DNA of 64,000 nucleotides from Terriglobia bacterium (GTDB lineage: Bacteria > Acidobacteriota > Terriglobia > Bryobacterales > Bryobacteraceae), in the NCBI GenBank assembly GCA_021324615.1, contig JAJPIT010000099.1, positions 1-64,000 of the forward strand, in the 5' to 3' direction. The position numbers and the translations under genes are program-made. Below the pieces are notes generated by a model. The model made no database searches, was not told where the DNA came from, and saw only the letters and a program-made list of their open reading frames with translations. Shown piece after piece: positions 1 to 64,000 of the stretch. Numbering within the stretch: the stretch's first letter is position 1; the number at the start of each line of letters is the position of its first letter.

Positions 1-1100
1 CACTTCTGCCCGACGGGCGCGCCCGTATACTCCGCCCGCGGCCGGATCAGACGATTGTTGTGATACTGCTCGAGCACGTGCGCGGTCCAGCCCGCCATGC
101 GGCTGACCGCGAAGATGGGGGTAAAAAGATCAACCGGAATGCCCAGCGAATAATAGGTCGAGGCCGAATAAAAGTCGACGTTGGCGTTGAGCCCCTTGGA
201 TTCCTTCATGTACTGTTCGATCTGCCGCGAAGTCTCGTACAGATCGACATGGCCGGTGCGCTTGCCGATCTCCTCGGAAAGCTCCTTCAGGTGGGTCGCC
301 CGCGGATCGGTGGTGTGATAGACGCGATGGCCGAACCCCGGCACCTTCTGCTTGTTCGCCAGCATCTCCTTGACGTGCTGGATGGCCTTGTCGGCCGAGC
401 CGGCGGCCAGCAGCATCTTGATCACCGCTTCATTCGCGCCGCCATGCAGCGGGCCTTTCAGCGCGCCGATGCCTGCGGTCACCGCCGAATAAATATCGGA
501 GAGCGTCGCCGCCACCACGCGCGCGGCGAAGGTGGAGGCGTTGAACTCGTGATCGGCGTGCAAAATGAGGGCAATGTCGAAGGCGCGCTCCATCACTTCG
601 TCGGGACGCCGGCCGGTCAGGGTGTACAGAAAATTCGCGGCGAAGCCCAGGTTGGGATCGCCTGGGACGACCTCCTGGCCCTTGCGCAGGCGGTCGAACG
701 AAGTCACGATGGTGGCCGTCTTGGCCATCAGCTTGATCGCCTTCTGCTGGTTCGCCTCCGGCGACATATCCTGCGCCTGCGGATCGTACAGCGACAGCAT
801 CGATACGGCCGTGCGCAGCACGTCCATGGGCGCGCTCTTGCCGTTGGCTTTCAGAAACGCCGTGACCGGCTCCGGCAGCTCCCGCTGCGCGCGCAGCCCG
901 GCGCGCAACGCTTCCAGTTCCTCGCGCTTGGGAAGGCGGCCGTTCCACAGCAAAAAAATGACCTCCCCGAAAGTCGCGTGCTCGGCCAGAGTATGGATGT
1001 TGTATCCGAAATAGCTCAAAATTCCCGCATCGCCGTCGATGTAGCAAATCTTCGACTCCGCGGCGATGACGCCTTCAAGACCCGCTCCTGTGACCGCCAT
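1..1100 (-). CDS. gltA: citrate synthase (3' end cut by window edge)
   Basis: Citrate synthase condenses acetyl-CoA with oxaloacetate at the entry to the TCA cycle in the cytoplasm. The visible 366 residues are nearly the whole short form of the family (about 370 residues, as in Gram-positive CitZ and 2-methylcitrate synthases). The catalytic histidines lie in GPLHGGANE and VPGFGHRVY and the catalytic aspartate in NVDFYSA. The frame leaves the window after EYTGAPVGQK, so only about ten C-terminal residues should be missing. The ATG at 1098-1100 is preceded by AGGA at a normal distance, and TAAAAT at 1151-1156 on the same strand could be a -10 element. The gene diverges from the exported protein at 1324. 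Methylcitrate synthase activity cannot be excluded from sequence alone. Confidence 0.95.
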   Translation of the reverse strand, partial: MAVTGAGLEGVIAAESKICYIDGDAGILSYFGYNIHTLAEHATFGEVIFLLWNGRLPKREELEALRAGLRAQRELPEPVTAFLKANGKSAPMDVLRTAVSMLSLYDPQAQDMSPEANQQKAIKLMAKTATIVTSFDRLRKGQEVVPGDPNLGFAANFLYTLTGRRPDEVMERAFDIALILHADHEFNASTFAARVVAATLSDIYSAVTAGIGALKGPLHGGANEAVIKMLLAAGSADKAIQHVKEMLANKQKVPGFGHRVYHTTDPRATHLKELSEEIGKRTGHVDLYETSRQIEQYMKESKGLNANVDFYSASTYYSLGIPVDLFTPIFAVSRMAGWTAHVLEQYHNNRLIRPRAEYTGAPVGQK

Positions 1101-1323
1101 GATCCGTTCCTATCTGTTGAGATGATTTTCCAGCTCGCGTTGGAAACTCAATTTTATCAGCTTGCAAGGGACCTGTGCGCGCTTTGCGCCCGGCTCTGGC
1201 GGACCCTAGCCGGCGCCCCCCGGCCAGGCGGGGGGAAATCCTCGAATCCGGCCCGCCGCCGGATGCATCGAAACCAATAAAGAGGTTCCGTCCGATTGTC
1301 CGGCCGCAGGGGAGGATGGCGAG

Positions 1324-2139
1324 GTGAATGTGACTTTCCGCTGGATCGCGTTTCTTTCCGCGCTGCCCGCCGCCCTGGCCGGCGATCTGCGCCCGGAAAC
1401 GCTCAGCGCCTGGGACGACTACGTTCGGGCCGCCAACGCGTCTATGCGCGAGCGCCTTCGTCCGGACCGATCCTTTCTGTGGATCGATGAGCACCCGCGG
1501 TTGGCGCAACAACTCCGCTCCGGCAATCTGGTGATCGCGCCGGCAGGAGACGCCAATCCGAAACATGTGCCCTACGGTCTGATCCACCACTGGATCGGCG
1601 CGATTTTCCTGCCCAATGCCCGCCTCAGCGGCGTTCTTTCGGTAGTCCGCGATTACGATCATTACCGCGATTACTACCCGTCGGCCGTGCTCGCCTCCAA
1701 GTGCCTCGGCCAGAGCGGCGCCGGCGACCAGTTCTCGCTTCTGCTGATCAGTAAAGCGGCGCTGGCCAAAACGGCGATCTCCAGCCAGGATCAGGCGGTT
1801 TACTATGAACTCGACCCGCGGCGCTGGTACAGCGTCTCCTCCACCACCCGCGTTCAGGAAATCGAGGATTACGGCGGGCCGGATCAACGCACCCTGCCGC
1901 CCGATCAGGGCCACGGATACCTCTGGCGGCTTTACGGAATCGCGCGCTACGAGCAGCGCGACGGCGGTGTGTATCTGGAAATGGAAGCCATGGCGCTCAG
2001 CCGCGACATCCCCGCGCCGGTGCGCTGGTTTGTCGATCCGCTGGTGCGCCGCCTGGCGCGCGATTCGATCGCCACCACGCTGCGCCGCACCTCGGAGGCG
2101 GTCAACGCCGTCTCGGAAGCGATGATGCAGCCGCGTTAA
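1324..2139 (+). CDS. exported protein of unknown function, possibly SRPBCC/START-like
   Basis: This is a 271-residue protein with a GTG start preceded by GGGGAGG. The N-terminus looks like a signal peptide (hydrophobic core FLSALPAALAG, likely cleavage near residue 20). The mature part has a VVRDYDHYRDYYPS segment, alternating hydrophobic strands, and a long amphipathic C-terminal helix ending in RRTSEAVNAVSEA. That order of strands and final helix is reminiscent of SRPBCC/START-fold lipid-binding proteins, but I see no decisive motif. It lies 8 bases upstream of serA in the same direction and diverges from citrate synthase. The function is unknown; a periplasmic ligand-binding role is only a guess. 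Confidence 0.75.
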   Translation: MNVTFRWIAFLSALPAALAGDLRPETLSAWDDYVRAANASMRERLRPDRSFLWIDEHPRLAQQLRSGNLVIAPAGDANPKHVPYGLIHHWIGAIFLPNARLSGVLSVVRDYDHYRDYYPSAVLASKCLGQSGAGDQFSLLLISKAALAKTAISSQDQAVYYELDPRRWYSVSSTTRVQEIEDYGGPDQRTLPPDQGHGYLWRLYGIARYEQRDGGVYLEMEAMALSRDIPAPVRWFVDPLVRRLARDSIATTLRRTSEAVNAVSEAMMQPR

Positions 2140-2147
2140 GCTGAAAA

Positions 2148-3386
2148 TTGGCCGCTACATCTCTTGAAAAAAGCAAAATCAAAGTCCTGCTGCTTGAAGG
2201 AATCCATCCAAGCGCCGTCGAGGCGCTGCGCCGCGACGGCTACAGCCACATTGAAACCCACCCCAAGTCGCTGGCCGAGCCGGATCTGATCGCCGCCATC
2301 GCCGACGCATATTTCATCGGCATCCGCAGTGCGACCCGCTTGAGCGCGCGCGTTCTGGAACACGCGCCGCGGCTCACCGGCATCGGATGCTTCTGCATCG
2401 GCACCAACCAGGTGGATCTGGAGGCGGCGCAGGACCGCGGCATCCCGGTCTTCAACGCGCCGTTTTCCAACACCCGCAGCGTGGCCGAACTGGTTCTGGG
2501 CGAGATCATCATGCTGCTGCGGGGCATTCCCTACCGCAACGCCGCCGCGCATCGCGGCCAATGGATCAAGACCGCGGCCGGCTCGCGCGAGGCGCGCGGA
2601 AAGATCCTGGGCATCGTCGGCTATGGCCACATCGGCACGCAGGTGGGCGTGCTGGCCGAATCGCTCGGCATGCAGGTGGTCTTTTACGATATCGAAACCA
2701 AGCTGTCGCTGGGCAACGCCCGCGCGCTGCCTTCGCTGGAGGCGGTTCTGGAAGCCGCCGACGTGGTGACGCTGCACGTGCCGGAAACGCCGCAAACCAT
2801 GGGCATGATCGGCGAAGCGCAGTTGAGCCGGATGAAGCCGGGCGCGTTCCTGATCAACGCCTCGCGCGGAACCGTGGTGGTGATCGAGGCGCTGGTGCGC
2901 GCGCTGGAATCCGGGCGCCTGGCCGGAGCGGCCATCGACGTGTTCCCCGTCGAACCCCAGGGCCCCGGCGATGAGTTCGTCTCCCCGCTGCGCGCCTTCG
3001 ACAACGTCCTGCTGACGCCCCATGTGGGCGGAAGCACCGAGGAGGCGCAGCAGAATATCGGCATCGAGGTCGCCGAAAAGCTGATCAAGTACAGCAACAA
3101 CGGCTCGACCCTCACCGCGGTCAATTTTCCCGAAGTCTCCCTGCCGGAACATCCCGGCAAGCACCGCCTCTTGCACATTCACCGCAATCAGCCGGGCGTC
3201 CTTTCGGCCATCAACCGCATCTTTTCCGAAGACCGGATCAACGTCGCAGCCCAGTATCTGCAAACCAACCCGCGCATCGGCTACGTCGTCATCGACATTG
3301 AAACGCCGGAGCCGGAGCGCACCCTGTCGCTCAAGCGCCGCCTGGAAGCGGTTCCCGGAACCATCCGCACGCGCGCGCTCTATTAG
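2148..3386 (+). CDS. serA: D-3-phosphoglycerate dehydrogenase
   Basis: SerA oxidises 3-phosphoglycerate to 3-phosphohydroxypyruvate with NAD, the first step of serine synthesis. The 412 residues match the E. coli-type enzyme closely throughout, including GCFCIGTNQVDL, FNAPFSNTRSVAEL, the NAD-binding GYGHIGTQ, INASRGTVV, the catalytic-His segment LLTPHVGGST, and a C-terminal ACT domain (from about residue 340, LLHIHRNQPGVLSAIN) that in this type mediates serine feedback. The start is TTG at 2148, chosen because the following AATSLEKSKIKVLLLEGIHP aligns with the E. coli N-terminus. TAAGCT lies 5 bases before it. The stop codon overlaps the stop of the convergent POTRA gene by three bases. Confidence 0.97.
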   Translation: MAATSLEKSKIKVLLLEGIHPSAVEALRRDGYSHIETHPKSLAEPDLIAAIADAYFIGIRSATRLSARVLEHAPRLTGIGCFCIGTNQVDLEAAQDRGIPVFNAPFSNTRSVAELVLGEIIMLLRGIPYRNAAAHRGQWIKTAAGSREARGKILGIVGYGHIGTQVGVLAESLGMQVVFYDIETKLSLGNARALPSLEAVLEAADVVTLHVPETPQTMGMIGEAQLSRMKPGAFLINASRGTVVVIEALVRALESGRLAGAAIDVFPVEPQGPGDEFVSPLRAFDNVLLTPHVGGSTEEAQQNIGIEVAEKLIKYSNNGSTLTAVNFPEVSLPEHPGKHRLLHIHRNQPGVLSAINRIFSEDRINVAAQYLQTNPRIGYVVIDIETPEPERTLSLKRRLEAVPGTIRTRALY

Positions 3387-4669
3387 CGCGGCATGTCCTG
3401 CCGCCGCGGAGCCGGCGGGGCGGCCGAAAAATAGAGCGTCACGTCGGCGGTGCGATCGGCGTCGTGGATGGCGGTCTCCGCACGGGTCCGGCCCAGGTTG
3501 TCGAAAACCTGCTGTTTGCGGATCTCCGCCAAGAACGCCTCGGGATATTCGGGTTGGAACGGATCGCCCGGGTGAAGCTTCCACATTTTTCGAATTTCCG
3601 GCTCGCTTGAGGAGTCCAGGCCGATAATTTCCAGCTTGCCCATGGCATAGCGCGCTCCCGGGTCGATGCGGAGCGTGACGTTGACCTTGCGCGCCGGATC
3701 GTCCACCGCGCGCTCCACTTTGCCCGAGGCGCGCAAAAATCCGCGGCTGCGGTAGCACGCCAGCACGCGCTCCAGTCCCGCCTTCACCTCGTCCATGTCG
3801 GCGACATCCCGCGGCTGAAGATTCGCGGCCTGCGCCATCTCCAACTCGTCGGACGGGGGGATCCCGGCGATTTCGACCCTCCCCAAACCGTAGGCGGGGC
3901 CCTCCTCCACGGTGACGATCACCTGGACGCCCTGCGTGAACAGCGATGGTTTGGTTTCGATCTTCGGAAAAGAAACCCGCAGCCGCCCGCGGGCTTCATA
4001 CAGCGGCCGCACGCTGGAATCGAGCAGCACGCGCATGGTGGCCTCGCGATATTCGGTTCCCACCGCCGCCGCCGCGAAGGCCTCTACCAGCGGCGCGGAC
4101 GGCAGCACCTGATTGCCGGTGAACTTCACCTCCGCCACGCGCTCGCGCGGAACGTCCGGCTCAAAGACGATGGCCATGTTTCCCGCCGCGTCCGGCTCCA
4201 GTCTGGCCGTAATCTTCATCGCCGGTCCTATCAGCCGCCGGATGGCGTCGAGGTACTTGTCCAGCACCTGGTTGGTTACCGGAATCTGGTCGCCGAGCAG
4301 CGGAGAGAGCTGGCGCAGCGCGGCGCGCAACCGATCGTCAGGAACCGGCAGATCCTCGAAGCGATAGGGATAAAGCTGCTGCACTTCTGCCACTTCGATG
4401 GTCGCGTCGAAGCCGGCGTTATCCGCGCTGGGCTTAAAAATGTAGCCGACGCTTTCAAACGCCCCGGTCGCCATCAGGCGTTGGCGGGCCTCGTCGAAGT
4501 CGCTCTTTGCGACCCTGGCCCCGATCTTCAGGCCCGAAGCGTCGATGATCCTGGCCGCGGGAATCCGCTGATTGCCTTGAATGGTCAGCTTTTCCAGCGG
4601 GAAGGCCGTCTGCCCGGCGGCGGAAACAACCGCAACCGCCAGCGCGCAGATCTCCGGAAACTTGCTCAT
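3383..4669 (-). CDS. POTRA-domain protein without a beta-barrel
   Basis: This 428-residue exported protein has a short signal-like N-terminus (ALAVAVVSAAGQTAF). It appears built from POTRA units: FPLEKLTIQGNQRIPAARI at the start, VAEVKFTGNQVLPSAPL near residue 170, GLGRVEIAGIPPSDEL near residue 260 and YAMGKLEIIGLDSSSE near residue 350. POTRA domains in BamA/Omp85 proteins bind outer-membrane clients and partner lipoproteins. Unlike BamA or TamA (about 600-800 residues), this protein ends after the last POTRA and has no room for a 16-strand barrel. It follows the HtrA-like protease gene with an ATGA overlap, so the two are probably co-translated. I infer a periplasmic adaptor or chaperone role in envelope assembly. 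Confidence 0.8.
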   Translation of the reverse strand: MSKFPEICALAVAVVSAAGQTAFPLEKLTIQGNQRIPAARIIDASGLKIGARVAKSDFDEARQRLMATGAFESVGYIFKPSADNAGFDATIEVAEVQQLYPYRFEDLPVPDDRLRAALRQLSPLLGDQIPVTNQVLDKYLDAIRRLIGPAMKITARLEPDAAGNMAIVFEPDVPRERVAEVKFTGNQVLPSAPLVEAFAAAAVGTEYREATMRVLLDSSVRPLYEARGRLRVSFPKIETKPSLFTQGVQVIVTVEEGPAYGLGRVEIAGIPPSDELEMAQAANLQPRDVADMDEVKAGLERVLACYRSRGFLRASGKVERAVDDPARKVNVTLRIDPGARYAMGKLEIIGLDSSSEPEIRKMWKLHPGDPFQPEYPEAFLAEIRKQQVFDNLGRTRAETAIHDADRTADVTLYFSAAPPAPRRQDMPR

Positions 4670-6048
4670 TCAAATTCTGCGACGAGGTACCGCAGTTTTC
4701 CGTTGCGCTCGACTTGCAGCACCGCGGGCTCGCCCGCCTTGAGCTGGTCCAGGATGGCGCGCAAAGTCTTGACCGAGCTCACCGGCGTGCGGTTGACGTC
4801 GTAGATCACGTCTCCGATCTCCAGGGCCGGGCCGGTGTAGGGCGGATTGGCCGACCGCGCCGCCACCAGCACTCCGTATTGATGACGCAAATCGGGCAGC
4901 AAATCGCTCACTTTTTGATCGATATCGATGCCTAAAATGCCCAATTTTGACACTAAATTATCCTGCGGATTCACCATATCGGCGAAACGCTGCGGATCGT
5001 CGTCGCGCTCGATCACCGGAACGTCGTACTCCAGCTTCTCGTCGCCGCGCAAAACCGTCAGGTGGACCACATCGGACAGATTCAGGCGGTAAATGGCCGT
5101 CTCCAGTTCGGGCGCGTCGTTCATGGTGCGCCCGTTGACGCTGAGGATGATGTCGCGGATCTTCAGGCCGGCCTTATCGGCGGGTCCGTCCGGCGTGACG
5201 TCGGCGGCGATCACTCCCCAGTCCTGGCTGAGGCGCAGCCCCTCGGCCAGCTCCGGCGTAATCGTCTGCACAACGATCCCGATCTGGCCGCGATGCACGT
5301 GGCCATCCTTCCGGATCTGCTGGTACACGCTGCTGACGGTGTCGCTGGGAATAGCGAAGCCCAATCCTTCGCTTCCCCCGGACTGGGTGATGATCATGGT
5401 ATTCAAGCCGACCACCCGCCCGCCGGCGTCGACCAAGGGCCCGCCGCTGTTGCCGGGGTTGATCGGCGCGTCGGTCTGGATGTAGACCATCGGATCATCA
5501 GGGCGGAGCCGCCGCCGCGCGGAGCTGACGATGCCCATCGACGCCGAACCCTCCAGGCCCATCGGGTTGCCGAAAGCCATGACCAGTTGGCCCTGTTTGA
5601 GCAGGTTCGAATCGCCGAAGGGCAGCGTCGGAAGGCCGGTCTTATCGATCTTAATTACGGCCAGATCGGTTTCGCGATCCGCTCCCACCAGCCTGGCCGG
5701 AATCCGCGATCCTCGAGGCTGACGGGCGCCGGAATAGAGTAAAACTTCGATCCGCCGGGCGCCGGCCACCACGTGATTATTCGTCACGATAAAGCCGTCC
5801 GGCGTCACGATCACGCCCGAGCCGGTGCTGCGTTGCGTGGTCAAGGGGCTGCTCGCCGCGGTGCTGTCGCTTTCCTCGGCGGTGACGTAGCCGGTGGAAA
5901 AGATCTGCACGACCGCGGGCCGCACTTGCGCCGCCAGATTCTCGAAAGCGGCGCTCAGCTCGCCGAGCGAACCCGCCGGCGGAGCCACGTCCTGGGCGGC
6001 CAGAACAGGAGCCAGGAAGGCGGCGAGAGAGAAAACTGAAACGCGCAT
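4666..6048 (-). CDS. HtrA/DegP-family periplasmic serine protease
   Basis: This is a trypsin-like serine protease with two PDZ domains, 460 residues. A signal peptide (FSLAAFLAPVLAAQ) directs it to the periplasm. The catalytic triad is visible: His92 in VTNNHVVAG, Asp in RETDLAVIKID, and Ser201 in INPGNSGGPLV. PDZ1 follows at about residues 250-340 (GPADKAGLKIRDIILSVNG) and PDZ2 at about 375-460 (TGPALEIGDVIYDVN). Family members degrade or refold misfolded envelope proteins. AGGA lies 10 bases before the ATG. The stop overlaps the start of the downstream POTRA gene, which suggests a joint role in outer-membrane protein quality control. DegP, DegQ and DegS types cannot be separated from sequence alone. 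Confidence 0.95.
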   Translation of the reverse strand: MRVSVFSLAAFLAPVLAAQDVAPPAGSLGELSAAFENLAAQVRPAVVQIFSTGYVTAEESDSTAASSPLTTQRSTGSGVIVTPDGFIVTNNHVVAGARRIEVLLYSGARQPRGSRIPARLVGADRETDLAVIKIDKTGLPTLPFGDSNLLKQGQLVMAFGNPMGLEGSASMGIVSSARRRLRPDDPMVYIQTDAPINPGNSGGPLVDAGGRVVGLNTMIITQSGGSEGLGFAIPSDTVSSVYQQIRKDGHVHRGQIGIVVQTITPELAEGLRLSQDWGVIAADVTPDGPADKAGLKIRDIILSVNGRTMNDAPELETAIYRLNLSDVVHLTVLRGDEKLEYDVPVIERDDDPQRFADMVNPQDNLVSKLGILGIDIDQKVSDLLPDLRHQYGVLVAARSANPPYTGPALEIGDVIYDVNRTPVSSVKTLRAILDQLKAGEPAVLQVERNGKLRYLVAEFE

Positions 6049-6127
6049 CGGTCTTTTTCCTCAACTTCATCCTCGCATAGGCCAAGACAAAAGGAAGAGG
6101 AAACGATCCGCCCCGTGAGCACATCAG

Positions 6128-6715
6128 ATGTCAGGTATGAAACTCTTCGTAGCGTTACTTTTTTCGGCCGCCTGCCTGCCCGCGCAGCCGGTTTCGGTGG
6201 GAATTCGCGGCGGCGTGCCGCTGACGGATGCCTTTAGCGCGGTCATGGAGACGAACGGGGCCGGCTTCGTCCGGGATTTTTCGAGTTCCAAGGAGTACGA
6301 GATCGGCGCGATGGCGGAGCTGCACCTTCCGCTCGGCCTGGGGATCGAAGCAGACGCCCTGTATCATCCGCTGAATCTGACCACGCAGATGGCCAATCCG
6401 GCCGGTACGTTTCAAACCTCCCGGACGGTGAGCTCCTGGGAGTTTCCGATTCTGGGCAAGTTCCACTTCCTGCCGCTGCCGCTGATCAAGCCGTATGCGG
6501 AAGCGGGCCCGAGTTTTCGGGCGCTGGGGAATGCAGCTTCGTATCTTTCGAACTCGGGCTTCACCGTCGGGCTTGGGGTTGAGATAAAAATATCGCGGCT
6601 GCGGATTGAGCCGGACATCCGTTATACGCGGTGGGGCTCGGATTCCCCTTCGCTTGCCGCCATCGCGCCCTCCAACGTCAATCAGGCCTCCTTTCTGGTG
6701 GGGATCGCGTTCTGA
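6128..6715 (+). CDS. small outer-membrane beta-barrel protein
   Basis: This is a 195-residue exported protein (192 if translation starts at the second ATG, 6137, which gives a cleaner signal peptide, KLFVALLFSAACLPAQ). The mature part is a run of short amphipathic strands with alternating hydrophobic residues (VSVGIRGGVPLTDAFS, YEIGAMAELHLPLGLGIEA, EFPILGKFHFLPLP, FTVGLGVEIKISRLRIEPDIRY) and it ends in aromatic/hydrophobic FLVGIAF. This matches eight-strand outer-membrane barrels of the OmpA/OmpX-like porin-family type. No Shine-Dalgarno is obvious before either ATG. The gene diverges from the HtrA-like protease. No ligand can be inferred. Confidence 0.8.
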   Translation: MSGMKLFVALLFSAACLPAQPVSVGIRGGVPLTDAFSAVMETNGAGFVRDFSSSKEYEIGAMAELHLPLGLGIEADALYHPLNLTTQMANPAGTFQTSRTVSSWEFPILGKFHFLPLPLIKPYAEAGPSFRALGNAASYLSNSGFTVGLGVEIKISRLRIEPDIRYTRWGSDSPSLAAIAPSNVNQASFLVGIAF

Positions 6716-6739
6716 AAGGGGCTTTGCGATCCCCGATGT

Positions 6740-6745
6740 TACACT
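6740..6745 (+). promoter_or_regulatory. candidate -10 element for lpdA, leaderless geometry
   Basis: TACACT lies 9 bases before the lpdA ATG and no Shine-Dalgarno is present. A transcript starting about 7 bases after the hexamer would begin within a few bases of the start codon. No clear -35 is seen. Confidence 0.4.
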
Positions 6746-6754
6746 AAAAAATAA

Positions 6755-8140
6755 ATGCCATACGACGTGATCGTCATCGGGAGCGGTCCCGGTGGATACT
6801 CGGCGGCCGTTCGAGCGGGTCAGTACGGCCTGAAAACCGCCATTGTGGAAAAAGATGCCAAACTGGGGGGGACCTGCCTGCATGTCGGCTGCATTCCCAC
6901 CAAGGCGTATTTGCACGCGGCCGATCTTTGGGAGCGCTTCCTGCATCCGGAAGAGGACGGGTTTCATTGCGACAATCCGCGGCTGGACATGCCGCTGGTC
7001 TGGGATCGCAAGAACAAAATTGTCGCCAAGCACGCCAAGGGCGTCGAATTCCTGATGAAGAAAAACAAGGTCGACTGGATCAAGGGGCGCGGCAGAATCG
7101 CCGGACCGGGAAAGGTCGACGTGGGCGGCCAGATTTACGAGACGAAGAATATCGTGATCGCCACCGGCTCGGAAGCGCGCATGCTTCCGGGACTGGAGCC
7201 GGACGCCCGGCGCATCGTGACCAACATCGAAATTCTCGATTTTCGCGACGTGCCGAAGACGATGGGGGTGATCGGAGCGGGCGCGGTGGGCGTCGAGTTT
7301 GCCAGTTGCTTCCACCGTTTCGGAACGAAGGTGACGGTGTTCGAAATGCTGCCGCGCATGGTGCCGCTCGAAGACGAGGAGGTTTCAAAAGAACTGGAGC
7401 GGTTGTTCAAGAAAAGCGGCATCCGCGTTGAAACCGGAGCGCGCGTCGAGAACATTCAAAAACACGACAGCGGCGTGCGGTTTAACGCGACGCTGGCCAG
7501 CGGCAAGCAGGAAAATTTCGATGTGGAAACGCTGCTGGTCGCGGTGGGGCGAAAGCCGATGACCGAAAATCTTGGCCTGGAAGGCACCCGGGTTCAGCTC
7601 GAGCGCGGATTCGTCAAGGTGGACGAATACCAGCGCACCGGCGAGCCCGGCGTTTACGCCATCGGCGACGTGGTTCTGGGCACGCCGCTGCTGGCGCATG
7701 TGGCGACCGCGGAAGGGATGGTGGCCATCGGCCACCTGGCGGGAAAACCGGTGACGCCGATCCGCAAGAACCGCATCCCGAACTGCACCTACACCGAGCC
7801 GGGAATCGGCAGCGTGGGTCTGACCGAAGCGCAAGCGCGCGCCGAGAGGGGGAGCAGGGTGAAGGTCGGGAAGTTTCCGTTCCTGGCCAACAGCAAAGCG
7901 AGCATTCTGGGCCGCCACGACGGATTCATCAAAGTGGTCGCCGACGCGGAGTACGGCGAAATTCTGGGCGTTCATATCATCGGCCCGGAGGCGTTCGAGC
8001 TGATCGGGGAGGCGGTCGCGGCGATGGAAGCCGAAGCGACGGTGGAGACGATGATGCACACCATCCACGCGCATCCGACGCTGTATGAAGCGATGGGTGA
8101 GGCGTTCAACTCGGTGTATGGAATGGCCATCAATGCCTGA
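6755..8140 (+). CDS. lpdA: dihydrolipoyl dehydrogenase (E3)
   Basis: E3 is a flavoprotein that reoxidises dihydrolipoamide on E2 and passes electrons to NAD, completing 2-oxoacid dehydrogenase (or glycine cleavage) cycles. The 461 residues show the N-terminal FAD-binding GSGPGGYSAAVRAG, the redox-active disulfide Cys41/Cys46 in GGTCLHVGC, the second Rossmann motif GAGAVGVEFAS for NAD, the FAD-binding VYAIGDV segment, and the C-terminal dimer-interface His440 and Glu445 in HAHPTLYEAMGEA. It heads an operon: lipB begins inside its last codons, followed by E2. The linkage of E3, lipoyl transferase and E2 supports a role in a lipoylated 2-oxoacid dehydrogenase complex. Confidence 0.97.
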   Translation: MPYDVIVIGSGPGGYSAAVRAGQYGLKTAIVEKDAKLGGTCLHVGCIPTKAYLHAADLWERFLHPEEDGFHCDNPRLDMPLVWDRKNKIVAKHAKGVEFLMKKNKVDWIKGRGRIAGPGKVDVGGQIYETKNIVIATGSEARMLPGLEPDARRIVTNIEILDFRDVPKTMGVIGAGAVGVEFASCFHRFGTKVTVFEMLPRMVPLEDEEVSKELERLFKKSGIRVETGARVENIQKHDSGVRFNATLASGKQENFDVETLLVAVGRKPMTENLGLEGTRVQLERGFVKVDEYQRTGEPGVYAIGDVVLGTPLLAHVATAEGMVAIGHLAGKPVTPIRKNRIPNCTYTEPGIGSVGLTEAQARAERGSRVKVGKFPFLANSKASILGRHDGFIKVVADAEYGEILGVHIIGPEAFELIGEAVAAMEAEATVETMMHTIHAHPTLYEAMGEAFNSVYGMAINA

Positions 8141-8822
8141 GACGGAAGCAAGCGGGGTCCGGCAGGCGGAAGGCGCGGTGGCCGCCTGCGCGGTGCGCGA
8201 TCTGGGGCGGGTCGGCTACGGGGAGGCGCTGGAGCTGCAACGGGCGCTGGTGGAGCGGCGCAAACGCGGGGAGATTCCGGACCAGCTTTTGATCGTCGAG
8301 CATCCGCATGTGGTGACCATGGGCCGCAACGGCCACGAGGAAAATGTTCTGGCGACGCCGGAGCTGCTGGCGCGCGCCGGAATCGAGTTTCACCGCACCG
8401 ACCGCGGCGGCGACGTGACCTACCACGGGCCGGGGCAGATCGTCGGCTATCCGATCTTCGATCTGCGGGAATGGAAGCGCGATGTCGTCGCTTACGTCCG
8501 CGGGATCGAGCAGGTGCTGATCGGCGCGCTGGCCGATTTCGGCATCGCATCGAAGCGCGTCGAGGGCGCCACCGGAGTCTGGACGGACAAAGGGAAGATC
8601 GCCGCCATCGGCGTTCACATCAGCCGCTGGGTGACCTCGCACGGCTTTGCGCTGAACGTGGAAACCGATTTGAATTATTTCCGCTACATCGTTCCGTGCG
8701 GGCTCAGCAAGCCCGTCACGAGCATGCGCGCGATGGGCTCAGCGGCCTCGCGCGGCGAAGTGATTGCCGCGCTCGAAGCACATTTCGGGCGCGTTTTTAA
8801 CCGAATAATGGAGAAATCATGA
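8133..8822 (+). CDS. lipB: octanoyl-[ACP]:protein N-octanoyltransferase
   Basis: LipB moves octanoyl from acyl carrier protein onto the lipoyl-domain lysine of E2 or GcvH, the first step of lipoate assembly. The 229 residues carry RTDRGGDVTYHGPGQIVGYP, Lys155 in KGKIAAIGVHI and the acyl-accepting Cys189 in IVPCGLSKPVTS, the known Lys/Cys pair of the family. I chose ATG 8133, which overlaps the lpdA stop by eight bases; the frame is open further upstream but that would lie deep inside lpdA. The stop TGA overlaps the ATG of E2. Its place between E3 and E2 suggests that modification of E2 is coupled to its synthesis. LipA, which inserts sulfur, is not in the window. Confidence 0.95.
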   Translation: MPETEASGVRQAEGAVAACAVRDLGRVGYGEALELQRALVERRKRGEIPDQLLIVEHPHVVTMGRNGHEENVLATPELLARAGIEFHRTDRGGDVTYHGPGQIVGYPIFDLREWKRDVVAYVRGIEQVLIGALADFGIASKRVEGATGVWTDKGKIAAIGVHISRWVTSHGFALNVETDLNYFRYIVPCGLSKPVTSMRAMGSAASRGEVIAALEAHFGRVFNRIMEKS

Positions 8823-10177
8823 TCGACGTAGTGATGCCCCAGATGGGCGAAAGCATCGTGGAAGGAACGCTGACCAAGTGGCTGAAGCGGGCGGGGGAGC
8901 GTGTCGAGCGGGACGAGCCGCTGTTTGAAATCTCCACCGACAAGGTGGACACGGAGATTCCCTCGCCGGCCGCGGGCGTGTTGAGCGAGATTCTGGTCGA
9001 GGAAGGCAAGACGGTGGGGATCAATACGGTGGTCGGGCGGATCCGCGACTCCAACGGTGCGGTTTCCGGCGCGGGGGCGCAGGAGCCTGCTCCGGCGGCC
9101 GAAGCTGCGCATCCGGAAGCCGAAGTTCCGCAGCCGAAAACCGGCGCTCCGCCGGCGGCGCCGGCCGGTGCGCCCGCGGCGGCCCAGGTGGTGGAGGAAA
9201 CGGCCGGGCCGCTGTCGCCGCTGGTGCGCAAGATGGCGCGCGAAAACAACATCGATCTGGCGAAGGTGAAGGGCACCGGAGCGGGCGGACGGATCACCAA
9301 ACAGGATCTGGAGAATTATCTGGCCTCGCAGGCGGCGCAGGCTGCTTCGCCGGCTCCGCAGCCGCCGGCTCCGCCGCCGCAAGCTCCGCCGCCGCGCCAT
9401 GCCGCTCCGCCGCCGCAGGCGCAGGCCGTGGCGACGATTCCGCAGACGGTGGAGGTTCCGCGGCCGGTGTTCCCGGGCGAAGCGCCGGCCAACCGCATCG
9501 AGCCGATGAGCAACATGCGGCAGAAGATCGCCGAGCACATGGTGTTCTCCAAACACACCTCGGCGCATGTGACCACGGTGCACAAGGTGGATATGACGCG
9601 CGTGGCCAAGATGCGCGACCGGGTAAAGGCGCAGTTCCAGGCGCAATACGGATTTGGCCTGACGTATTTGCCGTTTGTGGTCCGGGCGGCGGCGGCGGCG
9701 CTGCGCCAGTATCCGATTCTGAACGCGTCCATCGACGGCACCAACATCGTTTACCACCGGGACATCAACATCGGCATCGCCGTCGCGCTGGAAAACGGGC
9801 TGATCGTTCCGGTGATCCGCAACGCGGATGAAAAGACGGTGGCGGGATTGCAGCGCTCCATCGTGGATCTGGCCGCGCGCGCCCGCTCGCGGCAACTGCG
9901 GCCGGAGGAGGTGCAGGGGGGGACCTTCTCCATCACCAATTTCGGCAGCTTCGGCAGCATCTTCGCGACGCCGGTGATCAATCAACCGCAGGTGGCGATC
10001 CTGGGATGCGGGGCGGTGGAGAAGGAGCCGGTGGTGGTGGACGAGGCCATCGCCATCCGCTCGGTGGCGTATCTGGCGCTGACGTTCGATCACCGGCTGA
10101 TCGACGGCGCCCTGGCCGATCAGTTCACCGGCCGGATCAAGCAGATCCTTCAGGACTGGGCGGAAGAAGTAATGTGA
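8819..10177 (+). CDS. 2-oxoacid dehydrogenase E2 (dihydrolipoyl acyltransferase)
   Basis: E2 is the core acyltransferase that receives an acyl group on its lipoyl arm and transfers it to CoA. The 452 residues show one lipoyl domain (1-80) with Lys42 in STDKVDTE, an Ala/Pro-rich linker, an E1/E3-binding domain (SPLVRKMARENNIDL to GGRITKQDLENYL, about 135-172), a second long Pro/Ala/Gln linker (about 177-215), and the catalytic domain with His425 and Asp429 in FDHRLIDGALAD. The lipoyl motif PQMGESIVEGTLTKW is typical of 2-oxoglutarate or branched-chain E2. Substrate cannot be fixed because no E1 gene is adjacent. The start overlaps the lipB stop (ATGA), and the 3' end overlaps the radical SAM gene. 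Confidence 0.95.
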   Translation: MIDVVMPQMGESIVEGTLTKWLKRAGERVERDEPLFEISTDKVDTEIPSPAAGVLSEILVEEGKTVGINTVVGRIRDSNGAVSGAGAQEPAPAAEAAHPEAEVPQPKTGAPPAAPAGAPAAAQVVEETAGPLSPLVRKMARENNIDLAKVKGTGAGGRITKQDLENYLASQAAQAASPAPQPPAPPPQAPPPRHAAPPPQAQAVATIPQTVEVPRPVFPGEAPANRIEPMSNMRQKIAEHMVFSKHTSAHVTTVHKVDMTRVAKMRDRVKAQFQAQYGFGLTYLPFVVRAAAAALRQYPILNASIDGTNIVYHRDINIGIAVALENGLIVPVIRNADEKTVAGLQRSIVDLAARARSRQLRPEEVQGGTFSITNFGSFGSIFATPVINQPQVAILGCGAVEKEPVVVDEAIAIRSVAYLALTFDHRLIDGALADQFTGRIKQILQDWAEEVM

Positions 10178-11004
10178 TCGGCGAGGAAAAAGCCGGCCGC
10201 ATTCTGAGCCCGACCACGGGTTTTATCGCCGAGGCCGGCTTTACGCACTCGCTGACGCCGGCGCGCAACTGCACGTTCGGCTGCACCTACTGCTACGTTC
10301 CGACGATGCGCGTGTTCGGCGGCTTGAAACCCGAGGACTGGCGGCGCTGGGGCCAGTTCACCACGTTCAAAGCGAACGCCGCGGATCTGCTGCGGCGCGA
10401 GCTGCGCCCGGGGCAGCGCATCTACTGCTCCCCGCTGGTGGATCCCTATCAGCCCGCCGAAGAGAAGAGGGTGATGATGCCTGCGATTCTCGACGCTTTG
10501 ATCGAAAATCCGCCGCGCAGATTCGTGCTGCAGACGCGAGGCCCGCTGATTTTGCGGGATCTCGAGCGGCTGCGGAAGATTCCGGGCCTGCGGGTGAGTT
10601 TTTCGATCACCACCAACCGCGAGGAGGTGCGGCGCTTCTACGAGCCGCTGTGCGCGCCGGTGGAGGAGCGATGGAACGCCGTGCGCGCGCTGCGCGAGGC
10701 GGGAATCGAGGTGTACGCGGCGCTGGCGCCGCTGCTGCCGTGCGATCCGGAGGAGCTGGCGCGGATGGCGGCGGAGGCGACCGGCCGCGAGCTGATCGGC
10801 GATCCGCTGCATGTGCGCGGGGTCAAACCCCGCGGCGCGACCACGCGCGAGGCGGCGTGGCGGATCAGCGCCCGGCAGGGGTTCACCGAGTGGCTCGACG
10901 GCGACTTTCAGCGGCGGGTGGTCGACCGCATTCGCGCCGCCGCGCGGGAATGCGGCAGCGATTTTGAGACCGGCCCCGGCGGGTTCTCCCGGCTGGCGGC
11001 GTAG
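10174..11004 (+). CDS. radical SAM protein, SplB/Rv2578c-like
   Basis: This is a radical SAM enzyme of 276 residues. The [4Fe-4S]-binding cysteines are Cys33, Cys37 and Cys40 in NCTFGCTYCY, and the rest fits a partial TIM barrel (IYCSPLVDPYQPAE, VLQTRGPLILRD, VSFSITTNREEVRR). The pattern resembles the spore-photoproduct-lyase-like group (Rv2578c family), whose reaction is not established. The start is GTG at 10174, overlapping the E2 stop as GTGA; the frame is open upstream but there it lies in E2 coding sequence. It is clearly not LipA, lacking LipA's N-terminal cluster motif. Co-translation with lipB and E2 hints at a link to lipoyl-enzyme metabolism, but this is inference. Confidence 0.88.
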   Translation: MIGEEKAGRILSPTTGFIAEAGFTHSLTPARNCTFGCTYCYVPTMRVFGGLKPEDWRRWGQFTTFKANAADLLRRELRPGQRIYCSPLVDPYQPAEEKRVMMPAILDALIENPPRRFVLQTRGPLILRDLERLRKIPGLRVSFSITTNREEVRRFYEPLCAPVEERWNAVRALREAGIEVYAALAPLLPCDPEELARMAAEATGRELIGDPLHVRGVKPRGATTREAAWRISARQGFTEWLDGDFQRRVVDRIRAAARECGSDFETGPGGFSRLAA

Positions 11005-11025
11005 CGGATTTTTTCAGGGAACGCC

Positions 11026-12519
11026 ATGAACGGAGTGCTGCATAAGACCCATCCTGGCGCCTGCGGCGCGCGGTGGATCGACCGCGGCGGCGGGGAAGAG
11101 ATCGTCTGTTCGAATCCTTCCACCGGCGGCGAGCTCGGGCGCGTGCGGCTGGCCTCGGCGGAGGATTACGAAGAGGTCGCGGCGCAGTCTCTGCGGACGT
11201 TCGAGCGGTGGCGCATGGTGCCGGCGCCGAAGCGGGGCGAGATTGCACGCGAGCTGGGCGACGCGCTGAGGCAGGCCAAGGACGAACTGGGCAGGCTGGT
11301 GACGCTGGAGACCGGCAAGATTCTGGCCGAAGGGCGGGGCGAGGTGCAGGAGATGATCGACATCGCCGATTTCGCGGTGGGATTGTCCCGCCAGTTATAC
11401 GGCCTGTCGATGCACAGCGAGCGGCCGGGCCACCGGATGTATGAGCAGTGGCATCCGCTGGGGCCGGTGGGCGTGATCAGCGCGTTCAATTTTCCGGCCG
11501 CGGTGTGGAGCTGGAACGCGCTGCTGGCGCTGGTCTGCGGCGACACGGTGATCTGGAAGCCGTCGCTCAAAACGCCGCTGACGGCGATCGCGGTGCAGCA
11601 GATCTGCCATGGCGTGCTGGCCCGGCATGGCTGGGAGGGCGTGCTGGCGCTGGTGATCGGCAAGGACGAGGTGATCGGCGAGCGCCTGATCCGCGATCGC
11701 AGGATTCCGCTGATCAGCGCGACGGGCTCCTGCCGGATGGGCCGCCATGTGGCGCGCGTGGTGGCCGAAAGACTGGGCCGGACGCTGCTGGAGCTGGGCG
11801 GCAACAACGGCGTGATCGTGATGAATGACGCCGATCCGGAGCTGGTGGTTCGGGCCGTGCTGTTCGGCGCGGCGGGAACCGCGGGGCAGCGCTGCACCAC
11901 CATCCGGCGCCTGTTTTTGCAGCGCGGGATCGCGCCCCGGATCACCGAGCGGCTGATCGCCGCCTACCGGCAGATCCGCATTGGCGATCCGCTCGATCCG
12001 GCGACGCTGATGGGTCCGCTGATTGATTCCGCCGCGGTCGAAAATATGCGGAGCGGATTGGAGCGGATTCGCCAGCAGGGCGGCGAGGTATTATTTGGCG
12101 GCCGTCCGCTGGGGGGAAATTTCGTCGAACCCGCGATCGTGAAGTCGCGCCACGACATGCCGGTGGTGCGGGAGGAGATTTTCGGTCCCATTCTGCATCT
12201 GATCGAATTTGACGATCTGGAGCAGGCGATCGCCTGGCACAACGACGTTCCGCAGGGTCTTTCGTCGGCGATTTTCACCGAGAGCCTGAAGAGCGCCGAG
12301 CTGTTCTTGAGCGCGCGCGGCAGCGATTGCGGAATCGCCAACGTGAACATCGGCACCAGCGGAGCCGAGATCGGCGGCGCCTTTGGAGGCGAAAAGGACA
12401 CCGGCGGAGGACGAGAATCGGGCAGCGATGCCTGGAAGGCGTACATGCGCCGGCAGACCGTGACGGTGAACTGGAGCGGCGAGCTGCCGCTGGCGCAGGG
12501 AATCAAATTTGAGCTGTGA
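11026..12519 (+). CDS. aldehyde dehydrogenase, ALDH7 (aminoadipate-semialdehyde) type
   Basis: This NAD(P)-dependent aldehyde dehydrogenase has 497 residues. The catalytic Cys290 lies in GQRCTTIRR and the general base Glu256 in LLELGGNNG. The cofactor-binding segment is ISATGSCRMGR. Near the C-terminus GAEIGGAFGGEK followed by TGGGRESGSDAWK is characteristic of ALDH7/antiquitin, which oxidises alpha-aminoadipate semialdehyde (in equilibrium with piperideine-6-carboxylate) in lysine breakdown. AGGGAACGCC precedes the ATG, so it is translated from its own site 21 bases after the radical SAM gene and may share that operon. No other lysine-degradation gene is nearby, so the substrate is inferred from family resemblance. 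Confidence 0.93.
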   Translation: MNGVLHKTHPGACGARWIDRGGGEEIVCSNPSTGGELGRVRLASAEDYEEVAAQSLRTFERWRMVPAPKRGEIARELGDALRQAKDELGRLVTLETGKILAEGRGEVQEMIDIADFAVGLSRQLYGLSMHSERPGHRMYEQWHPLGPVGVISAFNFPAAVWSWNALLALVCGDTVIWKPSLKTPLTAIAVQQICHGVLARHGWEGVLALVIGKDEVIGERLIRDRRIPLISATGSCRMGRHVARVVAERLGRTLLELGGNNGVIVMNDADPELVVRAVLFGAAGTAGQRCTTIRRLFLQRGIAPRITERLIAAYRQIRIGDPLDPATLMGPLIDSAAVENMRSGLERIRQQGGEVLFGGRPLGGNFVEPAIVKSRHDMPVVREEIFGPILHLIEFDDLEQAIAWHNDVPQGLSSAIFTESLKSAELFLSARGSDCGIANVNIGTSGAEIGGAFGGEKDTGGGRESGSDAWKAYMRRQTVTVNWSGELPLAQGIKFEL

Positions 12520-12539
12520 TCCGGAATCCGGGCCGGCGC

Positions 12540-14195
12540 CTACTGGAAGTACTTTCCGGCGAGCGCCGGGTCGGCGTTGACGGCCTTGCTCCAGACCTGC
12601 CGGGCTTCCTCATCGCGTCCGACCGCCTTCAACGCATGTCCCAGATTCAGCAGGCCTTCGGAGAAGTCGGGTTTTTTCTCCACCGCGAGCTGGAAACATT
12701 CGGCGGCCTGTTTGTTTTCTCCGGCGGCCTGCAACAGCAAACCGAGATTATAGGAAAGCTCCAGGGATTTTTCGCCGAGGGCGGTCAATTTCTGGTGCAG
12801 CTCCCAGGCTTTCTTATGGTCCTTCTTTTCGATGGCGATGGCGGTCAGGGCGCGCAGCGCATCGGTGTTTTTGGGCTGGAGGCTGAGCACACGCCGGAAG
12901 GTTTCCGCCGCCGCGTCGAGATCCTCGAACTTCCAGCAAGCCAGGCCCAGATTCAGCAGCGCTTCCACCCAGTCCTTGCGCTTCTTAAGGCAGGTTTCGA
13001 AGCTGTCGACCGCGCCGGCGTACTCGGCGCGTTGCAGTTGCAGGAAGCCGAGGCGGAAGGCGGCGTCCTCGAAATCGGGTTTGACGGCGACCAGGCGCTC
13101 GAAATATTTTTCCGCTTCCTGCGGTTTTCCTTCGCGCTCGGCGGCCAGGGCCAGGTTCCACAGGGCGCCGGGCAGATCGGGAGAAGCGGCGAGCACCTTT
13201 TCGTATGCGAGCCGGGCGCCGGCGACATCGCCGCGTTCTTGCAGGACCGCGCCGAGGTTGGCCTGCGCTTCGAGGGCGCCGGGACGAAGGCGCGCCGCCT
13301 CGCGGTAGGCGTTGGCGGCCTGTTCCAGGCGGCCGGTTTTCTGATACGCGACGCCGAGATTGAACCAGCCTTCATAGGAATCCGGCGCGGCCTTCACCAG
13401 TTGCGAGCAGTGTTGAACCGCGCTGCTGTAATCGCCGCGCGACAACGCCACCGCGGCCAGCGCCTGCAAGGCCTGGCGCGACTGCGGGCGCAGCTTCAGC
13501 AGCCTTTCGGCGTACTCCTTGATCCGCGCGTCTTCCTTGCGCGCGCTAAACAGGGCGATCAGATTAACCAGCACATCCGCCGGGTTGGACTGCGAGGCGA
13601 GCAGTTTGCGGTATCCCTCGAAGGCGTCGTCCAGCCGGCCGAGCTGGTGGAGCGCGACGGATTTTCCGAACAGCGCCTGCTCGTGCGCCGGGCTTTCCTT
13701 GAGCGCGTTCTGAAAACAATCGAGCGCTTCCGCCGCCTTGCCCAGTTGCAGCAGGCACAGGCCGCGGCCGACCTGCGCCTGCCATCGCTTCGGGTCGATG
13801 GCGAGCGCGGCCTCGAAGGCCTTGGCGGCTTCCTCGAATTTACCCTGCCGCTCCAGGCACAGGCCGCGGTTGTAATGCGCGCTGCGATGCTTGGGGTCGG
13901 CGGCGGCGGCCTTGGCGTAGCAACTGGCGGCTTCCGCCCAGTTCTGCTGCTCGAAACGAAGATGCCCGAGCCCGGTGTAGACTTCGGAAGGACTCTCGCC
14001 GCGCCCGGCCGCGCGCTCCAGCTCGCCGATAGCGTCGGCCAGCTTGCCCTCGGAGGCGAGCTTGACGGCTTTGCCCAGCGACGGCGAAGCCGCGGGCCGC
14101 TTGCTGCGGGCGGGATCGGCGGGCGAATCGCCGCGCATCAGCTTCTCAATCAGCTCGTCATCGACGAAGAAAACGTGTTCGTTATTTTCCGGCAT
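12540..14195 (-). CDS. long TPR-repeat protein
   Basis: This 551-residue protein is built almost wholly of tetratricopeptide repeats, about 14 units from residue 40 on, for example YTGLGHLRFEQQNWAEAASC, YNRGLCLERQGKFEEAAKAF and WFNLGVAYQKTGRLEQAANA. The short N-terminus (MPENNEHVFFVDDELIEKLM) is acidic. There is no signal peptide or membrane segment, so it is probably a cytoplasmic scaffold. AGGAAA precedes the ATG. It lies 14 bases downstream of the zinc-ribbon/TM gene, in the same direction, so they are likely co-transcribed. Residues 174-260 align without gaps to the short TPR protein at 29854-30315, about 39 identities in 87 positions by eye, far closer than TPRs in general. Partners are unknown. 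Confidence 0.9.
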   Translation of the reverse strand: MPENNEHVFFVDDELIEKLMRGDSPADPARSKRPAASPSLGKAVKLASEGKLADAIGELERAAGRGESPSEVYTGLGHLRFEQQNWAEAASCYAKAAAADPKHRSAHYNRGLCLERQGKFEEAAKAFEAALAIDPKRWQAQVGRGLCLLQLGKAAEALDCFQNALKESPAHEQALFGKSVALHQLGRLDDAFEGYRKLLASQSNPADVLVNLIALFSARKEDARIKEYAERLLKLRPQSRQALQALAAVALSRGDYSSAVQHCSQLVKAAPDSYEGWFNLGVAYQKTGRLEQAANAYREAARLRPGALEAQANLGAVLQERGDVAGARLAYEKVLAASPDLPGALWNLALAAEREGKPQEAEKYFERLVAVKPDFEDAAFRLGFLQLQRAEYAGAVDSFETCLKKRKDWVEALLNLGLACWKFEDLDAAAETFRRVLSLQPKNTDALRALTAIAIEKKDHKKAWELHQKLTALGEKSLELSYNLGLLLQAAGENKQAAECFQLAVEKKPDFSEGLLNLGHALKAVGRDEEARQVWSKAVNADPALAGKYFQ

Positions 14196-14209
14196 TTTCC
14201 TAAGGCTCC

Positions 14210-16450
14210 CTATTTCTTGATCACCAGCGGCACGACATTGACCGTTCCCTTGAGCGACATGCGTTCGCCGCGCTCGTTATACAGGCCAATGCCGCCCATC
14301 TTCAGACGATCGTCGGTCCATTCATCGACCTTCTGATCCTGCACGTACGTCGTGAAGCGGTCGCCGACGGCATCGAAGCGGATCTTATATAACGTGTCCA
14401 GATGGACGGGAAGCGCCAGCGGCAACTGCGCGCGCGGCTGCTCCTGGCCGTTGATGACGGCGAAGCGCACCAGGGCGATGGCCGGGTCCAGTCCGGGCTT
14501 GACGATCTCCAGCTTGTTGACGTAATAATTTTTTCCATCCTGCGCGCGATAGACCCAGCCGAGCGCTTTACTTTCGATCTGCGCCTCAAACTGAAGGCGG
14601 TAATCGGTGAGATTGAGGGAAGGCCGCAAGACGGATATTTCGTGCTCGCGGCGCACACCGGGCTCGGCGCCCCAGTCGGTGATCCAGCCCGATTCGACCG
14701 CGCTCAGGGCCGGCCCTTCGACGATTTGCGGGGCGGCGCTTACCGGCCGGGCGGCGCCGCCGCGGGAGACCGCAAACAGGATTACCGCCAGCGCCAGCAC
14801 GCCGCCGGCGGCGATCCCGGCCTTGCCGGCCGCAGGCAGCTTGCTCCAGAAACCGCCGCCGCTGTCGAGCGTGAGGCTGGGCAGGTCGAGGCTGGGCGAA
14901 GGCTGCGCTTTGAACGCGGGCACACTCTCCGGCTCTTTCGCCGGGAGCGGTTCCGGTTCCCGGACCGCGGCGGCGGCAGCTTTGGGCTGCCCGGCTCTTT
15001 CGCGCTGCGGCTCAGGCTCCGGTTTACGGCCCTTGCCATTGCTGAAGCGAGGATCGGGGCGGCCGGGCTGGCGGCGCGGATCGGGCTTGACCATGGTGGC
15101 GCGCTCCACAGCGAGTTTGCGCTCGTCCTTTTCTTGCTTGACTTCTTGCTTGACCGGCTCTTCCGGCGGATCCTTTAGAATTACCTTGGCCGCCGCGGGA
15201 GCCGCGCCCAGGGTCATGACCGAACGAAGCGGCAATGCAGTGGAACGCGGAACCTGCAAACCGAGCTCGCCGGCGACGGGCGACGTAAAAACCTGGACGG
15301 GCTTGCCGCGTCCGGCCGGGAGTCCGTGAAGGGTGACGGGCAGCGGCCGGGAGGGAGCCGCGGGTACGGCTTCGGGAGCCTTGGCGGCGGGCGCAGGCGT
15401 CGGCGCGGCGCTGGCGGCAGGATGGTAGGCGGGCGCCGGCTTGCTCCCCGCGGAATTTACCGGAACGGCGGGCTCGGCCACCACGCGAACCGGCACTGCC
15501 CGCGGAGCCTGCGCCGGCTGCGGCGGGGCGGCTTCAAGGCGCCGCCGCGTGTTAGCGGCTTCCGCCGCCGCGGGGAACGGTTCCGGGACAAGGACGGGTT
15601 CCGCTGGCGGCGCTTGTTCGGAGCGCGGCTCGTCTTCAACAAGCGGCATCAGCCCGCCGCTGTCGTCATCTTCGATACCGGTGGTGCGGAACCTCAGCCG
15701 CGCCAGCGCTCCCAACTCGGGCTGGAACGAAAAATTCCGCTCGCTTTCGCGCCACAACTCCGGCTCGGCCGGCGGCGGCTGAGGAAAAATGATGATGTCC
15801 ATGGGATCCTCGCATCTTTCGGCTATTCCCCTTACCCCGGCCGGGCGCAAATCGAATTCGGCCACGGGTGCAGGGCGAAAAAATTCGCGCAGTTCCAGTT
15901 TTCCTTCTCTGACGCGGGCGGGCGAGTCCGCCACCGCGATGGAACGGAACACGGAGATTCGTCCGGCCGCGGCGGGCTCGCCCGGCCCTGGCACGGTGTC
16001 CCAACAAGGCGCGCTTTGCGGGAGTTTTGGCTCAAACCGCCGCTCGAAAGCCACGTCCGCGGCCACCAGCTCCGCGGTTGCCGCGGCGACCGGGATGGGC
16101 AGTTCGAGAAAGAAGCCGGCCTGGGCGGGAGCCGGCTCCTCTTCCGCGGGCCGCGGCGCCGGTTTGGGCTCGGGTTCAATGGCGCGAGCCGGCGGACGCG
16201 AAACCTGCCTGGCCGGTTCAGGCGCGGTGCTGGATGCTGGAGGACCAGGCTTGCTTTCGGCGGGTGTTTCCGGAACCTTAGCGCCGGCCTTGGGCTTGGG
16301 ATCGAGAGGCTTGGCTTGCAGAAGGCGATTCAGGGCGAGTTGGGTATACTCCTCCTGATACTGCTGGCGATGAGCGTCGGAACAGAATTCCCCGCCGCTG
16401 GTCCAGCGCTTAAGCAGGGCCAGCTCCTTGCCGCAATACAGACACCGCAT
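14210..16450 (-). CDS. zinc-ribbon / Pro-Ala-rich / single-TM / jellyroll-like protein
   Basis: This is a 746-residue protein with an unusual layout. An N-terminal Cys-x2-Cys...Cys-x3-His cluster (Cys3, Cys6, Cys23, His27) looks like a small zinc-binding domain. Residues 50-535 are Pro/Ala/Glu-rich and probably disordered. A single membrane segment spans about 545-562 (GIAAGGVLALAVILFAV). The C-terminal 165 residues are strand-rich (LTDYRLQFEAQIESKALGWV, YYVNKLEIVKPG, MGGIGLYNERGERM) and resemble concanavalin-like/LamG or DUF1080-type jellyrolls. The predicted topology puts the zinc ribbon inside and the jellyroll outside. It is the first gene of a likely pair with the TPR gene. The function is unknown; a transmembrane sensor or scaffold is possible. 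Confidence 0.85.
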   Translation of the reverse strand: MRCLYCGKELALLKRWTSGGEFCSDAHRQQYQEEYTQLALNRLLQAKPLDPKPKAGAKVPETPAESKPGPPASSTAPEPARQVSRPPARAIEPEPKPAPRPAEEEPAPAQAGFFLELPIPVAAATAELVAADVAFERRFEPKLPQSAPCWDTVPGPGEPAAAGRISVFRSIAVADSPARVREGKLELREFFRPAPVAEFDLRPAGVRGIAERCEDPMDIIIFPQPPPAEPELWRESERNFSFQPELGALARLRFRTTGIEDDDSGGLMPLVEDEPRSEQAPPAEPVLVPEPFPAAAEAANTRRRLEAAPPQPAQAPRAVPVRVVAEPAVPVNSAGSKPAPAYHPAASAAPTPAPAAKAPEAVPAAPSRPLPVTLHGLPAGRGKPVQVFTSPVAGELGLQVPRSTALPLRSVMTLGAAPAAAKVILKDPPEEPVKQEVKQEKDERKLAVERATMVKPDPRRQPGRPDPRFSNGKGRKPEPEPQRERAGQPKAAAAAVREPEPLPAKEPESVPAFKAQPSPSLDLPSLTLDSGGGFWSKLPAAGKAGIAAGGVLALAVILFAVSRGGAARPVSAAPQIVEGPALSAVESGWITDWGAEPGVRREHEISVLRPSLNLTDYRLQFEAQIESKALGWVYRAQDGKNYYVNKLEIVKPGLDPAIALVRFAVINGQEQPRAQLPLALPVHLDTLYKIRFDAVGDRFTTYVQDQKVDEWTDDRLKMGGIGLYNERGERMSLKGTVNVVPLVIKK

Positions 16451-16713
16451 GCGCCTATAATCGTCCCTTCCTACCTGATGCTAAAGAGGACTCTTACGGC
16501 TTTCCATGCGGTAAAGCACTTATGTAGCGGAAATCAGAAGTACCACCTACGGCCAGTTCAGCAAAAGCCCTTAGAACAACATGCCTACCTATTCTTACGG
16601 CAATTGCCTGTGAGAGCTGATTAAAGTTATCCGCTTACCGGGACGATCATATGTTTGCTCAAGCGCACGAAGCGGAAACGCGGCGTCAAGCAATCAAAAC
16701 ATGAGGAGGAAGT

Positions 16714-17079
16714 ATGGCGAAAGGTGAAGCGCTCAAGAGTCATATCGAAGCTCTGCGCAGCGCGATTCCGGAATTAAAAGGTGTGCTGCTGGCGTCCAAT
16801 GAAGGACTGCCGATCGCGCACTCCTTATCGAACGGAGCCGATCCGAACCGGATCGCGGCGATGGCGGCGGCGGCGTCGAGCCTGGGGCGGCGCATCAGCG
16901 AGAGCATGAACTCGGGCTCGCTCGGGGAAGTTTCGATCCAGGCCGAAGAGGGCGCGTTGTTTGTGTATTCGGCGGGATCGAAGGCGGTGCTGGCGGTGAT
17001 CAGCCCGCAGGGCGGCAATGCCGGCTTGATCCATCTGGAAGCCCGGGGCACGGCGAAGGACATCGGCGATCTGTTCTAG
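16714..17079 (+). CDS. Roadblock/LC7 (MglB-like) protein
   Basis: This is a 121-residue single-domain protein of the Roadblock/LC7 family: a helix with SHIEALRSAIPELKGVLLAS, strands around NEGLPIAHSL, a central helix NRIAAMAAAASSLGRRIS, then EVSIQAEEGALFVYSA and AVLAVISPQGGNAGLIHLE. Bacterial members such as MglB act as activating partners or scaffolds for small Ras-like GTPases (MglA) in polarity and motility. No MglA-like GTPase gene is in the window, so it is an orphan here. GAGGAGGAAG precedes the ATG. It diverges from the zinc-ribbon/TM gene, and a strong hairpin follows its stop codon. Confidence 0.9.
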   Translation: MAKGEALKSHIEALRSAIPELKGVLLASNEGLPIAHSLSNGADPNRIAAMAAAASSLGRRISESMNSGSLGEVSIQAEEGALFVYSAGSKAVLAVISPQGGNAGLIHLEARGTAKDIGDLF

Positions 17080-17108
17080 ACCGCGATCCGCGATCCAGCA
17101 AATGAGGG

Positions 17109-17171
17109 AACCGCTCCCCGCGGTTGCGGTTTGGGGATCCGAGGCGCAACCGGAGGGAGCGGTTTTGTCTT
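17109..17171 (+). terminator. rho-independent terminator after the Roadblock gene
   Basis: Two nested perfect inverted repeats form one long stem: AACCGCTCCC (17109-17118) pairs with GGGAGCGGTT (17155-17164), and inside it CGGTTGCG (17121-17128) pairs with CGCAACCG (17145-17152). The 3' side runs straight into TTTTGTCTT. It lies 29 bases after the Roadblock stop and before the 3' end of convergent recG. Confidence 0.8.
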
Positions 17172-17239
17172 GAGGTCAGTTGTGATCGGGCTGGCGGCGA
17201 ACGCGGCCGGAAATCGGCCCTAGGCGCCGGGCCAGACCA

Positions 17240-19339
17240 TCAGCCAACCAGCACCAGGCCATAGCGCCGCTGCCAGTGATCGCGGATGTGGGCGGCGGCG
17301 CGGCGCAGTTCCTCATCGGTGGGCGGATGCGCGACGAAGCTTTGCGCTTCGCTGCGGGCGATTTCCAGGATTTCGGCGTCGCGCAGGATGTTGCCGATTT
17401 GCAGGGCCGGCAGGCCGGACTGGCGCGTGCCGAAAAATTCGCCGGGGCCGCGCAGCTTCATGTCCATTTCGGCGATGTAGAAGCCGTCGGAAGATTCCAC
17501 CAAAGTTTGGATGCGCTCGCGGGCGGCGTCGTTCAGGCGGCCGGTGACAAGGATGCAGTAGCTCTGCTCGGCGCCGCGCCCGACCCGCCCGCGAAGCTGA
17601 TGAAGTTGGGCGAGGCCGAAGCGCTCGGCCTGCTCGATCAGCATCACGGTGGCGTTGGGAACGTCGACGCCGACTTCGATCTCGGTGGTGGACACCAGAA
17701 TCTTGGTTTCCCCGCGCTGGAATTTTTCCATCACCGACTCTTTTTCCCCGGCCGTGAGTTTGCCGTGAAGAAGGCCCACCTGCAAGTCCGGAAACACGAC
17801 TTTCGACAGATGCTCGTGCATTTTTTGCGCGGCTTTCATCGCTTGTGTCTCCGATTCTTCGATTACCGGATAGACGACATAAGCCTGGCGGCCGGCGTCG
17901 ATCTGTTTTTTCAAGAAACTATAAACCTGCTCGACGCGGTCTTCGGTGACGTGTCTGGTGACGATCGGTTTGCGGCCGGGCGGAAGCTCGTCGATGACGC
18001 TGACGTCGAGATCGCCGTAGACGGTCAGGGCCAGAGTGCGCGGGATGGGGGTTGCGGTCATGACCAGGACGTCGGGATGCGCGCCTTTTTCCATCAGCCT
18101 TTGCCGCTGCTCGACGCCGAAGCGGTGCTGCTCATCGACAATGGCCAGGCCGAGTTTGAAAAACTCCACGTCCGGCTCCAGAAGAGCATGCGTGCCGACC
18201 ACGATCTGCGCCAGGCCGGCCGAAACAATTTTCTTGAGCTGTGTTTTTTCTTTCGCGGTGCTCGATCCGGTGAGCAGCACGGTGACATAGCCCAGCTTCT
18301 GAAACAGCCTTTTGAAATAGAAGTAGTGCTGCGCGGCGAGAATTTCCGTGGGGGCCAGCACCGCGGTTTGATACCCGTTTTCGACGGCGATGATGGCGGC
18401 CTCGGCGGCGACCAGGGTTTTTCCGCTGCCGACGTCGCCTTGCAGAAGGCGGTACATGGGATGCGGAGCGGCCATATCACTGGCGATTTCCCTGAGCACC
18501 CGCTTTTGCGCGCCGGTGGGCTTGAAGGGGAGCATGGCCTTGATCTGCTCCCGGACGCGGTCGGTGAGCGAGAAGGCGATGCCGGGATAGAGACGCGATT
18601 TGGCCCGCTTCAATTCGAGGCCGCATTCCAGCCAGAAAAACTCCTCGAAGATGAGGCGGAATTGCGCGGGGGAGCGAAAACTGTTGAGCAGGCGCAGGTC
18701 GGAATCCGGCGGCGGGAAATGAAGCTGGCGGACCGCGGTGTCGCGGCCGGGGAGTTTGAGCCGGCGGGCAAGCTCCGCGGGCAGGGCGTCGGGCAGGGGA
18801 GCCAGCTCGTTCAGGACGCGGTGGAGAAGGGCGCGGAAGATTCGCGTGGTGACTTTTCCGGCGGCTTCGTAAATGGGAACGACGCGGCCGGTGTGAAGAG
18901 ACGCGTCGCCGTCTTCGTCGCCGCTGAGAAGTTCGTATTCGGGATGCATCATCGTCAGAGTGCCCGAATAGTTGTCGTATTCGATCTTGCCGAAGAGCGC
19001 GGCTTTGACGCCGGGCGCGAACACGTCGGCGAGGTAGGCGCCGTGGAACCACTTGGCGTTGAGATATTCGCCGGAGGAGTCGGTGAAGGTGGCGGTGAAC
19101 AGGCCCAGGTTGCGGCGGCGCAGATTGGAGACGCGCGCGGAGCGTACCTCGGCGAGCACCGTCGCCATCTCGCCGGGCGCGAGCTCGCGGATGGTCTTCA
19201 CGTTGGAGCGGTCCTCATAGCGGAACGGCGCGTAGAGCAGAAGATCCTCGACCGTTTTCAGGCCCTTGGCTTCGAGCATGGCGGCGCGAGCCGGGCCGAC
19301 GCCCTTGAGGTACACGAGCGGGGTCGCGAGGTCCAACAT
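17240..19339 (-). CDS. recG: ATP-dependent DNA helicase RecG
   Basis: RecG remodels stalled replication forks and Holliday junctions. With the ATG at 19339 the protein has 699 residues, the normal family length. The N-terminal wedge/OB domain covers about 1-250 (YLKGVGPARAAMLEAKGL, ATVLAEVRSA). Helicase motifs follow: Walker A with Lys307 in GDVGSGKTLVA, the Walker B DEQH box in IVDEQHRFGVEQR, motif III VMTATPIPRTL, and the C-terminal lobe with VSTTEIEVGVDVPNA and QLRGRVGRG. A TTG twelve bases upstream (19351) is also in frame. Neither start has a Shine-Dalgarno. Divergent fabI begins only 36 bases away, so the two promoters must overlap. Confidence 0.96.
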   Translation of the reverse strand: MLDLATPLVYLKGVGPARAAMLEAKGLKTVEDLLLYAPFRYEDRSNVKTIRELAPGEMATVLAEVRSARVSNLRRRNLGLFTATFTDSSGEYLNAKWFHGAYLADVFAPGVKAALFGKIEYDNYSGTLTMMHPEYELLSGDEDGDASLHTGRVVPIYEAAGKVTTRIFRALLHRVLNELAPLPDALPAELARRLKLPGRDTAVRQLHFPPPDSDLRLLNSFRSPAQFRLIFEEFFWLECGLELKRAKSRLYPGIAFSLTDRVREQIKAMLPFKPTGAQKRVLREIASDMAAPHPMYRLLQGDVGSGKTLVAAEAAIIAVENGYQTAVLAPTEILAAQHYFYFKRLFQKLGYVTVLLTGSSTAKEKTQLKKIVSAGLAQIVVGTHALLEPDVEFFKLGLAIVDEQHRFGVEQRQRLMEKGAHPDVLVMTATPIPRTLALTVYGDLDVSVIDELPPGRKPIVTRHVTEDRVEQVYSFLKKQIDAGRQAYVVYPVIEESETQAMKAAQKMHEHLSKVVFPDLQVGLLHGKLTAGEKESVMEKFQRGETKILVSTTEIEVGVDVPNATVMLIEQAERFGLAQLHQLRGRVGRGAEQSYCILVTGRLNDAARERIQTLVESSDGFYIAEMDMKLRGPGEFFGTRQSGLPALQIGNILRDAEILEIARSEAQSFVAHPPTDEELRRAAAHIRDHWQRRYGLVLVG

Positions 19340-19361
19340 TCGTTGTAACAAATCGCTGCGC

Positions 19362-19368
19362 TAGAATA
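19362..19368. promoter_or_regulatory. overlapping divergent -10 elements between recG and fabI
   Basis: TAGAAT (19362-19367, plus strand) is a 5/6 match to the -10 consensus and sits 8 bases before the fabI ATG. Its near-palindrome gives TATTCT on the minus strand (19363-19368), 11 bases before the in-frame TTG of recG at 19351. Neither gene has a Shine-Dalgarno. Start sites fired from this element would give a leaderless fabI transcript. Confidence 0.45.
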
Positions 19369-19375
19369 CGGGTTC

Positions 19376-20131
19376 ATGTCCAATCTACTGGAGGGGAAAA
19401 CCGCGCTCATTCTGGGCGTCGCCAATAAATGGAGCCTCGCCTGGGCCATCGCGCAGGCGTTCCGGCGCGAAGGCGCCTCGCTGATTCTGACCTATCAGGG
19501 CGAGCGTTTGAAAAAAACGGTGGAGGAGCTGGCGGCGGAGCTGGGCGCTTCGCGTGTGCTCGAATGCGATGTGACTCGCGATGAGGATCTGGCGCGGCTG
19601 AGCGAGTTGGGGCGGCTAGACGCGGTGGTGCATTCGATCGCCTTCGCCAATCGCGAGGATCTGGACCGGCCGTTCGTGGAGACATCGCGCGCCGGATTCG
19701 CGCTGGCCCTGGAGGTGAGCGCGTATTCGCTGGTGGCGGTGGCGCGCGCGGCGGCGCCGCTGATGAGCGAAGGCGGTGCGATGATCACCCTGACCTATTT
19801 GGGATCGTCGCGGGTGCTGACCAACTACAACGTGATGGGCGTCGCCAAGGCGTCGCTGGAAGCGGCGGTGCGCTATCTGGCAAGCGAGCTGGGTCCGCGG
19901 AAGATTCGCGTGAACGCGATCTCGGCGGGACCGGTGAAGACGGCGTCGGCGCGCGGGATCAAGGACTTTTCCAAGATTTTAGGCGCGGTGGCCGAACGCG
20001 CGCCGTTTCGCAGGAACACCGATCCGGCGGAAGTGGCCGATGCGGCGGTGTTTCTGGCAAGCGACCTGGGCCGCGGGGTCACCGGCGACGTGATGTTCGT
20101 CGACGCGGGATTTCACATTATGGGTTTATAG
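19376..20131 (+). CDS. fabI: enoyl-[ACP] reductase (NADH)
   Basis: FabI reduces the enoyl-ACP double bond in the last step of each fatty-acid elongation cycle. The 251 residues form the variant short-chain dehydrogenase fold of the family: a glycine-poor cofactor motif GVANKWSLAWAIAQ, DAVVHSIAFANRED, then Tyr141 (LTYLGS), Tyr151 and Lys158 (NYNVMGVAKAS) with the Tyr-x9-Tyr-x6-Lys spacing of E. coli FabI, and INAISAGPVKTASA. It is the target class of triclosan and isoniazid-like inhibitors. The ATG has no Shine-Dalgarno but TAGAAT ends 8 bases before it. Its 3' end faces the M61 peptidase gene. Confidence 0.97.
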   Translation: MSNLLEGKTALILGVANKWSLAWAIAQAFRREGASLILTYQGERLKKTVEELAAELGASRVLECDVTRDEDLARLSELGRLDAVVHSIAFANREDLDRPFVETSRAGFALALEVSAYSLVAVARAAAPLMSEGGAMITLTYLGSSRVLTNYNVMGVAKASLEAAVRYLASELGPRKIRVNAISAGPVKTASARGIKDFSKILGAVAERAPFRRNTDPAEVADAAVFLASDLGRGVTGDVMFVDAGFHIMGL

Positions 20132-20177
20132 CCGTAGTTTTCGAGCATCCGGGGCCTTTGGCGCCGCCGGTCCCGAG

Positions 20178-22037
20178 TCACATTTTCCGGGCCAGCGGTT
20201 CGGCGATTCGGGTCAGCAAGTCCGGCTTGGAATCGTCGCGCTCCAGGTGCGGATATTTTTCGCCGCCCTGGTATTCGACGCGATGAACGCTGTAATATTC
20301 ACCGTTTTTGATCAATAAATCGATCGATTGCGCACCTTTTGCCGTGCGCTGGACGGCTTCGCGCAGAATCGCCGGGGTGAACTGGCGGTTATCGACGGCG
20401 ATAATTTTCGAATCGGGCGCCAGGCCGGCGCGTTCGGCGGGGCCTCCGTAGGCGACATCTTCAATGGTGCCGTCTTCCTTCACATCGACGCCGATCGAGA
20501 ACATGAGATTCATCCCGCGGCGCTCGTCTTCGAAATCGCGCCACAGCGCGCTGCGGTTGGAATCGTAGACGAGCTTCCATCCGCCGTTTTCAATCCCGCC
20601 GAGCGGCGCATGAGGCGCGACGTCGGTGACGCGCGCGCGAAAGAATCCGGCCCAATCATACGGCTGGACGGCGTTCAGCGCGGCGATCACGTCTTCCAGC
20701 GTGTAGGGCTTCAGCTCGGGCTTGCCGCCCGGACCGCCATGGAAAGACCGGCAGAAATCATTCAGCGATTTCTGGCCGTTGCTGAGGTTCCGAATGGTCA
20801 CGTCCGCTTCCAGCCAGATCAGCGTGCCTTCGTCGTAATAATCGACGCCGCGGCGGTAATCGGAATAGTCCTCGCGCGCGTTATAGAGGAGCTGCGCGGC
20901 GGTGGCGGTGTCGGCGAGCGGGCGCCACTTGCGCCCGGCCTTGCGGTCGAGATCGGCGGCGACGATTGCCAGCTCATCGCGGAAATCCTGGGGAGTAAAA
21001 AGCCCGCTGCGCGCCGCCAGCACTTCGCCCAGATACTGCGTAAGCCCTTCGTAGACCCATAGCAGATCGCCTTTCATGGGCTCGCTATAATCGGGCGTGA
21101 CCAGGCCGGCCGGGCGGCGGAATTTCCCGTTCCAGGAGTGGACGAACTCGTGCGGCAGCAGGTCGGCGTTCGCCTTGAGCGCGCTTTCCTCCAGCAGGGC
21201 GCGCTCGCGGACGCGGTCATCGCTCGACTCGTGATGCTCCAGGCCGAAGCTGGCGACGTGATCGCTCAGCGTGTACAGAAAGTGATAGCTGCGATAATGC
21301 CGCGAACCGAACAGCGCGCCGGCTTCATTCACCAGGTTTTTGTATTTTTCGATTTGCTCCGGAGAGATTTCGATGGCGCGGTCGCTATCGGCGGCAAGGT
21401 GCAGATAGTGAGCGATGCCGCCGTCGCGGCCGAGCTCGATGGTCTTATAATGCCGGCCGGTGGAGACCGGAGAATCGATCAGCGTGTTGAGCGGCGCGGG
21501 TTGAAACTCGATCTGATTCGCGGATTCGCGCGCGATGGGCAGCGCGGTTCCGTAGCGCCAGGATTCCGGGACTTTCAAATTGGCCTGAAAGCTGATCTGC
21601 GCCGCGGGCGGACCCTGCGGATAAAGCACGAACTGATTCCAATTGAGAACGGCGAGCTCGGTGGTGGCCGAAGCGCCGGAGGAAAAGCCCGAGGTATCCG
21701 GAGGCGAGATTTGATCGAAGGCGACATCGAGCGCGGCGGCGCCGGCGGGAACGGTGACATGGAAGGCGAACATATTCGTCGAATCGCGCCGCCACGCCAC
21801 AGTCTGGCCGTTGGCGGTGATTCTCAGGCCGACCAGATCCACCACCGGGCCGGTGGGGCCGTGCTCGCCGGGAATCCATTCGGGATAGAGCAGCGTCATG
21901 GGACCGGGCTTGGCAGGAATGGTGAGATGAACGTGAAAGATCCGCTTGGGTGCGTCGCTGGCGTCGACGTTGAGGCGGATGGCGTCCTGCGCAAAGCAGA
22001 TGCAGGCGACAAAAGTGAGAAGAAATGTCTTTTTCAT
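20178..22037 (-). CDS. M61-family metallopeptidase with PDZ domain
   Basis: This is an exported zinc peptidase of the M61 (glycyl aminopeptidase) family, 619 residues from ATG 22037. That start gives a proper signal peptide ([16 protein letters not shown]) and an ATGA overlap with the DinB gene stop; in-frame sequence further upstream lies within the DinB gene. An N-terminal beta domain (about 20-170) precedes the catalytic domain with His296, Glu297 and His300 in PHEFVHSWNGK and the third-ligand Glu in WVYEGLTQYLGE. A PDZ-like domain follows near 520-590 (GPAERAGLAPDSKIIAVDN). M61 enzymes remove N-terminal Gly/Ala residues from peptides. It is probably last in an operon with an alpha/beta hydrolase and DinB. 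Confidence 0.93.
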   Translation of the reverse strand: MKKTFLLTFVACICFAQDAIRLNVDASDAPKRIFHVHLTIPAKPGPMTLLYPEWIPGEHGPTGPVVDLVGLRITANGQTVAWRRDSTNMFAFHVTVPAGAAALDVAFDQISPPDTSGFSSGASATTELAVLNWNQFVLYPQGPPAAQISFQANLKVPESWRYGTALPIARESANQIEFQPAPLNTLIDSPVSTGRHYKTIELGRDGGIAHYLHLAADSDRAIEISPEQIEKYKNLVNEAGALFGSRHYRSYHFLYTLSDHVASFGLEHHESSDDRVRERALLEESALKANADLLPHEFVHSWNGKFRRPAGLVTPDYSEPMKGDLLWVYEGLTQYLGEVLAARSGLFTPQDFRDELAIVAADLDRKAGRKWRPLADTATAAQLLYNAREDYSDYRRGVDYYDEGTLIWLEADVTIRNLSNGQKSLNDFCRSFHGGPGGKPELKPYTLEDVIAALNAVQPYDWAGFFRARVTDVAPHAPLGGIENGGWKLVYDSNRSALWRDFEDERRGMNLMFSIGVDVKEDGTIEDVAYGGPAERAGLAPDSKIIAVDNRQFTPAILREAVQRTAKGAQSIDLLIKNGEYYSVHRVEYQGGEKYPHLERDDSKPDLLTRIAEPLARKM

Positions 22038-22507
22038 TTTTGGAGTTCGCGGTAATAGAAGATCAGGTCCGTCGGCGGAGGCACGGCGCCTAACTGGCGC
22101 ATCATGGCCATGACTTGACCGCGATGAAGAGTCGCGTGATTCACCAGGTGCAGGATGATCTGCCACAGCGGCGCCTGATGCGAGTTGCCCTTCAGGTCTT
22201 TATAAAAAATGATGCGGTCAAGATCGGCCGCGCCGGGCGAATCGGCCCATTCTTCCCAGCGCCGCTGAAGTTTGGGCCACTCGACTTCGAGCGCGCCTTG
22301 CGCCGGTTCATAAGGCTCGCCCAAAACGCGGCAGAGCCAGATCCGGTCCGCGAAGTGGATGTGATTGAGGGTTTCAAACAGGCTTTTGTGCGAGACTTTC
22401 AGATCGCGATGAAGATCGTCCGGCGGCAGTTGCAGGGCGGCATCGAGCAGACGGCGCGAAGCCCAGCCGGAGTAGCGGAGATGAGTGCGGGCGTCTTCCG
22501 TCGTCAT
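22034..22507 (-). CDS. DinB-family four-helix protein
   Basis: This is a 157-residue DinB/YfiT-like four-helix-bundle protein starting at ATG 22507, where the start overlaps the stop of the upstream hydrolase gene. Candidate metal-binding histidines sit in the family positions: [10 protein letters not shown] in helix 2 and [12 protein letters not shown] in helix 4. Family members are metal-dependent, often thiol S-transferases using bacillithiol or mycothiol, or have unknown substrates. The open frame extends upstream to 22615 but that stretch is inside the hydrolase gene. It is tightly coupled on both sides (ATGA overlaps), so it belongs to the hydrolase - DinB - M61 operon. No substrate can be assigned. 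Confidence 0.88.
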
Positions 22508-23385
22508 CGCAGCAGCCAGGCGCGCATGGTGCGCGAAACCAGATCGGAGGCGTCCTGCTGCACGAAATGTCCGGCGCCGGGAATGGTGACCAGCGTCAGA
22601 TCCTTGCCCATCCACTCCCAGGTGTTGTTCAGCGCGGGCGCCAGCAGAGCCGTGTCCTCCAGGCCGTGGATCATCAGCACGCTCATCTGGGTCTTCACCA
22701 CCGGCGAGGTGTCCTCTCTATAGGGCGGGCGCGGGTAGTTGCGTTTGTAGTAGTTGAGCATGGCCTCGAAGTCGGATCGCTGGAACGCTTCGATATATTT
22801 TTGTTTCGCGGCCGGATCCTTTACCCAAAACGCCAGGCCTTCGGCGGTGAGTTTCGAGGCCGCATCGGGCTGCTGAAAATTCCGGGCGTAGGCGCTGGCC
22901 TCCTGCTGCTTCGGATTGTTCGCCAATTCGCGGCTGAGCCCCCGCGGATGCGGCAGGTTCAGGATGATCAGGCGGTCGGTCATCTGCGGGAGATTCAGGG
23001 CGAACTGCCAGGCGACGAGCCCGCCCCAGTCGTGGCCTACGATGACCGCCTTATCGCGTCCGAGCGCGCGGATCACCGCGGCAACGTCTCCGACCAGCAG
23101 GCGTATATCGTAATTTTCGACGCCCTTCGGTTTATCGCTGAGGTTATAGCCGCGCTGATCGATGGCGACGCACTGGAATTTATCGGCCAGCGCGGACATC
23201 TGGTCGCGCCAGGTGTACCAGAAATCGGGAAAGCCGTGGATCATGACGATCAGCGGGCCTGTGCCGAGGCTGGCGTAGTGGATTTTGACCCCGTTTGAAT
23301 CGGCGTAGCCTTCCTGGACGCGCGCTTCGATATCGGCGCCGAAGGCTGCGCCGGTGAAGACTGCGGCGGCGAGAACGGTTCGCAT
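22504..23385 (-). CDS. exported alpha/beta hydrolase, epoxide-hydrolase-like
   Basis: This 293-residue alpha/beta-hydrolase has a signal peptide ([16 protein letters not shown]). The oxyanion segment [16 protein letters not shown], the nucleophile elbow [11 protein letters not shown] (Asp nucleophile) and the catalytic His in [12 protein letters not shown] match epoxide hydrolases and haloalkane-dehalogenase-like enzymes, where Asp rather than Ser attacks. A cap region (about 150-215) with several Tyr residues lies between them. It is first in a three-gene operon. TATACT sits 8 bases before the ATG and there is no Shine-Dalgarno. The substrate is unknown; export and the neighbouring peptidase suggest work in the periplasm. 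Confidence 0.9.
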
Positions 23386-23393
23386 ATAGGCTC

Positions 23394-23399
23394 AGTATA
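23394..23399 (-). promoter_or_regulatory. candidate -10 element, leaderless geometry, alpha/beta hydrolase
   Basis: TATACT on the minus strand, a 5/6 match to the -10 consensus, ends 8 bases before the ATG at 23385. No Shine-Dalgarno intervenes. Confidence 0.45.
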
Positions 23400-23432
23400 A
23401 CGGCCCGGGGCGCGCCGGGCGGTGCTTCGGTT

Positions 23433-23438
23433 TAAGAT
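23433..23438 (+). promoter_or_regulatory. candidate -10 element, leaderless geometry, exported Gly-zipper protein
   Basis: TAAGAT lies 9 bases before the ATG at 23448. The intervening bases contain no clear Shine-Dalgarno (GGGGATGGT is G-rich but poorly placed). Confidence 0.35.
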
Positions 23439-23447
23439 GGGGATGGT

Positions 23448-24053
23448 ATGAAACGGATGGCTTTCGCTGTATTCCTCTGCCTCTCTGTTTCGGCCGCCGA
23501 GATTCCGAAGGGTACGCACCTGTTGCTGCGGATGGTCAACTCCGTCAACACGCGCACCGCTTCCGACGGCGACCAGGTTTATTTTCAGACCGCGAGCCCG
23601 ATCGCCGTGGACGGCCGCATTCTTGTGCCCGCCGGATCTTACGTGCAAGGCTCGGTTTCGCTCGCCAGGCGAAGCGGCAAAATTTCCGGCCGCGCGGAGC
23701 TGGGCATCCGCATCGAGACTCTGACGCTGGCGAGCGGCAAAGTGTATAAGATCACGCCTCGAATGGGCTCCGTTGATTCCGGCGAGAGCGGCCAGAAAGT
23801 GGAGCAGAAGGAAAACATCGTAAAGCAGGGCTCCGATGCGGGAAACGACGCGCGGCGCATCGCGATTCTGGCCGGCAGCGGAGCGGGTCTCGGCGGCATC
23901 GCGGATCGAAGCTGGTCCGGCGCGGGCATCGGCGCGGGCATTGGCGGAGCGGTCGGGATTGCGACTACGATGCTGACGCGCGGCAGAGAGGTCGAGCTGC
24001 GCCAAGGCTCGACACTCGATGTGGTTTTCGACCGGCCGGTTTCCCTGGAATAG
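23448..24053 (+). CDS. exported protein with glycine-zipper C-terminus, function unknown
   Basis: This is a 201-residue protein with a signal peptide (MAFAVFLCLSVSAAE). Residues 20-110 are strand-rich (TRTASDGDQVYFQTASPIAV, ILVPAGSYVQGSVSLARRSG, AELGIRIETLTLASGKVYKI). Residues 145-180 form a glycine-rich hydrophobic stretch (LAGSGAGLGGIA, GAGIGAGIGGAVGIATT) that looks like a glycine-zipper membrane hairpin, followed by a strand-rich tail. I do not recognise a named family with confidence. It diverges from the hydrolase operon and converges with the DUF481 gene; a stem-loop spans both stop codons. Confidence 0.75.
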   Translation: MKRMAFAVFLCLSVSAAEIPKGTHLLLRMVNSVNTRTASDGDQVYFQTASPIAVDGRILVPAGSYVQGSVSLARRSGKISGRAELGIRIETLTLASGKVYKITPRMGSVDSGESGQKVEQKENIVKQGSDAGNDARRIAILAGSGAGLGGIADRSWSGAGIGAGIGGAVGIATTMLTRGREVELRQGSTLDVVFDRPVSLE

Positions 24054-24075
24054 GCACGCTGGTTATTTCAGGGAA
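24041..24075. terminator. stem-loop spanning two convergent stop codons
   Basis: TTCCCTGGAATA (24041-24052) pairs with TATTTCAGGGAA (24064-24075): 12 continuous pairs counting one G-U wobble, with an 11-base loop. Both stop codons (24051-24053 plus, 24063-24065 minus) lie inside it. There is no T-tract on either side, so termination is plausible but not shown. Confidence 0.4.
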
Positions 24076-25178
24076 TAGGTCAGGCCCAGCGTGAACTGGA
24101 ACGAGTTTTTTCTGAAGCCCGGGGGAGGATCGTTCAAGTAGGCTTCGACGATTCCCGTGGATCCGCTCAGTTGTTTGTACACGGGCACGGTAATCAGCGC
24201 GGAAAACAGCGCCGAATAAGCGCTGGTGTTGTTCCAGGCCGGCGTCACCGAGGCGGCTTGATCGAGCGCGGCGCCATGCGGCAGCTTGCGCGTGTAGTGC
24301 TCGGCGAAAACCGATCCGATGAGATTCTTGCTCGGGCCGCTTTCAAACTCCTGGCGGATGTAGCTCACGCTGGCCCGCAGATCGAGCTGCTGGCGGGCGC
24401 TCTTGATGGCGGTCCAGCCGGCGCCGCCGTTGTAGGTTTGCTGGAGCAGCAGGCCTTGAGAGAAGTTGTGATCGAAATCGGCCTGGCCGAAGGCAAACAG
24501 GCGGGAGCTGAAGTATTGGTCCTGCTCCGCCGCGGCGTGATAGATCGAGGTTTTGATGGTGGGCGTGGAGGGCTGGGTGAGCTGGCCATAGGACGCGGAA
24601 AAGTTGATCAGCGTGCGGTAGCCCGGGTTCATCCAATCCTCGGCCGGTTCGGCGCGAACCAGGGCCACCGCGCCGTTGAAGGTGCGATTGCTCTGCGTCG
24701 CCTGCACCAGCGTCGCTCCGGCGGTCACCTGGCCGGTCCAGTCGGCGAGAAGTCCGGCTGACCGCGTCATCGCCTTCTGGAACGCCGCTTGATCGATCAC
24801 CACGGTGGAATCGGCCAGCGGAACCGCCACGGGCTGGGCGCCGGGTGAAGGAGTCACCTGAAGCTGCTGGTCCCGTTCGACCAGCGTTCCCTGGGGAATG
24901 CCCGACGTATTTTGCCGCCGGCGAAGCTTGACGCCCTTGCCGATGACAGCGACCTTGGTGGAGGTGTCCAGCTCACGGACATTTTTCCAGTCGATCGTAA
25001 GCTCGCCCAAGATATCGCTCTTGAAGGTCACCGAGGACGGGGTGGATCGAACAAAATGCCCGGCGAGCTTCTCGCCATTGGTGAAAGTGATCGTATCCGG
25101 CCCGGCCTGAGCGCAAACCAGCATGGCACTGCAAACGGACAGAAGGAGAACGCTAAGGACGGTTTTGAGATTAGGCAT
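24063..25178 (-). CDS. DUF481-type outer-membrane protein
   Basis: This is a 371-residue exported protein starting at ATG 25178, which yields a clear signal peptide (VLSVLLLSVCSAMLVCAQ). An N-terminal strand-rich region (DTITFTNGEKLAGHFVRST, ELTIDWKNVRELDTSTKVAV) precedes about 230 residues of repeated amphipathic strands (WTGQVTAGATLVQATQSNRT, TLINFSASYGQLTQP, QQLDLRASVSYIRQEFES) ending in FQFTLGLTYSLK, a typical barrel terminus. This matches the DUF481/YdiY salt-induced outer-membrane family, whose role is poorly known. Its start overlaps the acetate kinase stop by eight bases, so it is probably co-translated with ackA. Confidence 0.85.
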   Translation of the reverse strand: MPNLKTVLSVLLLSVCSAMLVCAQAGPDTITFTNGEKLAGHFVRSTPSSVTFKSDILGELTIDWKNVRELDTSTKVAVIGKGVKLRRRQNTSGIPQGTLVERDQQLQVTPSPGAQPVAVPLADSTVVIDQAAFQKAMTRSAGLLADWTGQVTAGATLVQATQSNRTFNGAVALVRAEPAEDWMNPGYRTLINFSASYGQLTQPSTPTIKTSIYHAAAEQDQYFSSRLFAFGQADFDHNFSQGLLLQQTYNGGAGWTAIKSARQQLDLRASVSYIRQEFESGPSKNLIGSVFAEHYTRKLPHGAALDQAASVTPAWNNTSAYSALFSALITVPVYKQLSGSTGIVEAYLNDPPPGFRKNSFQFTLGLTYSLK

Positions 25179-26244
25179 TTTCTTGAGGGATGGCTCCTTC
25201 GAGTGTATCCAAACGCCGGGCGCCCGCCGGACCCCGCAAAAAGCGCCAGCACTCGCGCGCGATCTCCCATTCCTCCTCAGCGGGAAGGACCAGGATCCGC
25301 GCGCGGAGAAAAGCAACCTGGCCGGCCACCGCATCGCGCAGCGGCGCGCAATTTTCGCCGATTCCGCCGGTGAACACGATCGCCTCGACGCCGCCGAGCG
25401 CCGCGGCCATGGCGCCGATTCCGACGCACAGCCGATGCGTGTAAATGTCGAAGGCCAGCTTCGCGCGTGGATTGCCCTGGTCGATCGCCTTAAGAATTTC
25501 GCGCATATCGCCGGAGATTCCGGACACGCCCGCCAATCCCGATTCGCGGTTGAGAATATGATCCAGCCGCTCCGCCGTGTAGCCGCGATGGCGAATCAAA
25601 TAAATCAAAATTCCCGGATCGAGCGAGCCGCATCGCGTTCCCATCATTAATCCGTCGAGAGGCGTGAAGCCCATGGTGGTATCGACGCTTTTGCCGTCCA
25701 GCACGGCGCAGAGCGAGGCGCCGTTTCCAAGATGGCAGGTGACGATTCGCCGCGCGCCGGTCATCTCCGCGGCTCGCCGCGAAGCGTATTGATGGCTGAT
25801 GCCGTGAAAGCCGTATCGCCGGATGCCGTGATCGAGCCATTCGTACGGTCCGGGATAAACATAGGCGGGCGGGGCGAGCGTCGCATGAAAACCAGCGTCG
25901 AATACGGCAATCTGCGGGACCTCGAAAGCGCGGGCGGCGACATCGATCAGGCCCAGCTCGAGGCGATTGTGCTCGGGAGCGACTTCCGCTTCGCGGGCGA
26001 TGGCGCTGCGGATCGTAGAAGTCAGGCGCGCGGGCTGGCGAAGGCTCCCGCCGTGAACAATGCGGTGCCCGACCGCGTCAACCGGCCGGGGCACGGATTC
26101 GAGCGCCGCCGAGAGCGAACCGGCGTCCAGATCGAAATTCTTCCGCCACAGCGGCGCGGGCGGCGCGCTCGGCGGATCGGCGGAAACCTCATCGAGCCGG
26201 CATTTCAAGCTGCTCGATCCACCGTTAAGGACGAGGATCCGCAT
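25171..26244 (-). CDS. ackA: acetate kinase (short form)
   Basis: AckA converts acetyl phosphate and ADP to acetate and ATP. The 357 residues carry LVLNGGSSSLK, the substrate Arg in GHRIVHGG, the catalytic Asp in VFDAGFH, GIRRYGFHGISHQY, the phosphate-binding HLGNGASLCAV, Arg in MGTRCGSLDP, FTGGIGENCA, and Glu in LPAEEEWEIAR. It is about 40 residues shorter than usual, mainly by trimming in the N-terminal insert and in the C-terminal region after IGEN. The usual PLHNP motif reads APEHNRLEL. It lies 27 bases downstream of phosphoketolase in the same direction, and the pair would make ATP from sugar phosphates. Motifs suggest it is active. Confidence 0.93.
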   Translation of the reverse strand: MRILVLNGGSSSLKCRLDEVSADPPSAPPAPLWRKNFDLDAGSLSAALESVPRPVDAVGHRIVHGGSLRQPARLTSTIRSAIAREAEVAPEHNRLELGLIDVAARAFEVPQIAVFDAGFHATLAPPAYVYPGPYEWLDHGIRRYGFHGISHQYASRRAAEMTGARRIVTCHLGNGASLCAVLDGKSVDTTMGFTPLDGLMMGTRCGSLDPGILIYLIRHRGYTAERLDHILNRESGLAGVSGISGDMREILKAIDQGNPRAKLAFDIYTHRLCVGIGAMAAALGGVEAIVFTGGIGENCAPLRDAVAGQVAFLRARILVLPAEEEWEIARECWRFLRGPAGARRLDTLEGAIPQENA

Positions 26245-26271
26245 AAAAATACCGCGAGCCGGAGCGCGTTT

Positions 26272-28626
26272 CTACCTGCTCCAGGTCCATTCACGAATCT
26301 CCGGCGCGTCCTCGCCGTGCCGGGCGATGTAGAGCTTGTGATCGATCAGGCGGTTGCGCAGTTGCTGGCGGAAGCCCGCCCCGGCGGCGCGGAGGCGCGG
26401 CACGCGATCGATCACGTCCCCGGCCAGATGCAGACGGTCGATGCGGTTCATGACCGCCATGTCGAACGGCGTCGTGGTGGTGCCTTCCTCGATGTAGCCG
26501 CGCACGTGCAGGTTGTGATGATTGGTGCGGCGATAGGTCAGGCGGTGAATCAGCCAGGGATACCCGTGGAAGGCGAAAATGACCGGCTTATCCACGGTGA
26601 ACAGCGAATCGAAGTCGTGGTCGGAAAGGCCGTGAGGATGCTCGCTTTCGGGCTGGAGCGTCATCAGGTCGACGACGTTGACCACGCGAATCCGGATATC
26701 GGCGAAATGCTCCCGCAGCAGATCGGCGGCGGCCAGGGTTTCCAGCGTCGGAACATCGCCGCAGCAAGCCATGACCACGTCCGGATCGGCGCCCGCATCG
26801 TTGCTCGCCCAATCCCAGATGCCGATTCCGGCGGCGCAGTGCCGGATCGCCGCCTCCATGTCGAGATATTGCAGGGCCGGCTGCTTTCCGGCGACGATCA
26901 CGTTTACATAATTGCAACTGCGCAGGCAGTGATCCGCCACCGAGAGCAGACAATTCGCGTCCGGGGGCAGATAGACGCGGACGATGTCCGCTTTCTTGTT
27001 CACCACGACGTCGATGAATCCCGGGTCCTGATGGCTGAAGCCGTTGTGGTCCTGCCGCCAGACGTGCGAGGTCAGCAGATAATTGAGCGAGGAGATGGGC
27101 CGCCGCCACGGCACCGCGCGCGCCTCCTTCAGCCACTTGGCGTGTTGATTGAACATCGAATCGACGATGTGCGTGAACGCCTCGTAGCAATTGAACAGGC
27201 CGTGCCGGCCGGTCAGCAGATAGCCTTCGAGCCAGCCCTGGCAAAGGTGCTCGCTCAGCACTTCCATGACCCGGCCGTCGGCGGAAATGTGATCGTCATA
27301 GGGAAACGTCCGCGCGATCAGCTCGCGATTGGTCGCCTCGAATAATGCGCCGAGCCGGTTCGATGCCGTCTCATCCGGGCCCATCACGCGAAAATTGCGC
27401 GAGGCCGCATTCAGTTTCATGACATCGCGCAAAAATTTTCCCAGCTCGCGCGTCGCTTCCGCGAAAACGGTTCCGGGCTTTTCCACCTTCACCGCGTATT
27501 CGCGGAAATCCGGCAGGCGCAGGTCCTTGCGAAGCATCCCGCCGTTGGCATGCGGATTGGCGCCCATGCGCCGGTTGCCCTTGGGAGCCATCTCGCGAAG
27601 CTCGGCGATCAACCGGCCGCGGTCGTCGAATAACTCTTCCGGCCGGTAGCTCTTCATCCACGCTTCGAGCATTTTCAAATGCAGCGGGTTGGAGCGCACC
27701 TCGGCGAGCGGGACCTGGTGCGCGCGGAACGTGCCCTCCACGGGAACGCCGTCCACTTCTTTCGGCCCGGTCCATCCCTTGGGCGAGATGAGCACGATCA
27801 TCGGCCAGCGCGGCCGCGATCCATCGCCGCCCGATCGCGCTTTGCGCTGGATTTCCTGGATCTCGCCGAGCACCCTCTCCAGCGTATCGGCCATGGCCTG
27901 GTGCATCGGCTCCGGCTCGTGTCCTTCGACCCAGTGCGGCGCATATCCGTAGCCGCGCAGCAGTTCGGTGAGCTCCTCGGCGGGGATGCGGGCGAGAATG
28001 GCCGGATTGGCGATCTTGTATCCGTTCAGATGCAGGATCGGGAGCACCGCTCCATCGCTCGCCGGATTGAGAAACTTATTGGAATGCCAGCTTGCCGCCA
28101 GCGCGCCGGTTTCCGCTTCTCCGTCCCCGATCACGCAGCAGGCCAGCAGATCGGGATTATCGAGCACCGCGCCGTAGGCATGCAGCAGCGAGTATCCCAG
28201 CTCGCCTCCTTCGTTGATGGACCCGGGTGTTTGCGCGGCGGCGTGGCTCGGGATTCCGCCGGGAAAGGAAAATTGCGTAAACAGGCGCTTGAGCCCTTCG
28301 GCGTCTTCGGTGATGTTGGGAAAAAATTCGCTGTAGGTTCCTTCTAAATAAGTGTTGGCCACCATCCCCGGACCACCGTGTCCCGGGCCGCAAACGTAGA
28401 TCATGTTCAGGTCGTGTTTGACGATCAGCCGGTTAAGGTGGACATAGATGAAATTGAGTCCCGGCGTCGTGCCCCAGTGGCCCAGCAGCCGCGGCTTGAT
28501 GTGCTCGGCGCGGAGGGGTTCGGTCAACAGCGGATTGTCGTACAAATAAATCTGGCCGGCCGAAAGATAATTGGCGGCGCGCCAGTAGGCGTCGATCTTG
28601 CGGAGCTCATCCGGCGGCAGCGGCAC
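26272..28626 (-). CDS. xfp: xylulose-5-phosphate/fructose-6-phosphate phosphoketolase
   Basis: Phosphoketolase is a thiamine-diphosphate enzyme that splits xylulose 5-phosphate or fructose 6-phosphate with phosphate into acetyl phosphate plus an aldose phosphate. The 784 residues have the full family length. Visible motifs are [39 protein letters not shown], the ThDP/Mg-binding [19 protein letters not shown], the central domain with [15 protein letters not shown], and a C-terminal domain ending near [15 protein letters not shown]. The start is GTG with AAGGGA upstream. With ackA next in line, the operon defines a phosphoketolase shunt giving acetate and ATP, or supplying acetyl units without loss of carbon. 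Confidence 0.96.
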
Positions 28627-28675
28627 ACTTCCCTTCTATCACAGCCGCGGCAGAGACTGACGCCGCGGAAACGCG

Positions 28676-29854
28676 CTAGTCCGGCTTGACGATCGCAAAG
28701 GCGTTGTCCTTGAACTCGATCTCCCGCACTTTTCCGCGGGGGCCGATGGTTCCCAGCGACTGCCCGTTGAACTTCACCACGAGGCCGCCGGCGTTGCCGG
28801 TGCGCAACCGCGCATCCTGCTCCAAATCGAACCTTCTCGATTCGCCCGGTGAAATTAATCCGGCGAACAGGCGCCGCCCGTCCTGGCCGGTCAGCGCCAC
28901 CCAGGACGGCTCCGAGGCGGTGATCTCCACGCGCATCGGTTCCACGTGCGCGGCTGGCGCGGGAGCGGGCAGGCTTGCCGGCGCGGCGGCCGGGGCCGCT
29001 TCGGGGATCGGACGCCGGGAGGGCGCCGTGGTCGCCAGCGCCGGCTTGACCGGATGCGCCGGCCACATCTTCCATGCTGCAAACACAGCCACGGCCACGA
29101 TCAGGACGCCGGCTCCCGCCAACGCCCCCCGATGGACCCGGCGCGGGGAAACCGGCAGCGCCGAGGCCGGCGCGATCCGCTCAATCTGCTGCGCCGCCTG
29201 ATCGCAAAAACCTTCCACCGCGGAGAGAAGATTCCGGAAGCTCTCTTCGGCCGCCGCCGATTGCGAGCGCAGATCGCGGATCTGCGCGGAATGCTCGTCC
29301 ACCTTGCGCTCAACGCGCGCCAGCCGCGCCGCCAATCCCGGGTCTTCCTCGCGATTTTTTCCGAACAGGCTGGATCCCGCGCCGCTCACCGCCGGAAGAT
29401 GCGGGGCCTGCTCCGCGTTCGCGGCGGCCAGCATCTGAATCTCTTCGCGGATCCGCAGGGCGTCGCGGCGCGAGAGGCAGCGCCACTCTGAAGGCTCCGA
29501 ATCGTGCTCGGATGGATATAGCCCGAATCCGATCAGCTCGTCTTCGCCGATGGCGTCGGTAATGCGGGCAAACTGGGCGATGGTGGCGCGGCGCAGCGCG
29601 GTGGTGCCGTCGAAGGCGGCGTAGAAAGCCTGTACCTGCTGGGGCGTCACCTCTCCCACGTACTCGGCGGTGAAGTTCAGGCTCTGATTGTCGAAATCGA
29701 ACCCCAGCCATTCGCCGCTGCGCCCGTCGATGTGAACATCCTCGGCGAGCATGCGCAAGAACTTCTGTGCCTCCTCCACCACACCCGCCAGTTTGTGCAG
29801 CGGCACGCCGACGCCGCCGCGGCTGAGCTCAATGCGCACTCTCAGACGCGCCAT
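28676..29854 (-). CDS. single-TM protein with RodZ-C-like (DUF4115) domain but no HTH
   Basis: This 392-residue protein has four parts. Residues 1-150 form a mixed domain of no family I recognise (RVRIELSRGGVGVPLHKLAGV, GFDFDNQSLNFTAEYVGEV). Residues 173-225 are a likely coiled coil (LAARLARVERKVDEHSAQIR). A membrane segment spans 243-262 (GALAGAGVLIVAVAVFAAW), followed by a Pro/Ala linker. Residues 309-392 resemble the periplasmic DUF4115 domain of RodZ (SEPSWVALTGQDGRRLF, LVVKFNGQSLGTIGPRGK). Unlike RodZ, there is no N-terminal HTH_25 domain to bind MreB. Its start overlaps by one base the stop of the short TPR gene, so the two are coupled. A role in envelope or shape control is possible but unproven. 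Confidence 0.82.
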   Translation of the reverse strand: MARLRVRIELSRGGVGVPLHKLAGVVEEAQKFLRMLAEDVHIDGRSGEWLGFDFDNQSLNFTAEYVGEVTPQQVQAFYAAFDGTTALRRATIAQFARITDAIGEDELIGFGLYPSEHDSEPSEWRCLSRRDALRIREEIQMLAAANAEQAPHLPAVSGAGSSLFGKNREEDPGLAARLARVERKVDEHSAQIRDLRSQSAAAEESFRNLLSAVEGFCDQAAQQIERIAPASALPVSPRRVHRGALAGAGVLIVAVAVFAAWKMWPAHPVKPALATTAPSRRPIPEAAPAAAPASLPAPAPAAHVEPMRVEITASEPSWVALTGQDGRRLFAGLISPGESRRFDLEQDARLRTGNAGGLVVKFNGQSLGTIGPRGKVREIEFKDNAFAIVKPD

Positions 29855-30315
29855 CAGGAGCTCCGTAGCCGTTCGACGGTCTGCCGGCTCAATCGATATT
29901 CGATGGCGTCGCCGCCCGGCGCGGCTGCGGGCGCGATTTGCCGGAAATACCGAGCCGCCGCCTCGTAATCGCGCCGCTCCACCGCCACCACCACCAATCC
30001 CTGAAGCGCCGCCGCGGACCGGCTGTTTAGCTCCAGAAGCCGCCGCGAATACTCCTCCACCCGCCCCAGGTGGAAACGCTCCACGCTCATGGCGATTAGA
30101 TTCGCCAGCGCCTCCTCGTGCTTCGGATCCACCGCCAGCAGGCGCTCATAGCGCTCCTCGGCTTCCTCAAACCGCCCGAGCATCTGCCGCGCCACCGCCG
30201 AGCCGAACAGCGCCAGCAAATCCCCTTCTTCTTCCGCCGCAAAACAGGCCAGCGCCTCCTCAAACCGGCCCAGGTTAAGCAGCCGCTCGCCGGTTACTAC
30301 ACCATCCGGCGGCAT
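29854..30315 (-). CDS. short TPR protein, paralogue of the long TPR protein
   Basis: This is a 153-residue TPR protein with about three repeats (ERLLNLGRFEEALACFAAEE, GRFEEAEERYERLLAVDP, LVVVAVERRDYEAAARYFRQ). Residues 35-121 align gaplessly with residues 174-260 of the protein at 12540-14195, sharing ALFG, LGR, LLA, NLIA, RLL and ALQ at equivalent places. I chose ATG 30315 because repeats begin directly after it; the frame is open to 30474, but the extra 53 residues are low-complexity. No Shine-Dalgarno is clear. The stop overlaps the start of the RodZ-C-like gene by one base. It is probably a cytoplasmic adaptor for that membrane protein. Confidence 0.8.
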   Translation of the reverse strand: MPPDGVVTGERLLNLGRFEEALACFAAEEEGDLLALFGSAVARQMLGRFEEAEERYERLLAVDPKHEEALANLIAMSVERFHLGRVEEYSRRLLELNSRSAAALQGLVVVAVERRDYEAAARYFRQIAPAAAPGGDAIEYRLSRQTVERLRSS

Positions 30316-30560
30316 CGTTCCCGAATCCAGCGCCACAGGAGCACCCACACCGAGGTGGAATCCGGCAGCCGGGTGAACAGATCCGGCGCCGCCGCGATCC
30401 GCGCCGGACGTACCATTCGGGGTACCACCATCTCCCAGCGCTCGTTGTCTGCCGACCGCGAAAGCGTTTGCCAAGTCACTGGGAACCGGAAAATTACGGG
30501 GCCAACTGTGTTAGAACTAGAAGTACTGATCAACGGCAAGGTCGATTGTAACCGAGACAT

Positions 30561-30612
30561 GGAATAAGGTCAATGCCTGATGGTCATATTCCCTGGAATA
30601 GTCCGGTATAGT
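30561..30612 (+). promoter_or_regulatory. GGAATA operator-like repeats with -10 TATAGT
   Basis: TATTCC-CT-GGAATA (30587-30600) is an inverted repeat with 6-base arms, and a third GGAATA half-site lies at 30561-30566. TATAGT (30607-30612), a 5/6 match to the -10 consensus, starts 6 bases after the palindrome, so a bound regulator would cover the -35 region of the gene at 30627. Confidence 0.4.
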
Positions 30613-30626
30613 TGTAGAGGAGCGCA

Positions 30627-30971
30627 GTGGCGACGCGCAAATCGTCGGAATCCAAGCCCGACCCCAATCTGACGGTCGCGGCCGAGAAAGCAAGCATGGT
30701 CATCCGCGGCCTTCAGGCCCGCCTCCAGCAGCGCCCGGCCGAGCCGGAGCAGGAGACGGCGGACGATCTGGAGCGCCAGTTGGCGCAGTATTTCCAACAC
30801 TCCATGCCGGCGCCGCGGCAGCCGCTGTTGAACGATCTCCGCGGGCGGGTGATCGACGGCGTGGCGGACCGCATCCTCCGGCAGTGGGAGCAGCATTCCT
30901 CGATTGAAAGTGCGGTCGTCGAGCGGCTGATCGACCGTCTGGTCGAGCGTCTCTGCCCCGGCGTTTCTTGA
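30627..30971 (+). CDS. small helical protein of unknown function
   Basis: This is a 114-residue protein with a GTG start and a good ribosome site (AGAGGAG, 4 bases upstream). The N-terminus is charged and probably disordered. The rest is helical: AEKASMVIRGLQARLQQ, ETADDLERQLAQYFQHSM, LLNDLRGRVIDGVADRILRQ and ESAVVERLIDRLVERLC. No signal peptide or membrane segment is seen. The last two helices could form a dimer or small bundle. I do not recognise the family. It faces convergent glnE with only four bases between the stop codons. Its promoter region carries an operator-like palindrome. Confidence 0.7.
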   Translation: MATRKSSESKPDPNLTVAAEKASMVIRGLQARLQQRPAEPEQETADDLERQLAQYFQHSMPAPRQPLLNDLRGRVIDGVADRILRQWEQHSSIESAVVERLIDRLVERLCPGVS

Positions 30972-30975
30972 AGAC

Positions 30976-33657
30976 TCAACGGAAAAGCCGGTCAAACAGG
31001 GCGCGCGTCCGCGTTCGGATTTCCGCCAGACTTTCCAGCCGCAGCGGGCTCCATCGCGCGACCAGCGCGGCCAGGGTGGAAAGCTGCGCCTCCGACGACG
31101 GCAGCCGCCCCTCGGCGTGTCCGGAGAGCAGGCGCAAGCCGTGATCGAGCGCGCGATAAAACGTGGCCGCCTCGCCTAAAAACCGGGCTTCTTCCCGGTC
31201 CAGATGGCCCATGCTTTCCAGGACTTCAATGCGCGCCGGCGTATTTAAAACCTTAAAGAAAATTCCGGCGCTTTTCAGGCGCAGGTACATGAGCAGGAAA
31301 TCGATGTCATAGTATCCGCCTGCGCCGGCCTTGAGCGGATGCGAGGCGCCCTGCTCGCGTTCCAGGCGCAGGCGCATCTGGCGCAGATCCGCGCGCGACC
31401 GCCCGCCCTGCCCGTACCGCCTCCAGTCCGCCTCCTGAAGCTGATGGAGGAACGATTCGGCGCGTGCGGTATCGCCCGCCACCGCCCGCGATTTCATGTA
31501 GGTGATTCCCTCCCAGGCCTCGGCGGCGCGGCCGAAGTAATCGAGAAACGACGATTCGCTCTGCACCAGCGGCCCTCCGCCGCCATTGGGGCGGAGCCGC
31601 GTATCGACGGCGAACATTACGCCGTCGCCGGTGTAGGCGGAGATCAAATCGATCAGCCGCTCCGCCGCGCGGGTCCAGAAGGGCATCTGCGCAGCGGCCG
31701 CATCGTCCAGCACGAATACCAGATCGGCGTCGGAACCCAGGTCGAACTCGCGCATTCCCAGCCGGCCAAGTGCGATTACCCACATGGACTTGGCCGCCGC
31801 CGCCGGGCCGGAGACGATCTCATAGGCGCGGGAAATCACGGAATCGGCCAGTTCGGAGGTGGCGGCCAGCGTTTCAAAGATCGGGCGGCGTTGGCAGATG
31901 CTGTCGGCCTGAATGCGCAGCATCTCGCGCCGGTACCAGCGGCGCAGCTCGCCTGCGTCCGGCGACGCGGGTTCCGGACTGGCGGCGCGGCCGATCTCAT
32001 CGGCCAGCTCCGGAGTGCGAATGAGTTCCTCGGCGAAGTACGGGCTGTGCTCGAACAGATCCAGCAGGCAGCGCGTGCGCGGCGGATCGCCATCGAGCCG
32101 TTCCAGCCGGTCCGCCGGGAGCCGTTCGAGGAAGTACTCGAAGGACTGCCACCCGCGGCGCAGCTCGGCGCGGCCCAGCGCCGCCAGGGAGGGCGCCCGA
32201 TGATCGAGAGCGCGCGCCAGTGTGCTTGCCGCCGGCGGCTCCTCGGCGGCGCGCGAGTGCACCACGCGCTCATAAATTTCGATCACCCGCGTAAAGTGCA
32301 TCCCGATCTTTTCGAGCAGCGAGGGGACCGTCTCGCCGCCGGGCATCCGCCGCGCCAGCAGCTCCAGCTCCTCCGGATCGCGCGGCAGCGTGTGGGTCTG
32401 CCGGTCGTCGGCCAGTTGCAGGCGATGCTCCAGATGCCGCAAAAACGTGTAGGCCGACGCCAGCCGGCCGTATTCGGAATCGGAGAGAAAATTTTTATCG
32501 CGCAGCCGGGCCAGCGCGAGCATGGTGCCGCCGTGCCGCACCCAGGGTTCCGCTCCGCCGTGCAGGCGTTGCAGGCACTGCACGACAAATTCGATATCGC
32601 GGATGCCGCCGCGCGCCAGTTTTACGTCGATCTGGCCGGCCGATCTTCCCGACGCTTTCTTCGCCGCCAGCTTTTCGTTCAGCCGCTCGCGGGTCGCCGA
32701 CAGGGCCTCGACCGCGGAAAAGTCGAGGGTGGTCGAATAAATCCGGGGCTCGACAAAATCGAGCAGCGCGCGGCCGGCCGAGCGGTCTCCCGCCGCCACC
32801 CGCGCCTTGATCAGCATCTGTAATTCCCAATCGCGCGCGCGTTTTTCGTAATACTGGCGGGCGCCTTCAAGCGACATACAGACTTCGCCCAGCCGGCCGT
32901 CGGGCCGCAGCCGCAGATCGACGCGGTAGCACAGTCCTTCCGGCGTGTAGGTGGACAGCAGCGCGGTCAGCTCATTGGCGGCGCGCTGGAAAAACTCCTT
33001 GTGCGTGACCGGATGTGGCGCGGCGGTTTCTCCGTTGGCCGAATAGAGAAACATGAGGTCGATATCGGAGCTGTAATTCAGCTCCATTCCGCCCAGCTTG
33101 CCCAGCGCGATCACCGAAAATGCCGCGCCGGGCCGGCCGTAGCGCCGCTCCAGATCGGCGAGAATTCTCTCAAGCGCGGTTTCGACGATCGCATCGGCCA
33201 GCGCGGAAAGCTCGGCCGTAATTTCCGGAAGCGTCGCCCGGCCCAGAACGTCGCGCGCCACGATGCGCAGAAGCTGCCGCCGGCGGAACCGCGCCAGATC
33301 AAGCGCGGCCGGAACGCCCGCCCCCAGCGAGCCGTGCAGGCGGTCGCGGAATGCCTGCGCGTCCAGCATGCCGTCCAGATCACCAAGCTCGCCGGCCCAG
33401 TCCGGATGCTCGATCAGATCCTCGGCCAAAAAATGGCTGTGGGTAAACACCGCAATCAGCGCGCCCAGATTTTGCGGATTGACGCATTCGGCGGGAAATC
33501 TCGCGAAATAATGCAGCCCCTGCTCCGGCGCGGGAGAAGCCGCCAGCAGCAGATCGAAGTGCGGTTGCAGTCCGGCAGCCATGCGGCGCGCCAGCTCGGA
33601 GGCTTCTCGAATGGCGCGTTCGCGGTCCTGAAGGGGCAGATCGAGAAGACGCTGCAT
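30976..33657 (-). CDS. glnE: bifunctional glutamine synthetase adenylyltransferase/deadenylylase
   Basis: GlnE adds and removes AMP on glutamine synthetase in response to PII proteins, tuning nitrogen assimilation. The 893 residues show two nucleotidyltransferase domains: the N-terminal deadenylylase-type one with LGKLGGMELNYSSDIDLMF (about residue 188), and the C-terminal adenylyltransferase-type one with LGRLGMREFDLGSDADLVF (about residue 630). Each has the paired Asp metal ligands and is followed by a helical PII-response region. It is slightly shorter than E. coli GlnE (946). TAAAAT lies 14 bases before the ATG and no Shine-Dalgarno is seen. No glutamine synthetase or PII gene is in the window. 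Confidence 0.95.
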   Translation of the reverse strand: MQRLLDLPLQDRERAIREASELARRMAAGLQPHFDLLLAASPAPEQGLHYFARFPAECVNPQNLGALIAVFTHSHFLAEDLIEHPDWAGELGDLDGMLDAQAFRDRLHGSLGAGVPAALDLARFRRRQLLRIVARDVLGRATLPEITAELSALADAIVETALERILADLERRYGRPGAAFSVIALGKLGGMELNYSSDIDLMFLYSANGETAAPHPVTHKEFFQRAANELTALLSTYTPEGLCYRVDLRLRPDGRLGEVCMSLEGARQYYEKRARDWELQMLIKARVAAGDRSAGRALLDFVEPRIYSTTLDFSAVEALSATRERLNEKLAAKKASGRSAGQIDVKLARGGIRDIEFVVQCLQRLHGGAEPWVRHGGTMLALARLRDKNFLSDSEYGRLASAYTFLRHLEHRLQLADDRQTHTLPRDPEELELLARRMPGGETVPSLLEKIGMHFTRVIEIYERVVHSRAAEEPPAASTLARALDHRAPSLAALGRAELRRGWQSFEYFLERLPADRLERLDGDPPRTRCLLDLFEHSPYFAEELIRTPELADEIGRAASPEPASPDAGELRRWYRREMLRIQADSICQRRPIFETLAATSELADSVISRAYEIVSGPAAAAKSMWVIALGRLGMREFDLGSDADLVFVLDDAAAAQMPFWTRAAERLIDLISAYTGDGVMFAVDTRLRPNGGGGPLVQSESSFLDYFGRAAEAWEGITYMKSRAVAGDTARAESFLHQLQEADWRRYGQGGRSRADLRQMRLRLEREQGASHPLKAGAGGYYDIDFLLMYLRLKSAGIFFKVLNTPARIEVLESMGHLDREEARFLGEAATFYRALDHGLRLLSGHAEGRLPSSEAQLSTLAALVARWSPLRLESLAEIRTRTRALFDRLFR

Positions 33658-33701
33658 GTCGCGGCGCTTTTATTTTACGGCTGGAAAAAGGCCGCGGCGC
33701 G

Positions 33702-35324
33702 TCAGTCCAGCGCCGGCGGAGCCTCCACCCGGCCGCGCAGCGGGATCTCCCGCAGCGCCAGGTTCAACAGCACCGCCGCGGACATGATCACCGCGCCCCA
33801 GAAGAAAATCACCTGGATGCCGTGCACCAGCGAAAACTTCACGTTCTCAAGCAGGCGATGGAGCAGGTCCGTTCCTCCCGGATACCGTCCGAACGCCGAC
33901 TCAAGCTGCGGCCGGATCAGCGGCAGCATCAAGGGATTGCTGAATGGCCGCAGCGCTATGGCTGGCGTTCCGCGGGGAACGGCCGCGGCGAAATCGTGCT
34001 TGTATAAGGTGAGCAGCACGCTCCCGAACGCCGCCACGCCCACCGTGCTGCCGATGGAGCGGAAAAACTGCGTCGCCGCCGTCGCCGCGCCCATGTGCTC
34101 GCGCGGGGCGGCGTTCTGCACCGCGACGGTGTAGACCGGCTGCACGAATCCGAGGCCGATTCCCGAAAGCACCATGCCGGCGATCACCACCGCGTGCGGC
34201 GTCGCCAGTCCCATCCGCGCGAAAACGATCATTCCCGCCGCGCTGAACAGCGTCCCGGCGATGGCCAGCGTCTTATATTTTCCGGACCGCGAGGTCACCT
34301 GGCCGCCGAAGATATTGCCGAACACCGCCGCCAGCATCATCGGCGTCAGCAGCGATCCCGAGCGCGTCGCCGAAACTCCCAGCACGCCCTGCATGTACAG
34401 CGGAAGATAGATGATCACCCCGAACATCCCGATGCCGACGATGAAATTGGCAAACGCGCAGATGCCGATCACCGGATCGCGAAACAGCGTTAAGGGAAGC
34501 ACGGGCTCGCCGGCGCGTCTTTCCACAATCAGAAACGCGGCGAGCATCACCGCGGCGGCCGCCAGCAGCCCTTCCACGCGCGCCGAGCCCCAGCCGTAAT
34601 CGGTCACCCAGGTCAAGGCCAGCAGCAGCGGAATCAGGCATGACGCCAGCGTGAGCACTCCCCACCAATCGATGACGCGGCGCATCCGCCGCGGCTTGAA
34701 ATTGGGAAACTCGAGATAAATCGCGGCGATGGCGAGAATGCCCACCGGCAGGTTTACATAGAAGCAGGCGCGCCAGGAAAAACGGTCGGTCAGCCAGCCG
34801 CCCAGCGTGGGGCCGAAAATGGACGCCGCGCCGAACATGGCCGCGAACACCCCTTGATACTTCCCGCGCTCGATGGGCGAAAACACATCCCCCACGATGG
34901 TGAACACCAACCCGAACATGATGCCCGCCCCGAGTCCTTGCAATCCGCGGAACAGGATCAATTGCGACATCCCGTCGATCGGGAGCAAAGTGATCTTTCC
35001 CGCCGCGCCGCACAAGGCCGAGGAGGCGACAAATGCCGCCGCGCCGGCCAGAAAAAACCATTTGCGGCCGTAAATATCGGACAACTTCGCAAACACCGGC
35101 AGACAGATGGTGGAGGTAAGCAGGTAGGTGGTGGCGACCCAGGGATAGCGGTCGAATCCGGAAAGCGAGGCGATGATGCGCGGCTCGGCGGTCCCGACAA
35201 TGGTCTGATCCAGAGCGGCCAGCAGCAGACACATCATCAGGCCCGCCATGGTCCCGACAAACTGCGGCCGCGTCAGGCGGACAAAACCCGAGGTGTAGAA
35301 CTTCGGTTCGGCGGCGGTCCCCAT
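33702..35324 (-). CDS. MFS drug exporter, DHA2 (EmrB/QacA) family
   Basis: This 540-residue integral membrane protein has about 14 hydrophobic segments, typical of DHA2 proton-driven exporters. Motif A reads KLSDIYGRKWFF, the family's D1 region reads LLLAALDQTIVGTAEPRI, and motif C lies in GPTLGGWLTDRFSWRACFYVN. The N-terminus is short and cytoplasmic, and there is a large loop before the last segment. Such pumps expel antibiotics, dyes or metabolites; no membrane fusion partner gene is adjacent, so it may work alone in the inner membrane. TACAAT ends 6 bases before the ATG with no Shine-Dalgarno. It diverges from flhA and has no visible link to the flagellar genes. Confidence 0.93.
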   Translation of the reverse strand: MGTAAEPKFYTSGFVRLTRPQFVGTMAGLMMCLLLAALDQTIVGTAEPRIIASLSGFDRYPWVATTYLLTSTICLPVFAKLSDIYGRKWFFLAGAAAFVASSALCGAAGKITLLPIDGMSQLILFRGLQGLGAGIMFGLVFTIVGDVFSPIERGKYQGVFAAMFGAASIFGPTLGGWLTDRFSWRACFYVNLPVGILAIAAIYLEFPNFKPRRMRRVIDWWGVLTLASCLIPLLLALTWVTDYGWGSARVEGLLAAAAVMLAAFLIVERRAGEPVLPLTLFRDPVIGICAFANFIVGIGMFGVIIYLPLYMQGVLGVSATRSGSLLTPMMLAAVFGNIFGGQVTSRSGKYKTLAIAGTLFSAAGMIVFARMGLATPHAVVIAGMVLSGIGLGFVQPVYTVAVQNAAPREHMGAATAATQFFRSIGSTVGVAAFGSVLLTLYKHDFAAAVPRGTPAIALRPFSNPLMLPLIRPQLESAFGRYPGGTDLLHRLLENVKFSLVHGIQVIFFWGAVIMSAAVLLNLALREIPLRGRVEAPPALD

Positions 35325-35330
35325 TCGTTG

Positions 35331-35336
35331 ATTGTA
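35331..35336 (-). promoter_or_regulatory. candidate -10 element, leaderless geometry, MFS exporter
   Basis: TACAAT on the minus strand (5/6 match to the -10 consensus) ends 6 bases before the ATG at 35324. No Shine-Dalgarno is present. Confidence 0.45.
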
Positions 35337-35415
35337 TCGAGGATGCGGAGCCGGAAGGCGCCCGGGGATCTTTCTTCGTTGGCGCGCGCGGGCCGGGGTT
35401 CGGAAATTTCCTAAT

Positions 35416-35448
35416 TAAAACAACACCGCCGTTGGCCGGGTAACTGCT
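35416..35448 (+). promoter_or_regulatory. sigma-28-like promoter of the flhA operon (overlapping sigma-54-like motif)
   Basis: TAAA (35416-35419), 15 bases, then GCCG (35435-35438) matches the core and spacing of sigma-28 promoters (TAAA-N15-GCCGATAA), though the last four bases read GGTA. An alternative sigma-54 reading, TGGC (35433-35436) with TGC at 35445-35447, has correct GG-N10-GC spacing. Either would start transcription shortly before flhA, whose operon encodes FliA. Confidence 0.45.
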
Positions 35449-35463
35449 CCGTCTCCGCCAAAC

Positions 35464-37629
35464 ATGGCTGCTACATCGCAGATCGCTCCCGTTTCGGCAC
35501 AGCCGCCGAGCCGCCCGCATGCGGCCAACCCTCCGCGCGGGGCCGCGAAAGCTCCCGCGGCTTCGGCTGGCGCGCCGCCGAAGGCCAAAACGGCGTCCCG
35601 ATTTGGCAATCTCGGCGAACTGAGCGTTCCTCTGGCGGTGCTCGGCATCGTCATGGCGATGATCCTGCCGATCCCCTCGTTTCTGCTGGATATCCTGATC
35701 AGCGCCAACATCACCATCTCGGTCATCGTGCTGATGGCTTCGATGTACATCAGCCGGCCGGTCGAATTCAGTGTTTTTCCGACGTCGCTGCTGCTGCTTA
35801 CGCTGTTTCGCCTGGCCCTGAATATCTCTTCCTCGCGTCTGATTCTGATTCACGGAAACTCCGGAACGCGCGCGGCCGGCCAGGTGATCGAGGCTTTCGG
35901 CAACTTTGTGGTCGGCGGCAACTACATCATCGGCGTGGTGATCTTCCTGGTGTTGATCGCGATTCAGTACGTGGTGATCAACCACGGCGCGGTGCGCATT
36001 TCCGAAGTGACCGCGCGCTTCACCCTGGACGCGCTGCCGGGAAAACAGATGTCGATCGATTCCGACCTGAATACCGGGTTAATCGATGAAGCCGAAGCCA
36101 AGACACGCCGGAAAAATCTCGCCGCGGAAGCCGAGTTTTATGGCGCCATGGACGGCGCCAGCCGCTTCACCCAGCGGGACGCCGTCGCCAGCATTTTGAT
36201 CACGGCGATTAACATCATCGCCGGATTCCTGATCGGCGTGTTCCAGCATGGCATGGATCTGCAACGCGCATTGAGTACCTATACCGTTCTGACCATCGGC
36301 GATGGGCTGGTGACGGTCATTCCCGCGCTCATGGTTTCCGTTTCGGGCGGTTTGATCATTACGCGCACCAGTTCGGAAGGAAAGGTCGGATCGGATGTGC
36401 GCAAACAGGTCTTTAGCAATCCTCAGCCGCTGCTGCTATCCGGCGCGGTGCTGGTCGCCATGGCCGCCTTCCCCGGACTGCCTACGATTCCCTTCTTAGT
36501 GCTGGGAGGCGGCGTGGGATATGCGGGATATCAAATTCGCAAGAAGCTCGATGCCCAAGCCGCCGCGCCGGATACGAAACCGCCGGCGCCGAAAGAAAAT
36601 CTGGAATCGCTGCTGAAGGTGGAGCCGCTTGCGGTCGAAGTTGGATTAGGGCTGGTGAAATTGGTGGAAGGCGCACAGAACTCCCCGCTGTTGAAGCGTA
36701 TCGCCGGGATTCGCAAGCAGATGGCTGCCGATCTGGGATACCTGGTGCCGCCGGTGCGCGACACCGATAACCTGCAACTGAAGGCGAACGAGTATGTGGT
36801 TCTGCTGAAGGGCGCCGAGATTAGCCGTTTCGAACTGATGCCCGGATGCAATCGGGCGATCCATCCTGGAACGGGTTCGAACCCCGCCCCGCCGATGGAA
36901 GGCATTCCGGCCAAGGAGCCGGCGTTCGGCATTCAGGCGCTTTGGATCAAGCCCGAAAAATCCGATCTGGCGCGCTCCAACGGATTCACCGTGGTGGATG
37001 CGGTTAGCGTGGTGGGAACGCATCTTGCCGAATTGGTCCGGCGGCACGCCTTTGAGCTGCTGTCGCGCCAGGACACTAAGAATATTCTGGACCGCGTCGC
37101 TCAAGAAAATCCCAAAGTTGTCGAGGATCTGGTGCCGAAATTGCTTCCCATGGCCAGCGTGCAGAAAGTTTTCCAGAATCTGTTGCGCGAGCGAGTTTCA
37201 ATTCGGGACTCGGTCACCATTCTGGAAGCGCTCGGTGAGGCGGCCGCGGTGACCAAGAATCCGATCCTCCTCACCGAGTATGCACGCCAGGCGATTCGCC
37301 GCATGGTGGTTAAGCCGTATTTGAACCCGTCGGGCGAGCTGCCGGCGTTTTTCCTCGATTCGCAGCTTGAACAGACCATCGAAAAATCCATCGAGTACAC
37401 CGAACAGACCAGTCATCTGAATCTTTCGCCGCAGAAGGCGCGCGACATTCTGGAGCGTGTGGCGCGGTCGGCCGGCCCGGCCGATTCCTCCCTCGCCATT
37501 GTCACCAGCTCCGCGGCGCGCTACTTTTTGCGGCAAATCGTGGAGGGTTCGCTGCCGAATGTCTCCATTCTTTCTCATAACGAAATTCCGGCCGGCGTTC
37601 GCGTCGTGTCGCTGGGGCTGATTCAATGA
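35464..37629 (+). CDS. flhA: flagellar type III export gate protein FlhA
   Basis: FlhA is the inner-membrane gate of the flagellar export apparatus; its C-terminal cytoplasmic ring docks chaperone-substrate complexes. The 721 residues start with a Pro/Ala-rich tail of about 45 residues, longer than usual, then eight predicted membrane segments (from LAVLGIVMAMILPIPSFLLD to PLLLSGAVLVAMAAFPG). The conserved FHIPEP-type region between segments reads ARFTLDALPGKQMSID and AEAEFYGAMDGASRFT. The cytoplasmic domain runs from about residue 375 to the end. The stop overlaps the flhF start (ATGA). It heads a flagellar operon with flhF, fliA and fliN. Confidence 0.96.
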   Translation: MAATSQIAPVSAQPPSRPHAANPPRGAAKAPAASAGAPPKAKTASRFGNLGELSVPLAVLGIVMAMILPIPSFLLDILISANITISVIVLMASMYISRPVEFSVFPTSLLLLTLFRLALNISSSRLILIHGNSGTRAAGQVIEAFGNFVVGGNYIIGVVIFLVLIAIQYVVINHGAVRISEVTARFTLDALPGKQMSIDSDLNTGLIDEAEAKTRRKNLAAEAEFYGAMDGASRFTQRDAVASILITAINIIAGFLIGVFQHGMDLQRALSTYTVLTIGDGLVTVIPALMVSVSGGLIITRTSSEGKVGSDVRKQVFSNPQPLLLSGAVLVAMAAFPGLPTIPFLVLGGGVGYAGYQIRKKLDAQAAAPDTKPPAPKENLESLLKVEPLAVEVGLGLVKLVEGAQNSPLLKRIAGIRKQMAADLGYLVPPVRDTDNLQLKANEYVVLLKGAEISRFELMPGCNRAIHPGTGSNPAPPMEGIPAKEPAFGIQALWIKPEKSDLARSNGFTVVDAVSVVGTHLAELVRRHAFELLSRQDTKNILDRVAQENPKVVEDLVPKLLPMASVQKVFQNLLRERVSIRDSVTILEALGEAAAVTKNPILLTEYARQAIRRMVVKPYLNPSGELPAFFLDSQLEQTIEKSIEYTEQTSHLNLSPQKARDILERVARSAGPADSSLAIVTSSAARYFLRQIVEGSLPNVSILSHNEIPAGVRVVSLGLIQ

Positions 37630-38675
37630 AGCTGAAAAGTTATTTCTCGGGATCCGTGGAAGCGGCCATGGAACTGGCGCGCAAGGAACTGGGCGAGGAC
37701 GCGCTGCTGGTGCATGCCCGCCCGGCGACGCCGGAGACCAGGCATCTGGGAGCTTATGAAGTCGTCTTCGGCTGCCACCCGCCGCTGAATCCGCATCCGG
37801 CCGCCGCGCCGGGGCCGGAAGCGGCTGGACCCGATCACCTGCGCCGGGATCTGGCGGAAATGAAGCGCGAAATCGAGCGCCTTTCCAAATGCCTCTCCGG
37901 TGCGCGCCTGTTCGCCGAGCCGGCCCGGGAAGAATCGGAGCTGTGCGCGCGGCTGATGGCCAACGAGCTGGATCCGATGATCGCGCAGGCGGTGGCGCGC
38001 GGCGCTTCGCTCGGCGAATTTTTCGAAGTCGACGCCACTCTGGGACGGCGCGGCGCAAATCGGGCCGTGGTCGCGCTGGTGGGGCCTCCGGGAGCCGGCA
38101 AGACCACCACGCTGGTGAAGCTGGCTGCGCGTTACGGGCTCGCCTCGCGCAAACCGGCGCAGATTCTTTCCGCGGACGTGTTTCGCATCGCCGCCGCCGA
38201 TCAGCTTCGCTCGCTCGCCGCGATTCTCGGCATCGGCTGCGATGTGGTCGAAACGCCGGTCGCGCTGGCCCAGGCGATTGAAGAGCATCGCCACAAGGAC
38301 TTCGTTTTCATCGACACGCCGGGGCTGGGTCGCGATGACATGGAAGACGGAGCGGACCTGGCGCGCCTGATCGCGTCGCATCCCGAGGTCGATACCCATC
38401 TGGTGCTGCCCGCCTCCATGAAGCCCGCCGATATGGCGCGGGTGATCGAGCGCTACGAAATTTTCCAGCCGAAGAAGTTTTTGTTCACACGCATCGACGA
38501 AACCGCCAGCTTCGGAGCGATCCTCAATGAAGCCTCGCGCCGGGAACGTCCTATTTCGTTTCTGGCAACAGGACAACAGATTCCCGACGATCTGGAAGCG
38601 GCGGCCAAGGAAAAAATCTGCGGGCTCATTGCGGGTCCGGCCATCTCCACACGAAGCGCGGGAGCAGCGGCATGA
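37626..38675 (+). CDS. flhF: flagellar SRP-like GTPase FlhF
   Basis: FlhF is an SRP/FtsY-type GTPase that sets the site and number of flagella, usually at the pole. The 349 residues start with the family-typical MKLKSYFSGSVEAAMELARK and LGEDALLVHAR, then the NG domain: P-loop GPPGAGKTTTLVKLAARYG, ILSADVFRIAAADQLRSLA, and the DTPG box in FIDTPGLGRDDM. The guanine-specificity region near 280 (FLFTRIDETASFG) is intact. It overlaps flhA by ATGA and fliA by ATGA. No flhG (minD-like) gene follows directly, unlike many operons where FlhG regulates FlhF. Confidence 0.94.
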   Translation: MKLKSYFSGSVEAAMELARKELGEDALLVHARPATPETRHLGAYEVVFGCHPPLNPHPAAAPGPEAAGPDHLRRDLAEMKREIERLSKCLSGARLFAEPAREESELCARLMANELDPMIAQAVARGASLGEFFEVDATLGRRGANRAVVALVGPPGAGKTTTLVKLAARYGLASRKPAQILSADVFRIAAADQLRSLAAILGIGCDVVETPVALAQAIEEHRHKDFVFIDTPGLGRDDMEDGADLARLIASHPEVDTHLVLPASMKPADMARVIERYEIFQPKKFLFTRIDETASFGAILNEASRRERPISFLATGQQIPDDLEAAAKEKICGLIAGPAISTRSAGAAA

Positions 38676-39478
38676 AAGGCGCGACAAAAATGGAAACCAG
38701 CGCGAAGCCGCAGGCGGCCGCGCCCGGCCGGATCGGCGCCTACGGGCCACCCCCGCTCAGCGCCCAGGAGCGCGAGGAGCTGATCCTGGAGCATCTGCCG
38801 CAGGTGCGGCTGATCGCACGGCGGATTCACGAACGCCTGCCGGAAAGCGTCCATCTGGAGGATCTGATCTCCACCGGCATCGTCGGGCTGATCGCCGCCA
38901 TCGACCGCTTCGATCCCTCGCAGAACGTGAAGCTCAAGACGTACGCGGAATACAAGATCCGGGGCGCGATTCTGGACAGCCTGCGCGGCCTGGATTGGGC
39001 GCCGCGCCAGCAGCGCAAGCGCGCCAAGCAGATCGAAGCAGCCATCGCCGCCGCCGAGCAAAAGCTGCACCGCGCGCCGACCGAAGAGGAGATCGCCCGG
39101 GAACTGGGCCAGACAATCGAGGAATATCACGCCTGGCTGGTCGATTCGCGCGGCCTTACGCTGGGCAGCCTGGAAACGTCGGGAAGCGACGAAGAGGGCC
39201 GCGACTTATTGAAATATGTCGCCGGCGACGAGGAGTCCTGGCCCTCGCGCATCGTGGAGCGGAGCGAACTCCAGAAACTGCTGGCCTCGGCCATCGCCAA
39301 AATGCCGGACATCGAAAAGACCGTGTTGAGCCTGTACTATCACGAGGAGCTGACCCTGCGCGGAATCTCGAAAATCGTCAACCTGCACGAATCCCGTATC
39401 TCCCAACTGAAGACGCAGGCGATCCTGCGCCTGCGCGCGTTCATGGAAAAATCCTGGCCCGGCCCACGCGGAGCGTAA
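38672..39478 (+). CDS. fliA: flagellar sigma factor FliA (sigma-28)
   Basis: FliA directs RNA polymerase to late flagellar promoters. The 268 residues contain sigma region 2 (LILEHLPQVRLIARRIHERL, DLISTGIVGLIAAIDRFD, KTYAEYKIRGAILDSLRGLD), region 3 (HRAPTEEEIARELGQT) and region 4 with a helix-turn-helix (LYYHEELTLRGISKIVNLHE and RISQLKTQAILRLR). The length and the direct 2-3-4 layout fit the FliA/WhiG class rather than extracytoplasmic sigma factors. It is co-translated with flhF. A TAAA-N15-GCCG motif lies upstream of flhA, so FliA may promote its own operon. A second in-frame ATG at 38690 is a possible alternative start. Confidence 0.94.
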   Translation: MKGATKMETSAKPQAAAPGRIGAYGPPPLSAQEREELILEHLPQVRLIARRIHERLPESVHLEDLISTGIVGLIAAIDRFDPSQNVKLKTYAEYKIRGAILDSLRGLDWAPRQQRKRAKQIEAAIAAAEQKLHRAPTEEEIARELGQTIEEYHAWLVDSRGLTLGSLETSGSDEEGRDLLKYVAGDEESWPSRIVERSELQKLLASAIAKMPDIEKTVLSLYYHEELTLRGISKIVNLHESRISQLKTQAILRLRAFMEKSWPGPRGA

Positions 39479-39479
39479 C

Positions 39480-40244
39480 TTGAACGACGCTACTTTGAAC
39501 CGCCTGCTGAACGAGCTCGGATCCCATCTCGCCTCTGCCTTCGAAGGCATGACCGGCGAGCGCCCGCAGATCTCCACCACGGCCTCCACTGTCGAGCCGC
39601 CGGCGGGCGCGCTGCTGCGGCGCGAACGGTTTTCCGGAGTGCCCGGCGCCATCTGGATCGCAGCCGCTGAGCCGGATTGGCTCGCCGGCGGAGCCCTGGT
39701 GCTGGAGGCGGCGGGAATCACCGGGAGCGATCCTGAAAAACACAAGGCGGAATTTCAGGAAGTCGTTCAACAAGCCCTCTCCGGCGTGGCCCGGTCCATG
39801 TCACAATGGCTCGGGCGCGAGGTCCGGCGCGAGCCGGGCGAAGAAACGCCGCCCGCCGCGGCCGCCTGGAACGCGATCGAAGTGCGCCAGGGCCAAGCGC
39901 GCCTCCGCCTGCTGGCGGCAATCGAGCCGGAATTGGCGGCGGCCTTCGCACCACCCGCGCCGGCCCCGGAGGACCCCGAGAAACCGCCCACCTTCGGTCT
40001 TCTGCTCGATGTGGAGCTGCCGCTTCGCATCTCGTTCGGACGCGCGGAGGTGCCGCTCAAGGATGTCCTCAAGCTGACCACCGGCTCGATCGTGGAGCTG
40101 AACCGCGAGATCGGCGATCCGGTGGAGGTGATCGTCAACAACTGCGTGATCGCGCGCGGCGAGGTGGTTACGCTCGAAGGAAATTTCGGCGTGCGGATCC
40201 AGGAAGTGATCAGCCGCCACCAGCGTTGGAAGACGCTCGGCTGA
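39480..40244 (+). CDS. fliN: FliN-type flagellar switch protein with long N-terminal domain
   Basis: This is a 254-residue protein with a C-terminal SpoA (FliN/FliM-C) domain at about 175-250 (FGLLLDVELPLRISFGRAEV, LKLTTGSIVELNREIGDPVE, VIVNNCVIARGEVVTL, NFGVRIQEVIS). The SpoA domain forms the lower C-ring of the flagellar motor switch. The N-terminal 170 residues are unusually long for FliN (about 100-140 in total in enteric bacteria) and look mixed alpha/beta, perhaps a degenerate CheC-like or FliM-middle-like domain; FliY of Bacillus offers a precedent. TTG 39480 is the likely start, just after the fliA stop. It is probably translated from the same message. Confidence 0.88.
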   Translation: MNDATLNRLLNELGSHLASAFEGMTGERPQISTTASTVEPPAGALLRRERFSGVPGAIWIAAAEPDWLAGGALVLEAAGITGSDPEKHKAEFQEVVQQALSGVARSMSQWLGREVRREPGEETPPAAAAWNAIEVRQGQARLRLLAAIEPELAAAFAPPAPAPEDPEKPPTFGLLLDVELPLRISFGRAEVPLKDVLKLTTGSIVELNREIGDPVEVIVNNCVIARGEVVTLEGNFGVRIQEVISRHQRWKTLG

Positions 40245-40265
40245 AAAAAAACCAGGAGAGAATTC

Positions 40266-40628
40266 GTGGCACACGTGCTATTCCAATACGCCCTTCTGGC
40301 GGCCGGATTGATCGGCGCGCTGGCCCTGTTCCTCAGCCTCAAGCGGGAAATCCAACGCAATGCCGCCCGCCACGGCCGGCGGCTGGAGGAGATGGCGGCG
40401 CGCGTCTCCCAGTTTCAGAATCCCGCCCCGGAGCCGGTGTACATCCCGGCTCCGCCGGCGCGTTCCGGCCTGAACCTGAGCAAGCGCGTACAGGCCCTGC
40501 GCATGGTTCGGCGAAACGAAGACGTCTCCACCATTGCCGCCGCCCTGGGCGTGACCCGCAAAGAAGTGGAACTGCTGGTGCGCGTACAGATGATGGGCCG
40601 GGAGGCCGCCGCGCGCGCCGGCAAGTAG
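40266..40628 (+). CDS. small single-TM protein of the flagellar operon (DUF6115-like)
   Basis: This is a 120-residue protein with a GTG start and AGGAGA upstream. A membrane segment lies at the N-terminus (LFQYALLAAGLIGALALFL), then a basic helical region, a Pro-rich linker (NPAPEPVYIPAPP) and a C-terminal helix-turn-helix-like motif (LSKRVQALRMVRRNEDVSTI then AAALGVTRKEVELLVR). Similar small proteins with an N-terminal anchor and a DNA-binding-like tail occur in flagellar clusters of other phyla (DUF6115 type), with no settled function. It follows fliN by 21 bases and is probably in the same operon. Confidence 0.8.
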   Translation: MAHVLFQYALLAAGLIGALALFLSLKREIQRNAARHGRRLEEMAARVSQFQNPAPEPVYIPAPPARSGLNLSKRVQALRMVRRNEDVSTIAAALGVTRKEVELLVRVQMMGREAAARAGK

Positions 40629-40732
40629 CTCCCTTGCGAAACCGCTTCGCCGCCCTCGAACTCCAGAATGCCAGGTACCATTACCTCCTAATCGCGAAGT
40701 ACCTTGCTGTGTTTGGCGGCGCGTCCCAGACT

Positions 40733-40738
40733 TATAAG
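40733..40738 (+). promoter_or_regulatory. candidate -10 element before the kinase-like/receiver gene
   Basis: TATAAG (5/6 match to TATAAT) ends 7 bases before the ATG at 40746. It supports that ATG rather than the in-frame TTG at 40704. Confidence 0.35.
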
Positions 40739-40745
40739 CGGAAAG

Positions 40746-42632
40746 ATGGAGCGCACCGACTTCGAACAGTGGAAAGCAAAGGAGGTGGCGCGGCTGCTGG
40801 CCCTGGTCGAAACCGAGCGCCGCTACTACCAGGAGATCGTCGCGTCGCTGCCGGTGGCGCTGGCCGTGCTCAGCTCGGACCGTTCGATCCTGTCGGCGAA
40901 TCGCAGCTTCCGGCAGACGTTTGGCCTCCGCGGCGAGGATATGCGCCGCAAAACGATTGAGCAGATTCTGCCGTCGCCGGAGTTGGTGGAATGCATTCGC
41001 CAGGCGCATCTGCGCTCCGGCGGCCCATCCTCGGCTTTCCTCCAGATCGAAGGCCGCCGTTTCCGCGCCGCCGCCGTGCCCATTCGAAATTGGGACGAAG
41101 AGGGCGATCTGGAAACGCTGCTGATGATCGAGGAGGCGGCCGGCGGCGAACTCCCTCATCCGCAGGCCTCCGCCGCACCTCCCGCTGCCCCTTTGGAGAT
41201 TCCGGCGGTGATCTGGAAGGCGGATCCGCGCACTTTCGCGTTCACTTCCGTCGCCGGCGCGGCGGAAGAACTGCTCGGCTATCCGGCCGCGCACTGGATC
41301 TCCACACCTCAGTTTTTCCGCGAACGAATCCATCCGGAAGACCGCGCCGCAACCATGGCATTTTACGAAGCCGCCGTCGGCCGCCCGGGGGACTTCAGCG
41401 CCGAGTTTCGCGCCGTCGCCGCCAGCGGCGCCGTCCTCTGGTGCCGGGAAACGATCCGCAGCAGCGATCGCGGATGGAGCGGCGTGCTCATCGATATCGG
41501 CTCCCGCAAGCAACTGGAGCGCGAAATAGTGGCGGCCGAGCGCACCGAGGCCTTGCGGGCCGCCGCCAGCCGCCTGGCGCACGATCTCAACAATCCGCTG
41601 ATGATCATCACCGGCTATGGCGAAGAGCTGTTGCAATCGCTGCCCGCAAACGAGCCCGCGCGCGCTGACGTCGCGCAGATCCTGACCGCGACAGAACGGA
41701 TCTCCGGCATCGCCGCGCAACTGCTCAATTACACCCGCCGCGCCGCCGGGCCGGCCAAGCCGGTGGAGCTGAACGCGCTGCTGGCGCGGCTCGAAGAAAA
41801 GATTCCAGGCCATGACCGCGTCTCGGTCGAAATCGCTCCGGCGGGCGAAGCGGTCTGGGCCCTGGCCGACGCCGCTCAGCTCGAAGAGATTCTACAGGCC
41901 CTGGCTTCGCCGGCGCGGGAGGAAGCCCGGGAGCGCTCGCGCTTGTCCATTTCCTGCGGGGTTCACACCCTCGCCGAGCACGTTCCAGGCGCTCCGCTGG
42001 CCCCCGGCGCCTATGCCCGGATCACCATTGTTGACAATGGCCGCGGAACCGATTCCCCCAGCGGCGTCTTCGAAGCGGCGGTGCTCGGCAAGGACCCCAG
42101 CGCCAGCCGCGCTTACGCCATCATCCGCGAGTGGGGCGGCGACCTGGTGTTTTCCAGCGAGCCGTTCCGCGGCTCGACGTTCACGATTTATCTCCCTCTG
42201 AGCCGGCCGGAACCCGCCTCGGCCGCGGTCGCGCCGCCCGAGCCGCCGACGCCCGAGCCGCCGCGCATGCCCACCATTCTGCTGGTAGAGGACGAGCCCG
42301 GCATTCGCGCCCTGGTCCGCAAGATCCTTCGGCGCGAGCACTATGCCGTGCTGGAAGCGGCCAGCGGGGAAGAGGCCCTCCATGTCGCCGCCGCGCAACA
42401 GGACCGGATCGACCTGCTGGTGACCGATGTGATTCTACCCGGCATCACCGGCCGCGAGCTGGCCGAGAAACTGCGCGTATCGCTGCCGGAGTTGAAGGTG
42501 CTCTACGTTTCCGGCTTTACCTCCGACGAGTCGGTGCGCGCCGGAGCCTTCCCGCCCGGGGCGAAGTTCCTGCAAAAGCCGTTCACCCTCAGCGCGCTGG
42601 TCGGTAAAGTCCGGGAGGCCCTGGCGGATTGA
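40746..42632 (+). CDS. PAS / histidine-kinase-like / receiver protein with degenerate ATP site
   Basis: This 628-residue cytoplasmic protein has two PAS-like regions (about 20-110, VASLPVALAVLSSDRSILSA; about 150-260, WCRETIRSSDRGWSG), a dimerisation helix with phospho-acceptor-like His279 in RLAHDLNNPLMIITGYG, an HATPase-like domain (about 330-480) and a receiver domain (about 500-628) with Asp561 in LLVTDVILPG, Ser in LYVSGFTS and Lys in FLQKPF. The ATPase domain is abnormal: the N-box Asn is Pro389 (LASPAREE), the G2 glycine box is replaced by DPSASRAYAI, while the G1 box Asp430 (DNGRG) remains. Catalysis therefore looks lost or altered. It follows the flagellar genes by 117 bases in the same direction. 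Confidence 0.85.
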   Translation: MERTDFEQWKAKEVARLLALVETERRYYQEIVASLPVALAVLSSDRSILSANRSFRQTFGLRGEDMRRKTIEQILPSPELVECIRQAHLRSGGPSSAFLQIEGRRFRAAAVPIRNWDEEGDLETLLMIEEAAGGELPHPQASAAPPAAPLEIPAVIWKADPRTFAFTSVAGAAEELLGYPAAHWISTPQFFRERIHPEDRAATMAFYEAAVGRPGDFSAEFRAVAASGAVLWCRETIRSSDRGWSGVLIDIGSRKQLEREIVAAERTEALRAAASRLAHDLNNPLMIITGYGEELLQSLPANEPARADVAQILTATERISGIAAQLLNYTRRAAGPAKPVELNALLARLEEKIPGHDRVSVEIAPAGEAVWALADAAQLEEILQALASPAREEARERSRLSISCGVHTLAEHVPGAPLAPGAYARITIVDNGRGTDSPSGVFEAAVLGKDPSASRAYAIIREWGGDLVFSSEPFRGSTFTIYLPLSRPEPASAAVAPPEPPTPEPPRMPTILLVEDEPGIRALVRKILRREHYAVLEAASGEEALHVAAAQQDRIDLLVTDVILPGITGRELAEKLRVSLPELKVLYVSGFTSDESVRAGAFPPGAKFLQKPFTLSALVGKVREALAD

Positions 42633-42667
42633 CGGCGGGACCGGAGCCTCCCCGCCAAAAAAATTTC

Positions 42668-42684
42668 CGCCCTCCGGCCGGGCG
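42668..42684 (-). terminator. hairpin plus T-tract after the methyltransferase gene
   Basis: On the minus strand, CGCCC and GGGCG form a 5-base stem with a 7-base loop two bases after the stop codon, followed by GAAATTTTTTT. A second hairpin (GGCGGG 42634-42639 with CCCGCC 42651-42656) lies on the other side of the T-tract, directly after the stop of the convergent kinase-like gene. Confidence 0.5.
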
Positions 42685-42686
42685 TC

Positions 42687-43436
42687 CTACTTTCGCGCAA
42701 ACAGCGTGCGCGAGGGAACGCACCACAACCAGCCCAGGCCCGAAAGCGTAACGTCGCTTGCGCCCGCCTCGCGCAGAACTTTGGCGTAACGCGCGGTGTG
42801 GAAAATATCGAAAATCACCAGCCGGCCGCCCGGCTTCAGGACCCGCCACATCTCGCGCACGGCCTGATCGCGGCCCTCCTCGTCGGGGATGTTGTGAATC
42901 GCCAGCGTGGATACCACCGCGTCGAAGTGATGATCGGGATAAACCAGCTTGCGCGCGTCGCCGGTCTCGACTCGGACTCTGTCGGAGACGCCTTCCAGCT
43001 TCGCGTTTTGCTTTGCCGCGTCGGCGGAGTTGCCGGAGAGATCGGCCTGGTTCCAGATATCAATGCCGGTGGCTTTGCCCGATTTGAGCCGCTTGGCCGC
43101 GCCGATCAGCATCAGGCCGCGCCCGCAGCCGACATCGAGCACCCGCTCTTCGCCTTTCAGTTCAAGCCAATCGAGCAGGCGGTCGCGCAGGGCAGGCTTG
43201 GCGACGCGGCTGGACCAGACCATGAATCCGCCGATTCCCAAATAGATCACGCCGGCGCCGCCGAGCACCGCCAGCAGTTCGGCCGAGGGCCCCGGATATT
43301 CGCTGTGATTGACCAGCCACAGCACCACCCCGATGGCCAGCGCCCAGCCGCCATGGGAGAACATCTTTTTCACCGTGACCGGCGCGTCGAGCCCGTAATC
43401 GGGTTTAGGAACGTTTCCTGCCACTGCTTCCGCCAT
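42687..43436 (-). CDS. membrane-anchored SAM-dependent methyltransferase
   Basis: This is a 249-residue class I methyltransferase. Two hydrophobic segments come first (about 30-43, GGWALAIGVVLWLV, and 53-73, LLAVLGGAGVIYLGIGGFMV), then the Rossmann-like domain: motif I VLDVGCGRGLMLIGAA (about 99), an acidic residue in ATGIDIWNQ, motif II-like HFDAVVSTLAIHNIP, and motif III MWRVLKPGGRLVIFDI. The anchor suggests a membrane-bound or lipid-like substrate, as in quinone or fatty-acyl methyltransferases, but no substrate can be named. It lies 60 bases upstream of the topA stop... that is, topA is the next gene to the right and is read in the same direction, so read-through from topA is possible. 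A terminator follows. Confidence 0.85.
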   Translation of the reverse strand: MAEAVAGNVPKPDYGLDAPVTVKKMFSHGGWALAIGVVLWLVNHSEYPGPSAELLAVLGGAGVIYLGIGGFMVWSSRVAKPALRDRLLDWLELKGEERVLDVGCGRGLMLIGAAKRLKSGKATGIDIWNQADLSGNSADAAKQNAKLEGVSDRVRVETGDARKLVYPDHHFDAVVSTLAIHNIPDEEGRDQAVREMWRVLKPGGRLVIFDIFHTARYAKVLREAGASDVTLSGLGWLWCVPSRTLFARK

Positions 43437-43496
43437 CGATACCAGGGTGGCATAAGCCGCCCCGCTTGTGCGTCCGGCGGCCGGGCCAGGTACGCT

Positions 43497-45923
43497 TCAC
43501 CGGCTCACGACCGCTTCTTCCGGCGCCTGAGCCAGCGTCTTTTTGAACTTGCATTCCTGATTCGGGCACTGCGCCACCGGACCCGCTTTGAGGAACTTCT
43601 CAATCAGGTACGAAGAGCCGCACTCCGGGCACTTCTCCGGCATCGGCTTGCCCCAGGCCACGAAGTCGCAATCCGGATAGCGGCTGCATCCATAAAACAC
43701 CTTGCCGCGCTTGGAGCGCCGTTCGACGACCTCGCCTTCCGAACAGTTCGGGCACTTCACGCCGATGGTTTTCTGTTTGACGTACTTGCACTTGGGATAG
43801 TTGCTGCACGCCACGAACTCGCCGTAGCGGCCGAACTTGCGCACCATGTTCGATCCGCACTGCGGGCACTTCTCATCGAGCGGCACATCCTGCGGCTTCT
43901 GCGCCGCGCCAAGCTGCTTGGTGGTCTTGCACTCCGGATAACCGGAGCAGGCCAGAAACTGGCCGAAACGGCCCTTTTTGAGCACCATCGGCCGGCCGCA
44001 GTTTTCGCAATACTCGGTTTCGTCCTGTTCGCTGACCGAGCCGTCCTCGGGGGCGAGCTCGCGCGTGTTGGTGCACTCGGGATAACCGGTGCAGGCGATG
44101 AAACGGCCATGCTTGCCCCACTTGATCACCATCGGCTTGCCGCACTTTTCGCAGACGAAATCGGTGGGCACCTCCATGCGCTTGATGTCGGTCATGTGTA
44201 CGGCGGCGTGTTCCAGATCCTTTTCAAAGCGTTCGTAGAACTCGCTCATGGCCACGCGCCAGTCGATCTTGCCCTCTTCGATCTCGTCGAGCTCGGCTTC
44301 CATTCGCGCCGTGTAGGTCACGTCGAACAGATCGTTGAAGCTTTCCAGCAACAGATCGGTCACCACGATGCCCAACTCGGTCGGCACGAACCGGCCGCCT
44401 TCTTTGCGGACGTACTCCCGCTCCTGAATGGTCGAAAGGATGGAAGCGTAGGTGGAAGGACGGCCCACACCATCGGCTTCGAGCTCCTTGACCAGCGTCG
44501 CTTCGGTGTAGCGCGGCGGCGGCTCGGTGAAATGCTGCTCCGGCGTGATCGAGCGGAACTTCAGCGTCTCGCCTTGGGTGACCGCCGGGAGCTTGTGCTT
44601 GAGCTCCTCGTCGTCCTCGTCCTTCTGATCCTTGCCTTCCTCGTAAATGCGCAGGAAGCCGTCGAACTTGGGGACGCTGCCGGTGGCGCGGAATAAATAG
44701 GTTGCGCCGTCCCGGCCTTTGGCCTCGATCTCGATGGTGGTCTGGTCGAACACCGCCGGCGTCATCTGGCTGGCGACAAATCGCATCCAGATCAGCCGGT
44801 AGAGCTTCAATTCGTCCTCGGCCAGGAATTTTTCGACGCTTTCCGGCGTCCGCAGCGCCGACGTCGGGCGGATCGCTTCGTGCGCGTCCTGGGCGTCTTT
44901 CTTGCTCTTGTAAACATTGGGCGCGGCGGGACAGTACCCGGCTCCGAACCGCTCCCGAATCATGCCGCGAACCTCCTCCAGCGCTTCCTGGGAGACGCGC
45001 GTCGAATCGGTTCGCATGTAGGTGATCAGGCCGACCGGGCCTTCGTCGGCGGACAGCTCCACTCCTTCATAGAGTTTCTGCGCCAGCATCATGGTGCGCT
45101 TCACGCTGAAGCGCAGCTTGCGCGCGGCCTCCTGTTGCAGCGTGGAGGTGATGAACGGCGGCACCGGATTGCGCCGCTTCTCCCGGGTTGCGACCGATTT
45201 TACGACGTAAGCGGCGCCATCCAGCGCCCGGACGATTTCCTCTGCCGCCTCCGCGCCGCCGATTTCGACATTTTGATCGTCTTTGCGGGCCAGACGGGCG
45301 GTGAGCTGCGGCGGCTTTTTGCCCGCCAGGCTGACGTCGATGGTCCAGTACTCCCGGCTCTGAAACGCCTTAATTTCCCGTTCCCGCTCCACGATCAGCC
45401 GGAGCGCGACGGTCTGGACGCGCCCGGCCGAAAGCCCGCGGCGAACCTTATCCCAGAGCAGGGGCGAGATTTTGTAGCCGACCAGACGATCCAGCACGCG
45501 GCGCGCCTGCTGCGCATCCACCAGATGGAGATTCACCGACCCGGGCCGCTCAAACGCCTTCTGAATGGCGTTCTTGGTGATCTCATTGAACATCACCCGG
45601 TAGATTCGCGGGCCCTTTTTTCCGTCTTTGAGTTCTTCCTGGAGATGGAAACAGATGGCCTCCCCTTCCCGATCCGGGTCCGCGGCAAGGTAGACCGCTT
45701 CGGCGGACTTGGCTGCCTTCTTCAGCTCGTCGATCAGCTTCTTTTTGCCTTCGATGATGACGTATTTGGGCTTGAATTCGTGATCGATATCGACCGCCAG
45801 GTCCTTTTTGGGCAGATCCTTGACATGGCCAAGCGAGGCCTTTACCAAATATTGCTTGCCGAGATATTTGCCGATCGTTTTCGCCTTCGCGGGCGACTCG
45901 ACGATCACGAGATTTTTTGCCAT
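43497..45923 (-). CDS. topA: DNA topoisomerase I
   Basis: TopA relaxes negative supercoils by transient single-strand breakage. From ATG 45923 the protein has 808 residues and begins with the conserved MAKNLVIVESPAKAKTIGKY. The Toprim acidic triad is in LAADPDREGEAI, and the active-site tyrosine is Tyr302 in TYMRTDSTRVS. The C-terminus holds five four-cysteine zinc ribbons (starting CEKCGKPM, CENCGRPM, CPQCGSNM, CPNCSEGE and CPECGSSY). An in-frame TTG at 45938 is an alternative start. It lies downstream of dprA in the same direction, a common pairing in many bacteria. A possible promoter is within the 81-base gap. Confidence 0.97.
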   Translation of the reverse strand: MAKNLVIVESPAKAKTIGKYLGKQYLVKASLGHVKDLPKKDLAVDIDHEFKPKYVIIEGKKKLIDELKKAAKSAEAVYLAADPDREGEAICFHLQEELKDGKKGPRIYRVMFNEITKNAIQKAFERPGSVNLHLVDAQQARRVLDRLVGYKISPLLWDKVRRGLSAGRVQTVALRLIVEREREIKAFQSREYWTIDVSLAGKKPPQLTARLARKDDQNVEIGGAEAAEEIVRALDGAAYVVKSVATREKRRNPVPPFITSTLQQEAARKLRFSVKRTMMLAQKLYEGVELSADEGPVGLITYMRTDSTRVSQEALEEVRGMIRERFGAGYCPAAPNVYKSKKDAQDAHEAIRPTSALRTPESVEKFLAEDELKLYRLIWMRFVASQMTPAVFDQTTIEIEAKGRDGATYLFRATGSVPKFDGFLRIYEEGKDQKDEDDEELKHKLPAVTQGETLKFRSITPEQHFTEPPPRYTEATLVKELEADGVGRPSTYASILSTIQEREYVRKEGGRFVPTELGIVVTDLLLESFNDLFDVTYTARMEAELDEIEEGKIDWRVAMSEFYERFEKDLEHAAVHMTDIKRMEVPTDFVCEKCGKPMVIKWGKHGRFIACTGYPECTNTRELAPEDGSVSEQDETEYCENCGRPMVLKKGRFGQFLACSGYPECKTTKQLGAAQKPQDVPLDEKCPQCGSNMVRKFGRYGEFVACSNYPKCKYVKQKTIGVKCPNCSEGEVVERRSKRGKVFYGCSRYPDCDFVAWGKPMPEKCPECGSSYLIEKFLKAGPVAQCPNQECKFKKTLAQAPEEAVVSR

Positions 45924-45974
45924 AAGATGCTGAGTCAACCTTAACTGGGTATGGTAGTCCGGTAAACAACCGAA

Positions 45975-46002
45975 ATCTTACCACGCCCGGCGGGACGGGC
46001 AA
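45975..46002 (-). promoter_or_regulatory. possible sigma-70 promoter for topA
   Basis: On the minus strand TTGCCC (45997-46002), a 16-base spacer and TAAGAT (45975-45980) match the consensus at 4/6 each, about 50 bases before the topA ATG. This is weak evidence. Confidence 0.25.
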
Positions 46003-46004
46003 GC

Positions 46005-47171
46005 TCAAGACCCCCAAACCCTAAGAAAACTCTGACCCGGCATCTGCCGGACCAGGCCCGCCAGCTCGAGCTCGAATAAGATCGCGATAATCTCCGACGG
46101 GCTGGTGCCCTCCAAAGTTTCCACCAGTTGATCCAGGGAAACCGCCGAATCGGGTTTGAGGGCCTGAAGTACCGCGCGGCTGGCTGGATTTAGAGATGCG
46201 GCGGCGGGCGCGCTCGACTCATTTGTGTTTATATCATTTAAATTCAATTGTTTACGGAAGTGATCCGAAAGCCGCCGCCGGTCCTCGGCCGGCAGCTCCA
46301 CCACCACGTCGTTCCACTCCTGCACCAGCTTGGCGCCCTGCTTGATTAGCAGGTTTGGCCCCCAACTCATTTTGGATGTTATATTTCCGGGAACTGCGAA
46401 GACTTCCCGGCCCTGCTCCGCCGCCAGTTTGGCGGTAATCGAGGAGCCCGAATACTCGCCGCCCTCGACAATCACCACTCCGGCGCTCATGCCGCTGATG
46501 ATGCGGTTGCGAACGGGAAAATTCTGCGGATACGCCGGCGTTCCCATCGGGAATTCGGACACCGTCAGGCCTTTTTCCGCAATCTCCAGTGACAGCTTGC
46601 GGTTTTCGGCCGGATAAATCTGGTCGACGCCGCAGCCGAATACCGCGACCGTGTTTCCCTCCGCCTCCAGCACGGCTTTGTGCGCTGCCGTATCGATTCC
46701 GCGGGCCATGCCGCTCGCAATGGTCAGGCCGGCGCCGGCGGCGAGGTCGCGGGCGAGCCGGGCGGCCACCGCGGTCCCGTACGCCGTGGGCCGGCGCGTG
46801 CCGACCACGCCGATCATCACGCTGTGCAGCAATTCCACCCGGCCGCGAACATACAGCACCGGCGGCGGATCGAAGATGCCAAGCAGGCGCGGCGGATAGC
46901 GCGGATCGGTCAGCGGGATCAACTGCGCACCGGATTCCCGCAATTTTTCCTGCTGGCCGGCCGCTTCCTCGAAGGCGCACCCGCTGGCGATGCTTTGCGC
47001 CACACCGCCCGGCAGCCCGGCCGCCTCCAGCTCAGACCGCGAAGCCCGGAAAATCGCCTGAGGAGTCCGAAAAATCGCGATCAACTGACCGGCCTTGCGC
47101 GTCCCCAACCCAGGGGTCAGGCGCAGGGCAAGCCAATGAAGCTCAGCGTCGTTATCGAGGGTCGGCCGCAT
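46005..47171 (-). CDS. dprA: DNA-processing protein DprA
   Basis: DprA loads RecA on incoming single-stranded DNA during natural transformation and is also found in bacteria not known to be competent. The 388 residues include an N-terminal SAM/HhH-like region (LALRLTPGLGTRKAGQLIA), the Rossmann-like core with VGTRRPTAYG, IASGMARGIDTAAHKAVLE, FGCGVDQIYPAENRKL and IISGMSAGVVIVEGGEYSGS, and a C-terminal winged-helix domain (about 325-388, SRAVLQALKPDSAVSLDQLV). No Shine-Dalgarno is obvious before the ATG. It is upstream of topA in the same direction. It diverges from the small gene at 47223. Confidence 0.96.
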   Translation of the reverse strand: MRPTLDNDAELHWLALRLTPGLGTRKAGQLIAIFRTPQAIFRASRSELEAAGLPGGVAQSIASGCAFEEAAGQQEKLRESGAQLIPLTDPRYPPRLLGIFDPPPVLYVRGRVELLHSVMIGVVGTRRPTAYGTAVAARLARDLAAGAGLTIASGMARGIDTAAHKAVLEAEGNTVAVFGCGVDQIYPAENRKLSLEIAEKGLTVSEFPMGTPAYPQNFPVRNRIISGMSAGVVIVEGGEYSGSSITAKLAAEQGREVFAVPGNITSKMSWGPNLLIKQGAKLVQEWNDVVVELPAEDRRRLSDHFRKQLNLNDINTNESSAPAAASLNPASRAVLQALKPDSAVSLDQLVETLEGTSPSEIIAILFELELAGLVRQMPGQSFLRVWGS

Positions 47172-47208
47172 TTAAAGGATGTGTCTTGAAGGCCCCCGAA
47201 TTCTCAAG

Positions 47209-47214
47209 TACCCT
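47209..47214 (+). promoter_or_regulatory. candidate -10 element, leaderless geometry, gene at 47223
   Basis: TACCCT ends 8 bases before the ATG. AAGG in the gap is only 3 bases from the ATG, too close for a normal Shine-Dalgarno. Confidence 0.3.
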
Positions 47215-47222
47215 GAAGGTTT

Positions 47223-47654
47223 ATGACACCGGCGACGTACGATGACGTCAATCTGATCCTGAAACTTTACGATATGCGCCGCGAGGAACAGATGCGCATC
47301 GCCCGCGCGTGGTTTTCGGCCAATTTCAAACCGAAAAACATGGCCGAATACGACCGGCTCTGCCCCAAAGGCTCCGGCATGAACGCGCACGCGCGCCAGG
47401 TCATCACCTACTGGGACATGGTCGCGTCCTTTATCTGTTCGGGTGTGTTGAACCAGGAGCTTTTCTTTCAAAGCGGCCGCGAGCTGTTGTTCGTATGGAC
47501 CCGCGTGGAGCCGATCCTGGCGGAGTGGCGCGCGCTCTATAACGATCCGAACTGGCTGAAGAATCTGGAGACGGTGGGAACGGCGTACGCCGAATATATG
47601 AAGAAGCGGAGCGCGGAGGCCTACCAGAGTTTCGTCGCAAGAGTGCGGAGTTGA
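47223..47654 (+). CDS. small cytoplasmic protein of unknown function
   Basis: This is a 143-residue soluble protein rich in aromatic residues and mostly helical: DDVNLILKLYDMRREEQMRI, ARAWFSANFKPKNMAEYDRL, ARQVITYWDMVASFICSGVL, ELLFVWTRVEPILAEWRALY and YAEYMKKRSAEAYQSFVAR. No signal peptide or membrane segment is clear. I do not recognise the family with confidence; the helical pattern recalls DUF4760-like proteins. It is divergent from dprA and followed ten bases later by another small gene, with which it is likely co-transcribed. Confidence 0.75.
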   Translation: MTPATYDDVNLILKLYDMRREEQMRIARAWFSANFKPKNMAEYDRLCPKGSGMNAHARQVITYWDMVASFICSGVLNQELFFQSGRELLFVWTRVEPILAEWRALYNDPNWLKNLETVGTAYAEYMKKRSAEAYQSFVARVRS

Positions 47655-47664
47655 GGCGTATTTT

Positions 47665-47928
47665 TTGAGGCGCGAACCGGAGTTTTTCGGCAAACAGGAA
47701 CTGATCCTGATCTACATCGCGAAAAGGCTCAAAGAAGCGCTGCGGCTGGAGAAGGTGCTCAGCGACGCCGGCTTCGATTACCTGGTGGAGCCGGATAAGT
47801 ATTCCGGCGGGATCATTTTCCGCAGCGAGCGGATCGGCGCGTTCTTTTATGTCGCCGAAGCCGCCCAGACGGCGGCCCGGGAACGGATGCTCGGAGCGGG
47901 ATTCGCGCCGTACCGGCCGGAACCGTAG
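47665..47928 (+). CDS. small protein resembling DUF2007
   Basis: This is an 87-residue protein read from TTG 47665. The pattern LIYIAKRLKEALRLEKVLSD, AGFDYLVEPDKYSGGI, RIGAFFYVAEAAQTAARERM is a single alpha/beta unit in which a helix of Glu/Leu heptads is followed by a strand, similar to the DUF2007 putative signal-transducing domain (where the consensus is a helix that reads as change of sequence position, then a ligand-like strand). The start is uncertain because there is no clear ribosome site and TTG is rare. The upstream gene ends ten bases earlier, so translational coupling is possible. The function is unknown. Confidence 0.6.
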   Translation: MRREPEFFGKQELILIYIAKRLKEALRLEKVLSDAGFDYLVEPDKYSGGIIFRSERIGAFFYVAEAAQTAARERMLGAGFAPYRPEP

Positions 47929-48104
47929 CGGCGTCCTGCGCCGTGGGGTAGGCACGCAACCGGGCGCGTCGCTCGCGGGCGGCCCGGATGCGCCGCCGCA
48001 GGCCTCCGGATCCAGCCTCTCGCCGGCGCCCGGCGTCTTCGGCAAGCGGGCCGCGCCTCGCTCGCGGAGCGTTTTCGTTACACTGGAGAAGTAGGAGAAG
48101 CGGT

Positions 48105-48758
48105 GTGACCAATTTCCTCAAATCGACTCCCGCGCGCGTGGTCACCGTATTGTTGATCGCCCAGGCGGCGCTGCTCTATAGCTCGATCCGGCCGGAGGCC
48201 GTTCCCCCGGGAAAACCGCTGGCGGACTTTCCGAAACAGCTTGGAGAATGGCAGTCTCTGCGCGAAGGAGTGGTCGAGCCCGAGGTGATGGCGGTGTTGC
48301 AGGCCGACGACGTGCTTACCCGGATTTACGGCAACACGGCGACCGGCCAGCAGGCGGACCTCTATATCGCCGCGTTTCGTTCGCAGCGCAACGGCAAGGC
48401 GCCGCACTCGCCCAAGAACTGCCTGCCGGGCAACGGCTGGATGCAAGTGGACTCCGCCGAGATCCGCATTGATGACGGCGCCGGCGCGATCATTCCGGTG
48501 AACCGCTACATCATCCAGCACGGCGACGACCGAAGCCTGGTGCTGTACTGGTATCAATCGCGCGATCGCGCGGTGGCGGGAGAATTTAAGGCCAAGTTCT
48601 GGGTGATCGCCGACGCCATCCGCTACAATCGCACGGACACGGCTCTGATCCGCGTCATTGTCCCGATTCCGGGCAAGGATGTCGATACCGCGCAGCAGAC
48701 CGCGATACATTTCGTGCAGGCGACCTTCCCGACGATCCGCCGGTTTTTGCCCTCCTAG
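48105..48758 (+). CDS. EpsI-domain (exosortase-associated) protein
   Basis: This is a 217-residue protein with an N-terminal membrane anchor (ARVVTVLLIAQAALLY) and an EpsI domain: LADFPKQLGEWQSLREGVV, LTRIYGNTATGQQADLYIAA, the signature HSPKNCLPGNGWMQVD, and LVLYWYQSRDRAVAGEF. EpsI domains accompany exosortase (XrtA-type) systems that sort PEP-CTERM proteins and link to exopolysaccharide export, either fused to the exosortase or as a separate gene. No exosortase, PEP-CTERM protein or polysaccharide gene is visible nearby. The start is GTG with TAGGAG upstream; in-frame sequence before it is Arg-rich and unlikely to be translated. TACACT at 48079-48084 may be a -10 element. Confidence 0.9.
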   Translation: MTNFLKSTPARVVTVLLIAQAALLYSSIRPEAVPPGKPLADFPKQLGEWQSLREGVVEPEVMAVLQADDVLTRIYGNTATGQQADLYIAAFRSQRNGKAPHSPKNCLPGNGWMQVDSAEIRIDDGAGAIIPVNRYIIQHGDDRSLVLYWYQSRDRAVAGEFKAKFWVIADAIRYNRTDTALIRVIVPIPGKDVDTAQQTAIHFVQATFPTIRRFLPS

Positions 48759-48788
48759 CGCGGGATGAATGCCGGCCTCCGATTCCGC

Positions 48789-48794
48789 TAGACT
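48789..48794 (+). promoter_or_regulatory. candidate -10 element, leaderless geometry, S9 hydrolase 1
   Basis: TAGACT ends 9 bases before the ATG at 48804, with no Shine-Dalgarno between them. Confidence 0.4.
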
Positions 48795-48803
48795 GTTGCT
48801 TGA

Positions 48804-49781
48804 ATGCGAGCACTCGCGTTGTTTCTCTCCGGCGCGGCGGTCTTCGGACAGGCGCCGCCGGCGGCTCCCCAGATTAGCCCCAACGATCAGGTTCTGAAAG
48901 CTCTCGACGACGTCGAATGGCGCTTGAAGCTGGGCGATGTCGCCGACGTCGATAAGATCGCCTACACCAGTCTTCCGCCGGCGCACAATCCCAATCCGAC
49001 CGGACCCGGCGCGGGCAATCCGCTGATCATCCGGGCCTACACCTTTATCCCGAAGAAGCTGGACCGGAGCAAGAAGCAGCCGCTGCTGGTGCTGGCGCAT
49101 CAGGGCATTCACGGCAACGTATCGTCGGACGAGCTGGGCCACATCCTGCGCGAACTGATGGACCAGGGCTACACCGTCATCGCCCCGGATTACCGCGGCT
49201 CCAGCGGATACGGCGTCGGTTTCTATACGCAGATTGATTACGGCGGGCGCGAGGTTGACGACGTATTCGCCGCCCGCCAGTGGATGCTGGACCGATACGG
49301 CTTTCTGGATGCGAAACGCGTCGGCATGATCGGCTGGAGCCACGGCGGATTCATCACGCTGATGAATATTCTGGAGCATCCGGACGCGTACGCCGTGGCC
49401 TACGCGGGCGTGCCGGTTAGCGATCTGGTGCTGCGGCTCGGCTACGAAAATGAGCAGTACCGCGCGCTGTATTCGGCGCCGTATCACATCGGAAAAACGG
49501 TCCGCGACGACATCAAGGAATACGAGCGGCGCTCGCCGATCACCTGGGTTTCGCGCTTGCAAACGCCGCTTCTGATTCACACGAATACGAACGATGAAGA
49601 CGTGAACGTGCTTGAAGTAGAGCGGCTGATCACGGCATTGAAGGCCGAAGGAAAACAATTCGAGTACAAGGTGTACCAGAACGCTCCGGGCGGGCACATG
49701 TTCAATCGCCTGGATACGGAGCTGGCCCGGCAGTCGCGGCAGGAGATTTATCAGTTCCTGGCGAAGTATTTACTCAAATGA
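48804..49781 (+). CDS. exported S9-family (prolyl-oligopeptidase-like) hydrolase 1
   Basis: This is a 325-residue alpha/beta hydrolase with a signal peptide (LALFLSGAAVFGQ) followed by the catalytic domain of S9 peptidases without the beta-propeller. The nucleophile is Ser179 in IGWSHGGFITLM, the acid Asp is in HTNTNDEDVNVLE and the His in APGGHMFNRL. A conserved DYRGSSGYG segment precedes the nucleophile. The absence of the propeller suggests small-peptide or ester substrates. It is followed, with an ATGA overlap, by a very similar copy, and then by a gamma-glutamyltransferase homologue. The three form one operon, probably for breaking down peptides in the periplasm. Confidence 0.9.
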   Translation: MRALALFLSGAAVFGQAPPAAPQISPNDQVLKALDDVEWRLKLGDVADVDKIAYTSLPPAHNPNPTGPGAGNPLIIRAYTFIPKKLDRSKKQPLLVLAHQGIHGNVSSDELGHILRELMDQGYTVIAPDYRGSSGYGVGFYTQIDYGGREVDDVFAARQWMLDRYGFLDAKRVGMIGWSHGGFITLMNILEHPDAYAVAYAGVPVSDLVLRLGYENEQYRALYSAPYHIGKTVRDDIKEYERRSPITWVSRLQTPLLIHTNTNDEDVNVLEVERLITALKAEGKQFEYKVYQNAPGGHMFNRLDTELARQSRQEIYQFLAKYLLK

Positions 49782-50800
49782 AGATTGCCGCGATATTTTT
49801 CGCATTGCCTTTGTTCGCGCAGCCGCCTGGCGGGCGCGGTCTCGCGCCAGTGCAAACGCCGCCGGCGGCCGCGGCGGAGCCGGCGCCGCGGCAGTCCACG
49901 GATCAGGTCCTTAAGGCCATCGACGATTTGCAATGGCGGCTCGAAATCAGCGATATCGCCGATTTCGACAAGATCGCCTACACCAGCCTGGCGCCCGCGC
50001 ACAATCCCAATCCCACCGGGCCGGGCGCGGGCAATCCGCTGATCGTTCACGCGTACACGTTTATTCCGAAAAAACTGGACCGCTCCCGCAAACAGCCGCT
50101 GATCGTGATGGTTCACGGGGGCATTCATTCGAGTTTCACCTCCGACTCCGGGCACATCGTCCGCGAGCTTCTCGATCAGGGTTATTCCATCGTTGCGGCG
50201 GATTATCGCGGCTCAACCGGATACGGCGAAGGGTATTCCCGCCAGATCGATTACGGCGGGCGCGAGGTGGACGATGTCTACCTCGGCATGCAATGGATGC
50301 TCGATCATTACCCGTTTCTCGATTCCCGGCGCGTGGGCATTGTCGGTTGGAGCCATGGCGGGCTGATCACGCTGATGAATATCTTCCAACATCCGGAGTC
50401 TTTCGCCGCGGCCTACGCGGGCGTCCCGGTGAGCGACCTGGTGTTTCGGCTCGGCTATCAGAGCGAGGCGTACCGCGCTGAATTCTCCGCGCCGTATCAC
50501 ATCGGCAAAACGGTCCGGGAGGACATCGGGGAATACGAGCGGCGGTCGCCGGTCAGCTATGTTTCCAGGCTCCAGACGCCGCTGCTGATTCATACCAACA
50601 CCAACGATGAAGACGTGAATGTGCTCGAAGTCGAACGGCTGATCTCCGCGCTGAAGGCCGAAGGCAAGAAGTTCGAGTACAAAATCTACGAGAACGCGCC
50701 GGGCGGCCATATGTTCAACCGCCTGGACACCCGGCTTGCGCGCGAATCGCGGCAGGAAATTTATCAATTTTTGGCGAAGTATCTGCACCCGGGGACATGA
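49778..50800 (+). CDS. exported S9-family hydrolase 2 (tandem paralogue)
   Basis: This is a 340-residue paralogue of the preceding protein. It keeps the signal peptide (IAAIFFALPLFAQ), the nucleophile Ser192 (VGWSHGGLITLM), the Asp in HTNTNDEDVNVLE and the His in APGGHMFNRLDT. The two are near-identical over long runs; they differ mainly in the Pro/Ala-rich segment after the signal peptide (residues 15-45) and in a shift from AHQGIHGN to VHGGIHSS near residue 110. The nucleotide sequences are also alike, indicating a tandem duplication. The start overlaps the stop of copy 1 and the stop overlaps the next start (both ATGA). Confidence 0.9.
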   Translation: MKIAAIFFALPLFAQPPGGRGLAPVQTPPAAAAEPAPRQSTDQVLKAIDDLQWRLEISDIADFDKIAYTSLAPAHNPNPTGPGAGNPLIVHAYTFIPKKLDRSRKQPLIVMVHGGIHSSFTSDSGHIVRELLDQGYSIVAADYRGSTGYGEGYSRQIDYGGREVDDVYLGMQWMLDHYPFLDSRRVGIVGWSHGGLITLMNIFQHPESFAAAYAGVPVSDLVFRLGYQSEAYRAEFSAPYHIGKTVREDIGEYERRSPVSYVSRLQTPLLIHTNTNDEDVNVLEVERLISALKAEGKKFEYKIYENAPGGHMFNRLDTRLARESRQEIYQFLAKYLHPGT

Positions 50801-52356
50801 TCCGCAACCCACCGGCGGCAAACCGGTCGCAGGCGCGATCGATGGTGATTTCCCAGGCCGGCATGGTGGCCACCAGCCAGACGCTGGCCTCGGTGGCGGG
50901 CGCGCAGACGCTGGCCCGCGGCGGTTCGGCGGTGGATGCGGCGATCGCCGCCAATCTGGTTTTAGGCGTCGTGGAGCCGATGATGTGCGGCATCGGCGAC
51001 GACCTGTTCGCCATTCATCGCGACGGCAAGACCGGCGCATTGACCGGCATCAACGCCAGCGGTTATGCTCCGCAAGCGCTGTCGCTCGAAACGTTGAATT
51101 TCGCGGTGCCGGAGGCGGGAATTCACGCCGTGACCGTCCCCGGCGCGGTGGATGGATGGGCCAAGATGCACGCCCGCTTCGGCCGTCTCAAATGGGCCGA
51201 TCTGTTCGCGCCGGCGATCTATTACGCCGAGCGCGGCTTCCCGCTGACCGAGATTATTCAATACGAGTGGCAGCAGGAAAGCGAAAAAGTTCGCGGGACG
51301 TTCTTTCTCAAAGACGGCCGCGCTCCCGCGCTGGGCGAGATTTTCCGCAATCCGGATCTGGCGGCGGCCTACCGCATTCTCGCCCGGCAAGGGCCGGAGT
51401 CGTTTTATCGCGGCGAACTGGCCGATGCGATCCTGAAAACATCGCGCGCGCATGGCGGCGCGATGACGGCCGGCGATCTGCGCGATTTCTCCTCCGAGTG
51501 GGTCGATCCGCTCAAGACCGACTATCGCGGCTGGAGCGTCTATCAGCTTCCGCCCAACGGGCAGGGCGTGGGCATGCTGGAGATGCTGAACATCATGGAG
51601 CAGTTTCCGCTGCCCCAACTGGATTTTCTGAGCGCCGAGGCCTGGCACATCAAGATCGAGGCGCAAAAACTCGCCGCCGGCGATGTGACGCGCTACCTCG
51701 GCGATCCGCGATTCAGCGACGTGCCGGTCGAAAAGATGCTTTCCAAGGATTACGCGAAGTCAAAGGCGGCCACCATCGGCCATACGATTTACCTCGCGGC
51801 GGCCGACCGGGAGGGCAACACCGTGTCCTGGATCGAGAGCATTTCCGACTGGTGGGGATCGGGCGTGCTGGTGGACGGCTTCGGTTTCCATCTGCACAAC
51901 CGCGGCGCCGCGTTTTCCGCCGATCCTTCGCATCCCAACGCGCTGGCGCCGCGCAAGCGGCCGTTTCACACGATTATTCCCGGGTTTATGGAGCGCGGCC
52001 GCCGCCACATCGCTTTCGGCATCATGCGCGGCATGAATCAGGCGCAGGCGCAGGCGCAGTTTGTTTCAAACGTCGTCGATCACGGAATGAATATCCAGGC
52101 CGCTCTCGAAGCGCCGCGATTTTCGAAGATGACCATCGGCGGAAACGACGTTCGCCTGGAATGCCGCGTGCCGGCGCGGGTGATCGAGGAGCTGCGGGCG
52201 CGCGGCCACCAGGTGGAAGTGGTCGGGGAATATTCTGGATTCATGGGCGGCGGACAGGCCGTCCTGCACGACTCGGCCGCGCGCGTCAACTACGGCGCAT
52301 CGTCGCCACGAAAAGACGGCGCGGCCATACCGGAGCCTGATCCATACTGGACGTGA
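50797..52356 (+). CDS. gamma-glutamyltransferase-family protein
   Basis: This is a 519-residue member of the gamma-glutamyltranspeptidase Ntn-hydrolase family, which self-cleaves to free an N-terminal Thr and acts on gamma-glutamyl bonds or acyl amides. The family pattern is clear: AGAQTLARGGSAVDAAIAANL, EAGIHAVTVPGAVDGWAKM, FGRLKWADLFAPAIYYAERG and LPPNGQGVGMLEMLNIME. The likely catalytic Thr330 lies in IGHTIYLAAAD, followed by DREGNTVSWIESIS and the oxyanion region WWGSGVLVDGFGFHLHN. No signal peptide is evident, unlike many GGTs, so the site of action is uncertain. The usual TTH at the cleavage site reads TIY, so substrate and activity may differ. Confidence 0.9.
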   Translation: MIRNPPAANRSQARSMVISQAGMVATSQTLASVAGAQTLARGGSAVDAAIAANLVLGVVEPMMCGIGDDLFAIHRDGKTGALTGINASGYAPQALSLETLNFAVPEAGIHAVTVPGAVDGWAKMHARFGRLKWADLFAPAIYYAERGFPLTEIIQYEWQQESEKVRGTFFLKDGRAPALGEIFRNPDLAAAYRILARQGPESFYRGELADAILKTSRAHGGAMTAGDLRDFSSEWVDPLKTDYRGWSVYQLPPNGQGVGMLEMLNIMEQFPLPQLDFLSAEAWHIKIEAQKLAAGDVTRYLGDPRFSDVPVEKMLSKDYAKSKAATIGHTIYLAAADREGNTVSWIESISDWWGSGVLVDGFGFHLHNRGAAFSADPSHPNALAPRKRPFHTIIPGFMERGRRHIAFGIMRGMNQAQAQAQFVSNVVDHGMNIQAALEAPRFSKMTIGGNDVRLECRVPARVIEELRARGHQVEVVGEYSGFMGGGQAVLHDSAARVNYGASSPRKDGAAIPEPDPYWT

Positions 52357-52402
52357 AGCGCGCAGCCCGCCGCGATGAGACAATGGTTCAGGAGCAGCGC
52401 CG

Positions 52403-53779
52403 ATGTACTTTCAGCAGTTCTATCTCGCCTGTCTTTCCCAGGCCTCCTACATGATCGGATCGGAAGGCGTGGCCTGTGTCGTCGATCCGCGGCGCGACGT
52501 TTCCCTGTACCTGGACGAAGCCGCCAAGGAAAATCTTCGAATCGAGCATGTGATCGAGACTCATCTGCACGCCGATTTCGTCAGCGGGCATCGCGAGCTG
52601 GCCGACCGCACCGGCGCGAAGGTTTATCTGGGATGGCGCGCCGGCGCGAAGTTTCCGCATGTCGCGGTGCATGACGGCGACCAGATTCGCTTCGGCCGGG
52701 TCATTCTGCGCTTCCTCGAAACGCCCGGTCACACCATCGAAAGCGTTTGCGTCGCGGTCACGGATCTGGACCGCGGCGAAAAACCCTTCGCCGTGCTCAC
52801 CGGCGACACGCTGTTCATCGGCGACGTCGGGCGGCCCGATCTGTCGCCCGATCTGAGCCCCCGCGAACTCGCCGCGATGCTGTTCGACAGCCTGCATCAA
52901 AAAATCCTTCCGCTGGGCGATGAGGTCGAGGTCTATCCGGCGCACGGGGCCGGATCGCTTTGCGGCAAGCAGATGCGGCAGGAGCGGCAATCGACCATCG
53001 GCAAGGAGCGCGCCCTGAACTACGCTCTGCGGGCGCAAACGAAGGAGGAGTTCGTGCGCCTGCTGACGGCCGAGCCGCCGGAGCGGCCGGAATATTTCGC
53101 GCTCGACGCCGAGATCAATCGGCGCGGCGCGCCGGCGTTGACCGATCTTCCCCCGCTCGCACGGCTTTCCTGCCAACAGATCCTGGCGCGCCGGGAGGCC
53201 ATCGTGCTGGATACCCGGCCGCCGCTGCAATTCGGGGCCGGACACATCCCGGGGGCGGTGAACATTCCGCTGGCCGGGCAGTACGCCTCGCTGGCGGCGA
53301 CGCTGGTTGGGCTCGATCGCGACATCATTCTGATCGCTGAAGATGAGGAGCGGCTGGAAGAGTCGCGCGTGCGCCTGGCGCGGGTAGGAATCGAGCGCGT
53401 GATCGGAACGCTGGAGGGCGGAATGCCGGCCTGGCGCGGCGCCGTCCAGCAAATTCCGCAGATCTCCGTGCACGATCTGGCGCGGGAACGCCCGCAGGTG
53501 CAGGTGGTCGACGTACGCCGCCGCGCGGAATGGGACGAGGGGCACATCGAGGGCGCGAAACTGATGCCGCTCGGCCGGCTTGAATCGATGCTCGGCGAAT
53601 TACGGCGCGATGTGCCGGTCGCGGTGCATTGCCAGAGCGGCTACCGCAGCGCGGTCGGGTGCAGTCTGATCCAGCGCGCCGGGTTCGAAAATGTGCGGAA
53701 TGTGACCGGCGGGTTTGCCGCCTGGCGGGCTTGCGGACTCCCGGAGGTATCCGGGGAAGCCGTCAGCCTTGATCGGTGA
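52403..53779 (+). CDS. metallo-beta-lactamase-fold hydrolase with two rhodanese domains
   Basis: This 458-residue fusion resembles bacterial persulfide dioxygenases, which oxidise glutathione persulfide to sulfite. The N-terminal domain (1-250) carries metal ligands in THLHADFVSGH (His54, His56, Asp58) and later LETPGHTIESV, DTLFIGDVGRPDL and YPAHGAGSLCGK. Two rhodanese domains follow. The first (about 265-350, DTRPPLQFGAGHIPGAVNIP) has no catalytic cysteine at its loop (LIAEDEERL) and is probably inactive. The second (about 360-458) has Cys410 in VAVHCQSGYRSAVG, like sulfurtransferases. CAGGAG precedes the ATG. The last 17 bases overlap the 3' end of convergent pgsA. Confidence 0.92.
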   Translation: MYFQQFYLACLSQASYMIGSEGVACVVDPRRDVSLYLDEAAKENLRIEHVIETHLHADFVSGHRELADRTGAKVYLGWRAGAKFPHVAVHDGDQIRFGRVILRFLETPGHTIESVCVAVTDLDRGEKPFAVLTGDTLFIGDVGRPDLSPDLSPRELAAMLFDSLHQKILPLGDEVEVYPAHGAGSLCGKQMRQERQSTIGKERALNYALRAQTKEEFVRLLTAEPPERPEYFALDAEINRRGAPALTDLPPLARLSCQQILARREAIVLDTRPPLQFGAGHIPGAVNIPLAGQYASLAATLVGLDRDIILIAEDEERLEESRVRLARVGIERVIGTLEGGMPAWRGAVQQIPQISVHDLARERPQVQVVDVRRRAEWDEGHIEGAKLMPLGRLESMLGELRRDVPVAVHCQSGYRSAVGCSLIQRAGFENVRNVTGGFAAWRACGLPEVSGEAVSLDR

Positions 53780-54431
53780 AATCGGCCACCGGCGAAGGCA
53801 CCCCGCGCAGCCGTTCGGCGCGTTTTCTTTGCCGCTCCAGCCGGAGCAGCTCGCGGCGGCGGCGCTGCTTGACTCCATCGTCGATCCGGCGCCAGAACTT
53901 CCGGAAATAATCCCCGGCCGAGACCAGCGCGAACAGCATCACCGCCCACATCCCGATCACGCCCAGCGGAACGAGCGCCTGCCAGCGAATCCCGGCGATC
54001 ACCAGCGAAATGGCGATCACCTGCGAGGCCATTTTGGTTTTGCCCAGCTCGCTGGCCCGGATCGTGTAGCCGGAGGAAGCCGCGATCGAGCGCAGGCCGG
54101 ACACGGCGAACTCCCGGCCGATGATCAGAATCACGATCCAGGCCGGCACGCGGTGAATATCGACCAGGGAAATCAGCGCCGCCGAGATCAGCAGCTTGTC
54201 GGCAATCGGATCGAGCAGCGTGCCGACCGTGGTCACCTGTCCCCAGCGGCGCGCCAGCCATCCGTCGAGCAGATCGGTGGCCGCCGCGGCCAGAAAGACG
54301 GCCAGCGCGAACATCTCGCGCGAGAAAAGCTCCGGCAGCCGGGCGAACCAGGTCCCATCCGCCAGCAGCGCCGCCACCAGCAGCGGAACAAAAAAGATCC
54401 GCAACAGCGTGAGCAGATTCGGGAGATTCAT
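53763..54431 (-). CDS. pgsA: CDP-diacylglycerol-glycerol-3-phosphate 3-phosphatidyltransferase
   Basis: PgsA makes phosphatidylglycerol phosphate in the inner membrane. The 222 residues have several membrane segments and the full CDP-alcohol phosphotransferase signature DG-x2-AR-x8-G-x3-D-x3-D, read in DLLDGWLARRWGQ and VGTLLDPIADKL. The N-terminal MNLPNLLTLLRIFFVPLLV is typical. The C-terminal tail (about 180-222) is basic and longer than in E. coli PgsA. TATGAT lies 12 bases before the ATG. It follows hflX by 13 bases in the same direction. The 3' end overlaps the convergent hydrolase/rhodanese gene by 17 bases. Confidence 0.94.
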   Translation of the reverse strand: MNLPNLLTLLRIFFVPLLVAALLADGTWFARLPELFSREMFALAVFLAAAATDLLDGWLARRWGQVTTVGTLLDPIADKLLISAALISLVDIHRVPAWIVILIIGREFAVSGLRSIAASSGYTIRASELGKTKMASQVIAISLVIAGIRWQALVPLGVIGMWAVMLFALVSAGDYFRKFWRRIDDGVKQRRRRELLRLERQRKRAERLRGVPSPVADFTDQG

Positions 54432-54444
54432 CCGACCAACTAAA

Positions 54445-55818
54445 TCATAGCCCAGCTTCTTGCGGCGTGGCGGCCAGATACGGCCTCAGCCGGCGCTTCA
54501 GCGATACGGGAACCATCGCCCGCACCTCGCAGCCGTTTTCGTCGTAGCGGATGGCGGTGACCCGGGCGTGCTCGTGCAAAAGATGAAGCGGCGCGCCGTC
54601 TGCGGCAGAAAAACGGAACACCGCCGGCGAGACCGGATCGAGCGCCAGCACGTTGTCGATTTTCTGAAGCAGCTCCTCGAAGCCCGCGCCGGTGGCCGCC
54701 GAAATCGCGGCGTAGGCGGCCGGCTGATGCTGGGGATCGCCGAGAATCCGTCGCGCCAGCGCGGCGGTGTCGGGGGCGCCGCCCAGCAGGTCGGATTTGT
54801 TGAGCACCAGGATGCGCGGGGTTTCCGCCGCGCCGATTTCGTTCAGCGTCGCCAGCACATGCGAGGTGTGATGCGCCGCCTCCGGAGAACTCGCGTCCAC
54901 CACGTGCAGCAGAAGCTCGGCTTCCACCACCTCCTCCAGCGTGGCGCGGAACGCCCGCACCAGCGTGGTGGGCAGATTGCGGATAAATCCCACCGTATCG
55001 CTCACCAGCGCGCGTCTTTTCGACGGCAACATGATATGGCGGACCGTGGGGTCCAGCGTGGCGAACATCCTCGCGTCGGCCGGCACGCCCGCGCCGGTGA
55101 GCCGGTTGAACAGCGTGGACTTGCCGGCGTTGGTGTAGCCGACCAGCGCGATGGTCGCCAGCGGAACGGCCTGGCGCTGCCGCCGCTGCGTGGCGCGGCC
55201 GCCGCGGACACGCTCCAGATCGCGCTCGATCGCGTGAATCCGCTGATGGATGCGCCGCCGGTCCGTTTCGAGCTTGGTTTCCCCGGGCCCGCGCGTTCCG
55301 ATTCCGCCGCCCAGGCGCGACATCGCCGCGCCGTGCCCGGTCAGGCGCGGCAAAAGATAATTCAACTGCGCCAGCTCGACCTGAAGCTGCCCCTCGCGGG
55401 TTCGCGCGCGGCGGGCGAAAATGTCCAGGATGAGCTGGGTGCGGTCGAGCACCTTGACCTCCAGCGCCTTTTCAAGATTCCGCTGCTGGGTTGGCGTCAG
55501 CTCCCGGTCGAAGATGACCGTGGTCGCTTCATGGAAGTGGATTTTCGCTTTGAGCTCCTCCACTTTGCCGGAGCCGACCAGCGTCGCCGGATCGATGCGC
55601 GGCCGGGTCTGAAGGGAGGCGTCAGCCACGCGCGCTCCCGCAGCCGCGGCCAACGCCGCCAGCTCCTGGAGCGACTCCTCGGGCGAGATCAGCGCTTCCT
55701 CCGGAGAGGACGGCGCGCGCGTTGCCGCGCGCGGGCTCACCCGCAGGCCCACCAGCAACGCAGTTTCTTCCGGCAAGGCTTCAGTTTTCGTCGCTGACCG
55801 GCGCGCCGGGCGCGGCAT
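54445..55818 (-). CDS. hflX: ribosome-associated GTPase HflX
   Basis: HflX is a GTPase that binds the 50S subunit and splits stalled ribosomes. The 457 residues have the N-terminal HflX domain (about 40-180, [68 protein letters not shown]) then the G domain: P-loop [14 protein letters not shown], the G3 region [14 protein letters not shown], and the NKxD box LNKSDLLG. The start at 55818 overlaps the end of hfq by 38 bases; a later GTG at 55752 is possible. The hfq-hflX order is found in many Proteobacteria, where both respond to stress. Confidence 0.95.
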
Positions 55819-56068
55819 GCGACCCCGCCGTGGCGGCGTTGCTGTGCAGGGGCGCGTGGAACGGCTTGGAGACCACCACCGTGGAAATCGCGTGCTTGAA
55901 GATCAGTTGTTCCTGCTGGTTTGTTTCCAGAATCACGGAATATTTGTCAAAACTCTTGATCCGTCCGCTCAGCTTTACCCCGCTCATTAAATAGATGGTC
56001 AGAAAAATTTTGTCTTTTCGCGCATTGTTTAAAAATGCTTCTTGTATGTTTTGCGCCTGTTTTTCCAT
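55781..56068 (-). CDS. hfq: RNA chaperone Hfq
   Basis: Hfq is a hexameric Sm-like RNA chaperone that helps small RNAs pair with messages. The 95 residues carry Sm1 ([39 protein letters not shown]) and Sm2 with the KHA signature in [11 protein letters not shown]. The C-terminal tail (about 75-95) is Ala/Pro-rich, unlike the acidic tail of enteric Hfq. GGAAGGA precedes the ATG. Its 3' end overlaps the start of hflX. Its presence implies regulation through trans-acting small RNAs, none of which I could identify here. Confidence 0.97.
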
Positions 56069-56213
56069 TGGAGCATTCCTTCCTCACGAGAGCACGAGAG
56101 GTTCCGTCACGTCCACCCACAGGGCGGAAGAATACCACCCCAATCATAACCCACCTGTCCCCGGGCTGGATTCCTTTCTCCGGCGGAGCAACCGTGCGAA
56201 TCGCGCCGCGCGC

Positions 56214-57311
56214 CTAGCCCGCCGTCGTCCCGGCCAGGCGCTGGTCAAACACCATGCGCGCGATGCGTTCGCGGTGGTACGCCGCGTCACCGAAGGCAAT
56301 CTCGCTCGCCTTGGCGCGGCGGTAATAGAAGTGAGTGTCGTTCTCCCAGGTGAACCCCATCCCGCCCTGAATCTGCACCGCGCGGTTGCCCACTTCGCGG
56401 CAGGCGTCGCTCGCGTAGCTTTTGGCGATGCTCACCGCCATGCTGGCCTCCGGTGGCGACGCGCTGTCGAGCGCCCATGCCGCGTAGTACGCCGCCGAAC
56501 GGGAGCTTTCCGTCCACAGCAGCATATCCGCGCAGGCGTGCTGCACCGCCTGATACTGGCCGATCGGTCTGCCGAACTGCTTGCGCGTCTTGGCATACTC
56601 CACCGCGATGTCGAGCATCTTCTGCATCCCGCCGGTCATCTCCGCGCATAAAGCCACCGTCGCGACGTCGAAGGCCCGCTCCAGCGCCCGGCGGGCCGCC
56701 TCGCCGCGCGCCAGCAGATCCCCACCCGCGTTCTCAAAACGGACCTTGTACAGGCGCCGCGTCAGATCGAGGGCGGGCATCGCCGTAATCTGCAGCGCGC
56801 CGCGCGGGACCAGGTACAGCGCCAGCTCGCCGCTCTCGCGCGTTGCCACCACCAGAAAATCGGCGGTCGCCGCGTCGGGAACAAACCGTTTTTCGCCCGT
56901 CAGCCCGCGCATTTTCACATCCTCCGGATCCCAGCTCGCCGACGATTCCAGAAACGCCACCGTAGCCTTCACCGTCCCCGCCGCGATCCCCGCCAGATAT
57001 TGGCGGGAGCCCGCCGCCGCGATCGCCGCCGCCGCCGTGATTGTGGAAAGAAAGCCGCCCGGCGCCAGCGCGCGGCCCATCTCCTCGGCCAGCGCCGCCA
57101 GCTCCACATGCCCCAGGCCGAGCCCGCCCGCCTCTTCGGCGATCACCACACCGGGAAAACCCTGCGCCGCCATCTTGCGCCACAGCGCTTCATCGTGCGC
57201 CGTTTCGGTCTGCGCGATCCGCCGGACTTCGCTCATCGGGCACTCGGAGGCGAAGAACCGCCGCGCGTTCTCTTTCAGGATCCGCTGCGATTCGCTCAAT
57301 CCAAACTGCAT
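56214..57311 (-). CDS. acyl-CoA dehydrogenase, small partner subunit type
   Basis: This FAD-dependent acyl-CoA dehydrogenase of 365 residues begins MQFGLSESQRILKENARRFF and has the central and C-terminal family motifs EEMGRALAPGGFLS, TRKQFGRPIGQYQAVQHACA and NRAVQIQGGMGFTWENDTHFYYRRAK. The middle domain is short and lacks the usual TEP-x-AGSD flavin-binding motif, and the catalytic-Glu loop is absent. It resembles the partner subunits of heteromeric acyl-CoA dehydrogenases (for example FadE pairs in steroid side-chain breakdown of Actinobacteria). It is 6 bases downstream of the larger dehydrogenase, so the two probably form one enzyme. The substrate is unknown. Confidence 0.9.
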   Translation of the reverse strand: MQFGLSESQRILKENARRFFASECPMSEVRRIAQTETAHDEALWRKMAAQGFPGVVIAEEAGGLGLGHVELAALAEEMGRALAPGGFLSTITAAAAIAAAGSRQYLAGIAAGTVKATVAFLESSASWDPEDVKMRGLTGEKRFVPDAATADFLVVATRESGELALYLVPRGALQITAMPALDLTRRLYKVRFENAGGDLLARGEAARRALERAFDVATVALCAEMTGGMQKMLDIAVEYAKTRKQFGRPIGQYQAVQHACADMLLWTESSRSAAYYAAWALDSASPPEASMAVSIAKSYASDACREVGNRAVQIQGGMGFTWENDTHFYYRRAKASEIAFGDAAYHRERIARMVFDQRLAGTTAG

Positions 57312-57317
57312 AACTCC

Positions 57318-58496
57318 TCAGTAGCTCTTGGCCAGCCCGAGCACGAAATGCCCGATAATGTTGCGCTGGATTTCCGACGTGCCGGCCTCGATGGTGTTGC
57401 CGCGGCTGCGCAAATATCCGTACGCCCACTCTCCGCCGTCAATGGCGTCCTCGGCGCCCTGCGCCAGTTGCCCGTAGGGGCCCAGAATCTCCATGGCCAC
57501 CTGCTGCAGGCGCTGATTCAGCTCGCTCCAGAAAATCTTCTGAATCGATCCTTCCGGACCCGGCACGCCGGTTTCCTTGATCCGGCTGAAGGCGCGCATC
57601 TGATTGAAGCGCATGATTTCGATCTCGGCGTAGCACTGCGCCAGCTTTTGCCGGACCAGCGCATCCCCGTCCCGGCCCATCTCCCGCGCCAGTTCCACCA
57701 GCCGGTTGACGTTGCGCCGGTAGGTCACATGCAGCGCCGCGCCGAAGGTGCCGCGCTCGTGCGCCAGCGTGCCGATCGCCACGCGCCAGCCGTCGTTCAC
57801 TTCCCCGAGCACGTCTTCCACCGGCACGCGCACGTCCCGGAAAAAAATCTCGGAGAACTCGCATTCGCCGCTCATCTGCCGCAGCCCGCGGACCTCGATG
57901 CCCGGCGAATGCATGTCGACCAGCAGCGCTGTCAGGCCTTTATGCTTGGGCGCGGCCGGATCCGTGCGCACCAGCAGCTCGCAGCGGTCGGCCACCCAGC
58001 CGTAGCTGGTCCAGCACTTGTGCCCGTTCACCACAAAATAACCGCCCTCCCGCCGGGCTTCGGTCGAAAGCGCGGCCAGATCGCTGCCCGCGTTCGGCTC
58101 GGAAAATCCCTGGCACCAGATCTCCTCCGCGCTCAGAATCTTGCGCAGGTAAGCCTGCTTCTGCCGCGCGGAGCCGAAGGCGATGATGGTCGGCCCCACC
58201 AGACCGAGGCCGATCACATTGGCCATCGGCGGCGCCTGGGCCCGCGCCATCTCCTCCAAAAAGATCATCTGCTCGATGACGCTTGCACCGCGCCCGCCAT
58301 ACTCCACCGGCCAGGAGATGCCCGCCCATCCGGCGTCGAACAGTTTTCTTTGCCACTGGCGCAGATAGGTGAAGCGGGCGTTCAGAGATTCCTCCGCCTG
58401 GCGCCGCGCGGCCCAGTCGCGGGGCGCATTGGCGTCCAGCCAGGCGCGGACTTCGTCGCGAAACGCCCGCTCCTTCGGGTTCAGGTTGAGGTCCAC
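57318..58496 (-). CDS. acyl-CoA dehydrogenase, larger subunit type
   Basis: This 392-residue acyl-CoA dehydrogenase introduces a trans-2 double bond into acyl-CoA with FAD. Motifs are WPVEYGGRGASVIEQMIFLE, the flavin loop GFSEPNAGSDLAALST, the NGHKCWTSYG strand, GTFGAALHVTYRRNVNRLVE and, near the end, GNTIEAGTSEIQRNIIGHFV. At the position of the usual YEGTS catalytic Glu the sequence reads EAGTS, so the catalytic base may sit elsewhere, as in heteromeric FadE enzymes. It starts with GTG; TAAACT ends 6 bases before it and no Shine-Dalgarno is present. The partner gene follows 6 bases later. Confidence 0.92.
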   Translation of the reverse strand: MDLNLNPKERAFRDEVRAWLDANAPRDWAARRQAEESLNARFTYLRQWQRKLFDAGWAGISWPVEYGGRGASVIEQMIFLEEMARAQAPPMANVIGLGLVGPTIIAFGSARQKQAYLRKILSAEEIWCQGFSEPNAGSDLAALSTEARREGGYFVVNGHKCWTSYGWVADRCELLVRTDPAAPKHKGLTALLVDMHSPGIEVRGLRQMSGECEFSEIFFRDVRVPVEDVLGEVNDGWRVAIGTLAHERGTFGAALHVTYRRNVNRLVELAREMGRDGDALVRQKLAQCYAEIEIMRFNQMRAFSRIKETGVPGPEGSIQKIFWSELNQRLQQVAMEILGPYGQLAQGAEDAIDGGEWAYGYLRSRGNTIEAGTSEIQRNIIGHFVLGLAKSY

Positions 58497-58502
58497 GGGT
58501 CG

Positions 58503-58508
58503 AGTTTA
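58503..58508 (-). promoter_or_regulatory. candidate -10 element, leaderless geometry, acyl-CoA dehydrogenase pair
   Basis: TAAACT on the minus strand ends 6 bases before the GTG at 58496, with no Shine-Dalgarno between. Confidence 0.35.
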
Positions 58509-58545
58509 GCACCTTCCAACCGGTCGGTCGGCGACAGCCTTCTCT

Positions 58546-59166
58546 TCAGCGGTGCTGCGCCGGATCGGTGACCGGGAAGTCGAAGATCTCGGCGGCGGCG
58601 TTCACCAAAAGCTGCCCCGCGCCGAGCGGCCTGCCTTGCGTGGCGAAGAAAATCGCGCCGTCGGTCGATTCCCCCGGCTTGAGCTTCGTCAAAACCAGCG
58701 CAATGGCCGAAGCCGTCGCCGCCGCGTTCAGCTTGGTGGAGCCCAAATCGGCGATCGCGCTTTGCCGCCGCGATTCGTACCCGTTGGTCGAATGAATCTG
58801 GGTATTGCCGTATAAACCCGCTTCGTAGGTCTTCACCAGCTTGATCAGATCGCCGCGGCTGGCCTTATCGCGCAGCGTGTTCACCACCGTCTCGGCGGGC
58901 AACGCCGGAAGAGTCTGGCCGTCGGCGCGTTCGAAGCGAAAATCCTCCGGCCGAACCGACCAGGAAATGGAGGAGCCGTTGGAAACGGCGACCTCCAGCA
59001 CCACGTAGTCGTGGACACGGACCGGCAGCGGCGCGAACATGATCGTCACACCGTTACGCGTCAGCGATTTGTAGTGCAGCCCGCCCGAATCAAATTCAAT
59101 CACTTGGGCATATAAAGCCGCGCAAATCGGCAGCAGAACCAGCAAACGCCCGGCTCGCGACCGCAT
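58546..59166 (-). CDS. exported protein of unknown function
   Basis: This is a 206-residue protein read from ATG 59166, which gives a signal peptide (GRLLVLLPICAALYAQ). The mature protein starts IEFDSGGLHYKSLTRNG, with strand-rich text (VTIMFAPLPVRVHDYVVLEV, AVSNGSSISWSVRPEDFRFE) like an Ig-like fold, a central helical part (VNTLRDKASRGDLIKLVKTY), and a second strand region (LTKLKPGESTDGAIFFAT). This fits a periplasmic protein of the DUF4352-like or transglutaminase-accessory type, but I do not recognise it. TATCAT lies 6 bases before the ATG. It diverges from pckA. Confidence 0.75.
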   Translation of the reverse strand: MRSRAGRLLVLLPICAALYAQVIEFDSGGLHYKSLTRNGVTIMFAPLPVRVHDYVVLEVAVSNGSSISWSVRPEDFRFERADGQTLPALPAETVVNTLRDKASRGDLIKLVKTYEAGLYGNTQIHSTNGYESRRQSAIADLGSTKLNAAATASAIALVLTKLKPGESTDGAIFFATQGRPLGAGQLLVNAAAEIFDFPVTDPAQHR

Positions 59167-59172
59167 AAGTAC

Positions 59173-59178
59173 ATGATA
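59173..59178 (-). promoter_or_regulatory. candidate -10 element, leaderless geometry, exported protein
   Basis: TATCAT on the minus strand (5/6 match to the -10 consensus) ends 6 bases before the ATG at 59166. TTGCTC, a weak -35, lies 16 bases upstream of it. Confidence 0.45.
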
Positions 59179-59240
59179 GACTGGAAGCTGTTTGGAGCAA
59201 GCATTCCACATCATAAAAAATAAGAGAGCCGATCTTTTCT

Positions 59241-60836
59241 ATGCAGAATGAGCGTGTTCGTCCAAGTCGATACGAACTCGACCGCCATGGACTCCGCAAA
59301 GTGGGAGCCATCCACTGGAATCTGAATCCGGCGCAGCTGATCGAGCAGGCGATCGTACGGGGCGAAGGCATGTTGTCGGACAACGGAGCGTTGGTGGTCC
59401 GCACCGGACAGTTCACCGGCCGCTCGCCGAAAGATAAGTTTATCGTCCGCGACTCATCCACCGAGAGCACCGTCAACTGGGGCCCGGTGAATCAGCCGAT
59501 GAGTCCGGAGCACTTCGACCGGCTGTTTGCGCGGCTGGTCCAGTTCTGGGAAGGCAAGGAGGCGTTCGTGCAGGATTGTTTCGCCGGCGCCGATCCGGCC
59601 TATCAGCTTCCGGTTCGCGTGATCGCCCAGCGCGCCTGGCATGCCCTGTTCGGACGGCAGTTGTTCGTTCGCGGCGACGCCTCGAAACTGGAAGGATACA
59701 CGCCGGAGTTCACGATTTTCTTCGCCCCCGCCTTTCAGGCCGATCCGGCCACCGAGGGAACCCGCTCGGCCACCGCGATCGTGCTCAATTTCACGAAAAA
59801 AATCATTTTAATCGCCGGCACCGAATACGCGGGCGAGCTGAAAAAAAGCGTCTTCTCGACCTTGAATTATCTGCTGACCTTCCGCAACGTGCTGCCCATG
59901 CACTGTTCGGCCAACGTCGGGCAAAACGGCAAAACCGCGCTGTTTTTCGGCCTTTCCGGAACCGGAAAAACCACGCTTTCGGCCGATCCCGGCCGCCGGC
60001 TGATCGGCGACGACGAGCACGGCTGGAGCGATCGCGGCGTGTTCAACTTCGAAGGCGGATGCTACGCCAAATGTATCCGGCTTTCCAAGGAAAAGGAGCC
60101 GCAAATATGGAACGCGATCCGCTTCGGCGCGGTGCTGGAAAACGTGGCGTTGGACCCGGAAACGCGGCTGGTCGACTACGATTCCGATCAGTACACCGAG
60201 AACACCCGCGCGGCTTATCAGATCGAATTTATTGACAACGCGGTGATTCCCGGCATCGGCGGGCATCCTTCCCACGTGCTGTTTCTGACCGCCGACGCCT
60301 TCGGCGTGCTGCCGCCGATCTCGCGCCTCACTCCCGAGCAGGCGATGTACCATTTTCTGAGCGGATACACCGCCAAGCTCGCCGGAACCGAACGCGGCCT
60401 CGGCAAGGAACCCGCGGCGACCTTCAGCGCCGGATTCGGCGAGCCGTTCCTGCCGCGGAACCCGGAATTTTATGCCAAGATGCTGGGCGAACGGCTGGAG
60501 CGCTACAACGTCAAGTGTTATCTGGTCAACACCGGCTGGGTCGGCGGCGGCTACGGCGTCGGCCAGCGCATGAGCCTGGAATATACGCGCGCGATGGTTA
60601 ACGCGGCGGTCGCCGGTGAACTGGACGGCGTCGCCGTGGAACCCCATCCGGTCTTCCGCGTGCTCGTGCCTAAGAGCGCTCCGGGAATTCCGCCGGAGCT
60701 GCTCGACGCGCGCGGCCAGTGGAAAGATAAGGCCGCTTATGACCGCGCGGCTGAGGAGTTGAGCGCCCGCTTCCGGAAGAATTTCGAAAAGTTCGGGCGC
60801 GTGGCCGAACAGATCATGGAAGCCGCGCCCGCTTAA
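59241..60836 (+). CDS. pckA: phosphoenolpyruvate carboxykinase (ATP)
   Basis: PckA converts oxaloacetate and ATP to PEP, CO2 and ADP, the committed step of gluconeogenesis from TCA intermediates. The 531 residues match the ATP-dependent family: DNGALVVRTGQFTGRSPKDKF near residue 45, the metal/oxaloacetate site LPMHCSANVGQNGKTALFF, the kinase-1a P-loop GLSGTGKTTLSADPGRRL, kinase-2 GDDEHGWSDRGVFNFEGGCY, and the Arg-containing ENTRAAYQIEFIDNA. AAGAGAG lies 12 bases before the ATG, a poor ribosome site. It diverges from the exported protein gene. With citrate synthase and the 2-oxoacid dehydrogenase genes it marks a route from TCA intermediates to sugars. Confidence 0.97.
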   Translation: MQNERVRPSRYELDRHGLRKVGAIHWNLNPAQLIEQAIVRGEGMLSDNGALVVRTGQFTGRSPKDKFIVRDSSTESTVNWGPVNQPMSPEHFDRLFARLVQFWEGKEAFVQDCFAGADPAYQLPVRVIAQRAWHALFGRQLFVRGDASKLEGYTPEFTIFFAPAFQADPATEGTRSATAIVLNFTKKIILIAGTEYAGELKKSVFSTLNYLLTFRNVLPMHCSANVGQNGKTALFFGLSGTGKTTLSADPGRRLIGDDEHGWSDRGVFNFEGGCYAKCIRLSKEKEPQIWNAIRFGAVLENVALDPETRLVDYDSDQYTENTRAAYQIEFIDNAVIPGIGGHPSHVLFLTADAFGVLPPISRLTPEQAMYHFLSGYTAKLAGTERGLGKEPAATFSAGFGEPFLPRNPEFYAKMLGERLERYNVKCYLVNTGWVGGGYGVGQRMSLEYTRAMVNAAVAGELDGVAVEPHPVFRVLVPKSAPGIPPELLDARGQWKDKAAYDRAAEELSARFRKNFEKFGRVAEQIMEAAPA

Positions 60837-60880
60837 ATTCGGGTGAAACTTCCTTCATTTTTTCCGGATCTAATCAGAGC

Positions 60881-61813
60881 GTGCTGATGCGGAGTCCGGA
60901 GCCCTGGGCCGTGATCCTCGCGGGCGGCGAGGGAACACGTCTGCAATCTTTGACCCGTTTTATTTCCGGCGACACGCGCCCCAAGCAGTTCTGCCCGATC
61001 TTCGGCGGCCGGACTCTGCTGGACCAAACCCGGGCGCGGCTGGTCAAACTCATTCCGCCGGAGCGGACCTTGTTCGTGGTGCAGGACGCGCACCAACCGT
61101 TCTATCGCACCCAGTTGGCCGACGCCGATCCGGACCTGATTTTGAGCCAGCCGGCCAACAAGGGAACCGCGGTCGCCATCGCCTTGGCCGTGGGGAAGAT
61201 TCTGGCGCGCGACCGCCAGGCGGCGGTGGCCGTCTTTCCGGCGGACCATCACTATGACCGAGACGAGGTGTTTCTCGCCGCGGTGGACCGCTCCTTTGAG
61301 CTGGCCGAACGCCACCGGAGTTCGCTGACGCTGCTGGGCGCCGAGGCGTATTCGCCGGAGACCGAGTACGGCTGGATTGAACCGCAGTTCGACGATTACG
61401 GCGTGGCGCGGGTGCTTCGCTTCTGGGAAAAGCCGCCGCCGGGCCGCGCGCGGGAGCTGCTGGCGCGCGGATGCCTCTGGAACACCTTCGTGATGATCGG
61501 CAAGGCGCGGGCGTTCGCGGATATGACCGGCGCCGCCGCTCCCGGACTCAACGCAAGCGTGCAGCGCCTGCTGCGCCGCTGGGACGATCCGCCGCGCCGC
61601 CGGCGCATCTTCTCGCTTCTTCCGCCGGTCGATTTCTCCCGCCACGTGCTGGCGCTGGCGACCGGGCGGCTTCTGGCCCTGCCCCTGCGCGGCGTGCGCT
61701 GGAGCGATCTGGGCAAACCCGAGCGCGTGCTTGCGACGCTGGCCGAAGCGGGAATCCGGCCGTCCTGGATGGAGAAGTTCGCCGGAGCAAGCCGCAACGC
61801 CACCACGGCGTGA
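60881..61813 (+). CDS. sugar-1-phosphate nucleotidyltransferase (mannose-1-phosphate guanylyltransferase-like)
   Basis: This is a 310-residue nucleotidyltransferase. The N-terminal signature WAVILAGGEGTRLQSLTR with RPKQFCPIFGGRTLLDQT is characteristic of NTP-sugar transferases, close to mannose-1-phosphate guanylyltransferases (ManC/GMP type). SQPANKGTAVAIALAVGKIL and FPADHHYDRDEVF, then TEYGWIEP, give the sugar-binding part. It lacks the C-terminal isomerase domain of bifunctional ManC/AlgA, so it is monofunctional and slightly short. The start may be GTG 60881 or ATG 60887; TCTAAT lies 6 bases before the GTG. Its product would feed glycan or polysaccharide synthesis. It converges with rpiB. 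Confidence 0.88.
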   Translation: MLMRSPEPWAVILAGGEGTRLQSLTRFISGDTRPKQFCPIFGGRTLLDQTRARLVKLIPPERTLFVVQDAHQPFYRTQLADADPDLILSQPANKGTAVAIALAVGKILARDRQAAVAVFPADHHYDRDEVFLAAVDRSFELAERHRSSLTLLGAEAYSPETEYGWIEPQFDDYGVARVLRFWEKPPPGRARELLARGCLWNTFVMIGKARAFADMTGAAAPGLNASVQRLLRRWDDPPRRRRIFSLLPPVDFSRHVLALATGRLLALPLRGVRWSDLGKPERVLATLAEAGIRPSWMEKFAGASRNATTA

Positions 61814-61819
61814 ACGGCG

Positions 61820-62269
61820 CTACCCGTACCTTTCTTCGATCGCCTTCACTTTTGCCAACCGCCGCAGGTGGCGTTCTTCGTTGGTGAACGCCGCGCTGAG
61901 GAAAACCTTGGCCAGATCGCGCGCCAGCTCCGGGCCGATCACCCGCGATCCGAGCACGAGCACGTTCATCGCGTCGTGCTCGACGCCTTGATGAGCCGAA
62001 TAGCAGTCGTGGCACAATCCCGCGCGCACGCCTTTCATCTTGTTGACCGCGATGGAAGCGCCCACGCCGCTGCCGCAGATCAGAATGCCGCGGTCGGCGG
62101 CCGATTCGCGGATCGCCCGCCCCACCTTCTCGGCGAAATCCGGATAATCCACCGCCGCGGTGCTGTCGGTGCCGGCGTCGACCGTTTCATGACCCAGCTC
62201 CCGCACGTATTCGAGCAGCTTCTGTTTGAGCTCGTATCCGGCATGGTCCGCGCCGAGGACGATTCGCAT
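61820..62269 (-). CDS. rpiB: ribose-5-phosphate isomerase B
   Basis: RpiB interconverts ribose 5-phosphate and ribulose 5-phosphate in the pentose-phosphate pathway. From ATG 62269 the 149 residues have the complete signature: [36 protein letters not shown], catalytic-base Cys65 in [32 protein letters not shown] and [15 protein letters not shown]. The frame is open further upstream, but the extra residues do not belong to the family. It diverges from the CaiB-type gene (35 bases apart) and converges with the nucleotidyltransferase. Its product can supply the xylulose 5-phosphate used by phosphoketolase. Confidence 0.96.
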
Positions 62270-62292
62270 GACCACTAGTTTGCCAAAGAAGT

Positions 62293-62298
62293 TACAGT
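62293..62298 (+). promoter_or_regulatory. candidate -10 element, leaderless geometry, CaiB-type gene
   Basis: TACAGT ends 6 bases before the ATG at 62305. The GAGGA in between abuts the ATG and is too close to serve as a normal ribosome site. Confidence 0.35.
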
Positions 62299-62304
62299 TG
62301 AGGA

Positions 62305-63492
62305 ATGCGCCCGCTGGAAGGCATTCGCGTCCTCGATTTTTCACACGCCCTGGCCGGTCCGTACTGCACCATGCTGATGTCGCAGTACGGCGCCGAAGTG
62401 TACAAAATAGAATCGCCCGAGGGCGGCGACGTGGGCCGAAGCTGGGGACCTCCGTTCACCGGCTCCGACGCATCGTTTTTTTGGGGCGTGAATCCGGGCA
62501 AGCGCAGCCTGGCCATCGACCTGAAAAGGCCCGAAGGCGTGGCCCTGTGCCTGGATCTGATCGGGCGCGCCGACGTGCTGATCGAAAACATGCGCGTCGG
62601 CACGCTCGAGCGCCTGGGATTGGGCTATGAAGCCGCGCGGGCGCGCAATCCGCGGCTGATTTATTGCTCCATCAGCGGCTACGGCCAGTACGGACCGTCG
62701 CGCGGAGAGTCGGCGATGGATCTGATCGTCCAGGCCTCCAGCGGCCTGATCAGCATCACCGGCGTGGAGGGCGGCGAGCGCGTGCGCTGCGGGCATTCGG
62801 TGGCCGATATCACGGCGGGAATGTTCGCCCTTATCGGGATCCTGATGGCCATTGAAGCGCGCCATCGCAGCGGAAAAGGCCAATTTGTGGACGTTTCGAT
62901 GCTCGATTCGATGATTTCCGCGATGGTTTCCAATTTCGCGTATTTCACCGGGAATGGCGTGGTTCCCTCAGCGATGGGCACGCGTTTCGGAGCCATCGTG
63001 CCCTATCGCGGCTTCGCCACCGCGGACCGGGATCTGGTCATCGCCGTCGCCAGTGCGAAATTATGGCCGGAATTTTGTAAAGCGATCGGCCGGCCGGAGC
63101 TGGCCGAAGATCCGCGCTATGCGACCAACGCTCTGCGCGTCGAAAATCGCGATGAGCTGGAGGCGCTGCTGGCGGAAATTTTCCGGTCGCGTCCCTGCGC
63201 GGATTGGATCGAAAAACTGCGCGCCCGCGGAATCCCCTGCACCCCGGTCCGCACCTTTGATGAAGTCGCCGCCGATCCACAGGCGGCCGCGCGGGGAATG
63301 TTCCCGGTCGTCGATGGCTTCCGCCTCACCGGACCGCCGGTGAAGTTCTCGGAAACGCCGGGATGTCCCGGGCGCCGTGCGCCCCGCCTGGGCGAGCACA
63401 CCTGCGAGGCGCTTCAGGAGTTATTGGGCCTGGACGGCGCGGCGCTCGAAGAGCTCCTCCGTCTCGGCGCGATCTACGACGCAAGCCGATGA
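62305..63492 (+). CDS. CaiB/BaiF-type CoA transferase
   Basis: This is a class III CoA transferase of 395 residues, moving CoA between acyl groups through an enzyme-bound anhydride. Motifs are [87 protein letters not shown] and the catalytic Asp139 in [10 protein letters not shown], followed by [16 protein letters not shown]. The C-terminal part ([20 protein letters not shown]) is typical. Family substrates range from carnitine to formyl and bile acyl-CoA; this one cannot be placed from sequence. It may act with the acyl-CoA dehydrogenases 4 kb away, but there is no direct evidence. Confidence 0.94.
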
Positions 63493-63628
63493 AAGCATAA
63501 TCGGAAACGAAACCGGCTTGGCCAGGCATCTTTGCTTTGGCGATAAGGCGCGAGAAATTAACTCGGCTTTACATTCACAACCTTTCATGATGGTACCGTG
63601 TTGTGAGGAACAGGACGTCTTTACGACC

Positions 63629-64000
63629 ATGAGGACCCGAACCAGGATTTTCCCGTTGATGACCGTAGCCGCGGCCTTGGCGCTGGCTCAGGCGCCGCCG
63701 CCTCCGGAGGGACAGCAGGCGCCGGCGGGCGATCCGCCGGGACGCGCCGCGCGGCTGGGATTGATCGAGGGCACGGTCTCCTTGGAGCCGGCCGGCGTGG
63801 AGGATTGGGCCGCGGCGGCGCCCAACCGGCCGCTCACCACCGGCGACCGCCTGTGGGTGGACGACGGCTCGCGCGCGGAAGTGCATCTGGGCTCCGCCGC
63901 GTTCCGCCTGAACGCGAGAACCAACTTTTCGTTCATTAATCTCGACGACCGCGTCGCGCAGGTCCAACTCTCCAGCGGCACGATGAATGTCCGGGTGCGC
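63629..64000 (+). CDS. FecR-domain protein (5' part; cut by window edge)
   Basis: The frame from ATG 63629 runs off the right edge after 124 codons. It has a signal peptide (FPLMTVAAALALAQ), a Pro/Gly-rich spacer (APPPPEGQQAPAGDPPGRAA) and the start of a FecR-like domain: RLGLIEGTVSLEPAGVEDWA, NRPLTTGDRLWVDDGSRAEV, HLGSAAFRLNARTNFSFINL and RVAQVQLSSGTMNVRV. The FecR domain is usually periplasmic and, in classical systems, regulates an ECF sigma factor; in many exported proteins it is just a structural domain. No anti-sigma membrane helix is visible in the part shown. The upstream 136-base gap holds nothing I can assign. Confidence 0.85.
   Translation, partial: MRTRTRIFPLMTVAAALALAQAPPPPEGQQAPAGDPPGRAARLGLIEGTVSLEPAGVEDWAAAAPNRPLTTGDRLWVDDGSRAEVHLGSAAFRLNARTNFSFINLDDRVAQVQLSSGTMNVRVR

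Follow-up and report, generated by a model that had tools for sequence, protein, structure and literature searches.

A conserved three-gene cassette of the Bryobacteraceae places a Roadblock protein with no adjoining GTPase under a putative motility-type promoter

Roadblock proteins elsewhere control a small GTPase in cell motility, as does MglB, the Roadblock-type GAP of MglA in Myxococcus and Thermus. The gliding machine of Myxococcus includes GltJ/AgmX, in which a cytoplasmic zinc domain, a long linker, one membrane helix, and a periplasmic part are combined with a tie to Roadblock, the recognizable domains being a zinc ribbon, GYF, and a TonB-like domain. Roadblock proteins in general are described as GTPase regulators (PMC9481161), and a 2014 survey describes conservons in which CvnB is grouped with a histidine kinase and a GTPase (PMC4316618). 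In that survey, MglA was missing from the neighborhood of 328 among 749 MglB homologues, and not one of these orphans had been characterized as of 2014 (PMC4316618). The Roadblock protein MglC is reported to bind a helix of RomR through a Trp (PMC12719032).

We analyzed a 64,000-nucleotide stretch of DNA, called the window throughout, from a 3.94-Mb assembly that is 99% complete. The genome belongs to the Bryobacteraceae, a family of soil bacteria in the Acidobacteriota, and carries what is, judged from sequence comparison, a three-gene cassette conserved in one bacterial family, encoding a Roadblock protein without an adjoining GTPase apparently under a motility-type promoter. The open reading frames reported in an earlier note, made from the letters of the window alone, are all present. 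A 746-residue protein (positions 14210 to 16450, minus strand) combines a zinc finger, a disordered linker, a membrane helix, and a CBM66-like domain, as assigned from the ORF list, alignment, and predicted structure. It is followed after 14 nt on the same strand by a 551-residue TPR protein (12540 to 14195, minus strand), assigned from Pfam TPR families and a 12-orthologue alignment, and faces a divergent 121-residue orphan Roadblock/LC7 protein (16714 to 17079, plus strand) across a 263-nt gap. The latter matches PF03259 at 58.4 bits (cut-off 23), which places it in the Roadblock/LC7 superfamily, and PF03259 matches once in the genome, making this its sole Roadblock gene. No published account of the cassette was found among the openly licensed papers searched.

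A scan with the window Roadblock protein, which detects close relatives only, covered 84,980 species, each represented by a single genome. It returned 16 loci, of which 15 are acidobacterial by sequence, one of these being labeled Bordetella, and 1 is from Marinobacter. A zinc-finger gene starts divergently beside the Roadblock gene in all 15 acidobacterial loci, and a TPR match comes next in 13; the TPR gene is clipped by the end of the stretch in L035 and L036, and the stretches of L040 and L046 stop within the zinc-finger gene or shortly past it. Genes outside the cassette differ between relatives, RecG being the following gene in just one of the 15 loci, that of the closest relative (L034). 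In a survey of 61 genomes of the family, overlapping the scan by at least two loci (L043 is G024 and L044 is G032), the Roadblock gene was found in 13. Twelve of these Roadblock proteins are at least 56% identical to that of the window, and that of G007 is 32% identical. The divergent zinc-finger gene is present in 10 of the 13; among the remaining three, just 44 nt separate the Roadblock gene of G009 from a contig end, G026 lacks the divergent gene, and G007, with no match to the zinc-finger protein, has an MglA-like GTPase instead. The zinc-finger frame of G043 is short, with no TPR frame after it. Roadblock is a common gene in the phylum at large (151 of 247 genomes), where the zinc finger was found in 4 of 247 genomes, two of these matches being weak and outside the family; the phage records searched gave no Roadblock match, and all linked copies found come from one bacterial family or order. 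Comparison of gene order, proposed as a check when the locus was first described, shows the three genes to be a conserved unit among relatives, and we hold it very likely that they form one unit.

Several observations accompany this survey. L043 (CALQCC020000014.1) is labeled Bordetella parapertussis yet carries the cassette, with a Roadblock identity of 78%, and is probably a mislabeled MAG. A sigma-54 activator gene lies just past the TPR gene in L037, L043, L044, and L048, and the window has none. In another acidobacterial lineage, L085 (positions 1471 to 2614) has a 121-residue Roadblock gene followed by a gene for an ODP-family metallo-beta-lactamase fold, and L082 looks alike.

The Roadblock protein is the most conserved protein of the cassette (87% mean column identity in 16 sequences). 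It has the PF03259 domain in common with MglB and scores 18.4 bits with the Thermus-type MglB model NF052242 (cut-off 200); it differs from MglB in its zinc-finger and TPR partners, its length of 121 residues, and an MglA that neither adjoins it nor was found in the genome. Its best solved relatives by sequence are 7f8m (E 2.8e-13), 9jue, and CvnB5 (3leq; E 8.5e-8), and CvnB-type and archaeal Roadblock proteins are thus its closest solved sequence relatives; unlike CvnB, it does not sit in a GTPase/histidine-kinase conservon. Matches to the Arf family (PF00025) in the window genome fell only in frames of 1015 and 485 residues, which are too long to be MglA, and a profile of three Roadblock-adjacent GTPases had no match there. 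The same profile left 10 of the 12 genomes with a cassette-type Roadblock unmatched, giving weak matches in G043 (31 bits) and in a 692-residue frame of G028 (25 bits). The genome search for an MglA-like GTPase that had been recommended therefore found none in the window genome. The earlier suggestion of a scaffold separate from the canonical MglA/MglB pair found no support, since the window genome has no detectable MglA and, among the 13 Roadblock genomes, only G007 pairs Roadblock with an MglA-like GTPase. An unlinked Ras-family protein is encoded elsewhere in 3 of the 12 cassette genomes (G034, G042, and G043; 86 to 103 bits); consequently, it is the lack of a linked GTPase that holds for the ten genomes with a zinc-finger neighbor, and it is for the window genome and 9 of the 12 that a Ras-type GTPase was not found. 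Genomes without Roadblock, such as G033 and G038, have short Ras-like frames too. The Ras-family genes L073 (G043), L075 (G034), and L077 (G042) encode small GTPases and lie away from any Roadblock gene. We consider it likely that the window genome lacks a dedicated MglA-type GTPase.

The finger of the 746-residue protein (residues 1 to 50; 16301 to 16450, minus strand), located from alignments and the model, is by far its best conserved part, the 15 orthologues averaging 29% column identity over the full length. The Cys3/Cys6/Cys23/His27 cluster recognized in the earlier note is borne out, all four residues being invariant in the window protein and 14 linked relatives; a set of 22 N termini has the same ligands, having been picked by a pattern that required them, and the linked copy of G004 has Cys as its fourth ligand. 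Among FCS-type and treble-clef profiles, the best family members match zf-FCS_1 (E 0.016) and DUF2116 (E 0.02) weakly, the window's own finger matched no profile family, and the whole protein matched no family in Pfam or NCBIfam at E up to 1. The disorder, single membrane segment, and strand-rich C terminus read from the sequence were recovered in a full-length model, in which residues 52 to 533 are disordered except for short stretches (mostly pLDDT below 50), residues 540 to 563 form a membrane helix that hydropathy also predicts (14762 to 14833, minus strand), and the C terminus is nearly all strand. Structure prediction of the C-terminal domain (residues 581 to 746; 14213 to 14710, minus strand; mean pLDDT 82.7), another proposed check, yielded a CBM66-like lectin fold in the model. 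Its best structural matches are CBM66 domains (Foldseek E 1.8e-7), it aligns with CBM66 of Bacillus subtilis levanase at Z 17.1 and rmsd 2.5 over 144 residues with 22% identity, and its sequence match to CBM66 is weak (E 3.6e-4). The fold is shared with the levanase domain, but the window domain is tethered behind the membrane helix of a zinc-finger protein.

The C-terminal domain is multicopy in the family; a whole-protein query matches 47 of 61 genomes, and most among the matches listed fall in this domain. The membrane segment and jellyroll first described for the window protein are present in it, and neither was found in L039, L040, and L041, where hydropathy revealed no strongly hydrophobic segment; no CBM66-like domain was seen in these three or in L036, and L047 has finger and domain on two separate frames. 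Given that the membrane segment and lectin domain are missing from some orthologues, the common core comprises the zinc finger, linker, TPR protein, and Roadblock protein. The window protein shares with GltJ/AgmX a zinc domain that is presumably cytoplasmic, a long linker, a single predicted membrane helix, a presumably periplasmic part, and a link to Roadblock, but it has no Pfam domain and its outer domain is CBM66-like rather than TonB-like; the zinc-ribbon, GYF, and TonB-like profiles of GltJ/AgmX were likewise absent from its Pfam and NCBIfam results at E up to 1.

The TPR protein (62% mean column identity in 12 orthologues) begins with an acidic motif, FFVDDELIEKL in the window (residues 9 to 19; 14139 to 14171, minus strand), which is a candidate Roadblock-binding motif. 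The core, [VIY][DE][DEGNS]xx[LIV]xxL, starts 19 of 19 Roadblock-linked TPR proteins and 0 of 22 unlinked ones; as this pattern, which omits the aromatic pair, was fitted to all 19 linked sequences, the informative half of the comparison is the 0 of 22. An aromatic pair precedes the core in 17 of the 19 linked proteins. The TPR starts of L035 and L036 lack it and fail a pattern that includes the pair, which had been widened on 17 linked sequences and matches 17 of 17 by construction. L056, L169, L170, L179, and L183 were dropped before the tree and motif counts as weak or as a duplicate of L007, and in gathering the set, repeat entries for one and the same place and TPR frames shorter than 350 residues were also left out. 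Of 39 TPR proteins placed in a tree, 20, all of them unlinked paralogues, group in a single clade (99/98), and the Roadblock-linked label needs two changes, as few being obtained in 0 of 500 shuffles. Linked and unlinked operon types coexist in G000, G032, G042, and G058. Two unlinked copies fall outside the clade, that of G021 with an eroded TPR motif and the zinc His changed to Asp, and that of G047 with finger and motif both gone; neither genome has a Roadblock match, G021 being only 87% complete. The unlinked paralogues keep their zinc fingers without Roadblock, so that the finger need not bind Roadblock and may have another partner. In L058, L193, and L194, the Roadblock-free zinc-finger–TPR operon lies directly after a CarD gene, and L050 of the window genome has a different ORF there. 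If the TPR motif binds Roadblock, the two would work much as MglC and RomR do in Myxococcus, where an aromatic helix is held by a Roadblock protein. That pair is by analogy the nearest precedent, except that MglC acts beside MglB and MglA.

Sigma-28 promoters have a TAAAG −35 element and CGAT in the −10 element at a matching spacing. On the Roadblock side of the intergenic gap, TAAAGTT-N14/15-CGAT occurs in 14 of 16 gaps, where single-base shuffling predicts 0.001 and the opposite strand gives 0, so this consensus, spacing included, is found in 14 of 16; the window copy is TAAAGTT-N15-CGAT (16622 to 16647, plus strand). On the zinc-finger side, TTTAG-N16/17-CGAT occurs in 14 of 16 gaps (0.03 expected), the window having TTTAG-N17-CGAT (16460 to 16485, minus strand) 9 nt before the ATG. 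Across gaps, this promoter-like element lies only 9 to 11 nt ahead of the ATG, and the zinc-finger transcript may therefore be leaderless. Seven of eight further Roadblock loci have a TAAAG-type site, namely 5 in a set of 6 (0.024 expected) together with L068 and L069; L063 lacks one, and L061 is cut. L069, the G026 copy with no zinc-finger neighbor, has the site, which indicates that the site goes with Roadblock, and none of the unlinked zinc-finger genes looked at has a TAAAGTT-type promoter. On this pattern of conservation, there is a good chance that the Roadblock gene has a sigma-28-type promoter. The CGATAA tail found at the flagellin gene of the family is present at 1 of 15 cassette sites; CGATAA itself lies upstream of flagellin at 12 of 22 usable family loci (0.73 expected), including the window genome, where a crude promoter matrix scan left the flagellin upstream region at background and the plain CGATAA count found the site.

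A candidate reader of the promoter is a FliA/WhiG-type sigma factor in the window (38672 to 39478, plus strand; TIGR02479 239 bits, cut-off 189.6), encoded after FlhA and between an FlhF-like gene (TIGR03499 143 bits, below the cut-off of 174) and FliN. A second FliA/WhiG-type sigma factor in the window genome scores 230.7 bits. The flagellar cluster of FlhA, FlhF-like, FliA-type sigma, and FliN genes occupies 35464 to 40244, and a hybrid histidine kinase gene follows at 40704 to 42632. A genome-wide regulon search with TAAAGTTN{14,15}CGAT gave one match, the Roadblock site, as against one match of the reversed control, and a looser pattern matched twice in the window against 0.66 expected, looser patterns there being near chance. 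Flagella and FliA were uninformative as correlates of the cassette, with flagellin in 56 of 61 family genomes and a FliA match above the cut-off in 58 of 61. The 10-nt palindrome GGCAATTGCC (16599 to 16608) is perfect, as the earlier note had it, but the operator role offered for it found no support, the palindrome being one of 107 in the window (1.7 per kb, a chance level) and missing from the closest relative, L034. Midway in the gap (16451 to 16713), most of the 16 relatives have a further conserved block, GGTAAAG..CTTAT, flanked by the two promoter elements.

We propose that the cassette probably specifies a Roadblock scaffold within a sigma-28-type regulon, serving motility or the envelope; both the binding and the function are inferred. 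The scaffold would need no dedicated GTPase of the MglA type to operate. A Roadblock dimer, expected from the fold, would bind the acidic and usually aromatic N-terminal motif of the cytoplasmic TPR protein, as their co-occurrence suggests, and the zinc-finger protein would join through its finger and disordered linker. In the window genome, though not in all relatives, the zinc-finger protein may anchor the complex in the inner membrane with its lectin-like domain presumably outside. The Roadblock gene would be read from the sigma-28-type promoter, whose conservation is observed and whose reader is putative, and the cassette would most likely organize or regulate a motility-linked structure of the cell envelope. 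The original idea of a polarity or motility scaffold gains plausibility from this promoter in its motility part only, and motility as the output is roughly an even bet. To the mechanism as a whole, an MglA-free Roadblock scaffold of three genes with a sigma-28-type promoter and a motility-linked envelope structure, we assign a probability of roughly 0.38. A further reading, in which the Roadblock protein shed its GTPase and became a hub that reads the acidic-aromatic TPR motif, holds the zinc-finger protein (which in many species carries a lectin domain across the inner membrane), and is made with the motility program, seems to us unlikely. Confidence in both was slightly lowered by the linked TPR starts without an aromatic pair and by the Ras-like proteins.

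Alternatively, the cassette may serve an envelope, surface-glycan, or developmental role rather than motility, the zinc-finger and TPR proteins being an envelope module general to the family, with paralogues that lack Roadblock, and the second FliA/WhiG-type sigma factor reading the version that has it. Matches to the zinc-finger protein, mostly to the lectin-like domain, in 47 of 61 genomes against 13 with Roadblock, the single clade of 20 unlinked TPR paralogues, the 230.7-bit score of that second sigma factor, and the lack of a flagellin-type tail at most cassette sites all point this way; the promoter, however, was seen with the Roadblock-linked version alone and at none of the unlinked zinc-finger genes looked at, and we regard this alternative as somewhat unlikely. 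It is also conceivable, if rather improbable, that the Roadblock protein still regulates an unlinked GTPase, of the Ras family in some genomes and, in the window genome, FlhF or some other GTPase of a translation or flagellum type. Such a role would be in keeping with Roadblock proteins generally, as described in PMC9481161, and candidates exist in the Ras-family proteins of G034, G042, and G043 and in the window's FlhF-like GTPase, with its 143 bits below the cut-off of 174. However, no short Ras- or MglA-type frame was found in the window genome or in 9 of the 12 cassette genomes, and the short Ras-like frames of G033 and G038 occur in genomes without Roadblock.

That the three genes are adjacent by common descent only and do no joint work is, in our view, very improbable. 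The linked copies all come from one family or order, and gene order can outlast function; yet neighbors outside the cassette differ, both divergent promoter elements are conserved, and the TPR motif tracks Roadblock linkage.

In sum, this analysis adds to the earlier note a conserved sigma-28 (FliA/WhiG)-type promoter, a FliA-type sigma factor among the flagellar genes of the window, and an acidic TPR motif shared by the Roadblock-linked TPR proteins and missing from the unlinked ones. The cassette ties one orphan Roadblock protein to fixed partners and supplies candidates for its binding motif and its sigma factor, which together make the role of a Roadblock protein without a linked GTPase directly testable. 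Should the hub reading prove true, the cassette would constitute a polarity or motility module that is built on Roadblock and does without MglA, with all sightings to date in the Bryobacterales.
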